Of a DNA stretch of 37,046 nucleotides, positions 1-37,046 are shown piece after piece. The stretch is taken from positions 1 through 37,046 of the forward strand of contig DUVY01000078.1 of the NCBI GenBank assembly GCA_012840805.1, given 5' to 3'. The translations under genes and the position numbers were made by a program. The notes under the pieces were generated by a model. That model saw only the letters and a list, made by a program, of their open reading frames with translations, was not told the origin of the DNA and did not search any database. How positions within the stretch are numbered: position 1 is the stretch's first letter; every line of letters begins with the position of its first letter. This DNA comes from Clostridiales bacterium (GTDB taxonomy: Bacteria; Bacillota; Clostridia; Christensenellales; DUVY01).

Positions 1-636
1 GGCATAGTCGCTGCCAATAGGGAGATTGATTTGCCAACAGCTTTGCAAATATCCAAAATATTTTTGGAAATAGTAATAGCGCCCTCGTTCTCAAAAGAGG
101 CTTTGGAAGTTTTGACCAAGAAAAAAAATCTAAGACTGCTTCAATTGCCCAATGTCGCCAAGCCATGCCCCGACGCAAAAGATATGAAAAAAGTTTTGGG
201 CGGGCTTCTTATACAAGAAATTGACAGTCAGCTTCTTAACGAAGACGATTTGGAAGCTGTTACCAAAGCAGCGCCTACCAAAGAACTAATGGAAGAGCTA
301 AAATTTGCGTGGAAGATAGTTAAGCATTGCAAGTCAAATGCAATAGCCATTACAGCCAATAAGACAACTTTGGGCTGCGGCATAGGGCAAGTTAACAGGA
401 TTTGGGCTGTCAAGCAAGCGATAGAACATAGCGGCGGTTATGAAAAGACCAAAGGCGCGGTTTTGGCAAGCGACGCCTTTTTTCCGTTTCCCGATTGCGT
501 GGAAGAAGCGTATAAAGCGGGCATCGCGGCTATAATTCAGCCCGGCGGTTCAGTAAGAGACCAAGAAAGCATTGACGCTTGCGACAGATACGGTATCGCG
601 ATGGTGTTTACCAAAATGCGTCATTTTAAGCATTAA
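1..636 (+). CDS. purH: PurH C-terminal part (AICAR transformylase domain), 5' truncated by window edge
   Basis: The frame is open from base 1, so only the last 211 residues of a protein usually about 510-520 long are present. It is the end of bifunctional PurH, which formylates AICAR with 10-formyl-THF and closes the ring to IMP, the last two steps of purine synthesis in the cytoplasm. Recognisable blocks are [14 protein letters not shown], the [11 protein letters not shown] loop, [19 protein letters not shown] and the typical family ending MRHFKH. The N-terminal IMP cyclohydrolase domain lies outside the window. purD follows after 15 bases with its own Shine-Dalgarno sequence, so the genes are probably one transcript. 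The identification is secure; completeness cannot be judged. Confidence 0.96.
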
Positions 637-651
637 TAAAAAGGAGCTACA

Positions 652-1917
652 ATGGCAGACAGATACAATGTTTTGGTAATAGGCGGAGGCGGACGAGAAC
701 ACGCGATTATATGGGTGCTTAGCAAAAGTTCTAAAGTCAATAAGCTGTATTGCTTGCCCGGCAACGCAGGCATAACCCAGCTTGCGCATTGTCAGAACAT
801 CGCTGCGACCGATATAGACGGAATATTGGCTTTTTTGGACGAGCACAAAGATATTAATTATGTGGTAGTCGCGCCCGACGACCCGCTTGCGATGGGTCTT
901 GTGGACATCTTAAACCAAAAAGGGTATATGACCTTTGGTCCCAAAAAGGACGCCGCAATAATAGAAAGTTCTAAGGCTTACGCCAAAAGCCTTATGAAAA
1001 AATACAATATTCCCACAGCCGATTACGAAATTTTTGATAACTATGACAAAGCGATAAAGTATCTCAAAACCGCGAAATATCCTTTGGTGGTAAAAGCCGA
1101 CGGACTGGCTTTGGGCAAAGGCGTTATAATTTGCCAAGATTTTGACACGGCGCAAACAGCCGTTCAAGATATGATAATTGATAAGAAGTTTGGCGCCTCA
1201 GGCAATAAGGTAGTAATAGAAGAATTTATAAAAGGTTTTGAGGTGAGCGTTTTGGCTTTTACAGACGGCCAAACGCTTGTTACAATGCCGCCCAGCCAAG
1301 ACCACAAAAGAGTGTTTGATCAAGACTTAGGTCCCAATACTGGCGGTATGGGAACATTCGCCCCCAGTCCCAAATTTACCAAACAGATGCAAGATTACGC
1401 TTATCATAATATTTTTATGCCGACTATAAAAGCTCTTCAAGCCGAAAATCGCAGCTTTAGCGGCGTTATATTTTTTGGGCTGATTATAGACGGCGACGAT
1501 ATTAAGGTTTTGGAATACAACGCGCGATTTGGCGACCCCGAAGCCCAAAGCGTGTTGCCGCTTCTTAAGACCGATTTGTTTGAAATCTTTTTGGCGATTA
1601 ATGAAAAAAGATTGGACAAAATCAATATAGAATGGAGCGAAGATTGCGCAGTTTGCGTGGTAATGGCCTCAGGCGGCTATCCGGGGCATTACCAAAAAGG
1701 CTATCCCATAGATATAGGCGCGCTGGACGATAACATTTTACTCTTTCACGCCGGCACAGCCATTAAAGACAATAAAATAGTTACCAATGGCGGCAGGGTG
1801 CTGGGCGTGACGGCGATCGCGCAAGACTTATTGTCCGCTAGAGAAAGCGCTTATAAAAATATACAAAAAATCAATTTTATAGATAAACACTTTAGAAAGG
1901 ATATAGGTATTAAATAA
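652..1917 (+). CDS. purD: Phosphoribosylamine-glycine ligase (GAR synthetase)
   Basis: PurD (421 residues, normal length) joins phosphoribosylamine to glycine with ATP to give GAR in cytoplasmic purine synthesis. The N-terminal block VIGGGGREHA is the PurD signature. The ATP-grasp core shows KADGLALGKGV (about residues 147-157) and the metal/ATP block YNARFGDPEAQ (about 288-298). TNGGRVLGVTA marks the C-terminal domain. The ATG at 652 is preceded by AAGGAG with good spacing. It sits 15 bases after purH and its stop is one base before the purL ATG, so coupled translation within a pur operon is likely. Nothing unusual was seen in the protein. Confidence 0.97.
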   Translation: MADRYNVLVIGGGGREHAIIWVLSKSSKVNKLYCLPGNAGITQLAHCQNIAATDIDGILAFLDEHKDINYVVVAPDDPLAMGLVDILNQKGYMTFGPKKDAAIIESSKAYAKSLMKKYNIPTADYEIFDNYDKAIKYLKTAKYPLVVKADGLALGKGVIICQDFDTAQTAVQDMIIDKKFGASGNKVVIEEFIKGFEVSVLAFTDGQTLVTMPPSQDHKRVFDQDLGPNTGGMGTFAPSPKFTKQMQDYAYHNIFMPTIKALQAENRSFSGVIFFGLIIDGDDIKVLEYNARFGDPEAQSVLPLLKTDLFEIFLAINEKRLDKINIEWSEDCAVCVVMASGGYPGHYQKGYPIDIGALDDNILLFHAGTAIKDNKIVTNGGRVLGVTAIAQDLLSARESAYKNIQKINFIDKHFRKDIGIK

Positions 1918-1918
1918 T

Positions 1919-4900
1919 ATGGGACAAAAAATTTATCGTATTTATGTTCAAAAAAAACAAGGATTTGACAACGCCGTGCGACAGTTTCTAACAGAACTAA
2001 ACCAACAATTAGGCCTAAGCTTGCAAGATATTAAGATCTTTTTGCGTTATGATATCGCCGGCTTAGGAGAAGACGAATTCAAAAAAGCGGTTGATTTGGT
2101 TTTGTCTGAATCAACTATAGATATTGTTTATTTTGAGCGTTTGCCCGAGTTTAAAGACTATACAATCTTTGGGGCGGAATTTTTACCCGGTCAATACGAC
2201 CAAAGGGCAGACAACGCCGCCCAATGTATACAGTTATTAACTCAAAAACAAAAACCTCTAATCAAATGTGCCAATATTTACGCGATAAAGGGCGCGGATA
2301 ATAATGAATTGAAAAAAATTCAAAATTATATAATTAATCCTGTTGAGTCAAGGCTTTGCGATTTAGAAAAGCCCAATACATTGGCTCAACAAAATTCCGA
2401 GCCAAAACCGATTAAGACAATAGACGGTTTTATTGATATGGACAAAAAGGCTTTGGAAAAATTCCATTCACAGCGCGGCTTCGCGATGAGCGTGAAAGAT
2501 TTGGAAATGGTTCGTCAGCATTTCAAAGCCGAAGACCGCAACCCCAATGAAGCCGAGCTAAAAATCATTGACACCTATTGGTCCGACCATTGCAGGCACA
2601 CCACTTTTTTGACCCAAATAACAGACATCAAAATCAACAGCGATAATCCGCACCTTAAAAAAGCCTACCAAAAATACCAAGAATTGTTTAACAAACACAA
2701 TTCCCGATGCCCTGATAAATATCAATGCCTTATGGACATAGCGACAATAGCCGTAAAAGAATTAAAAGCGCAAGGCAAGCTTGACAATCTAGACGAGTCC
2801 GACGAAATCAATGCTTGTTCGATTAAGCTAAAAGCCAATATAGACGGTCAAGAAGAAGATTGGATTGTTATGTTCAAAAACGAAACCCATAACCATCCCA
2901 CAGAAATAGAGCCTTTTGGCGGGGCGGCGACTTGCTTAGGCGGCGCGATTAGAGACCCGCTAAGCGGCAGGGTTTATGTATATCAAGCCATGCGCATAAC
3001 GGGCGCGGCTGACCCGACTGCGCCGATAGAGGCAACGCTTCAAGGCAAATTGCCCCAAAGAACGCTCACTCGCGCGGCGGCGGCAGGCTATTCTTCTTAT
3101 GGCAACCAAATAGGACTTAACACAGGTCTAGTAAAAGAGATATATCATCCTAATTATGTAGCCAAAAGAATGGAAGCGGGATTTGTGGTAGGAGCCGCGC
3201 CTGCTAGCAATATAATAAGAAAAAAGCCCGACTCTGGCGATATAGTCGTATTGCTAGGCGGAAAAACGGGCAGGGACGGAATAGGCGGCGCTACGGGCTC
3301 GTCAAAAGCTCATACGGCTGATGTTTTTGAAACAGCGGGCGCCGAAGTCCAAAAAGGCAATCCGTTGTTAGAAAGAAATATTCAAAGGTTATTCAAAAAC
3401 CCGTCCGTTACAAGATTAATCAAAAAATGCAACGACTTTGGAGCGGGCGGCATATCTGTGGCGATAGGCGAGTTGGCGGACGGCTTAGAAATCTATTTAG
3501 ACCGCGTTCCCGTAAAGTATGAAGGACTTAACGCTTTGGAGCTCGCGATTTCGGAATCTCAAGAGCGAATGGCGCTTGTAATAGCCGAGCAAGATTTCGA
3601 TGTTTTGAAGCATTACGCCGATTTAGAAAATTTAGATGCGACGCCTGTCGCTAAGGTCAACAACAGCAACAGAATGACTATGTATTTTAACGGTCAAAAA
3701 GTCATAGATATAGACCGCAATCTATTGAACACTAACGGCGCAAGGCAATATACAAAGGTTGAGATGCAAGAAGATACAAAAAATATCTTTGACACGCAAA
3801 AAGATATTACCGAGTTTTTGAAAGACAACGACTACAAGGCGGCGGTTTTGAAAAAATTATCCTCCCTCAACATTTGCTCGCAAAAAGGTCTGATTGAGAT
3901 GTTTGACTCCACGATAGGCGCATCCAATATAATTATGCCGCTTGGCGGGCAAAAACAATTGACCCCGTCCGAATGCATGGTTTGCAAATTGCCCGTAGGA
4001 AATGACCAGCAAACAACGACAGCGACCGTCGCGTCGTGGGGCTATAACCCATATATGATGTCCCAAAGCCCGTTTATGGGCGCTGTATATTCGGTGGTTT
4101 TGAGCGTTATGCGGGCAATTAGCGGCGGCGCCGATCCCGAATCTATCAGGCTGACTTTTCAGGAATATTTTTTAAGATTAGGACAAGACCCAAAACGCTG
4201 GGGAATACCTACGGCGGCGTTGCTCGGCGCATTATACGCCCAATTAGGTCTTCAAATGGGCGCTATAGGCGGCAAAGACTCAATGAGCGGAACTTTTGAG
4301 GATATTGATGTTCCGCCCACGCTGATATCTTTCGCGTTGGGGCTTACCGACTGCCGATATAACAATGTAACCAATGTCTTAAAAGAGCCCAACCAAGAAA
4401 TTATTTGGCTGAAGTTAAAAAGAGACGGTTTTGGAATGCCCGATTTCGATTATATCAACAGGCTTCTAAGAGTATTACATAACAATATCAAATCAGGCGC
4501 TATCAATTATATTCAAGTTATAGAAAATGGCGGAGCGGCTATCGCGGCAATTAAGTCCGCGCTATCCAACGGTCTAGGAGTTAATTTTTATATCGCCGCG
4601 CCTGAAATCTTTGATAATTTCGCGGGAGATTGCTTAATAACGGTTCAAGATTTGTCTATTTTGGACGGCTTTGAATACCAAAAACTAGGCGTTACGGTTT
4701 TAGGAGATACCGTTATTAATAATCAAAAAATAACTTTGGACGAAATTATTCAAAGCTATACATCGACTTTAGAAGAAGTATTTCCCACAAAAGCGGAGTC
4801 CGCCGAAGAAGTCAAAACTATTAATTATTTTGGAAAAGACTATCCAAAACAAAGCAAATATACCTTCGCTCGTCCCCGTGTGTTTATACCTATTGTTTTA

Positions 4901-5665
4901 GGCGCAAACGGCGAATATGATATGGAACGTGCGTTCAGGTCGGTCGGCGCGGAAGTTGTCTCATTTTTGCTAAGAACTCGCTCGCCACAAGACATCAAAG
5001 ATTCTATAAAAGAAATGGCGAAGATTATCAAAAACAGTCAAATCATAGCGATTCCGGGCGGAATCTCAAGCATAGACGATACAGGCGGGTCGGGCAAATT
5101 TGTAGCCGCGGTTTTCCAAGACCCTATCTTAAGCGAGGCTGTAAGGGAACTGATTAGTGACCGCGACGGGCTAATTATAGGCGTAGGCAGCGGTTTTCAG
5201 GCGTTATTAAAGCTTGGTCTTTTGCCGTTTGGTCAGATATCGCGGCCCAACTCAAGTAGCCCGACTTTGACAATCAACAACATCAACCGCCATATATCAA
5301 CTATCGCGAGAGTTAGAATATCTTCCGCAAAGTCGCCTTGGCTTGCGGGAGTTAAAGCGGGAGATATATTCGGCGCGCCGATATCCACCGCCGAAGGCAG
5401 ATTTACCGCAAGCATAGAAGACTTGCGAAAAATGGAGCAAAACGGACAGATTTTCAGCCAATTTGTAGATGACCTAGGCAATCCGAGTGCCGATACGCCT
5501 TATAACCCGACAGGGTCAATTTGGGCTATTGAAGGCATCATAAGCCCCGACGGTAAAATATTAGGCAGATTGGGTCATATAGAACGCTACCTGTCGGAAT
5601 ATAAAAATATTGATTTGTCTATGGACCAAAAAATATTTGAATCGGGAATAAATTATTTTAAATAA
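1919..5665 (+). CDS. purL: Single-chain FGAM synthase (PurL with fused PurQ-like domain); glutaminase site degenerate
   Basis: The 1248-residue protein has the one-chain architecture of clostridial/streptococcal FGAM synthases, which convert FGAR, ATP and glutamine to FGAM. The synthase half is intact: DTYWSDHCRHTTF (about residues 219-231), the FKNETHNHPTEIEPFGG block, and GGKDSMSGTF in the second repeat. The class I glutaminase-like domain starts near residue 980 (RPRVFIPIVLGANGEYD). In active relatives the nucleophile sits in a GICNGFQ-type block and the His in VSHGEG. Here these read GVGSGFQ (Gly1090) and ISTAEG (Thr1157), with only the Glu (1159) kept. The domain therefore should not hydrolyse glutamine. 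The enzyme may use free ammonia or a separate PurQ (inference). The gene ends the operon and a terminator follows. Confidence 0.95.
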   Translation: MGQKIYRIYVQKKQGFDNAVRQFLTELNQQLGLSLQDIKIFLRYDIAGLGEDEFKKAVDLVLSESTIDIVYFERLPEFKDYTIFGAEFLPGQYDQRADNAAQCIQLLTQKQKPLIKCANIYAIKGADNNELKKIQNYIINPVESRLCDLEKPNTLAQQNSEPKPIKTIDGFIDMDKKALEKFHSQRGFAMSVKDLEMVRQHFKAEDRNPNEAELKIIDTYWSDHCRHTTFLTQITDIKINSDNPHLKKAYQKYQELFNKHNSRCPDKYQCLMDIATIAVKELKAQGKLDNLDESDEINACSIKLKANIDGQEEDWIVMFKNETHNHPTEIEPFGGAATCLGGAIRDPLSGRVYVYQAMRITGAADPTAPIEATLQGKLPQRTLTRAAAAGYSSYGNQIGLNTGLVKEIYHPNYVAKRMEAGFVVGAAPASNIIRKKPDSGDIVVLLGGKTGRDGIGGATGSSKAHTADVFETAGAEVQKGNPLLERNIQRLFKNPSVTRLIKKCNDFGAGGISVAIGELADGLEIYLDRVPVKYEGLNALELAISESQERMALVIAEQDFDVLKHYADLENLDATPVAKVNNSNRMTMYFNGQKVIDIDRNLLNTNGARQYTKVEMQEDTKNIFDTQKDITEFLKDNDYKAAVLKKLSSLNICSQKGLIEMFDSTIGASNIIMPLGGQKQLTPSECMVCKLPVGNDQQTTTATVASWGYNPYMMSQSPFMGAVYSVVLSVMRAISGGADPESIRLTFQEYFLRLGQDPKRWGIPTAALLGALYAQLGLQMGAIGGKDSMSGTFEDIDVPPTLISFALGLTDCRYNNVTNVLKEPNQEIIWLKLKRDGFGMPDFDYINRLLRVLHNNIKSGAINYIQVIENGGAAIAAIKSALSNGLGVNFYIAAPEIFDNFAGDCLITVQDLSILDGFEYQKLGVTVLGDTVINNQKITLDEIIQSYTSTLEEVFPTKAESAEEVKTINYFGKDYPKQSKYTFARPRVFIPIVLGANGEYDMERAFRSVGAEVVSFLLRTRSPQDIKDSIKEMAKIIKNSQIIAIPGGISSIDDTGGSGKFVAAVFQDPILSEAVRELISDRDGLIIGVGSGFQALLKLGLLPFGQISRPNSSSPTLTINNINRHISTIARVRISSAKSPWLAGVKAGDIFGAPISTAEGRFTASIEDLRKMEQNGQIFSQFVDDLGNPSADTPYNPTGSIWAIEGIISPDGKILGRLGHIERYLSEYKNIDLSMDQKIFESGINYFK

Positions 5666-5721
5666 ACTAAAGAGTTTTTTAAACTTTATTGATAAAATCT
5701 TGTTTATATGTTATCATAAAT

Positions 5722-5750
5722 AAAAGCCGAAATTTTTATTTCGGTTTTTA
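5722..5750 (+). terminator. Rho-independent terminator after purL
   Basis: The inverted repeat ccgaaat (5727-5733) / atttcgg (5738-5744) has a four-T loop and is followed by a T-rich tract. It lies 57 bases after the purL stop and would end the purine operon. Confidence 0.8.
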
Positions 5751-5777
5751 TATTAATTTTTTGATCTTTTATATATT

Positions 5778-6371
5778 ATGGTAATAACGATGTCCAAATA
5801 CATCTTAATAGGCATATTATCGGGTGTTTGCCTAATAGTTTTGGCGGGCGCGAGTTTTATATTGGCTATAATCATACGGCATCAGCGCCGTTTGAAATAT
5901 TCTATAACAATAATACCGCTAAAGACCAACAAATTCTTTTATTGGTTATTGGACATCTTTTTGGCGTTGATTATGGTTTTGCTGGGTTTTATTTTCGCCA
6001 AACCCCAAGACAGCGGCTTAGTTCAAGAATTATATACAATTTGGGGCATGGCAACGGGCGAGATAAGGATAGTATTGAGTATTCTAATGTTTATCAATCT
6101 TTGTTGCCTCGCGATATCCATAGTGCTTACATACGCCAAAAGCGCGGTAGTCAACGACGGAATTTATACTGCCATTTATTTTTTGGATTGGAATCATTTG
6201 TATGATTTTTATTTTGAAAAAAAGGGCAACAAGGTTATTGTATCCAATAACAGAAACGGCGCCCTGACTCTGTCGGGAACAAGCGCGCCCCTAAAGTTTG
6301 ACCCCGCCGACCGCGAAAAACTAAAATTTTTGTTAAACAAAAATAAAAACAAATTCGTATCCAAAAATTAA
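5778..6371 (+). CDS. Membrane protein of unknown function, three predicted helices
   Basis: I do not recognise this 197-residue protein. It shows three hydrophobic segments (about residues 7-32, 52-73 and 95-120) and then a soluble tail of about 75 residues rich in aromatic and charged residues (LDWNHLYDFYFEKKGNKV). The layout of a few helices plus a short tail reacting to an envelope-side or cytoplasmic signal is seen in several DUF families, but no assignment is made. The start is uncertain: ATG at 5778 and ATG at 5790 are both in frame and neither has a clear Shine-Dalgarno sequence. It follows the purL terminator, so it is probably transcribed separately. An overlapping frame inside it (5828-6205) is taken as a shadow. 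Confidence 0.7.
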   Translation: MVITMSKYILIGILSGVCLIVLAGASFILAIIIRHQRRLKYSITIIPLKTNKFFYWLLDIFLALIMVLLGFIFAKPQDSGLVQELYTIWGMATGEIRIVLSILMFINLCCLAISIVLTYAKSAVVNDGIYTAIYFLDWNHLYDFYFEKKGNKVIVSNNRNGALTLSGTSAPLKFDPADREKLKFLLNKNKNKFVSKN

Positions 6372-6390
6372 TTTGAGTAAATATAACAAA

Positions 6391-6418
6391 TTGTGACCAA
6401 ATCAGTATAAAATATTAT
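6391..6418 (+). promoter_or_regulatory. Possible promoter for the small basic protein
   Basis: TTGTGA (6391-6396) and TATTAT (6413-6418) are separated by 16 bases, about 50 bases before the start codon at 6470. The region is AT-rich, so chance matches are possible. Confidence 0.35.
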
Positions 6419-6469
6419 ATAATTAAAGAGTCCAAAAAAGATTTTTGTGTATAAATATTAGGAGAAAAG

Positions 6470-6730
6470 ATGACTGAAGGCGCCAACAAAAGAGGAATGA
6501 AATCGGTCTTAAGAAAAATTATAAAAGGCAAAAGCGCGGGTGCGCAATCTACCGCTAATGGTTCTCTCACCGCAAAAAAAAGCGCCGCCGCGATAATGAG
6601 CGCCCAAGACGAAATACCTTTCGCGTGGAAAGGCGATGTATTCGCGCGAAGAAAAGGCAAAAGGTCGTCTTATAGATTAATAAAAAAAATAACCAACCAA
6701 ATCAAGCCCAAAACTTCCAAAAACGATTAA
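6470..6730 (+). CDS. Small, strongly basic protein of unknown function (86 aa)
   Basis: The ATG is preceded by AGGAGA at proper spacing, which is the main reason to accept this gene. The protein is hydrophilic, without membrane segment or signal peptide, and unusually rich in Lys and Arg (a K/R-rich beginning, an Ala/Ser-rich middle, then WKGDVFARRKGKRSS and a lysine-rich end). Nucleic-acid or ribosome association would fit that composition but is only a guess. Its stop overlaps the stop of the convergent lipoprotein gene at 6727. The opposite frame (6415-6660) has no ribosome-binding site. It could still be a chance frame. Confidence 0.55.
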   Translation: MTEGANKRGMKSVLRKIIKGKSAGAQSTANGSLTAKKSAAAIMSAQDEIPFAWKGDVFARRKGKRSSYRLIKKITNQIKPKTSKND

Positions 6731-8022
6731 ACCCCAAAATAATAGGGCATAGCTTTTAATAACATAACTTTTATATCCATATCGTCTTTTATCCCTTTTG
6801 TATTGCTTGCTATTACTAAATAATCTTTTTCTATACAAAAAGCCATTATTTTATCGGTAACTTTTAAGTCCATAATTTTTATATTATAGTTGTTCGTTAT
6901 AATTAGTTTTTGATTGTTATTGTCTTGACTCAGCGCCGCGGTTATATATTGATTTTTAAAATATTTATAAGGCGCTGCAAGTTCTTGATTTAAGTTTTTT
7001 AGCCAAGCTATATGTTTATCGTCAATCAAATAATAACTTGGTTTTTGGGAATTAAAAAACACGGTCGCGTAATTTTGATTGGGTATAATACGAGCGCTTA
7101 TAATATTATCCTTTGATAAATGGCGTAGGTTTTGGAATTTGCCGTTTTCAAAAAAACAATACGCTGCTGTATTGTCTTGTGTTTCCTTGGCAAAAATCAA
7201 TAGAGCTTTATCGCCCAAAGACGCTACATCCAAAAGCCGATACGCGAGCATAGGGTTTTCTAAATTATGATAGACATATTGGCTTTTGGTAATGTCTATC
7301 ATAACAGGATAAGAATATTTTATCGCGACCGCGTTAATCCAAATATTAATGCTGTCTTTATTTTGAACATAGCCTATATATTTAAGGTCCGAGCTTTTTA
7401 CAATCCTTTGATAATTTTGCCGATTAAGATTAATATCCAATTGTTCTATAAACAAGTTTCTGGTATCGTAAACGCTATCAAAATTTTGCCCGATTATAAA
7501 AATTTTGTTATCCCTATGTATCAAATCAAGCGCGTATTCGTCCAAAAGACCGCTACCCAAAACCCTATAATTTGATTGCCCGTTATTGAGATTAATTTTA
7601 TATAAAACCACGCTTTTTGTCTTTAAGGCGCAATCGGATAAAACAAAAAGATAATCGCCTATTATTATCGACTTTACAAAACTGTTTTGCTTATCGGAAG
7701 CGGCAAAGGACCATATATTTTTTAATTCTCCGTCAAAGCCTATTTTTCCTAAAAAAAGTTTTTGCCCCAATTTAGAAGAAGTAAAATCGCGGTCATAAGA
7801 ATTACTCTCGCCTATAATATAAATAAAACCGTCATAGCAAAATACATCTTTTACGGCGTCATCCTTGCTTCCGCCGATTATTGTCTGCCATAAAGCAAAA
7901 GGATAAGGGTATATCGCGGGCTTGCCGTAATCCCAAACAACATTGTTTTGGGGCGTTTTGGCGCAGGAGAAGATTATCAAAAATAAAACAGCGAGAAAAC
8001 ATAACTTAAAAAATTTACGCAT
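6727..8022 (-). CDS. Lipoprotein of unknown function, possible beta-propeller
   Basis: The 431-residue protein begins with a basic n-region, a hydrophobic stretch and a lipobox-like IIFSC with Cys20, so it is likely anchored outside the membrane. The first repeat-like unit (WQTIIGGSKDDAVKDV followed by GFIYIIGESNS) resembles units of extracellular beta-propeller proteins. The rest is made of alternating hydrophobic strands with Tyr/Asn-rich turns, also fitting a propeller. No enzyme motif was found. It starts 17 bases downstream of the murG stop on the same strand and may be co-transcribed. No clear Shine-Dalgarno sequence precedes the ATG. Ligand and role are unknown. Confidence 0.8.
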   Translation of the reverse strand: MRKFFKLCFLAVLFLIIFSCAKTPQNNVVWDYGKPAIYPYPFALWQTIIGGSKDDAVKDVFCYDGFIYIIGESNSYDRDFTSSKLGQKLFLGKIGFDGELKNIWSFAASDKQNSFVKSIIIGDYLFVLSDCALKTKSVVLYKINLNNGQSNYRVLGSGLLDEYALDLIHRDNKIFIIGQNFDSVYDTRNLFIEQLDINLNRQNYQRIVKSSDLKYIGYVQNKDSINIWINAVAIKYSYPVMIDITKSQYVYHNLENPMLAYRLLDVASLGDKALLIFAKETQDNTAAYCFFENGKFQNLRHLSKDNIISARIIPNQNYATVFFNSQKPSYYLIDDKHIAWLKNLNQELAAPYKYFKNQYITAALSQDNNNQKLIITNNYNIKIMDLKVTDKIMAFCIEKDYLVIASNTKGIKDDMDIKVMLLKAMPYYFGV

Positions 8023-8039
8023 TTTTTTATAAAAACCAA

Positions 8040-9089
8040 TTATTTTATTGCGTCGGATAAAATTTCTAATATCTTTAATCTACCGTCGGGATATTTGATG
8101 TTTCGCATATTATGAATATATCGCTGTCTTTGGGCGTCTAAAGATACAATATTATCATACAAACTTTGGGGCGTTAGATCTTCTTGAAGCAGCATTTTGG
8201 CAAGTCCTTGATCATTAAAATATTTCGCGTTTTGAATTTGGTCGCCGCGAGATTGATTTTTGGGCAAGGGGATTAACAGCATAGGCTTTTTTAACGCAAC
8301 TAATTCGCTTATCGCCGTGGAACCCGCGCGGCTTACCGCGATATCGCTTGCCGCGTATATATCGTTAATGTTTTTGCAAAACTCAAGCTGATGATATCCT
8401 TGATAGTTATATCTGGCGTCTATATTGCCTTTGCCTGTAATATGTATAATATCGAATTTTATAATAAGTTTATCTATAATCTGTCTTAATGTTTCATTGA
8501 TTTTTTTTGAGCCTTGAGAGCCGCCCATTACAAGCAAAACTTTTCGTCTGCCGATTTTTAATTGGTCAAAAATTTTTTGTTTATTGCCCTTATATATTTG
8601 CGACCTTAAGGGCATACCCGTATAGATCCCTTTTTTTAGCTTCAAATTATCAAAAGTCAAAAAAACCTTGTCCGCTTTGGGCAAACACAATTTATTGGCA
8701 AGCCCCAAACTCATATCCGACTCGTGAATAAAAACCTTGCAGTCTTTGGGCGCAGCCCATACCACAGGAACAGCGGCATAACCGCCCTTAGAAAAAATTA
8801 CATCGGGTCTTATCTTTTTCATAAGTTTTCGGGCTTGAAAAAAACCTTGCGTTAATTTAAAAGGTATAGCGAGGTTTTTGGGCGATAGCGAGCGTCTTAA
8901 TTTTGCGCAAACAATCTCATGATAAATAACATCGGGCAAATTCGTCATCAGGCTTTTTTCCATTCCGCCCACCGAGCCTATATAATGGATTTCGTCAAAA
9001 ATCGTTTTTAACCCGTCAATCAAGGCTAGATGCGGCATTATATGACCCGCTGTGCCGCCGCCGCATAAGACTATTTTTGCTTTTCGCAT
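8040..9089 (-). CDS. murG: UDP-GlcNAc:lipid I GlcNAc transferase MurG
   Basis: MurG adds GlcNAc to undecaprenyl-PP-MurNAc-pentapeptide to make lipid II at the inner face of the membrane. The 349 residues match the usual length. Visible motifs are the N-terminal G-loop GGGTAGHIMPH (family GGGTGGHxxP, here with Ala), FSKGGYAAVPVVWAA, HESDMSLGLANK, the second G-loop VMGGSQGSKKIN, and the UDP-GlcNAc site VSRAGSTAISELVALKKPMLLIPLP followed by DQIQNA. Unlike in many genomes it is not inside a division/cell-wall cluster. It stands divergent from galU with only the unknown lipoprotein downstream. The ATG has no obvious ribosome-binding site. Confidence 0.94.
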   Translation of the reverse strand: MRKAKIVLCGGGTAGHIMPHLALIDGLKTIFDEIHYIGSVGGMEKSLMTNLPDVIYHEIVCAKLRRSLSPKNLAIPFKLTQGFFQARKLMKKIRPDVIFSKGGYAAVPVVWAAPKDCKVFIHESDMSLGLANKLCLPKADKVFLTFDNLKLKKGIYTGMPLRSQIYKGNKQKIFDQLKIGRRKVLLVMGGSQGSKKINETLRQIIDKLIIKFDIIHITGKGNIDARYNYQGYHQLEFCKNINDIYAASDIAVSRAGSTAISELVALKKPMLLIPLPKNQSRGDQIQNAKYFNDQGLAKMLLQEDLTPQSLYDNIVSLDAQRQRYIHNMRNIKYPDGRLKILEILSDAIK

Positions 9090-9157
9090 ATTAATATTCT
9101 ATGCCAGCTATCTTGAATTTATTGGAAAATGTCTCACATTAAATCCCCTTTTTAGAT

Positions 9158-9186
9158 TTGTGTTGCTAAAAGACCTACCGTATAGT
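9158..9186 (+). promoter_or_regulatory. Probable galU promoter
   Basis: TTGTGT (9158-9163) and TATAGT (9181-9186) are spaced by 17 bases, about 50 bases ahead of the galU start. Confidence 0.5.
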
Positions 9187-9241
9187 AAAATAACTCTTAT
9201 AGTTTAAGTTTTTTCAAAAGCAATTTTTAAGGAGCAAACAA

Positions 9242-10141
9242 ATGGTAAAAAAAGGCGTTATTTTATGCGGGGGATTGGGTACAAGGTTTTTACCGATTAC
9301 AAAAGCCGTTCCCAAAGAAATGCTGCCCATAATAGACAGACCCGTAGTTGATTACATAGTGGACGAAGCGGTCAATTCAGGCATAAAAGAAATATTGATT
9401 ATAATAAGTCCCAACAAAGATTGCATAAAAGAGTATTATCAACCTAATCCCGAGCTTTATCAAAAATTGATGGAAAGCGGTAAGCAAGACTATGCCCGCG
9501 TTATAGACCAAATTCCCCAAAAAGCCAACGTATCTTTTGATGTGCAATATATCCCCAAAGGCAGCGGCGACGCGTTATTAATCGCCCAAGAATTTGTCAG
9601 CGGCGAGCCCTTTGCCTTGATGCTGGGCGACGATGTTATGTATAACGACCAAAACCCCGTTGTAAAGCAGCTTATAAGCGTTTATGAAAAATACCAAAAA
9701 ACCGTCTTAGGCGTGCAAAGAAGAACCCCGCCCGAAATTTTCCGTTATGGCGTAATTGATATTTTGGAGCGACTTGAGCCCGATGTGTATGATATGAAAG
9801 GCATATTAGAAAAACCGTCTTCCGTGGATGATTTGACAAGCGACTTAGCCACTTTGGGCAGATATATTCTCACCCCCGAAATATTTGAAATCCTGAAAAA
9901 AACGCCTTTGGGTATAAACAATGAGTTACAGCTTACCGACGGTATCAACCTTTTGGCGCAACAAAGCGGAGCGTTGGCTTATGTCTTTGAGGGCAGAAGA
10001 TACGACATGGGCAACAAACTAGGCAGCTTAGAAGCCATTACCGAATACGCCCTCCGCGACCAAGAACTCGGCAAAGCCTATAAAGAGTATTTGACGGAAT
10101 TATTAAAAAATATACAAAAGGTGTTTTTTAAAACGAATTGA
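9242..10141 (+). CDS. galU: UTP-glucose-1-phosphate uridylyltransferase
   Basis: GalU makes UDP-glucose from UTP and glucose 1-phosphate in the cytoplasm, for glycolipid, teichoic-acid or exopolysaccharide synthesis. The 299-residue length is typical. The nucleotide-binding start VILCGGLGTRFLPITKAVPKEMLP carries the family G-x-G-T-R...PKE pattern. The blocks MLGDDVMY, GRYILTPEIFEIL, NNELQLTDGI and RRYDMGNKLG are also diagnostic. The ATG is preceded by AAGGAG. It is monocistronic by position: divergent from murG, with a promoter-bearing gap before queH. Its substrate is also the product of the GH94 phosphorylases and the phosphoglucomutase encoded in this window. Confidence 0.96.
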   Translation: MVKKGVILCGGLGTRFLPITKAVPKEMLPIIDRPVVDYIVDEAVNSGIKEILIIISPNKDCIKEYYQPNPELYQKLMESGKQDYARVIDQIPQKANVSFDVQYIPKGSGDALLIAQEFVSGEPFALMLGDDVMYNDQNPVVKQLISVYEKYQKTVLGVQRRTPPEIFRYGVIDILERLEPDVYDMKGILEKPSSVDDLTSDLATLGRYILTPEIFEILKKTPLGINNELQLTDGINLLAQQSGALAYVFEGRRYDMGNKLGSLEAITEYALRDQELGKAYKEYLTELLKNIQKVFFKTN

Positions 10142-10211
10142 CTTTAATAACTTTAAGAAAGAATAATTCAATACTCTAACACACACCACAAAATCGCGCA
10201 AAATAAAATAA

Positions 10212-10240
10212 TTGACAATATTTTTATATGGCGTTATAGT
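10212..10240 (+). promoter_or_regulatory. Strong promoter for queH
   Basis: A perfect TTGACA (10212-10217) is followed after 17 bases by TATAGT (10235-10240), 33 bases before the queH ATG. AGGTGA precedes the start codon. Confidence 0.7.
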
Positions 10241-10272
10241 TATATGCGTTATAATTGTTTTTAGGTGAATAA

Positions 10273-10824
10273 ATGAAAATACTAATGCATATGTGCTGCG
10301 CGCCTTGCGCGGTGTATCCGACTCAAAAATTACTTCAAGAAAAAAAAGAAATATTTGGCTTGTTCTTTAATCCCAATATCCATCCGATAGAGGAATATCA
10401 GCGAAGACGGGACACTTTAATAGAATTTTCAAAAAAAACCAATATCCCTATAGAATTAATAGACGGCTTTATGCAATCCGAATGGGAGACATTTGACGGG
10501 ACGGATGACGAGCGTTGCGAGATGTGTTACAGCATAAGGCTTCAGCTTGCTGCAAAATACGCCCTTGACAATAATTTTGACGCCTATACTACATCGTTGT
10601 TGGTAAGTCCTTACCAAAAACATGATTTGATAAAAGACTTAGGACAAAAAATCGGCGATAATATAGGCGTTCCGTTTTATTACGAGGACTTTAGAACAGG
10701 TTATAGGGCAGGGCAGCAAAAAGCCAAAGAGTTAGGCTTGTATCGTCAAAAATACTGTGGCTGTATTATTTCATACAATAACACTATTTTGAAAAAGTTC
10801 AATAACCAAAAATTAGCAAAATAA
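10273..10824 (+). CDS. queH: Epoxyqueuosine reductase QueH
   Basis: QueH (formerly DUF208) reduces epoxyqueuosine to queuosine in tRNA anticodons, the last step of queuosine synthesis, replacing cobalamin-dependent QueG. The 183-residue protein has the expected conserved cysteines: CCAPC at 8-12, RCEMCY with Cys82 and Cys85, and YCGC with Cys162 and Cys164. These positions match the residues known to bind the iron-sulfur cluster and metal site of the family. The central YTTSLLVSPYQKHDLI block is also typical. The gene has its own promoter and terminator, so it is probably transcribed alone. No other queuosine gene lies in the window. Confidence 0.93.
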   Translation: MKILMHMCCAPCAVYPTQKLLQEKKEIFGLFFNPNIHPIEEYQRRRDTLIEFSKKTNIPIELIDGFMQSEWETFDGTDDERCEMCYSIRLQLAAKYALDNNFDAYTTSLLVSPYQKHDLIKDLGQKIGDNIGVPFYYEDFRTGYRAGQQKAKELGLYRQKYCGCIISYNNTILKKFNNQKLAK

Positions 10825-10827
10825 AAA

Positions 10828-10860
10828 AAGAGCCGAGGCATAAAAGCCGCGGCTCTTATT
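10828..10860. terminator. Bidirectional terminator between queH and manA
   Basis: The arms aagagccgaggc (10828-10839) and gccgcggctctt (10846-10857) pair with a single mismatch around a six-base loop. An A tract precedes and T-rich bases follow. It lies between two convergent genes and can serve both. Confidence 0.8.
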
Positions 10861-10883
10861 TAATTGCTATAATTTTAAAATTA

Positions 10884-11828
10884 TTATACAAAAATTTCCA
10901 AAAACCTAGATGCGCCCATTATCTTGAATGGTATCTTAGCGGGCACAAAAAATGTATCGCCCTTTTGGAATTGATGTTTGTTCAAACCGTCGGTTATCTC
11001 GCCAGCGCCTTCCAAGAATAAGATTACGCAAAAGCTGTCGTCAATTTGTCTTTTGAATATAGCGTTGTTATTAATCTCTCGCACGGTAAAATACCTGTCT
11101 GTCGCTAATTGGCGGATAGCCCTGTCCGCAAGCTGGGGTATTTCATAATTGTAAGGCTCAAGCGTGGCGACATCCAAAGCTTTGTCAATATGTAACTCGC
11201 GCGGTTTGCCGTCTTTGTCCGTTCGATTATAATCAAACAACCGATAAGTTACATTAGAGTTTTGTTGAATTTCTACAATAGTCAATCCCGCTCCAAGCGT
11301 ATGAACTGTGCCCGAGGGGATATAAAAAACATCTCCGGGCTTAGCGGGATAAAATTGAAGCAATTCCAGCAATGTGCCGTCTTTTATGCTTTTTCTTACT
11401 TGGTCCTTTGTGACCGTAGTTTTAAAGCCTAGATAGACACCCGCTCCTTCTTCGGCGTCCAAAACATACCAAGCCTCGTTCTTGCCAAATTGTTGCTCAT
11501 GCTTATGCGCGTAATCGTCGTCGGGATGCACTTGAATAGACAACAACTCTTTAGTGTCAATTAACTTTATAAGCATAGGAAACATAGGAAACAGCGAAGC
11601 GCTTTTACCTATGGCCTCATCCCCCCATTGGTCCAAAAGCTCTTTTAAAGTTTTTCCGCCATAATCTCCGCCTTCCACCCTACTTAATCCATCCGGATGT
11701 AGCGATAATTCCCAAGTTTCAGCAATCTTTTCACTATTAAATTTTTTGTTCCAATACTTAACAAGGTTTGTCCCGCCCCATATGTAATCTTTGACCGCTG
11801 GAACAAGTTTTAATAATTCAATATGCAT
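10884..11828 (-). CDS. manA: Mannose-6-phosphate isomerase, class I
   Basis: ManA interconverts mannose 6-phosphate and fructose 6-phosphate in the cytoplasm using Zn2+. The protein is a cupin-type enzyme of the short Firmicutes class (314 residues from the chosen start). Metal ligands can be read in IQVHPDD (Gln99, His101), KNEAWY (Glu118) and PSGTVHTLG (His176). The arginine-bearing NVTYRLFDYNR block lies near the active site. An in-frame ATG three codons upstream (11837) exists, but AGGA lies 8 bases before the ATG at 11828 and touches the upstream one, so the shorter form is preferred. It is convergent with queH and separated by a shared terminator. It may serve mannose use or GDP-mannose supply. 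Confidence 0.93.
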   Translation of the reverse strand: MHIELLKLVPAVKDYIWGGTNLVKYWNKKFNSEKIAETWELSLHPDGLSRVEGGDYGGKTLKELLDQWGDEAIGKSASLFPMFPMLIKLIDTKELLSIQVHPDDDYAHKHEQQFGKNEAWYVLDAEEGAGVYLGFKTTVTKDQVRKSIKDGTLLELLQFYPAKPGDVFYIPSGTVHTLGAGLTIVEIQQNSNVTYRLFDYNRTDKDGKPRELHIDKALDVATLEPYNYEIPQLADRAIRQLATDRYFTVREINNNAIFKRQIDDSFCVILFLEGAGEITDGLNKHQFQKGDTFFVPAKIPFKIMGASRFLEIFV

Positions 11829-11870
11829 AGTTCCCATCCTTTTTCTTTATTTTTTTGTATAATCGACTTT

Positions 11871-12605
11871 TTAATCGTCATCGCTATAATAATCCAGATA
11901 ATTATCGTCCAAATAGTATCCTTCCTCAAAGTAGTTATTATCCCCATAATCAAAACTCTCAAACTCATCGTCCATATCGTCAAGCCCTAAGTCTTCGTCA
12001 AAAAAGTCATCATACATTTCATCGTCGTTTTGCTTGACTACTTTAAATAGGCTTACAAAATCCGATATCAAAATCATGCTCAAGGGGAAAATAACCAAGA
12101 CAACAATGCCTACAGGGTCGCTTATAAAACTTAAAATCTTTACGATGGCGGGATGTCCAAAGTCCACCACGCCGATTACCTTTTTGATATCGACATCCCA
12201 CGAATCTTCAATAGAGTTGGCGTCCCCCTTTGTTCTAAAAGCTATAACGGCATTAGTTTGAGAGTCTTTGATAATTTGAGTAACTCTATGCGTTATAACT
12301 ATCTCTTTTCTATTTTCGCCGTCATTTATCGTATGATAATACGAAATGACATCAGATTCTTGTATGTTTTTAATAGAAGTTTTTTTTACTAGCACAACTT
12401 CATTTTTAGATACGGTTGGTTCCATACTTCCTGACATAACTTTCAAAAACGAATAATTCCCGAAGATAGGAACCCTGTTATTGATTTTGCTGCTAATTAT
12501 GAAATAACAAAGCGCCACGATTACGCATATCAAAAGTATATAGCCCACCACAGAAAAAGCATCAAGGATACTTTTGAATTTAGACTTTGTTTGCTTGTCT
12601 TTCAT
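11871..12605 (-). CDS. Signal peptidase I of the ER/SipW type with acidic C-terminal tail
   Basis: This 244-residue membrane protease would cleave signal peptides outside the membrane. An N-terminal helix (about 18-38) is followed by VMSGSMEPT with the catalytic Ser60, then THRV, in which His106 replaces the Lys of ordinary bacterial signal peptidases, and TKGDAN with Asp128. Ser/His/Asp is the pattern of SipW and eukaryotic SEC11 enzymes. A second helix (about 160-182) precedes a cytoplasmic-looking tail (about 193-244) very rich in Asp, Glu and Tyr. That tail is not part of the family core and its role is unknown. SipW enzymes often process TasA-like fibre proteins, but none is encoded here. 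The start lacks a strong ribosome-binding site. Confidence 0.88.
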   Translation of the reverse strand: MKDKQTKSKFKSILDAFSVVGYILLICVIVALCYFIISSKINNRVPIFGNYSFLKVMSGSMEPTVSKNEVVLVKKTSIKNIQESDVISYYHTINDGENRKEIVITHRVTQIIKDSQTNAVIAFRTKGDANSIEDSWDVDIKKVIGVVDFGHPAIVKILSFISDPVGIVVLVIFPLSMILISDFVSLFKVVKQNDDEMYDDFFDEDLGLDDMDDEFESFDYGDNNYFEEGYYLDDNYLDYYSDDD

Positions 12606-12665
12606 AACTTTTAATCATATCTTTACTAGTCAATATTAACGCTAACAGCATTCAAAATAAAAACA

Positions 12666-12741
12666 TGGTGGGCGATGAGGGACTCGAACCCCCGACTTTC
12701 ACCACGTCAAGATGACACTCTCCCAACTGAGTTAATCGCCC
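12666..12741 (-). tRNA. tRNA-Val, anticodon GAC
   Basis: Read on the minus strand it folds as a full cloverleaf. The acceptor stem gggcgat pairs with atcgccc, the D stem is actc/gagt, and the anticodon stem tcatc/ggtga carries the loop ttgacgt with anticodon GAC. A five-base variable loop, the T arm with ttcgagt, and an encoded acca 3' end complete it. It is 76 bases including CCA. Confidence 0.97.
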
Positions 12742-12770
12742 ATAAAAACGATTACAAAATTATTATATTT

Positions 12771-12799
12771 ATTCTACCAAAAAATTTATCAAATGTAAA
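12771..12799 (-). promoter_or_regulatory. Promoter of the tRNA-Val gene
   Basis: On the minus strand TTTACA and TAGAAT are separated by 17 bases, with TGG directly before the -10 box (extended -10). The -10 box lies about 30 bases before the tRNA 5' end. Confidence 0.6.
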
Positions 12800-12874
12800 T
12801 GTTAAATTTATAAAATTTAAATAAAATTATAAATATTCGCGTTTATCCGTTATTATCAATTTCAAGTTATTTTA

Positions 12875-12903
12875 TTTACAAAATAATTTGCTTAATATAT
12901 AAT
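12875..12903 (+). promoter_or_regulatory. Promoter of the phosphoglucomutase gene
   Basis: TTTACA (12875-12880) and a perfect TATAAT (12898-12903) are spaced by 17 bases, 52 bases before the TTG start codon at 12956. Confidence 0.6.
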
Positions 12904-12955
12904 CATATTGTTTTATTGTTTTAGATATTTTTACACAATCAAAAGGAGATGTCAA

Positions 12956-14623
12956 TTGGATAGCATCTATAAACAAAACAAAGTTTGGTTAAATAAAACA
13001 GAAGGTTATTGGAAAGAAGACTTAATCCGCGTTCAAGACAACCCCGAAGAAATCAAAGATAGATTTTACAAATCTTTGGATTTTGGAACAGGCGGACTTA
13101 GAGGAATTATTGGCAGCGGCACCAACCGTATGAACATTTACACAGTAAAAAAAGTTTCTTATGGGCTAGGGCAATATGTCGTTTCCAAAAACTCCAGTCC
13201 AAGCATAGCGATATCCTACGATTCAAGAAATTTTTCTTATGAGTTCGCGCACGCCGCGGCTGAAGTTTTCGCTAGCCTTGACATAAAAGTTCATATCTTT
13301 TCAACGCTTAACCCCACGCCGTTGCTTTCTTTTGCCGTAAGGGAACTAAAGTGCGACGCAGGCGTTATGGTTACGGCTTCTCATAACCCCAAGGAATATA
13401 ACGGCTACAAAGTTTATGGCTCGGACGGCTGTCAATTGACTTTGGAAGCCTCTGAAGAAGTATTAAAAAAGATTAACGCTATTGACGATATTTTTTCAAT
13501 CCAAACTGATACTTTTGAAAACTATCTAAAATCCCAAAAGATAGAATATATTTCTTCCGAAGTTTACGAAAAATTTATGGACAATGTTATCGGCTGCTCG
13601 GTAAGCGATAACGCTCCTAAAAACATAAAAATAGTTTACACGCCTCTAAACGGTGCGGGCTACATCCCTGTAAAAGATATATTAAGAAGGCGCGGATTTG
13701 AAAATGTGTATATCGTGCCCGAGCAAGAATTGCCCGACGGTAACTTCAAAACATGTCCTTATCCCAACCCAGAAGCGCAAGAGGCGTTGTCTTTAGCGAT
13801 AAAGCTGGCTGACGCCAAAAAAGCCGATTTGATTTTGGCGACCGACCCCGATTGCGATAGATTGGGCATAGGCGTAAGGCACAAAGGAAAGATAAGATTA
13901 ATCACAGGCAATGAAATAGGGATTTTGTTAGCTGATTATTTGCTATCAGAAAGAAAAAGGCAAGGGACTTTGCCTAATAGCCCTATAATAATAAAGACTA
14001 TCGTATCTACCGATTTAATATATGATATAGCCCAAGACTATAATGGCGAAGTAATTGATGTTTTGACCGGCTTTAAGTTTATAGGCGAAAAGCTGGGCGA
14101 ATTGGAGGCCAAAAACCAGCTTGAGCGTTTTGTTTTTGCCTTTGAAGAAAGCTATGGCTATATGGCGGGCGCTTATGTCAGGGATAAAGACGGCGTGGTC
14201 GCCTCAATGCTGGTCGCAGAAATGGCGGAGCATTATCTTAATCAAGATAAAACTTTAATAGACAGGCTTGAAGAAATCTATGAGCGATACGGATACAACA
14301 CAAGCTTATTAAAAAGCATAGAATTCAAAGGTATGGAAGGCACAAAAGAAATGAATCAAAAAATTGACGCTATTAGAAATAATCCGCCTTCTGTCTTAGG
14401 CAAATACGAAGTCAAGCAGTTTAAAGATTATCTGCAAGGCATTGACAATCTGCCTGCGTCCAATGTGCTAAGCTTTGTATTGGACCAAGCCAAAGTTTTA
14501 ATAAGACCGTCTGGCACGGAACCCAAACTAAAAATTTATACGCTTGCCTCATCCTCAACGCCTTCGCAGCTTAGGAGTTATTCCCAAGAATTGCTAAACG
14601 CGATAACCAAATACTTTATCTAA
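12956..14623 (+). CDS. pgcA: Alpha-phosphoglucomutase (phosphohexomutase family)
   Basis: The enzyme interconverts glucose 1-phosphate and glucose 6-phosphate in the cytoplasm. Family blocks are in order: FGTGGLRGIIG, the phosphoserine loop TASHNPKEYNGYKVYG, the metal loop TDPDCDRLG, the sugar-binding FAFEESYGY, and the phosphate-binding RPSGTEPKLKIY near the C terminus. The start is taken as TTG at 12956 because AAAGGAG lies 8 bases upstream. An ATG at 12908 in the same frame would overlap the promoter spacer and add an unlikely leader. That gives 555 residues, the usual PgcA length. It would channel glucose 1-phosphate from the GH94 phosphorylases (24812-30186) into glycolysis, although the genes are not adjacent. 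A terminator follows. Confidence 0.94.
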   Translation: MDSIYKQNKVWLNKTEGYWKEDLIRVQDNPEEIKDRFYKSLDFGTGGLRGIIGSGTNRMNIYTVKKVSYGLGQYVVSKNSSPSIAISYDSRNFSYEFAHAAAEVFASLDIKVHIFSTLNPTPLLSFAVRELKCDAGVMVTASHNPKEYNGYKVYGSDGCQLTLEASEEVLKKINAIDDIFSIQTDTFENYLKSQKIEYISSEVYEKFMDNVIGCSVSDNAPKNIKIVYTPLNGAGYIPVKDILRRRGFENVYIVPEQELPDGNFKTCPYPNPEAQEALSLAIKLADAKKADLILATDPDCDRLGIGVRHKGKIRLITGNEIGILLADYLLSERKRQGTLPNSPIIIKTIVSTDLIYDIAQDYNGEVIDVLTGFKFIGEKLGELEAKNQLERFVFAFEESYGYMAGAYVRDKDGVVASMLVAEMAEHYLNQDKTLIDRLEEIYERYGYNTSLLKSIEFKGMEGTKEMNQKIDAIRNNPPSVLGKYEVKQFKDYLQGIDNLPASNVLSFVLDQAKVLIRPSGTEPKLKIYTLASSSTPSQLRSYSQELLNAITKYFI

Positions 14624-14646
14624 TAACATAAGACGCAATGATTATA

Positions 14647-14676
14647 AAAATGCCGACAAACTCGGCATTTTTTTGT
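14647..14676 (+). terminator. Rho-independent terminator after pgcA
   Basis: The arms aatgccga (14649-14656) and tcggcatt (14662-14669) pair perfectly around a five-base loop and a T run follows. Confidence 0.85.
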
Positions 14677-14804
14677 GAATTAATTATTTCAAGTTAGTTT
14701 ATAAAAATTACAATTTAATTATTAAATTTTAGATTTTCACTTATTCATTATCATATTTTGATAATAACGAATATAAAATTAAGAAATTGTAAGCAATAAA
14801 TTAA

Positions 14805-14833
14805 TGGACATATTTAGGTTCATTTGCTATAAT
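14805..14833 (+). promoter_or_regulatory. Promoter of the hydrogenase operon
   Basis: TGGACA (14805-14810) and TATAAT (14828-14833) are 17 bases apart, and TGC directly before the -10 makes it an extended -10 promoter. The start codon of hydC is 80 bases downstream. The rest of the AT-rich spacer between the pgcA terminator and hydC shows no other clear signal. Confidence 0.6.
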
Positions 14834-14913
14834 TTGAAATAGTTAATTTATTGTCAAATTAAAGCAAATAAATTTCATAGTTTGATTATTTATTTATCAA
14901 AAGGGGCTAGCAA

Positions 14914-15399
14914 ATGAAATTTGTATTGGAAGAATCAAAAGTTCAATTATTGAAAGAGCGCATCCAAAAACACAAGCAAAAGCCAGGACCTTTGATGCCT
15001 ACTTTGCATGACGCGCAAAATATTTTTGGGTGCATTCCTATTGAGGTTCAAAAAATTATATCCGAAGAATTAGACGAATCGGTCGCCAAAATCAACGGCG
15101 TAGTCACATTTTATTCTAATTTTTCGACCGAGCCCAAAGGCAAGCATATCGTTAGCGTGTGCATGGGCACGGCTTGCTATGTAAAAGGCGCGAAAGCTAT
15201 TTTGGACACTATTTCGGATATGTTGAATATAGAGCCCGGTCAAACGACCAAAGACGGTTTGTTTACATTAGAAAATACGCGTTGTATCGGCGCTTGTGGT
15301 CTCGCGCCTGTGTTTCAGATCGGCGACAAAGTTTATGGCAACGCGACCAAAGACACAGCAAAACAAGCTATAGAAGAAATTTTAAAATCGGAAGCTTAA
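14914..15399 (+). CDS. hydC: [FeFe] hydrogenase subunit HydC (NuoE-like, thioredoxin-fold [2Fe-2S])
   Basis: This is the small subunit of a multi-subunit NAD(P)-linked hydrogenase, homologous to NuoE of complex I. The 161 residues include the four cluster ligands in their family spacing: Cys83 and Cys88 (CMGTAC), Cys124 and Cys128 (CIGAC). The VVTFYSNF and ENTRCIGACGLAPV blocks are also typical. AAAGGGG precedes the ATG. It is the first gene of the operon; hydB starts 20 bases later. In the complex it carries electrons to or from the flavin subunit HydB. The small-subunit assignment is secure; whether the partner pyridine nucleotide is NADH is inferred from HydB. Confidence 0.94.
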   Translation: MKFVLEESKVQLLKERIQKHKQKPGPLMPTLHDAQNIFGCIPIEVQKIISEELDESVAKINGVVTFYSNFSTEPKGKHIVSVCMGTACYVKGAKAILDTISDMLNIEPGQTTKDGLFTLENTRCIGACGLAPVFQIGDKVYGNATKDTAKQAIEEILKSEA

Positions 15400-15419
15400 T
15401 TAGGGTTGAGGAGAAATAG

Positions 15420-17255
15420 ATGGTTACTTTTGATTATTTGAATGCCACCAAAATTAAGACCGAAGCCAAAATAAACCCTCAAAATCATAAAAATGGATTT
15501 AGGGTTGTCGTAGGAATGGCGACATGCGGTCTTACCGCGGGAGCGGATAAAGTTTTTCAAACATTAAAACAACTTATCGAATCTAATAATTTAGATAATA
15601 TTGATTTGGCGCCAGTAGGTTGCGTGGGCGAGTGCGCCCTAGAGCCGCTAGTCGAAGTGATTGACCATCAAGGGCAAAAGACCACATATTGCAAGGTAAG
15701 CCTTCAAGATATTGAAAAGATTGTCAATCAACATCTTATAAGCGGCGCGCCCGTAAAAGAATTGACAATAGACAATTATAAAAATATAGACAGTTCTTCT
15801 TTGCAAGTTCGTATCGCTTTGAGAAATTGCGGCGTTATTAACCCCGAGGATATCAACGAATATATTTGCTATGACGGTTACAAGGCTTTGGGCAAAGTTT
15901 TGACCGAAATGACGCCCGAAGAGGTAATTCATGTTATACAAGAATCCGGACTTAGAGGTCGCGGCGGCGGCGGTTTTTCGACTGGTCTCAAATGGAGTCT
16001 ATGCGCCAAAAACAAAGGCGGTCAAAAATATATAATTTGCAACGCCGATGAAGGCGACCCTGGCGCGTTTATGGACAGGGCTGTGCTAGAGGGAGACCCT
16101 CATAGCGTGATTGAGGCGATGGCGATTGGCGGCTACGCCATAGGCGCGTCTCAAGGATACATATATATTAGAGCCGAATATCCCTTAGCGGTGCAAAGGC
16201 TTAATAAAGCGATTGAGCAAGCTTACGAGGCAGAGCTTTTGGGCAAAAACATTTTTGGCACGGATTTTTGTTTTGACCTTGAGTTAAGGCTTGGCGCGGG
16301 CGCGTTTGTGTGCGGAGAAGAAACCGCGTTGATCGCGTCAATAGAAGGCGAGCGGGGAATGCCTAGAAACAAACCGCCGTTTCCCGCGGATAAAGGGCTT
16401 TTTGCTAGACCTTCAATAATTAATAATGTAGAGACTTACGCTAATATCTCGCCCATTGTTTTGAAAGGCGCCAAGTGGTTCGCCTCAATGGGTACGCAAA
16501 AGTCCAAAGGCACCAAAGTTTTCGCTTTGGGCGGCAAAATCAATAATACGGGCTTATTGGAAGTTCCTATGGGCACAACCTTAAGACAGGTAATATACGA
16601 TGTTGGCGGCGGAATACCCAATAACAAAAAATTCAAAGCCGTCCAAACAGGCGGGCCTTCAGGCGGATGCTTGACCGCCGAGCACCTTGACACGCCCATA
16701 GATTATGACAACCTTGTTAAACTAAACTCAATGATGGGTAGCGGCGGAATGATTGTAATGGACGAAGAAAACTGTATGGTGGATGTGGCGCATTTTTATT
16801 TGCAATTTACGGTTGAAGAGTCCTGCGGAAAATGCACGCCTTGCCGCGAAGGCACCCATAAGATGTTAGAAATTTTAGAAAAGATAAAGTCAGGCAACGG
16901 AACGATGCAAGATATCACCGAGTTGGAAGAATTGGCGTATTATATCCAAGATTCCGCGCTGTGCGCTTTGGGGCAGTCCGCGCCTAATCCCGTTATATCA
17001 ACTCTATTGAACTTCAAAGACGAGTACATCGCGCATGTTACGGACAAAAAATGCCCCGCCAAAGTATGTAAAGCGCTTGTAAACTATGCGGTCGTTGCTG
17101 ACAAGTGCATAGGCTGCACAAAATGCAAGCGTAATTGTCCCGTTCAGGCTATAAGCGGCGAAGTCAAGAAACCCCATAAGATTGACACCAACCGCTGTAT
17201 CAAATGCGACATGTGCAGACAAGCTTGCCCTGTTAACGCTATTATCTTGGAATAG
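15420..17255 (+). CDS. hydB: [FeFe] hydrogenase flavin subunit HydB (NuoF-like)
   Basis: HydB oxidises or reduces pyridine nucleotide at FMN and passes electrons to iron-sulfur clusters. In bifurcating complexes it couples NADH and ferredoxin to H2. The 611 residues show an N-terminal thioredoxin-like domain (Cys36, Cys68, Cys72) and the glycine-rich NADH/FMN site RGRGGGGFSTGLKW. NADEGDPGAFMDR, GAGAFVCGEETALI and the [4Fe-4S] block SCGKCTPCREG follow. The C terminus carries two ferredoxin-type motifs, CIGCTKCKRNCP and CIKCDMCRQACP. This domain order is that of HydB/HndC, not of plain NuoF. GAGGAG precedes the ATG. hydA follows after 10 bases, with its Shine-Dalgarno sequence overlapping the hydB stop. 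Confidence 0.95.
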   Translation: MVTFDYLNATKIKTEAKINPQNHKNGFRVVVGMATCGLTAGADKVFQTLKQLIESNNLDNIDLAPVGCVGECALEPLVEVIDHQGQKTTYCKVSLQDIEKIVNQHLISGAPVKELTIDNYKNIDSSSLQVRIALRNCGVINPEDINEYICYDGYKALGKVLTEMTPEEVIHVIQESGLRGRGGGGFSTGLKWSLCAKNKGGQKYIICNADEGDPGAFMDRAVLEGDPHSVIEAMAIGGYAIGASQGYIYIRAEYPLAVQRLNKAIEQAYEAELLGKNIFGTDFCFDLELRLGAGAFVCGEETALIASIEGERGMPRNKPPFPADKGLFARPSIINNVETYANISPIVLKGAKWFASMGTQKSKGTKVFALGGKINNTGLLEVPMGTTLRQVIYDVGGGIPNNKKFKAVQTGGPSGGCLTAEHLDTPIDYDNLVKLNSMMGSGGMIVMDEENCMVDVAHFYLQFTVEESCGKCTPCREGTHKMLEILEKIKSGNGTMQDITELEELAYYIQDSALCALGQSAPNPVISTLLNFKDEYIAHVTDKKCPAKVCKALVNYAVVADKCIGCTKCKRNCPVQAISGEVKKPHKIDTNRCIKCDMCRQACPVNAIILE

Positions 17256-17265
17256 GAGTTTAATA

Positions 17266-19038
17266 ATGAATACTGTGACATTGACTATAGACGGACAAAA
17301 AATTACTGTGCCTGAAAACTATACTATATTACAGGCAGCGAAAGAATTAGGAATCAATATACCTAGGTTATGCTATTTAAAAGATATCAATGAAACATCG
17401 GCTTGCCGTATTTGCGTTGTGGAAATAGAAGGCATGCGCACGCTAAAAAACTCATGCACAGTTAAAGTTCAAAACAACATGGTTGTCAAAACCAATACCC
17501 CGCGCGTCCGAAAATCTATTCAAAAAAACCTTATGCTTTTGGCGTCCAATCACAAATTTGATTGCTGGAAATGCCCCAGAGAGCGCAATTGCGAGTTTTT
17601 GTATTTGTTGAGAAAATACAATATTGACAACTCAATGGGCGAGGACGCATACTTTGCCAAAAAGCATTTTATAACCAATATAACAGACGCCATAGTTTTG
17701 GATAGTTCCAAATGTATCTTGTGCGGCAGATGCGTCAGCGCTTGCCAAAAATACGCGGGCACGGGCGCGCTTGATTTTAACGAACGCGGATATCACACTT
17801 ACATAAGCTCTGCCCAAAACCACGACCTTGACGACAGCGGCTGTATTTATTGCGGCAAATGCATTCAGGCTTGCCCAACAGGCGCTTTAAGAGAAAGAGA
17901 CCAAATAGACGAAGTTTTAGAACTTCTATCCAATAAAGAATATTACACCGTAGTTCAGATTGCCCCCGGCGTGAGAGCCGCTTTGGGCGAAGAATTTGGT
18001 TATCCAATAGGCACAAATGTAGAAGGCAAGCTGTATAACGCGCTTAGTAAATTAGGATTTGACGACATCACAGATACCAACTTCAGCGCGGATGTGACCA
18101 TAATGGAAGAAGGCACAGAATTTATTCACCGGTTTCAAGACTTTAAAAACGGCGACAAAAAAGCCTTGCCGCTTTTTACATCTTGCTCGCCTGGTTGGAT
18201 AAGATATATAGAGCAATACTATCCCGAATTTTTGTCCAACTTGTCGTCTTGCAAATCGCCTCAGCAGATGCACGGCGCGTTAGTAAAACATTATTACGCC
18301 CAAAAAATCAATACTCCCAAAGAAAAGATAAAAGTCGTTTCTATTATGCCTTGCATAGCCAAAAAATACGAGGCAAAGCGTCCCGAGATGGAAGCGGACG
18401 GCGTGCGAGATGTAGACTATGTTTTGACCACTCGCGAGCTTGCCAGAATGATAAGAAGACAAGATATTGATTTTAGAGCCTTAGAAGATATTACGCCTTC
18501 TAGCCCTATGGCTAAATACACCGGAGCGGGCGCAATCTTTGGCGTAACGGGCGGCGTTATGGAAGCGGCGCTAAGAACGGTAAGGGACATACTAGAACAA
18601 AAAGATTATACCGATGTGGACTTTGCCGCTATAAGAGGAGCGGGGGACGGCATCAAAGAAGCCCAAATCGAAATAGCGGGAACAAAGCTGACTGTGGCGG
18701 TCGTTCATGGGGCGGTCAACTTCAAAGAAATGCTTGAAAGAGTCAAACAAAACCCCGGCAAATACGCTTTTGTTGAGTTTATGGCTTGCACGGGCGGATG
18801 CGTCAACGGCGGCGGACAGCCTATCTTATGCGCAGAAGACCAAGAAAATATAGACATAAGAACCGAAAGGGCAAAGGCGATATATAATATAGACGCCCAA
18901 AAACAGTTGCGCAAATCCCACCAAAACCCTGTTGTGATTGAGCTTTACCAAGAATTTTTGGAAAAACCCGGCAGCGAAAAGGCTCATAAGCTTTTGCATA
19001 CGCATTATGCCAAAAAGGAAAGTTATTCAAAACTTTGA
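17266..19038 (+). CDS. hydA: [FeFe] hydrogenase catalytic subunit HydA
   Basis: HydA makes or consumes H2 at the H-cluster. From the ATG at 17266 (AGGAG 7 bases upstream; earlier in-frame starts lie inside hydB) it has 590 residues. In order are a [2Fe-2S] domain (Cys36, 47, 50, 64), a His-ligated cluster (His96, Cys100, 103, 109), and two ferredoxin motifs (Cys150-160 and Cys193-203). The H-domain follows with L1 FTSCSPGW (about 304-311), L2 MPCIAKKYE and L3 EFMACTGGCVNGGGQ. A small-subunit-like end closes the protein. L1 has Ser where many hydrogenases have a second Cys. With hydC and hydB this is the HydABC type expected in anaerobic fermenters. Maturases HydE, HydF and HydG are not in the window. 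Confidence 0.96.
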   Translation: MNTVTLTIDGQKITVPENYTILQAAKELGINIPRLCYLKDINETSACRICVVEIEGMRTLKNSCTVKVQNNMVVKTNTPRVRKSIQKNLMLLASNHKFDCWKCPRERNCEFLYLLRKYNIDNSMGEDAYFAKKHFITNITDAIVLDSSKCILCGRCVSACQKYAGTGALDFNERGYHTYISSAQNHDLDDSGCIYCGKCIQACPTGALRERDQIDEVLELLSNKEYYTVVQIAPGVRAALGEEFGYPIGTNVEGKLYNALSKLGFDDITDTNFSADVTIMEEGTEFIHRFQDFKNGDKKALPLFTSCSPGWIRYIEQYYPEFLSNLSSCKSPQQMHGALVKHYYAQKINTPKEKIKVVSIMPCIAKKYEAKRPEMEADGVRDVDYVLTTRELARMIRRQDIDFRALEDITPSSPMAKYTGAGAIFGVTGGVMEAALRTVRDILEQKDYTDVDFAAIRGAGDGIKEAQIEIAGTKLTVAVVHGAVNFKEMLERVKQNPGKYAFVEFMACTGGCVNGGGQPILCAEDQENIDIRTERAKAIYNIDAQKQLRKSHQNPVVIELYQEFLEKPGSEKAHKLLHTHYAKKESYSKL

Positions 19039-19061
19039 TTATTAATAAGTTAAGATAAGAA

Positions 19062-20012
19062 ATGAAAAAAGTATTATCATTTGTTTTATTTTTGGTCATA
19101 TCGTTATCTAGCGTTTTTATGCTAGCGTGCGCCAAAGAGAGCGACAAAGTCAAGGTTATGGTTCCCAACGGAATCACCTTGATAGCGTGGGGCGGACTTT
19201 ATGATAATCGTGATGTAGAAATTGACAATGTGAATGGACCTGATTTATTATCGACTGCATTTGCTTCGTCTTCTCACGATATAATTGTAGCGCCGTTAAA
19301 CCTAGGCGCGAAGTTGTATAACAACAGTAATACCAAATATAAATTAGACTCAATGATTACTTTTGGCAATTTGTTTATTGTGTCTAAAGATAAAGTTTCA
19401 TTAGATGATAAATTGCAAGATTTAAAAGGCAAAAAGTTGATAGCCTTTGGGCGAAACGCAACGCCCGACATAATCTTGCAAGCGGCGTTAAATTCAAAAG
19501 ATATAACAGATTGCGAAATAGAGTATCAATCGGGCGTAAGCGAAGTTGTGGCTTTGTTTAAAGGCGAAGATTCAGAATATGACTACGCTCTTGTAGCTGA
19601 GCCCGTTTTATCGCAATTAAAAAATATGGGATTGGATCTTAATATCGTTGACCTTCAAGAAGTCTTGCAATATGATAGCGATATGGAATCTATTCCTCAA
19701 GCGGGCGTTTTTATCAACCCCGAATCCAAAAGAATAGACAAGATTAATGAAGCATTACAAGAACTAAAAAACAATATCGAATACCTAAAAGCCAATCCCC
19801 AAGATTACGCTCAAGATATAATCAAACATCATGAGTATTTTAAAAACATAACTAGCGAAGTTATTGCCTCGGCTATTCAAAGCGGCGATATTATAGATTA
19901 CAAAAAAGCCAAAGATAATAAACCCGTTTTGGAAGCGTATTTTCAATTACTAATAGACCAAAATAAAAACTTGCTGGGCGCTCAGCCCTCGGATGATTTT
20001 TATTATTACTGA
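19062..20012 (+). CDS. ABC transporter substrate-binding lipoprotein, SsuA/ThiY-like
   Basis: A signal peptide with lipobox MLAC (Cys23) predicts a lipoprotein on the outer face of the membrane. The 316-residue protein has the two-lobe pattern of NMT1/SsuA-type binding proteins: an early DIIVAPLNLGAKLY strand, LKGKKLIAFGRNATPDIIL in the middle, and YDYALVAEPVLSQL. These carriers bind aliphatic sulfonates, thiamine precursors or similar small molecules; the ligand here cannot be read. It starts 23 bases after hydA with no terminator between, so it probably belongs to the hydrogenase transcript. The permease gene begins 10 bases after its stop. No ATPase gene accompanies them. Confidence 0.8.
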   Translation: MKKVLSFVLFLVISLSSVFMLACAKESDKVKVMVPNGITLIAWGGLYDNRDVEIDNVNGPDLLSTAFASSSHDIIVAPLNLGAKLYNNSNTKYKLDSMITFGNLFIVSKDKVSLDDKLQDLKGKKLIAFGRNATPDIILQAALNSKDITDCEIEYQSGVSEVVALFKGEDSEYDYALVAEPVLSQLKNMGLDLNIVDLQEVLQYDSDMESIPQAGVFINPESKRIDKINEALQELKNNIEYLKANPQDYAQDIIKHHEYFKNITSEVIASAIQSGDIIDYKKAKDNKPVLEAYFQLLIDQNKNLLGAQPSDDFYYY

Positions 20013-20022
20013 AAAAAGATTG

Positions 20023-20766
20023 ATGAAAAAAGCGAAAAAACATTATAGCTTCATATACATAATTCTTGGCATAATGTTTTTGCTTGCGCTTTGGACGGTT
20101 TTACAAAAAATTATAAATAATAACCTTGTTGTTCCCGATATTCCCAGCGTATTTAGGGCGTTTTTAGCCTTATTAAAACAATCCAAGACCTATTTTATTA
20201 TTTTAAAAACAATAGGCAGGCTTATAATCACTTTAATTTTTTGCGCGGCTTTGACCTTGATATTGTCATATTTTTCATATAAGTTTGAATGGTTTGAAAA
20301 TTTTATCAAACCATTTTTTAGCATAATGCGGACCGTTCCCGTTGTTTCGCTTATTATTATATTGCTGTTTTTGGCGGGCAATGACATCAGTCCGTATTTT
20401 ATAACCGCGCTTGTGATTTTGCCCGTTATGTATGAAGGGATTTTAAGCGGATTTTTGGCGATTGACGACACCCTAAAAGACGAACTTAGACTTCTAAGTA
20501 GCGTTAATTTTAAAATAATAATGTCGGTTTTTATCCCTATGACATTACCGTATTTAATCGCGTCTTTCTTGCAATCCTTTGGTCTGGGTCTAAAAGTAAT
20601 GGTAATGTCCGAATTTATTGCGCAGCCCAAAGACACCATAGGCTATGTTATGCTGCAAGAGCGAATTTATCTTGATACGGCGGATATTTTCGCGTGGACG
20701 ATTATAATGGCGTTGTTTGTCTTTTTGGTGGAATTAGTTGTTAAAACAATTAGGAAAAGAATTTAA
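20023..20766 (+). CDS. ABC transporter permease, SsuC/ThiX-like
   Basis: The 247-residue integral membrane protein has about six hydrophobic segments and the family's cytoplasmic coupling loop. That loop lies around DDTLKDELRLLSSVNFKII and precedes VFIPMTLPYLIASF. The start is taken at ATG 20023, ten bases after the binding-protein stop; an ATG at 19993 lies inside the previous gene. It would form the pore for the ligand of the adjacent lipoprotein. It is the last gene before a terminator, and the expected ATP-binding subunit is absent both here and elsewhere in the window. Either an ATPase from another locus serves it or the system has been reduced. Confidence 0.82.
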   Translation: MKKAKKHYSFIYIILGIMFLLALWTVLQKIINNNLVVPDIPSVFRAFLALLKQSKTYFIILKTIGRLIITLIFCAALTLILSYFSYKFEWFENFIKPFFSIMRTVPVVSLIIILLFLAGNDISPYFITALVILPVMYEGILSGFLAIDDTLKDELRLLSSVNFKIIMSVFIPMTLPYLIASFLQSFGLGLKVMVMSEFIAQPKDTIGYVMLQERIYLDTADIFAWTIIMALFVFLVELVVKTIRKRI

Positions 20767-20808
20767 AAAAGCCCCGCCGATCAAAATCTTACGGGGCTTG
20801 TTTTTTTA
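20764..20808. terminator. Terminator between permease and SDR genes
   Basis: The arms aagccccg (20769-20776) and cggggctt (20792-20799) surround a 15-base loop and are followed by seven T on the plus strand and preceded by an A run. It is placed between convergent genes and can act in both directions. Confidence 0.75.
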
Positions 20809-21618
20809 AGCTCTAGCGCTGGGACCGTTGTCTTCTTGTTTGTATAAAAACTTAATCACCCCAATAGATGCTTTTTGAGGCAAGATACGGCTCAAAGCGT
20901 ATTGCATTTTGTTTTTTAGACCCACAACGCAAATAACATCTGGGCGTTTTTTTGTGGCTTGGCTAAAGATCGCGTCGGCGACTTTTTGCGCGCTCAAGCC
21001 ATGCTGTTCTATATCAGCCAATGTTTTGGTCGCGTTTTCTAAATTTTGGACCTGTTCGCCATCCGAATAAATCTTTCTTTTTTGGGTAAATTCCGTTCTG
21101 ACGCCGCCGGGCACAATAGAAGTCGCGTAGATATTATACTGATTGAGCTCAATATTAAGTTCGGTAACATAGGCGCTTAACGCCGCCTTAGACGAGCTAT
21201 AATACGCCTCAAAGGGAACAGGCATCTCGCCCGCCAAAGAACTCACAAAGATAAGCCGTCCTTTGTTATGCGCTTTCATAACGGGCACAATGTATTTCAC
21301 AAACTCTGCCGCCCCAAACATATTGACCTCAAAAAGATAGCTATAATCATCGCGCGTGGTCTTTTCAGCGGGCGCGGCTATTGAAATACCCGCGCAATAG
21401 ATACCTATATCAAGTTTTCCATGCTCGGATAAGATTTTCTCAACGGCTTGCGACAAAGTTTCAGGATTGGTAATATCTACCGTAAAATTAATCACGCCCG
21501 CGATTGGGCATTCCGTTCTTGAACCGTTATATACTATATAATTATTATCCATAAATTTTCTTATTGTTTCCATTCCTATGCCGGACGAGCCGCCCAAAAC
21601 GAATACAACTTCTGCCAT
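20806..21618 (-). CDS. Short-chain dehydrogenase/reductase
   Basis: This 270-residue classical SDR shows the nucleotide-binding GGSSGIG near the N terminus, IYCAG (NAG-like, about 73-77), catalytic Ser in VSSLAG (about 126-127) and the Y-x3-K pair Tyr140/Lys144. PGGVRTEF follows the active site. Such enzymes oxidise or reduce alcohol/keto groups with NAD(P)H, but the substrate cannot be inferred. The ending (INFLYKQED-like helix and basic segments) resembles membrane-associated SDRs acting on lipids, only weakly. GAGGTG lies before the ATG. The gene is alone on its strand, convergent with the permease and divergent from the ATPase. Confidence 0.88.
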   Translation of the reverse strand: MAEVVFVLGGSSGIGMETIRKFMDNNYIVYNGSRTECPIAGVINFTVDITNPETLSQAVEKILSEHGKLDIGIYCAGISIAAPAEKTTRDDYSYLFEVNMFGAAEFVKYIVPVMKAHNKGRLIFVSSLAGEMPVPFEAYYSSSKAALSAYVTELNIELNQYNIYATSIVPGGVRTEFTQKRKIYSDGEQVQNLENATKTLADIEQHGLSAQKVADAIFSQATKKRPDVICVVGLKNKMQYALSRILPQKASIGVIKFLYKQEDNGPSARA

Positions 21619-21683
21619 TATTACACCTCTTTTTATTTTACTTAATAATATTATTGATTATCTTTTAAAGAAATATTTAACAC

Positions 21684-21712
21684 TTGCGAAATAAGGAAAA
21701 AAATGTTATTTT
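21684..21712 (+). promoter_or_regulatory. Possible promoter upstream of the riboswitch and ATPase
   Basis: TTGCGA (21684-21689) and TATTTT (21707-21712) are 17 bases apart, with TG one base before the -10. A transcript from here would carry about 290 bases of leader, including a terminator-like hairpin and the riboswitch. Confidence 0.4.
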
Positions 21713-21794
21713 AATTTTATGCGCGTTTATAATTGTATGTAAATATATTTTTATTTTTAGGAGGTAAATTCAATTTAATTAATAATTTTATATT

Positions 21795-21838
21795 TAGGGC
21801 ATATTATTATTAACAAGCAATTAAGGCCCTGTTTTTTT
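21795..21838 (+). terminator. Terminator-like hairpin upstream of the riboswitch
   Basis: agggc (21796-21800) pairs with gccct (21826-21830), an inner ttaa/ttaa pair is possible, and a run of seven T follows (21832-21838). It precedes the aptamer, so it may end a separate short transcript or form a first attenuation point. A Shine-Dalgarno-like aggaggt at 21759-21765 has no usable start codon behind it. Confidence 0.45.
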
Positions 21839-21858
21839 GAAAACTTCAGGTCTTTATG

Positions 21859-21962
21859 GATAAAAGGGAGTAGTCACCGTTAAAAAATTTAACGGCTAAT
21901 ATGCCGTCAACACAAAGATTACTGACTTTCGGTATATAGATTTTAATGGCAAGACTTTTATC
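21859..21962 (+). promoter_or_regulatory. yybP-ykoY (manganese) riboswitch aptamer
   Basis: The closing helix gataaaag (21859-21866) pairs perfectly with cttttatc (21955-21962). It is followed directly by the conserved ggagtag and preceded on the 3' side by ggcaagac, the two halves of the conserved yybP-ykoY core. In between, ccgttaaa/tttaacgg forms an internal stem, and a second arm carries gccgtcaacacaaag. Known members of this class sense Mn2+ and control Mn2+ or Ca2+ exporters, including P-type ATPases. The ATPase start follows after 47 bases. That linker contains a further possible hairpin (ttttggg/tccaaag) and a strong aggaggt Shine-Dalgarno sequence. Confidence 0.88.
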
Positions 21963-22009
21963 ATTTTGGGCTTTTTAAAAGGTCCAAAGGCTAACGAGCA
22001 GGAGGTAAA

Positions 22010-24697
22010 ATGACATATTATAACAAAGAAGTTGAAGAAGTATTAAGCCAGTTACAAACTTCAACTTCGGGGCTAAGCGATCAAGAAGCGGCAGCAAGAC
22101 TTGAAAAATACGGATACAACTCTTTATCGGAAGAAAAAAGAGCGGGATTATTAGTCAAATTCCTAAAACAATTAGTCAATCCTATGATAATAGTATTGAT
22201 AGTCGCCGCCGTTATTTCGGGTATTTTAGGCGAATGGATAGATATGTCCGTTATCTTAGGCGTTGTGCTTATAAACGCTATTATGAGCACCGTTCAAGAA
22301 GGCAAGGCAGAAAAGGCTATTGCCAAACTTAAGAGCATGGCGACGCCATATACGGCGGTAATAAGAAACGGTTCTGTAAAAATGACGCCCTCCAATACCT
22401 TAGTTCCGGGCGATATTATGCAAATATCGGCGGGGGATGTTATAGCGGCCGACGCTAGAATAATCAAATCAAATAGCTTAATGTCTGAAGAGGCGGCGCT
22501 TACAGGCGAATCCACGCCTGTGGAAAAAAGCGCCGAAAAGATTGACAGCGATAATGTCATAGTGGGCGACCAAAAGAATATGTTGTTTACCACGGGCAAA
22601 ATCATATACGGCACAGGTCTTGCCGTAGTGACAGCTACGGGTATGAATACCGAAATAGGCAAGATCGCCAATATCTTAAAAGAAACCAAAGAAGAAACGA
22701 CTCCGCTTCAAAGACGAATGAACGAAATTAGCGGTGTTTTGACCATAGCCATTTTGATTATGTGCTTGGTGATATTGGGCGTCAACTTGCTTATGGCGTA
22801 TATTAGCTTGCACCGAATTACTATAGAAACATTTATGGGCTTTTTCACTTTGTCTGTCAGTATCGCGGTAGCGGCTATACCCGAAGGGCTACCGGCTGTA
22901 GTCACTTTGGTTTTGGCGTTAGGCGTGCAAAAAATGGCAAAGCGTCACTCAATAGTAAGAAAGCTAAACGCGGTGGAAACTTTGGGTTGCGTGCAATTTA
23001 TATGTTCAGACAAAACAGGCACGCTTACCCAAAACAAAATGAGCGTGAAGAAAAACTATTTTGACGGCAAAATACAGCCCGTAGAATTTCCCAAGAGTCC
23101 GACCGCCGATTATTTTTTGAAATGCTTGATGCTTTGCAATGACTCGGTTTTAGAAGGCGAGCAAGGCGATCCTACCGAAATCGCTTTGTTAAAATTAGGC
23201 GCGGACAACGGCGTTAACCAAAATGATTTTAATCATCTATATCCTAGGGTTTTTGAGTTGCCTTTTGATTCAGAGCGCAAGCTTATGACTACAGTCAACC
23301 AAACTAATCAAGGACTTGTTTCTTTTACTAAAGGCGCGGTTGACCATGTTTTAAAAAGATGTACGCATATACAAGTCGGCAAAGATATATTGCCCATAAC
23401 CCAACAGCACATAAACGACATCCTAAACGCTAACAAAGAAATGGCGAGCACAGCTTTGCGCATATTGGCAGCGGCGTATAAACCTATCCCCAAAGTCCCA
23501 AACGAAAAAGAAAAAGGCGAATTAGAACAAAACCTAATCTTTTTGGGGCTGACGGGCATGCAAGACCCGCCTAGACCCGAAGCTTATGATTCTATTAAAA
23601 CATGCAAAAAAGCCGGCATAAAAGTAGTAATGATTACGGGCGACCACAAAGATACCGCGGTTGCCATCGCAAAAGAACTTAACATCATCCAAAACGAAAA
23701 ATACGCGATTACGGGCGAAGAGTTGGACAAAATGAGCGACCAAGAACTCAAAGAAAAGGTCAATTATTATAGAGTGTATGCCCGCGTTTCTCCCGAACAT
23801 AAAGTCAAGATAGTAAAGGCTTTGCAGGCCAATAATAATATAGTCGCTATGACGGGCGACGGCGTCAATGACGCGCCCGCTTTAAAAACCGCCAATATCG
23901 GCGTGGGCATGGGCATTACAGGCTCTGATGTAAGCAAAGATGTGGCGGATATGATTTTGACGGACGATAACTTCGCGAGCATAGTGACGGCGGTAGAAGA
24001 GGGCAGAAGAATTTATGCCAATATCAAAAAATCAACTAGATTTTTATTGTCGTGTAACGCGAGCGAGATTTTGCTTTTGTTTATAGCCTCAATAATAACT
24101 TTGACGGCGTCTTTGACGGGCGGCGTTTTAAAAGATATGGTTATCTTACATACCGTTCAGATACTGTTTATTAATGTCATAACGGACACTTTCCCCGCGA
24201 TCGCGCTTGGCAACGATAACGCCGAAGACGATATAATGGCAATGCCGCCAAGGCGGGCTGACGAGAGCTTTTTTGATATATTCTTGATAGGAAATATCCT
24301 GATTCAAGCGGTGTTTATGACGGCGCTGACTTACGGTTCGTATTTTATCGGTCGGGCTATCGGACAATCGCCCGAAACCGCGACAACTATGGCTTTCGCG
24401 ACTTTGTCGTTAATACAGTTATTCCATTGCCTTAATATACATAAAGAACGCAAATCAATTTTCGGGCGCAATTTATTTGGCAACAGAATGCTTATCATTA
24501 GCATAATTAGCTTGATTATATTTACCGTGCTGATAATCTCAATAGAGCCGATAGCCACGCTAATTAAGAGCGTTCCTCTAACCTTTACAGAATGGTTAGT
24601 TGTCTTTGGAATGTCAATCTCAATAATTCCCATAGTTGAGGTTATGAAAATAATAAGCCGCGCTATATGGGAAATAAAAGTAGAAAAAATATATTAA
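22010..24697 (+). CDS. P2A-type cation-transporting ATPase, probable Mn2+/Ca2+ exporter
   Basis: The 895-residue protein is a SERCA-like P-type ATPase. It has an N-terminal cation-ATPase domain and the actuator motif ALTGES. The phosphorylation site DKTGTLT has Asp334, followed by the nucleotide domain (FTKGAVD), MITGDHKDTA and the hinge MTGDGVNDAPALK. Membrane ligand motifs match the Ca2+-ATPase pattern: PEGLP in M4, Asn and Glu in CNASEILLL (M5), and NVITD (Asn, Thr, Asp) in M6. The riboswitch in front points to Mn2+ efflux, with Ca2+ as alternative. Related Mn2+-riboswitch-controlled ATPases are known in lactococci and streptococci. It stands alone between a divergent SDR gene and the convergent GH94 operon. 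Confidence 0.94.
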   Translation: MTYYNKEVEEVLSQLQTSTSGLSDQEAAARLEKYGYNSLSEEKRAGLLVKFLKQLVNPMIIVLIVAAVISGILGEWIDMSVILGVVLINAIMSTVQEGKAEKAIAKLKSMATPYTAVIRNGSVKMTPSNTLVPGDIMQISAGDVIAADARIIKSNSLMSEEAALTGESTPVEKSAEKIDSDNVIVGDQKNMLFTTGKIIYGTGLAVVTATGMNTEIGKIANILKETKEETTPLQRRMNEISGVLTIAILIMCLVILGVNLLMAYISLHRITIETFMGFFTLSVSIAVAAIPEGLPAVVTLVLALGVQKMAKRHSIVRKLNAVETLGCVQFICSDKTGTLTQNKMSVKKNYFDGKIQPVEFPKSPTADYFLKCLMLCNDSVLEGEQGDPTEIALLKLGADNGVNQNDFNHLYPRVFELPFDSERKLMTTVNQTNQGLVSFTKGAVDHVLKRCTHIQVGKDILPITQQHINDILNANKEMASTALRILAAAYKPIPKVPNEKEKGELEQNLIFLGLTGMQDPPRPEAYDSIKTCKKAGIKVVMITGDHKDTAVAIAKELNIIQNEKYAITGEELDKMSDQELKEKVNYYRVYARVSPEHKVKIVKALQANNNIVAMTGDGVNDAPALKTANIGVGMGITGSDVSKDVADMILTDDNFASIVTAVEEGRRIYANIKKSTRFLLSCNASEILLLFIASIITLTASLTGGVLKDMVILHTVQILFINVITDTFPAIALGNDNAEDDIMAMPPRRADESFFDIFLIGNILIQAVFMTALTYGSYFIGRAIGQSPETATTMAFATLSLIQLFHCLNIHKERKSIFGRNLFGNRMLIISIISLIIFTVLIISIEPIATLIKSVPLTFTEWLVVFGMSISIIPIVEVMKIISRAIWEIKVEKIY

Positions 24698-24730
24698 AAA
24701 ACCTAAAATAAAAGCCTTTAAAATATAAAC

Positions 24731-24768
24731 AGGAAAAAGTCCTTAAATATTTAAGGGCTTTTTCCTTA
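24731..24768. terminator. Long hairpin between the ATPase and the GH94 operon
   Basis: ggaaaaagtccttaaa (24732-24747) pairs with the mirrored bases up to 24766 with one G-T wobble around a minimal loop. The U-rich 3' arm can act as terminator for the ATPase, and the A-rich arm can serve the convergent cellobiose phosphorylase transcript. Confidence 0.65.
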
Positions 24769-24811
24769 GGGTGGAGAATGAGGGTTTTTTGGAAAGAAGC
24801 CTATAATAGCC

Positions 24812-27247
24812 TTATCTTTCCAATATGGCTGTAATTTTATGAATTTTGTTATCTTTAAAACTAGGAATTATATTTCCTTCTATTTTTTGACCGTCCACGA
24901 TAAGATTTTTAACGCCTTTGCATAGCTTTTGCGGGTTTTTAACGGTAATTTCGTATACCGCGTTTTGATAGTGTCTAACTACCGTATATTCCTCAAAATC
25001 TTGCGGTATGCAAGGGTCTATTTTTAAGCCCTCATATTCGGGTCTTATTCCCAAAATGCTTTGTGTAATCGCCACAAAATTCCACGACGCCGTGCCCGTA
25101 AGCCAAGAGTTTTTGGCTTGACCAAAGTTTTTGGCATCAGGACCCGCGATCATCTGTGAATAAACATAAGGCTCGGTTTTGTGTATATCGCTTTCATCTT
25201 CCAAATACGCCGGGCAAATGCGCTTATAAGACTCAAATGCTTTGTCGCCCCTGCCTATAGCGGTTTCGCCCATCATAATCCAAGGGTTGTTATGACAAAA
25301 GACCGCGGCGTTTTCTTTATATCCCGGCGGATAAGACGATATCTCGCCAAGATGTAGATAATACTTAGTATAAGCGGGCTGCACTAACACAAAACCGTAT
25401 TTTGTGGCGAGATATTTCCAAGCGCTGTCTAGCGCGCGTTTTGGATAACCCATATCATTGCCTATAAGCGCCATAGAGCCAAAACCTTGAGTTTCTATAA
25501 AGATTTTGCCCTCTTCATTTTGTTTAGAGCCCACAGGATTGGAAAAGGCGTCATACGCTCTTAGGAACCATTCGCCGTCCCAACCATATTTTATAATCGC
25601 TTGTTCCATTTTGGCGATTTCGGTTTCCACCAATTGAGCGTCTTCTTCTAAGTTATATTTTTGGCATAGCCTTAGATAATCTTTGCCTATATATACCGCC
25701 ATACAAGCGATCAAAACGCTTTCGGCTTTGTCGCCGCCTACATTTTCGGTCGTTTGAAAACTCTCGTCGGGATTTTTAGAAAAACAATTTAGATTTAGGC
25801 AATCGTTCCAATCGGCTCTTCCAATCAAAGGCAAACCGTGCTCGCCTAGATTGCCTACAACTTTGCTAAACGCCCGCCTTAAGTGCTCGTGCAAAGGCGT
25901 AACAAGTTCGTGATTGTTGTCATAAGGCACTAGCTCGTCCAAAATAGTATGGTCGTCGGTTTCCCTAAGATAAGCGCAAACCGCCAATATAAGCCAAAGC
26001 GGGTCGTCGTTAAAATTGCCGCCTATATCGTGATTGCCTTTTTTGGTCAAGGGCTGATACTGATGATAGGCGCCCCCGTCAGGAAGCTGGGTAGAGGCAA
26101 GGTCAATAATGCGTTGACGGGCTAGATGCGGAATTTGATGCACAAACCCCAATAAATCTTGCGAACTATCCCTAAAGCCCATACCTCTGCCTATGCCGCT
26201 TTCAAAATACGATGCGCTTCGCGACATATTAAAAGTAACCATAACTTGATATTGATTCCATATATTGACCATACGGTTTAATTTTTCATCGTGGCTTGTC
26301 AAATAAAATTTATTAAGCAAACCGTCCCAAAATTCTTTTAATTTGTTTAACTCTTGCGTTATTTTTTGAACAGTATTAAGCTTTTCAAGCGTTTCTTTGA
26401 CGGGCGCTTTGTTTACTTTTCCGTCTATCCATTTTTGTTCTTCGGGCAATTCAGCGTAACCCAAAACAAAGATAAAATCCTCGCTGGATTGGGGCGCCAA
26501 CTCAACTTCTATATAATGCGAAGCAATAGGCGACCACCCCGAAGCCAATGATTGATAGCTTACGCCTTCGCTCACCGTCCGCGGACAGTCAAATCCGTTA
26601 TAAAGCCCCAAAAATGTATCCCTATCGGTATCAAACCCGTCAATATCGGAAATGGACGCGTAATAAGCGTAATGATCGCGTCTTTCGCGATATTCGGTGA
26701 TATGATATATTACATTATCCTCAACTTCCACTTCGCCCGTAGAAAAATTTCGTTGAAAATTGGTCATATCGTCGTAAGCGTTCCACAAACAAAACTCTTC
26801 CAAAGTCCAAATTTTGATTTTTCTTACAGTGTCAGTATTATTGGTTAAGGTCAAATGCTGAACCATAGCGCTTATATTCAAAGGCACAAAATAAACAACT
26901 TTAGCCTGTAGTTCGTCTTTGGATGAAGTTATTTTAGTATATCCCAGGCCGTGACGGCATTCATAGCTGTCAAGCTCGGTCTTGAGCGGTTTCCAGCCGG
27001 GCGACCAGACCGTATCGCCGTCTTTTATGTATATATAATTGCCCCCGTCGTCAATAGGGACATTATTATATCTATACCGAGTAATACGGCGAAGCCTGGC
27101 GTCTTTATAAAAACTATAACCGCCAGCGGTATTGGAGATAAGGCTAAAAAAATCTTTGGTTCCCAAATAATTAATCCACGGATACGGAGTCTTGGGCGTT
27201 GTAATCGCGTATTCTTTGTTGTTGTCGTCAAAATAACCAAATTTCAT
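24812..27247 (-). CDS. Cellobiose phosphorylase (GH94)
   Basis: The enzyme splits cellobiose with phosphate to glucose 1-phosphate and glucose in the cytoplasm. The N-terminal run [16 protein letters not shown] followed by [40 protein letters not shown] and [17 protein letters not shown] are hallmark cellobiose-phosphorylase segments. [11 protein letters not shown] contains the catalytic Asp (Asp482). The ATG at 27247 has AAGGAG upstream and gives 811 residues, the usual length for clostridial enzymes; the codon before it is a TTG without its own site. It starts 11 bases after the stop of the other GH94 gene, so the two form an operon. The glucose 1-phosphate made would go to the phosphoglucomutase or GalU. 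Confidence 0.95.
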
Positions 27248-27258
27248 CAAAATACTCC

Positions 27259-30186
27259 TTAAACAAGAATTTCCACTCTAATATTTTTTTGGTTTAGGTC
27301 AAGGGGTATCGCGCCCTTATGTTCTTTGCCGTTTAATTTTATGATTGTGGCGTCGCTTACGCGGCAAAAACCTTTTTTGCTCTTTTTTATTGTTATATCA
27401 AATTGACAGCCGCGAATTTTCAAAGTAATATCGGCGTTGTCCATACTCTTTAAGAGCATAGGATTAAGCTCAATACCCTCGGTCGTGACATTAAGCCCAA
27501 ACATCTCAAACAATGTCAAGGTAAGCCAAGACGCCGTGCCCGAAACAATAGGCCCTACGTTTTCATTGGTTTGAGAATTATTGTATTGGGTGCAAAATCT
27601 CGGATTGCCTTTAAGAACAAAAGGATTTTTCAAAGTCTTATAGGGCAAGACTCTGTCAAGCATATATTCGCACAGCTCTGTCAATTCATTTGCCAATTCT
27701 TCGCTTTTTACTTGTTTGGCGGCTTGCAGCATCGCACAGGTCGCCATCATTGTAGCGTGTTTAAACACGCCCCCGTTTTCGCGATCGCCCGGGAAATAAT
27801 GCCCGCTTGCCGTGCCGTAAGCCAATCTTTCTAAGTCGGCGAGCGTGTTAAGTTTTAGGCCCGCCTCGGTCATAAGATATTTTTTGATAGGGTCAAGCAT
27901 AGTTTTGATTTGGTCTTCGGTAGCTGTTTGAGACAAAATAGACCAGCTAAACGAGTTAAGAAAATATGTGCCGTCAATATTAGGGTCGTTGGATAAACCG
28001 TCGCCTTTGGCGCCCAGATATGTATATTTGCCGTCTTCAAAGCGGTTAATCATAACACGCGCGAAGAAATCGCCTTTCCACGCTTTTTTGTGCGCGCCTT
28101 CTCTTAACCTGTTAAGCAAAGATTGCAAATATTGGGCGTATTCTTGGTCATTAATCTTTCTAGCCAGTTGCAAAGTATAATCAACCGTTATTATAAGCAA
28201 GAACAAATTCATTACGCTTTCGCACAAGTCGTTCTCAAAAGGAACGCCGTAAGGCTGTCCTTTGGCTTTTAGTTGCTCATAATACAGCTTTTCTTTGGTC
28301 GGACCGTCCAGCCAATTATCGTCTAATTTTAGGCAGTCGTTCCAATCGCTTCTATCAAGCAGGGGAAAACCATTTTTGCCAATGGATATTTCGCCGCTGT
28401 ATTGAATAATCGCTTTTAGCGTTTGATACAAGGTGCGCCTCTTATCGCTAGCGGCAATTTTGCATTCTTGATTCAAAAAGTCAATATCGCCCGTTAGCGT
28501 AATATATCTATAAACCGCGGGCGCTAGCCACAGCCCGTCATCCGAGCAAATGCCCGGCTCTTTTCCTTTCCAAAAAAAGTTATGGTTGGCGTAACCCATT
28601 TCATACACATTATTGGCCCATTGCGTAACCAATTCCCTAATTAATTGGGGGTTGTCCATCGCCGCCATATAATACATAGAAGCGTAAATGTCTTGAATTT
28701 CCCTAAAGCCAATTTCCCTAAAGCCTTTTTGCGTTTGGGCGAAAGAACGCGACACAAAAGTTTGATACAGCGTTTGGAAAGGCAGGTTATTGTTAAGATA
28801 AGCGTTTAGATTGGGCTCGTCGGTATTTACTTGCAGATACGACGAAAAATTGCGATAGAAAGCTTTGACTTTATCAAACATAGCGCACCAAAAATCAGGC
28901 TTTATAATCTCGTCCAATAACGCGCCCACTTGCTCGTCAAAAAGTTGATTAATCTTTTCTTCGCTCTCATTGCCCTTGCAAGATACAGCGCCCGTATAAA
29001 CATCTATATTAATTTCGTCATTGGCTTTGACGCCAAAAGACTTGCCTAGCGCGAAAAAAGCGGGACCTTTGGTATTGTGCTTACAATTCAAAAAATTAAG
29101 ATTTTGCGGATACTCGATAGAGCCTTTTCCTACAAAGGCGGTATAATCCGCGCAGAACTCGTCAAAATATTGACCTTGGCAACTTAAGGTAACAAACCTT
29201 TTGTCTTCTTTAAAATAACTAGGATAATAGTGCGACGAAAAAGCAGCCAATTTATTGTCTTTATATATGGTTTCGGATTCCATTATAACGGTAGAATACA
29301 CCACATCGGTAACCAGGGCCTGTTCGGCAGGCGTGCCAAATATACCGGTAAAGACAATCTTTAGATTTCTATCTTGATTTAGAGTATTCTTTACGACAAT
29401 GCGTTGAGTTTCTATGGCTTGCGGCAAGCCTTTAATTTGGGGGACTATAAATATAGTATTGGTTATCTCAAGTCCGCATTTGGTTTTGTATGTTATAACA
29501 GTATGATTTTGGCTATGAATACAATGTCCTCCCTCAAGAGTATTTACATCGGCGGAATAAAAGATTCTCTTGCCGTCTTCTATTATATAAAATTGTCTAT
29601 TGACGGGATTGCCGTTTTCCTCGGGGCGCATATCCCATCTTGCGGCGGTAACCTGCGTGGCGGAATGCGATCTAAAAGAACCTCTTCCCAGCCAATCAAC
29701 CACGGCCTTGGGAGTGGTTTGCAGGGGATACTCATATCCAATCCTGTTGCCCAACAAAAGATTGACCGCAAAGTGCGGCGAAATAGGCGGAACGGTAATA
29801 TCAAAAATATGCTCGCCTTTTTCATTTAGGCGCCCGCCAAAATTTTGGGCTCTGTTAGCGTAATAAATAATTTTTAGCGCGATCTCGGCGGGGAGTTGAT
29901 TTTCTTTTGAGCCCGAAAAGTGTCTTACAAAATCATTTTCAATTATAAAAAGATTGTCATAATCCTTATACCCATTAATATATGATACTAATAGGCGATC
30001 GTTTAGTATAAGCGCGACAACGGGACATTGAAATTTTAATCCGCTTACGGCAATTAATTTATCGCCCGCTATTTGAGCGTCAATGCCGCCTTTTAACAAC
30101 TCTTGGTCAAACCTATCTTTACAAATGTCATAATTGGAAGGAAAAATTCCCAAAAATTCTCTAGCCGTTTGTCTTTGGATATTCAT
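27259..30186 (-). CDS. GH94 glycoside phosphorylase, cellodextrin-phosphorylase-like
   Basis: This 975-residue GH94 enzyme has a long N-terminal domain, ending around the [20 protein letters not shown] region, the beta-sandwich, and an (alpha/alpha)6 catalytic domain. [12 protein letters not shown] carries the presumed catalytic Asp617; [16 protein letters not shown] lies near the C terminus. Length and the CLKLD variant suit cellodextrin phosphorylase (about 980 residues), which shortens longer beta-1,4-glucans by one glucose as glucose 1-phosphate. Beta-1,3 or beta-1,2 specificity is not excluded. The ATG at 30186 is preceded by AAAGGAG (12-base spacing). The frame could extend to a TTG at 30237, but that would translate through an operator. 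It is first in the operon with cellobiose phosphorylase. Confidence 0.85.
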
Positions 30187-30212
30187 AAAAAAATCATTCT
30201 CCTTTACCTCAA

Positions 30213-30226
30213 CTAAAACGATTAAG
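30213..30226. promoter_or_regulatory. Putative LacI-family operator O1
   Basis: ctaaaacgattaag is a 14-base palindrome of the form CTnAAnCGnTTnAG, centred on CG as is usual for LacI-family sites. It lies in the 5' leader of the leftward GH94 operon. Confidence 0.6.
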
Positions 30227-30269
30227 TTATCGCGCAAAAAAATTTAAAATAATACAAGTTATTGCTAAA

Positions 30270-30283
30270 TTTAATCGTTTTAT
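30270..30283. promoter_or_regulatory. Putative LacI-family operator O2
   Basis: tttaatcgttttat matches the same palindrome except at its outer bases. It overlaps the predicted start point of the leftward GH94 transcript, a position suited to repression. Confidence 0.55.
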
Positions 30284-30285
30284 AT

Positions 30286-30314
30286 ATAATAATATAAGCA
30301 AAAAATAATGTCAA
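30286..30314 (-). promoter_or_regulatory. Promoter of the GH94 operon
   Basis: On the minus strand a perfect TTGACA (plus-strand 30309-30314) is followed after 17 bases by TATTAT (30286-30291). Transcription would start near 30279, inside operator O2, about 93 bases before the start codon. Confidence 0.6.
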
Positions 30315-30359
30315 GATAAAAAAAGAACAAAAATACTATAAATTTTTAGTCAAAACCTA

Positions 30360-30388
30360 TTGACAAGCGCAAATTATAATGCTATAAC
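30360..30388 (+). promoter_or_regulatory. Promoter of the sugar ABC transporter operon
   Basis: A perfect TTGACA (30360-30365) and TATAAC (30383-30388) are 17 bases apart, with TGC before the -10 (extended -10). The start point would be near 30395, giving a leader of about 110 bases. Confidence 0.7.
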
Positions 30389-30398
30389 TATTATAGTG

Positions 30399-30412
30399 CT
30401 TAATCGTTATAG
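30399..30412. promoter_or_regulatory. Putative LacI-family operator O3
   Basis: cttaatcgttatag fits CTnAAnCGnTTnAG with one mismatch. It begins a few bases after the predicted start of the rightward transcript, where a bound repressor would block RNA polymerase. A second small palindrome, ctataa/ttatag, covers 30382-30396. Confidence 0.6.
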
Positions 30413-30464
30413 TTAAGCGCGCGATTAAATATTTTAATTAGTTTTAAAAAAAAAAGTTTTAAAA

Positions 30465-30484
30465 AAAATGACGCAAGTCATTTT
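30465..30484 (+). promoter_or_regulatory. 5'-leader hairpin with GCAA tetraloop before the sugar-binding protein gene
   Basis: aaaatgac (30465-30472) and gtcatttt (30477-30484) pair perfectly around GCAA, a GNRA-type tetraloop. It ends about 10 bases before the aggagga Shine-Dalgarno sequence. It may protect the mRNA end or tune translation; it has no T run and is not a terminator. Confidence 0.55.
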
Positions 30485-30504
30485 AAATAAAATAGGAGGA
30501 AGAT

Positions 30505-32004
30505 ATGAAAAAAAGATTACCCGTTCTACTGCTAGCTTTGGCTATGGTCTTTTCTTTTTCGGTTACGATGTTTGCTTGCAAACCCTCGGAAGAAGGTCCT
30601 GGCGGAACAGCTAAGAAAAAGCTAGTAGTTTGGTCAATGTCCAACGAAGTAGTTGAGCTGTTGAATTATCACAAATTAGCTAACCCGGACTACGAGTATG
30701 ACTTTGACATTACCTTTATCAACAACGACGACGGTAGCTACGAAGCGGCTCTTGACAACGCTTTCTCATCCAAGAAGGGCGGACCTGACTTGTTCTTGAC
30801 CGATGTGGACTACACCAAAAAATATGTAGATAGCGACCATACTGTAGATTTGACAAAATTTTATGATTCAAAAGGCACTTATGATTCCGTAAGAGATGCT
30901 CTTGAAGAAGACATGTATGGTTACACATTGGATATAGGAACAAGAGTAGTAGGCGAAAAGAAAGAACTAAAAGCTGTTTCGTTCCAAGTCACTCCGGGCG
31001 CTATGTTCTATCGCGCTGATATGTTCCTAACGCTTATTGACAATGGCTTGCTAGAAGGCGAAGAAGAAGAAGGCGTAGAAAATTTTGACGCATGGAAGGA
31101 AGCTGTAGACTTAGATGAAAGCGCTACATTAGCCAATTATAAAGATTGGTCCGAAAACGATAAACAAAAAGTTGACCAAGCTATGCAAGAATTTGTCGGC
31201 GACGATATGGATAAGTTTAAAGACGCCGCTAAGGCTATCGCAGAATGCGCTTATAATGAAGAAAAGGCAGAAACCAAGAAAATCTTGATGGTCAACAACC
31301 TAGAAGACATCAAGAGAGTATTCTACGCTCAGCGCGACGCCTTTGTCCAAGACGGCAAAGTAGTCATTGACGAAAACATCTATGGATTATTTGAATACGC
31401 TAAGGAAATCTATCCTCTCACCCATAAGGGCGATCAATGGGGCGACAGCTGGAATGCTGGTATGAAAGCGAAGAATGATGATGATGCCGAATACAAGACC
31501 ATGGCGTTCTTCTTGCCTACTTGGGGATTGTTCTATGTTCTTCAGAACGACGATACAGCTGGTCTTTGGAGAATGATTGAAGGTCCTCAAGCTTATTATT
31601 GGGGCGGCACTTACTGTATGATCAGCAAGTATGCCGATGCCGATAAGCAAGAAGCCGCGTTTGATGTTCTCAACTTCTTGACATCGTTGCCTTTCTTCCA
31701 AGCTCGCGCGGGATTTGCTGGCGATGTTATGAACTCAAAATCTCTCAACGCAGCATTGGCAAGTATGGATATTTTGGGCAATCCTTTCTTGGGCGGACAA
31801 AACCACTATGCTACATTTAACACATTGGCTGACGCTATTGACGCTTCCAATGTCACCAAATACGACTCCACGGTTGACCGCGTTCTCGCCGATGTTATGA
31901 AGAGATACGCTGCGGAAGATATTGAAGAACTTGACGATGCTTGGGATGAAGTTGTAGACAGACTAAATTCAGACCTTGATATGGACGTTGAATTACCATC
32001 ATAA
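30505..32004 (+). CDS. Sugar ABC transporter substrate-binding lipoprotein (family 1)
   Basis: A signal peptide with lipobox MFAC (Cys25) predicts a surface lipoprotein. The 499-residue protein has the family 1 extracellular solute-binding layout: KKKLVVWSMSNEV strand at the start, GGPDLFLTDVDY, a MAFFLPTWGLFY block and YYWGGTYCMISKYADADKQEAAFDVLNFL toward the end. Such proteins catch oligosaccharides for import. The neighbouring GH94 and GH5 genes suggest cello-oligosaccharides or related beta-glucans (inference). AGGAGGA precedes the ATG. The gene uses more C-ending codons (AAC, TTC, GAC) than its neighbours, a sign of high expression, and a very stable hairpin separates it from the permease genes. 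Confidence 0.92.
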   Translation: MKKRLPVLLLALAMVFSFSVTMFACKPSEEGPGGTAKKKLVVWSMSNEVVELLNYHKLANPDYEYDFDITFINNDDGSYEAALDNAFSSKKGGPDLFLTDVDYTKKYVDSDHTVDLTKFYDSKGTYDSVRDALEEDMYGYTLDIGTRVVGEKKELKAVSFQVTPGAMFYRADMFLTLIDNGLLEGEEEEGVENFDAWKEAVDLDESATLANYKDWSENDKQKVDQAMQEFVGDDMDKFKDAAKAIAECAYNEEKAETKKILMVNNLEDIKRVFYAQRDAFVQDGKVVIDENIYGLFEYAKEIYPLTHKGDQWGDSWNAGMKAKNDDDAEYKTMAFFLPTWGLFYVLQNDDTAGLWRMIEGPQAYYWGGTYCMISKYADADKQEAAFDVLNFLTSLPFFQARAGFAGDVMNSKSLNAALASMDILGNPFLGGQNHYATFNTLADAIDASNVTKYDSTVDRVLADVMKRYAAEDIEELDDAWDEVVDRLNSDLDMDVELPS

Positions 32005-32017
32005 TCTAAGCTTTACA

Positions 32018-32061
32018 TTTGTAAATATAGCGGGTTTTGAAAAACCCGCTATATTTACAAA
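32018..32061 (+). terminator. Long intercistronic hairpin between binding protein and permease genes
   Basis: Bases 32018-32038 and 32041-32061 are an almost perfect inverted repeat of about 20 pairs (core atagcggg/cccgctat), followed by a run of T. It can terminate most transcripts after the binding-protein gene or protect its mRNA, giving more binding protein than permease. Confidence 0.8.
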
Positions 32062-32116
32062 ATTTTTTTGTCTTTTTTTATGAAAACAGTATAAAAATTA
32101 TTAAAGGTGATAAAAG

Positions 32117-33097
32117 ATGTTAAGCTCATCTAACATTGGCAATGTGTCAAATTTTGATACAAAGACCCAAAAAGCCAAAAAGATTAAAAGTATTAGTTAC
32201 AGAAAATACGGGTATTTTTTTGTAACGCCGTTTATCTTGTTCTTTTTGATGTTTTCTTTATATCCTACGCTTTATACTTTTATAATAAGTTTTACCGATA
32301 GATCGGGTCTAGACCCTAATGTATTTGGAAATTTTGTTTGGTTTGACAGTTACAAAAGTGTTGTTGGGGATAAATTCTTTTGGAGATCTATTTTAACCAC
32401 TCTAAAGATTTGGGGCGTTAATGTTACCTTGCAGTTTTTGTTCGCTATCGTGCTCGCGGCAATATTTAACGACCAAAGCCTAAAGATAAAAGGGCAAGGG
32501 ATATTTAAGTTTGCTTATTATTTGCCCAATATTGTCACGGCGGCTACGGTCGGTTATATATTTAGGCAATTATTGCAACCATCGGGAACGATTAACACGT
32601 TATTAGTGAAATATGTTGATGGTTGGGTAAGAAAAAACTTTATGTTGGAAAAAGATATAGTTCAACTTTCGGTTTCTTTGGTTTTGACTTGGATATGGTA
32701 TGGCAACACTATGATTGTTTTGTTAGCGGGTATGGCAGGAATTGACCCCACATTATACGAGGCGGCCAGAATAGACGGCGCCGGCTCTGTCAAGCAGTTT
32801 TTCTATATAACTTTGCCATTATTAAAGACAATATTGTTATATGCCTTTATAACCAGTCTTGCCGGCGGATTGCAGATGTATGATGTCCCGTTCTTCTTCG
32901 TGCCCACTAGCCATACTCAGACGGTGGCGATTAGAATTTATCAATGGGGCTTTACGGGCGTTAACCATTACGGCAAAGCGGCTGCGGCGTCTATAATAAT
33001 GTTGATTATAACAATGCTCATAAGCTCGGTATTATTCTGGATAATGAGCGTTGATGTTAGTTCTACCAAAAAGTATTCAAAGGCTAAAGGGGTGTGA
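32117..33097 (+). CDS. Sugar ABC transporter permease, MalF type
   Basis: The 326-residue membrane protein has a basic cytoplasmic N terminus, about six helices, and the MalF-type coupling motif EAARIDGAGSVKQFFYITLPLLK (shown here as EAARIDGAG followed by FFYITLPLL). It would form half of the channel for the oligosaccharide bound by the preceding lipoprotein. AGGTGA precedes the ATG. The following permease begins two bases after its stop, so the two are translationally coupled. No ATPase gene is present, as in many Gram-positive carbohydrate importers that share an MsmK/UgpC-type ATPase encoded elsewhere. Confidence 0.92.
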   Translation: MLSSSNIGNVSNFDTKTQKAKKIKSISYRKYGYFFVTPFILFFLMFSLYPTLYTFIISFTDRSGLDPNVFGNFVWFDSYKSVVGDKFFWRSILTTLKIWGVNVTLQFLFAIVLAAIFNDQSLKIKGQGIFKFAYYLPNIVTAATVGYIFRQLLQPSGTINTLLVKYVDGWVRKNFMLEKDIVQLSVSLVLTWIWYGNTMIVLLAGMAGIDPTLYEAARIDGAGSVKQFFYITLPLLKTILLYAFITSLAGGLQMYDVPFFFVPTSHTQTVAIRIYQWGFTGVNHYGKAAAASIIMLIITMLISSVLFWIMSVDVSSTKKYSKAKGV

Positions 33098-33098
33098 T

Positions 33099-34001
33099 AT
33101 GGAACAACAAGCAGCATTGACTCCTTTGGAGCTATCAAAACTTTTAAGAGAAAAAAGAGAAAGACGCGAAAAAATAATTCGCGGCGTAATAAAAGTATTT
33201 ATATACATAGGTCTGATTATATTATTCTTAATCAGCATATTGCCTTTTTATGTGGTTTTGGTAAACGCTACTAGATCTACTTCTGAATTGCAAGTGGATT
33301 TTTATTTAACGTTTGGCTCGCATTTATCAAATAATCTTGAATGGCTAAAGAAACAAAATGTTGATTTTGTGAGCGCGTTTTTAAATAGCGTGTATATATC
33401 CGCGGGGGCAATCTTTTTGTCCGTGTATATTTCATCCTTAACGGCGTATGCCATAGTCGTGTATAACTTTAAGCTAAAAAACCCAATCTTTATATTGGTC
33501 TTGCTGTTAATTATGGTGCCTACCCAGTTAAGCGTAGTAGGATTTTACGCGTTAATACACGGCATTGGTTTGTATGATAACATATGGGCGTTTATCTTGC
33601 CCGCGGGCGTAGCGCCGACCACGGTGTTTTTTATGCGGCAATACATAGTCGCTAATATTCCGCTAGACTTTATAGAGTCGGCTAGAATTGACGGCTGTAA
33701 GGAGTTTTGGATATTTAATATCATTGTTTTGCCTTTGTTATTGCCGGCATTAGCCACTATGGCGATATTCTCTTTGATCGCGTCTTGGAACAACTTCTTT
33801 ATGCCTAAGATAATATTATTGAGCAAAAAGAATTGGACGCTGCCTGTTTTGATGGACAAACTAAAAGGCGATATATACAGACGCGAAATTGGACCGCTAC
33901 ATACGGCATTGGCGATAGCGATAGCGCCGTTATTGGTGTTTTACGCTTTATTATCTAGATATATAATAAAAGGAGTTGCGTTAGGGGGATTAAAAGGATA
34001 A
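33099..34001 (+). CDS. Sugar ABC transporter permease, MalG type
   Basis: This 300-residue protein is the second channel subunit. It starts with a charged cytoplasmic segment (SKLLREKRERREK), then an N-terminal helix ending in LPFYVVLVNATRS. It has about six helices in all and the coupling motif ESARIDGCKEFWIFNIIVLPLL. ASWNNFFMPKIIL near the C terminus is typical of MalG-type permeases. The ATG at 33099 is preceded by AAAGGGG; frames opening earlier lie inside the first permease gene. The lacI gene starts 54 bases later without a terminator, so regulator and transporter probably share a transcript. Confidence 0.92.
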   Translation: MEQQAALTPLELSKLLREKRERREKIIRGVIKVFIYIGLIILFLISILPFYVVLVNATRSTSELQVDFYLTFGSHLSNNLEWLKKQNVDFVSAFLNSVYISAGAIFLSVYISSLTAYAIVVYNFKLKNPIFILVLLLIMVPTQLSVVGFYALIHGIGLYDNIWAFILPAGVAPTTVFFMRQYIVANIPLDFIESARIDGCKEFWIFNIIVLPLLLPALATMAIFSLIASWNNFFMPKIILLSKKNWTLPVLMDKLKGDIYRREIGPLHTALAIAIAPLLVFYALLSRYIIKGVALGGLKG

Positions 34002-34055
34002 AATTATTTCGTGAAAAATATATTCGCGTTGTTAATAAATAACTAAAGGTAAAAG

Positions 34056-35060
34056 ATGGTTACTCTAAAAGATATTGCTTTAAAATGCGGTGTTTCGGTT
34101 GGCGCGGTAAGCAAAGCGCTTAATGACAGTCCAGATATAAGCGTTGAGACCAAACAATACATCAAAGAAACGGCGTCTAAGCTTGGCTACCGCCCCAATT
34201 TTTATGCCCGCACGCTAAAGACAAATCGCTCTTATAATATCGGCATATTATTTGACGACGATACTAACAACGGTTTTGGTCATGCGTTCTTTTCTAACAT
34301 TATGAGCTCGTTTAGAAGGGTAATGGAATTTAACGGCTATGACCTTACATTTATAGCTAGAAACTCTCAAGACAAATACACCTATGTTGAGCATGCGCGC
34401 CATCGCAGGCTTGAGGGCGTTTTGGTGGCTTGCGTGGACTATAACAATGACGACGGCATATTGGAAATATTAGAATCTGAGATCCCCGCTGTCGCGATTG
34501 ATTATATAAGCGACAAATTCGCGTGCGTCTATTCTGATAACTATAACGGGTTAATGAAGTTAGTAGAGCATTGTATAGAAATGGGTCACAAAAAAATAGC
34601 TTTTATTCACGGTCAGCATACATGCGTCACTGAGCAGAGAATAAAAGGCTACAAGGACGCTCTCCAAAAACACAATTTGCCATTTAGAGAAGAGTATTTG
34701 ATAGAGGGCGAATATTATTCAATAGACATTACTTATCAGAGGATGCGGCGGCTTATGAGTCTTCCCAACCCGCCGTCTTGCGTAATAATATCTGACGACT
34801 ATTGTATGTTTGGGGCTCAAAAAGCGGCCTATGATATGGGTTTATCTATTCCGTGGCATGTTTCTGTGGCGGGCTTTGACGATATCAGGATAGCGCCTTA
34901 TTTCTCGCCTCCGCTTACCACCGTAAGACAGGACGCGTTTTTGTTTGGCAAAACCGCGGCCGAGATTATATTATACGATATAGAAAAACGAACAAAATCA
35001 ACTCATAATATTGAAATACCAACAGAACTAATCAAACGGCAATCAATCAGAGAAATTTAG
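34056..35060 (+). CDS. LacI-family transcriptional regulator
   Basis: The 334-residue protein starts with a LacI-type helix-turn-helix: VTLKDIALKCGVSVGAVSKALN (recognition helix about 16-25), followed by LGYRPNFYARTLKT, the hinge region. The rest is a periplasmic-binding-protein-like sugar domain with AFIHGQ, RIKGYKDAL, DDYCMFGAQKAA, VAGFDDIRIAPYFSPPLTTVRQD and a FGKTAAEII end. It should bind the palindromes at 30213-30412 and release them when an oligosaccharide is present (inference from location and family). It probably belongs to the operon it controls, giving autoregulation. AAAGGT precedes the ATG. Confidence 0.93.
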   Translation: MVTLKDIALKCGVSVGAVSKALNDSPDISVETKQYIKETASKLGYRPNFYARTLKTNRSYNIGILFDDDTNNGFGHAFFSNIMSSFRRVMEFNGYDLTFIARNSQDKYTYVEHARHRRLEGVLVACVDYNNDDGILEILESEIPAVAIDYISDKFACVYSDNYNGLMKLVEHCIEMGHKKIAFIHGQHTCVTEQRIKGYKDALQKHNLPFREEYLIEGEYYSIDITYQRMRRLMSLPNPPSCVIISDDYCMFGAQKAAYDMGLSIPWHVSVAGFDDIRIAPYFSPPLTTVRQDAFLFGKTAAEIILYDIEKRTKSTHNIEIPTELIKRQSIREI

Positions 35061-35117
35061 GTTTTTATTAATTTTCTTTTTTTAAAAAATTTATATCAAA
35101 TATAAGGTTGGGGGACA

Positions 35118-36203
35118 ATGAAAAAAAGGATTTTTAGACTTTTTTGTCTTTTGAGTTTATTGTTTTTCGTGTTCTATTTTAACGCTTGTTCTTCTATAAC
35201 AAGAGTGGAAATACCTCAATCGGGCGTTAGCCGCAATGGAAGACTCAAAGTAATTGAAGACAAAGACGGCATAATGAGACTGGCTAACGAAAAAGGCGCT
35301 TTTATATCGTTAAGGGGAATGAGCACTTATAACTTTAATAGAGTAATCGTGGGAGAGGGTTCGCAAAATCTTCTTAACTCTAACGCGTTTTCGGCGTTGA
35401 GAAAAGATTGGAATTGCAATGTCATTAGATTGGCGGTTTATGTAAGAGCCGAAGATAATGGCTATAACGGAATGAAAGAACAGACTTTAAATAATATAGA
35501 CAAAGCTGTCCAATTAGCCACAGATAATGATATGTATGTGATTATTGATTGGCATGTTCTTAGTCCTGGCGATCCAACCGATGATGTTTATAAATACGAT
35601 GAGGAATTTTTTACTAATGTCGCCCAAAAATACGGCAAATCCAAAAATGTTATGTTTGAGATAATGAACGAGCCGCACAGCTATACGCTTAATGATCAAG
35701 ATTTTTGGACGCATATTAAGCCTTACGCTCAAAAAATGGTTAACCTGATTAGAAAATACTCCAAAAATATTATTATTATCGGCAATCCCTGTTGGTCTCA
35801 ACGACCCGATATATGCGCTCAAGACCCAGTAGAAGGCGAAAATTTGATGTATTCCGTGCATTTCTACGCCGGCAGTCACGGCGAAGAACTTAGAAATAAT
35901 ATTTTGGCGGCATTAGAAGGCAAAGTTGCTGTTTTTTGCACAGAATGGGGAACAACAACAAGTGACGGCGGACAAAGAGACAAAAAAATTTACGCGTCTG
36001 AGACTGATGTTTGGCTAGATTTTTTGGACGAACATAAAATAAGCTGGTGTAATTGGTCAATGGCAGCCAAAAGAGAGGCGTCCTCGGCGCTAAAGGTAAC
36101 TACGTCGCTCAATCCTGAAAAAGGCTATTGGGAAGAGGGCGAGATTTCGGAAAGCGGTCAGTATGTCCGAGCGCGCCTAAGAAGCTATAGCGACATAAAA
36201 TAA
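35118..36203 (+). CDS. GH5-family endoglucanase-like lipoprotein
   Basis: A signal peptide with lipobox FNAC (Cys24) predicts a surface-anchored enzyme of 361 residues. The catalytic module has the GH5 pattern: LRGMSTYNF at the start, NVIRLAVYV, VIIDWHVLSPGDP, the acid/base in FEIMNEPH (Glu185), HFYAGSHG and the nucleophile in CTEWGT (Glu276). WCNWSMAAKREASSAL near the end resembles GH5 subfamily 2 cellulases. It would cut cellulose-like or mixed beta-glucan to oligosaccharides for the ABC importer. No carbohydrate-binding or dockerin module is present. GGGGGA lies before the ATG. It follows lacI by 57 bases and is the last gene of the rightward operon. Confidence 0.93.
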   Translation: MKKRIFRLFCLLSLLFFVFYFNACSSITRVEIPQSGVSRNGRLKVIEDKDGIMRLANEKGAFISLRGMSTYNFNRVIVGEGSQNLLNSNAFSALRKDWNCNVIRLAVYVRAEDNGYNGMKEQTLNNIDKAVQLATDNDMYVIIDWHVLSPGDPTDDVYKYDEEFFTNVAQKYGKSKNVMFEIMNEPHSYTLNDQDFWTHIKPYAQKMVNLIRKYSKNIIIIGNPCWSQRPDICAQDPVEGENLMYSVHFYAGSHGEELRNNILAALEGKVAVFCTEWGTTTSDGGQRDKKIYASETDVWLDFLDEHKISWCNWSMAAKREASSALKVTTSLNPEKGYWEEGEISESGQYVRARLRSYSDIK

Positions 36204-36355
36204 TTTTGCCTAATATAATTTATATAAACTCTTTTTTAAAAAGCTGATAATCAACTAATATTGATAAAAGCAAATCAATAAAAAATTATTACAAATGTAT
36301 AATAGTATGAGTAATATAACCCATACTTTATTTTTTAGCAGAATAAGCCATATAA

Positions 36356-36375
36356 GGCGGCTCGCCCCGTTTTTT
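36356..36375 (+). terminator. Possible weak terminator after the GH5 gene
   Basis: ggcg (36356-36359) pairs with cgcc (36363-36366), then ccg and six T. The stem is short but GC-rich in an AT-rich region, about 150 bases after the GH5 stop. Confidence 0.35.
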
Positions 36376-36420
36376 GGTTAATTAAATAATTGTTAATATA
36401 GATATAATAATCTCAAGAAC

Positions 36421-36520
36421 ATTCCCATATAATCTTATCGCGTATCATTTAATTATTGTTACTCGCCTTTACATTATACCGCCTATATTCCCGTAAAATC
36501 CTAACGCATTTTATTTAATT
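36421..36520. repeat. Degenerate tandem repeat, two copies about 66 bases apart
   Basis: The segment starting at 36421 (attccc...aatc.ta.cgc) and that starting at 36487 share attccc, ta.aatc, ta.cgc and atttaatt in the same order and nearly the same spacing. No coding potential overlaps. Function is unknown; it could be a decayed duplication. Confidence 0.45.
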
Positions 36521-36660
36521 TATTTGTGGCGTATAATATCCTGTCCCAAAACCCATAGCAAACATTTAATAAAAATATACAACTCGCAAATTAATAAATA
36601 AATTTTCCAAAAACTTACATTTATTTTTGATTAGATTTATATTTACTTTATTTGTTTAAT

Positions 36661-36706
36661 CCATTATAATTTACGCTAAAAAAAGCGTTATAATGGGTTT
36701 TTTATT
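36661..36706 (+). terminator. Terminator-like hairpin without an adjacent gene
   Basis: ccattataa and cgct on the left pair with agcg and ttataatgg (36684-36696) with a four-base bulge, followed by a T run on the plus strand. It lies about 460 bases after the GH5 stop, so it may end read-through or an unannotated RNA. Confidence 0.55.
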
Positions 36707-37046
36707 TGCATTTTATGTATGATTATTTTTGTATTATGTTGAATTAATATGAAAAATTGTATAAATGTTAATATTATGTGTTAAACACAACAAAATATAT
36801 TAAAAACAAAGAAACACAAATAAAGCATATATATAAAAACAAATCTATTTTACATAAATTTATAATAATATATTGTTGATTTTAATTATTATAAATGATA
36901 TATTATTAGATATTAAATAGTCATACTACAGTCTTCTAAAGCGTTAGATGTTTAGAAAAAGTAAGGGAATTATATGAATAAAAAACTATCTTAAATTGCA
37001 ACTACAAGTGCAACGGTTTGTATAATAAATTTGTTTTACAGTTCCC

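Follow-up and report, generated by a model that had tools for sequence, protein, structure and literature searches.

The C-terminal glutaminase domain of PurL, the FGAM synthase encoded in the window (the whole stretch of 37,046 nucleotides that was analyzed), is almost certainly dead, as judged from its residues, and the synthase part of the protein is conserved. We consider it very likely that PurL runs on free ammonia with the dead domain as a scaffold, as part of a genome-wide loss of glutamine sites, and our sequence comparisons suggest that this uncultured Clostridia-type bacterium takes free ammonia straight into the synthesis of its purines, pyrimidines, and amino acids. The purL region contains the following features:

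31 to 636, + strand: purH, C-terminal part, truncated by the contig start (PRK00881, profile positions 318-510).
652 to 1917, + strand: purD, the upstream neighbor of purL (TIGR00877, 511 bits).
1919 to 5665, + strand: purL, single-chain phosphoribosylformylglycinamidine synthase of the TIGR01857 type, 1248 aa.
4871 to 5659, + strand: C-terminal class I glutaminase domain (GATase_5), predicted to be catalytically dead (PF13507, 208 bits, positions 1-260).
5063 to 5083, + strand: PGGFSGGDEP block, here PGGISSIDDT (F1049I, G1052I, E1054D, P1055T).
5186 to 5191, + strand: nucleophile site, with Gly1090 in place of Cys (GGC, codon 5186-5188) and Ser1091 in place of the adjacent Asn.
5387 to 5395, + strand: Thr1157 in place of the catalytic His (ACC, 5387-5389), Ala1158 in place of Gly, and Glu1159 kept.

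The purL reading frame is open throughout, with no stops or frameshifts, and its product matches TIGR01857 at 1562 bits (curated cut-off, 1057) over profile positions 2-1239 of 1239. It is like the clostridial single-chain FGAM synthases in family, architecture, and length but differs from them in that its glutaminase lacks the catalytic Cys and His; only the Glu of the Cys-His-Glu triad of class I amidotransferases is present. From its sequence, the C-terminal domain reads as a class I glutaminase fold at full length. No second PurL copy was found in a search of the genome.

The first-pass annotation had named a GVGSGFQ nucleophile block, an ISTAEG block, and GGISSIDD for GGFSAxDE as marks of the loss, and alignment with relatives bore out all three: the siblings and the rest of the order read GICNGFQ and (I/V)SHGEG in register with the first two, the third is a change from GGFSGGDE, and Gly1090 aligns with the Cys of 71 of 74 PurL proteins. 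A fourth proposed mark, GHIER for GHSER, is no sign of glutaminase loss, because siblings with intact Cys and His read AHIER. The Cys/His pair is present in 71 of the 74 PurL proteins of the order and absent in 3, and a replacement pair in register was looked for in PurL without success. Both same-genus genomes (G003, 69% identical; G004, 65% identical) retain the PurL Cys and His, and three same-family genomes retain the nucleophile and His blocks. The synthase half had been called intact, and its full-length match to TIGR01857 agrees with this. Among the positions that are near-invariant in intact PurL relatives, the synthase keeps 234 of 243 and has 9 changed, whereas in the glutaminase 16 of 75 are changed (Fisher p = 8e-6); the sibling G003 has 3 of 243 changed in the synthase and 0 of 75 in the glutaminase. 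The changes in PurL are thus beyond chance.

By our reading of active-site motifs, six or more enzymes of the genome are affected, PurL among them; the other amidotransferases were read from separate contigs. PyrG has GISLGMQ in place of GICLGMQ and has lost its catalytic Cys. GuaA has GIGQGQ in place of GICYGEQ, so that its Cys is lost, and its SGGP oxyanion block is lost as well, while TrpG reads GIGLGHQ without Cys and FCPGS for FHPES (HPE to CPG), losing His and Glu also. The Cys of these three enzymes is kept in the siblings. The N terminus of AsnB is MSG instead of MCG, and this Cys is kept in G003 and lost in G004; Ser for Cys at AsnB position 2 was seen in two congeners (G004, L064/L104; G000, L062), and in G003 both the AsnB orthologue and a second AsnB retain Cys. 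PurF keeps Cys1, with the conserved Thr after RYS changed to Ala and SSDTE to SSNAE (register confirmed by alignment to Bacillus subtilis PurF, 1ao0), and HisH keeps Cys and HPE, with the PGVG oxyanion strand changed to CGAA (register set against Thermotoga maritima HisH, 1gpw). These changes in PurF and HisH may abolish activity. Codon reassignment was considered and rejected as a source of the pattern, because HisH, NadE, PurF, and the CarA of another species (G092) retain Cys at comparable sites and the lost Cys sites carry differing codons (GGC, TCA, GGT, GGG, AGC).

One glutaminase subunit gene has disappeared altogether. In G003, carA sits between an amidohydrolase gene and an aldo-keto reductase gene next to pyrG; in the window's genome these flanking neighbors lie 206 bases apart, with carA deleted between them, and a search of the 206-base intergenic stretch for a carA remnant gave no match, only the expected weak TrpG/PyrG similarity. 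The carB gene remains as an open frame of 1063 residues, 83% identical to that of the sibling. In addition, GlmS, the GOGAT-like cluster of G003, and an ammonium transporter (Amt) were not found in the window's genome, and Amt was not found in G004 or G001; some of these searches used concatenated protein pieces of 120-600 residues as the query. The absences in the window's genome, like that of PurQ described below, come without synteny and are provisional, because the assembly (231 contigs) is 93.9% complete.

Several genes of nitrogen metabolism are retained, namely, those for glutamine synthetase GlnA (C12), glutamate dehydrogenase (C145), GlnRS (C30), GatCAB with an intact Ser-Ser-Lys triad in GatA, and a NadE of two domains that retains its glutaminase residues (GlnRS, GatC/A/B, and the carA neighbors were named by sequence reading, not by family search). 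Since GlnA, GlnRS, GatCAB, and NadE remain, the cell must still produce glutamine and spend it on protein synthesis and a small number of other reactions. The two intact-looking glutaminases, GatA and NadE, belong to other fold families, amidase and nitrilase. The NadE of G004 (L158, G004:C206:8906-10708) reads GVELGEDL for GVEICEDL, so that the nitrilase-type glutaminase Cys kept in the window's genome is lost there. A SIS-domain protein (G000:C198:19277-21251, in L142), 30% identical to the isomerase half of GlmS and without a glutaminase domain, adjoins an apparent PIG-L type deacetylase; it might supply glucosamine-6-phosphate in an ammonia-dependent way, should GlmS prove to be missing.

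Comparable losses occur in other species of the order. The PurL of G092, from a different family, reads GIDNGFQ and ISNVEG and has lost Cys and His, and that of G288 (L220, L289) reads GIANGFQ and FSNAYG, with Cys changed to Ala, His to Asn, and Glu to Tyr. In the synthase-domain tree, each of the three dead PurL proteins pairs with an intact sister at a support of 1.00, so PurL lost these residues three separate times; the same glutaminase columns (F1049, C1090, H1157, G1158, N1198) are changed in all three. G092 also has a PyrG with GIGLGLQ, a dead GuaA that lacks both Cys and HPE, and a CarA with YPE for HPE. Its congener G028 has intact PurL and GuaA, a PyrG with GIGMGLQ and FQPE, and a CarA with GISMGHQ and HPV, so that PyrG and CarA read as dead in both genomes. 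PyrG is intact in 70 of the 73 genomes examined. Dead PurL and dead PyrG coincide (2/2 versus 1/38, p = 0.004, in 40 genomes, a comparison of small numbers uncorrected for shared ancestry); G288 is absent among the genomes with a PyrG match listed.

The first-pass annotation had offered two ways for PurL to work, with ammonia taken directly and the domain kept for structure or with ammonia received from another amidotransferase. The former stands as the best reading of the sequence, and the latter is weakened, because a free PurQ was not found and most other class I and II amidotransferases of the genome are damaged. More broadly, it is improbable that PurL ammonia is supplied in trans by any separate glutaminase, whether a PurQ that escaped detection, a free glutaminase, or a different amidotransferase. 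PF13507 matched the PurL domain alone, and PF00117 matched only TrpG, PyrG, GuaA, and HisH, three of the four without Cys. Trans supply draws some credit from the 93.9% completeness of the genome, at which a gene could be missed, and from GlsA-type free glutaminases lying outside the search, but the same loss across unrelated enzymes would call for many partners.

Glutamine analogues of the DON, azaserine, and acivicin type alkylate amidotransferase cysteines. The Cys losses could therefore be a protection from such an inhibitor, with ammonia use as a tolerated cost, and the hitting of several enzymes at once and the recurrence of the loss in separate lineages would suit this explanation. We regard it as slightly less probable than supply in trans: the losses extend to His, Glu, oxyanion, and glutamine-binding residues, carA is deleted outright, and PurF, a main target of such analogues, retains its Cys. 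Together with the failure to find GlmS, GOGAT, and Amt, a relaxed need for glutamine fits better than target protection.

A further explanation is decay of whole pathways, with purines, pyrimidines, and tryptophan salvaged and the glutaminase sites as the first casualties of general pseudogenization. In a tree of three genomes, the window's genome has a private branch of 0.43 in the PurL glutaminase domain (0.08 in the siblings) and of 0.25 in the PurL synthase (0.10-0.14 in the siblings). The synthase domains of this genome are thus faster too (about 2-fold in PurL), which is what pathway decay would predict, but the private branch is longest in glutaminase domains, and from the column counts and branch lengths we take the PurL change to be concentrated on the glutaminase. 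Every frame is open and full length, and the synthases are conserved (PyrG 90%, GuaA 80%, and CarB 83% identical to the sibling), so we hold pathway decay to be unlikely, a little more so than analogue resistance. An assembly or binning artefact, that is, sequencing error or foreign contigs in a fragmented assembly, is the least credible explanation and highly unlikely, because the genes concerned lie on separate contigs, each collinear with a same-genus genome and mostly 65-90% identical, their reading frames are unbroken, and three other species show the pattern as well.

We therefore return to ammonia in place of glutamine. PurL without glutamine hydrolysis would make FGAM from FGAR, ATP, and free ammonia, and the dead glutaminase domains would persist as scaffolds, for folding or contacts. 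The class I and II glutamine amidotransferases of the species would have lost, or be losing, their glutamine sites, being dismantled singly by active-site loss or by loss of the glutaminase subunit, and the synthase domains or subunits of PurL, PyrG, GuaA, AsnB, CarB, and TrpE would take ammonia directly. Glutamate dehydrogenase would fix ammonia into glutamate, and glutamine would be made mainly for protein synthesis, GatCAB, and NadE. Beyond the observed residue losses, carA deletion, synthase conservation, and independent recurrence, we infer that ammonia is the substrate, that the dead domains act as scaffolds, and that a constantly ammonia-rich habitat is the cause. The change is incomplete, because NadE and GatA have intact-looking glutaminase residues, Cys remains in PurF and HisH, and Amt was not found.

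Ammonia use by such synthases has precedents. Synthesis of carbamoyl phosphate from ammonia resides in the CarB subunit (PMC6245113), GMP synthetases can work with ammonia supplied from outside (PMC10526850), and Escherichia coli PurF Cys1 mutants retain ammonia use (PMC3261824). Against our reading, the published bacterial enzymes need high ammonia, and the concentration required by E. coli CPS has been called likely physiologically irrelevant (PMC6245113).

Individual amidotransferases that carry a dead domain and use only ammonia are already known. Mammalian CPS I keeps a fused class I glutaminase domain in which Cys is replaced (Ser294) and is ammonia-only, with an alternative ammonia entrance proposed (PMC4655335); the PurL domain is likewise retained without Cys. 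This comparison is a working analogy and not one of homology, and it concerns a single enzyme in a single animal lineage, whereas several unrelated amidotransferases are affected in the window's bacterium. Archaeal PurF' proteins are amidotransferase homologues without catalytic Cys that were proposed to be ammonia-dependent (PMC3261824), as we read PurL, but they are second copies beside an intact PurF, and here the sole PurL copy found is affected. In thaumarchaeal PurQ, a triad residue of an FGAM synthase glutaminase is changed, as in PurL here (His to Asn; PMC3261824), but Cys and Glu are kept, whereas PurL here loses Cys and His. The single-domain NH3-dependent NadE of type N is also an ammonia form of an enzyme with a glutamine-using counterpart (PMC3376133); it lacks a glutaminase domain and was proposed to be ancestral, and the loss in PurL is a secondary one within a retained domain. 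Genome-wide scale is the surprising part of the present case, and no report of genome-wide, recurrent amidotransferase loss in bacteria was found in the literature searched, outside which most subscription papers lay.

Some other genes of the window bear on the way of life of the organism. GH94 phosphorylases, a GH5 cellulase, sugar permeases, and an [FeFe]-hydrogenase suggest a fiber-fermenting anaerobe, and a gut or digester is a plausible habitat. Consecutive genes at 14914-19038 (+ strand) for a 2Fe-2S thioredoxin-like ferredoxin, a NuoF-like protein, and an [FeFe]-hydrogenase look like an electron-bifurcating hydrogenase of the HydABC type. A second GH94 protein (27259-30237, - strand, 992 aa; 146 bits to Glyco_hydro_94) is far more divergent than its neighbor at 24812-27250 (528 bits). 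Three frames had no Pfam match (6727-8022, - strand, 431 aa; 19062-20012, + strand, 316 aa; and 30505-32004, + strand, 499 aa), the last two of which adjoin ABC permease genes.

Textbooks hold that purines, CTP, GMP, carbamoyl phosphate, anthranilate, and asparagine must take their nitrogen from glutamine, free ammonia being too dilute. We are inclined to think that several lineages of this order have independently ceased to rely on glutamine as their general source of nitrogen and make nucleotides and amino acids from free ammonia. If several lineages do run on ammonia alone, this would be a recurrent metabolic mode hitherto undescribed in bacteria. It would also call for caution in annotation and metabolic models, in which all these enzymes would be labeled as glutamine-hydrolyzing. 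If true, a fermenting bacterium with most of its glutaminase functions lost, and with the syndrome repeated in its relatives, would offer a natural experiment on the adaptation of synthases to free ammonia, on the reasons for keeping dead glutaminase domains, and on whether genomes can reveal the ammonia concentration of a habitat.

Follow-up and report, generated by a model that had tools for sequence, protein, structure and literature searches.

Two CG-centred palindromic sites in the divergent control region of a cellodextrin locus, O1 and O3, are proposed to be the operators at which a LacI-family protein (gene at 34056-35060, plus strand) binds; this protein would act as a local, autoregulated repressor of both divergent promoters. 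From the comparisons of sequences presented here we assign to this reading a probability of roughly 0.85. The locus is located in a 37,046-nucleotide stretch of DNA from a Clostridiales bacterium (contig DUVY01000078.1), which is referred to as the window. The control region (30187-30504) lies in between the start codon of a leftward GH94 gene (30186) and the start codon of a rightward solute-binding-protein gene (30505). O1 (CTAAAACGATTAAG; 30213-30226, plus strand) lies within the leader of the operon for cellodextrin phosphorylase, between about +54 and +67 of the leftward transcript, and O3 (CTTAATCGTTATAG; 30399-30412, minus strand) is placed just past the predicted rightward start at about +5 to +18. 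A further site, O2 (TTTAATCGTTTTAT; 30270-30283, minus strand), lies over the predicted leftward start and is regarded as a weak, lineage-specific candidate. An earlier note on this DNA had described these three sites, and their positions and sequences were correct, as was the placement of one of them in the GH94 leader. The claim that all three fit the palindrome CTnAAnCGnTTnAG holds strictly for O1 alone; O3 deviates from it at one and O2 at two positions.

The gene content on both sides of the control region points to the use of cellodextrins. On the left side, the gene at 27259-30186 (minus strand) encodes a protein of 975 aa with Pfam GH94 domains, the nearest solved relatives of which are cellodextrin phosphorylases (E values down to 6.7e-287), and by similarity it is classified as a cellodextrin phosphorylase. 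It is followed after a gap of 8 nt by a second gene with a Pfam GH94 match (24812-27250, minus strand), the 812-aa product of which has cellobiose phosphorylases as nearest solved relatives. On the right side, all genes are encoded on the plus strand. The 499-aa solute-binding protein of a sugar ABC importer (30505-32004) is matched by Pfam SBP_bac_1 with 21.8 bits, i.e., under the curated cut-off of 26, and its sole solved match is the cellobiose-binding 8bfy, which is weak (E 0.00086). Next to it are the genes for ABC permease 1 (32117-33097; BPD_transp_1) and ABC permease 2 (33099-34001; BPD_transp_1, from 33123), the latter with a glucose ABC permease as top NCBIfam match, below the cut-off. 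The regulator encoded at 34056-35060 is a LacI-family protein of 334 aa with a LacI helix-turn-helix domain (PF00356, 44.5 bits, cut-off 27) and a Peripla_BP_3 domain (PF13377, 111 bits, cut-off 26.5), confirming that a LacI-family gene is part of the rightward gene set. Finally, a GH5 glycoside hydrolase is encoded at 35118-36203 (Pfam Cellulase, E 5e-59), and its gene adjoins lacI also in the two other genomes of the genus that were compared, G003 and G004. The gene identities by similarity, i.e., the phosphorylase pair, the ABC importer and the GH5 enzyme, back the role in beta-glucan/cellodextrin metabolism assigned before. The locus would thus serve the uptake and phosphorolysis of cellodextrins, which we infer to be its substrate.

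Both divergent promoters were identified as matches to the consensus, and the start points are consensus predictions. The leftward promoter (30286-30314, minus strand; TTGACA-17-TATTAT) would start transcription at about position 30279, under O2, and the rightward promoter (30360-30388, plus strand; TTGACA-17-TATAAC) at about position 30395, 4 nt ahead of O3. A competing rightward match in the window, TTGCTA-17-TATAAT, would start at about 30297. The existence of divergent TTGACA promoters, as suggested earlier, is supported by the consensus and by TTGACA-17 counterparts in both relatives, in which the second hexamer reads TATGAT (G004) and TATCAT (G003) for the leftward promoter and TATATA in both genomes for the rightward promoter. 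In the alignment of the three species, 23 of 29 columns of the leftward and 19 of 29 columns of the rightward promoter are invariant. The geometry is conserved: in each of the three species the predicted starts place the first base of O1 at +54 or +55 and the first base of O3 at +5.

The pattern CTnAAnCGnTTnAG with up to two mismatches shows no excess in the window compared to shuffled sequences (16 found, shuffle mean 22.6), so that the claim of three sites was in need of other support. A scoring matrix constructed from 15 sites of class-level relatives, which is independent of the window's own sites, ranks O1 first, O3 second and O2 sixteenth among the 37,033 positions of the window. In 60 Markov-generated windows the mean count of positions scoring as high was 0.05 for O1, 0.6 for O3 and 11.2 for O2, and the top random site in these windows scored 20.0, slightly above O1 with 19.4. 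Moreover, the sites were compared within the genus, i.e., between the window genome, G003 and G004. In G004 the entire divergent region is present on a single contig; in G003 it precedes the phosphorylase gene, and part of it occurs again at the end of a second contig. In both genomes CTTAATCGTTATAG occurs exactly at the positions of both O1 and O3, and the spacing of the two sites is 186 bp in the window and 188 bp in each relative. Invariant columns in the three-species alignment amount to 13 of 14 for O1 and 14 of 14 for O3, and in the flanks to 7/26 and 12/43 around O1 and to 4/10 and 13/47 around O3. Furthermore, the DNA-contact parts of the LacI orthologues are identical over residues 3-25 and 42-57 in the three species. 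Judged by these alignments, O1 and O3 look like genuine sites conserved within poorly kept flanks, and this conservation supports for these two the earlier reading as LacI-type operators.

For O2, which had been presented as an equal third operator, 3 of 14 columns are invariant, and the site is kept in neither of the two relatives. It is an even bet whether O1 and O3 alone matter, with O2 being a chance match in the AT-rich start region. The rank of 16 in the window, with 11.2 equally good positions expected, suggests chance, as do the few columns kept and the lack of the outer C and G demanded by CTnAAnCGnTTnAG, both of which are present in all four orthologous sites of G003 and G004. However, O2 is identical to O1 at 12 of 14 positions and covers the predicted leftward start. 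In addition, the tightened motif CKWWAACGATTAAG, whose fourth position (W) was taken from the G003/G004 sites, has 82 matches with up to two mismatches in the genome, from which only about 0.015 matches would be expected per 318-bp stretch (80 matches besides O1 and O3, times 318/1,709,419).

The genome from which the window originates comprises 1.71 Mb (1,709,419 bp) on 231 contigs and is 93.9% complete. Exact matches of CKWWAACGATTAAG in these 1.71 Mb are O1 and O3, and none is present outside of the locus in the 93.9%-complete genome. With up to two mismatches, the motif is genome-wide rarer than its reversed control (48+34 vs. 64+68). Based on these counts, the regulon looks confined to its own gene cluster, i.e., local. 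The earlier note had envisaged a regulon of several loci, against which stand the lack of further exact CKWWAACGATTAAG sites and the degenerate forms being no commoner than the reversed-pattern controls. The genome scan it had proposed returns CTnAAnCGnTTnAG exactly at two places, O1 and C6:1459. The site C6:1459 (CTGAAGCGCTTCAG) was rejected as a member of the regulon, being located inside of a 113-aa reading frame. The degenerate pattern YTTAATCGTTWTAK is circular, having been derived from O1, O2 and O3; genome-wide it matches exactly just these three sites, and with up to two mismatches allowed it is not more frequent in the genome than its reversed control (154+124 vs. 177+160). One of its one-mismatch places is located in the window at position 6718. 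By eye, none of the 12 one-mismatch places outside of the window (L005-L008, L010-L017) is a promoter site; 11 of them fall within a reading frame of at least 90 aa or extend across the end of one, and L013 lies between two convergent frames. Similarly, the other GH5-like gene (L010) was rejected as a target: the best score in its upstream gap is 5.0 compared to 18.6 for O1 and 15.2 for O3, using a matrix that includes the G003/G004 site. In G003 and G004, CTTAATCGTTATAG with up to one mismatch has overall a frequency similar to that of the reversed control, with four and three matches compared to three and two; one of the four matches in G003 is the repeated contig end, and its one-mismatch site on contig C172 lies within a coding frame. 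Another exact CTTAATCGTTATAG in G004 (C48:3055-3068; L108) starts 22 nt past the end of an unrelated frame and has no evident target gene.

Two further LacI-family genes, and no others, were found in the window genome, on the contigs C190 (L037) and C125 (L038). The gene on C190 adjoins genes named by eye as 2-keto-3-deoxy-sugar aldolase-like and sugar kinase-like. It is highly improbable that the sites in the control region are cre-like and belong to one of these paralogues or to a CcpA-like global regulator rather than to the 34056-35060 protein. While the centre AAnCG is common to cre-type sites, as given in part of a published account (TGNAANCGNWNNCW; PMC5483248), and the paralogues are available as candidate binders, cre starts with TG and the window sites start with CT or CG. 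Moreover, many sites would be expected for a global regulator, and the exact CKWWAACGATTAAG sites in 1.71 Mb are just the two at the locus. Compared with the ccpA model, which has a cut-off of 442 bits, the paralogues score 167.8 and 208.9 bits and the 34056-35060 protein scores 124 bits. Finally, the motif accompanies homologues of the 34056-35060 lacI in other genomes.

Regarding the mechanism, a dimer of the 34056-35060 LacI protein bound to O3 without inducer would cover the rightward transcript start and thereby block initiation or promoter escape of a transcript for the ABC importer, lacI itself and the GH5 enzyme. A LacI dimer bound to O1 would stand about 54-67 nt downstream of the leftward start and act as a roadblock for the cellodextrin/cellobiose phosphorylase operon, and in this species O2 may add a block at the start site. 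The mode of repression is deduced from the position of the sites. Imported cellobiose or cellodextrin, the presumed inducer, would release LacI, and uptake and phosphorolysis would rise together. Repression and its release by a cello-oligosaccharide are proposed because of the LacI family membership and the gene content. Autoregulation of lacI would proceed via the rightward transcript: lacI is encoded on the same strand downstream of the rightward promoter, and a terminator-like hairpin of 20 pairs (32018-32061, plus strand), located between the binding-protein gene and the permease 1 gene, stands in between, so that co-transcription is presumed across it. This hairpin may raise the amount of binding-protein mRNA over that of the permease and lacI mRNA. 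At the orthologous binding-protein gene of G004 a similar hairpin is seen by eye at the same place.

A DNA loop between the sites, as suggested in the earlier note, would require one repressor tetramer bridging O1 and O3, and perhaps O2, silencing both promoters in a loop of 186 bp. Such a loop is unlikely. The site pair and its spacing are kept in the three species, and two sites are present in five of the six class-level GH94-lacI regions examined, which speaks for a loop. However, the alignment of the 334-aa protein with E. coli LacI (360 residues) covers residues 4-328 of the latter, at which point the window protein ends. The segment of E. coli LacI that forms the tetramer is C-terminal, beyond the core, and this C-terminal extension is absent from the window protein. 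Furthermore, the spacings of the paired sites in the class-level relatives vary from 132 to 337 bp and have no common helical phase at 10.5 bp per turn, and each site is readable as serving its own promoter.

The reading of O1 and O3 as operators of the local LacI protein was followed beyond the genus. A search of 391 class-level genomes with the LacI protein yielded 22 homologues besides the window's own at E values of at most 1e-65, one per genome, which are 36-44% identical to the window protein. After CG-centred palindromes had been seen upstream of some of these lacI homologues, the earlier pattern was widened to CKnAAnCGnTTnMG. This motif is present within 400 bp upstream of lacI in 14 of the 22 loci: the 8,426 upstream bases contain 24 sites, compared to a mean of 0.023 upon first-order Markov resampling, and elsewhere in the 83.7 kb of the 22 loci it does not occur. 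Eight homologues were unseen when the pattern was widened, and five of these carry the motif, all five from the dominant family. The site-bearing genomes are not independent, because 10 of the 14 belong to one family. The commonest form in the class, CGAAAACGATTAAG, is one base away from O1. Regarding the eight loci without a strict site, the upstream sequence is limited to 32 bp in one, four belong to a clade of their own that has another helix-turn-helix (TTVSKALND with the hinge ARALATS), and three (L072, L073, L087) plainly lack the site. In the tree, the join of the clade of the window's genus to the site-bearing clade is not firm (89/91).

The wider gene context was examined for 14 of the 22 homologues, with several contigs being short. 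These contexts (220.6 kb) contain 15 matches of the motif, which are distributed over 9 of the 14 loci and are all located in the 400 bp preceding lacI; a looser form gave three extra matches away from the upstream region of lacI. A cellobiose phosphorylase gene adjoins lacI in seven contexts. In six of them lacI is divergent from it and followed by genes for a solute-binding protein, a permease and another permease, and the phosphorylases are 59-62% identical to the cellobiose phosphorylase of the window; in L097 lacI is located upstream of the phosphorylase gene on the same strand. In four of the six GH94-lacI intergenic regions examined, the operator on the side of lacI starts 1 nt past a predicted start point, a placement that recurs within the class. 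In the seven contexts without a GH94 neighbour, in which some contigs are short, L103 has a binding protein and permeases after lacI, L102 a binding-protein match alone and L095 two weak permease matches, and in L094, L098, L104 and L105 lacI is the one query gene matched. A scan of named genomes resulted in 14 loci, one of which is G004 and the rest of which encode proteins of 24-31% identity; five were viewed for context and none was used for the motif. In G005, a member of the same family, one strict match (CGGAATCGTTTTCG; L053:3344) is found about 1.3 kb beyond lacI and a looser match inside of lacI. In G211, which is from the same order and encodes a cellodextrin phosphorylase with 48% identity, the looser pattern is absent in 18 kb. 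Neither of these two genomes speaks for or against the proposed operators.

As a broader view, which we put forward tentatively and at somewhat less than even odds, the Clostridia might contain a clade of cellobiose-linked LacI repressors with an operator code of their own, CKnAAnCGnTTnMG with CGAAAACGATTAAG as commonest form, used once per divergent promoter. In the genus of the window, lacI would have been relocated to the transporter operon and the operator sequence would have changed to CTTAATCGTTATAG, with the two operators kept. One operator would act as start-site block and the other one as roadblock at about +54, so that uptake and phosphorolysis would be repressed unequally. A name for such a cellobiose-linked LacI clade was not found in the text of the literature searched.

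In terms of known systems, a survey of 1,303 LacI-family factors describes, in the part considered here, palindromes of even length with CG at the centre, regulons of local scope and autoregulation as a common trait, with 72% of the factors autoregulated, nearly 90% local and about 20% of operons having more than one site (PMC4052901). O1 and O3 are even palindromes with a central CG in the three species, although imperfect ones. With the local regulators covered in that part of the survey the window shares the CG centre, the local regulator, the probable autoregulation and the presence of more than one site in a divergent region, and neither CTTAATCGTTATAG nor CKnAAnCGnTTnMG was met in this portion of its text (PMC4052901). 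LacI/GalR genes of Clostridium phytofermentans (cphy2742, cphy2467, cphy1883) have cre-variant operators upstream, which are kept in orthologues, and this related Clostridium resembles the window in having related yet distinct CG-centred operators upstream of LacI genes; the operator worked out in the part of that study considered concerns pectin, unlike the window (PMC5171806). GlyR3 of Clostridium thermocellum is similar to the window regulator in LacI family membership, beta-glucan genes, autoregulation and release by a disaccharide, but differs in its operator TGAACGCGCGTACA, in laminaribiose as inducer and in the targets celC-glyR3-licA, and a phosphorylase pair is not mentioned in the part of the paper considered (PMC5483248). 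GlyR2 of C. thermocellum has, according to the respective excerpt, another operator and other targets than the window (PMC8457756), and the cellobiose phosphorylases of C. bescii are described in a further partial text as being preceded by a motif of direct repeats, the factor for which is unknown (PMC8579813). The mixed-linkage glucan locus of the gut Firmicute Blautia producta combines, as far as the text seen describes it, a GH94 phosphorylase, an ABC importer and a regulator in a similar manner, but the regulator is AraC-type instead of LacI and a GH16 enzyme is present (PMC10318527).

The window motif was not found in the literature text searched, which does not prove its absence from print. 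Among the C. phytofermentans genes, cphy2467 would be the first to compare with the motif, given its gene neighbourhood. The site pair of the window would represent a new, comparatively well-supported case of the ordinary LacI switch type, which leaves general ideas on LacI regulation unchanged. It provides a concrete and cheaply testable candidate pair of regulator and operator for the use of cellodextrins in an uncultured lineage of Clostridia, and from the motif it may be possible to predict the LacI genes in the class that control cellobiose phosphorylase.

Two further elements of the control region are conserved. A perfect inverted repeat, AAATGAC-4-GTCATTT (30464-30485, plus strand), immediately precedes the ribosome-binding site of the gene for the binding protein and is likelier a hairpin of the mRNA leader than an operator. 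An exact copy is present nowhere else in the three genomes, except where a contig end of G003 repeats this region. The hairpin is kept in G003 and G004 with an altered loop, and the z-scores of the fold are -4.5 to -6.4 in the three species. Moreover, the stretch of 45 bp that separates the two -35 boxes (30315-30359) is kept in 37 of 45 columns in the three species, and the A/T tracts therein suggest UP elements or an activator site.
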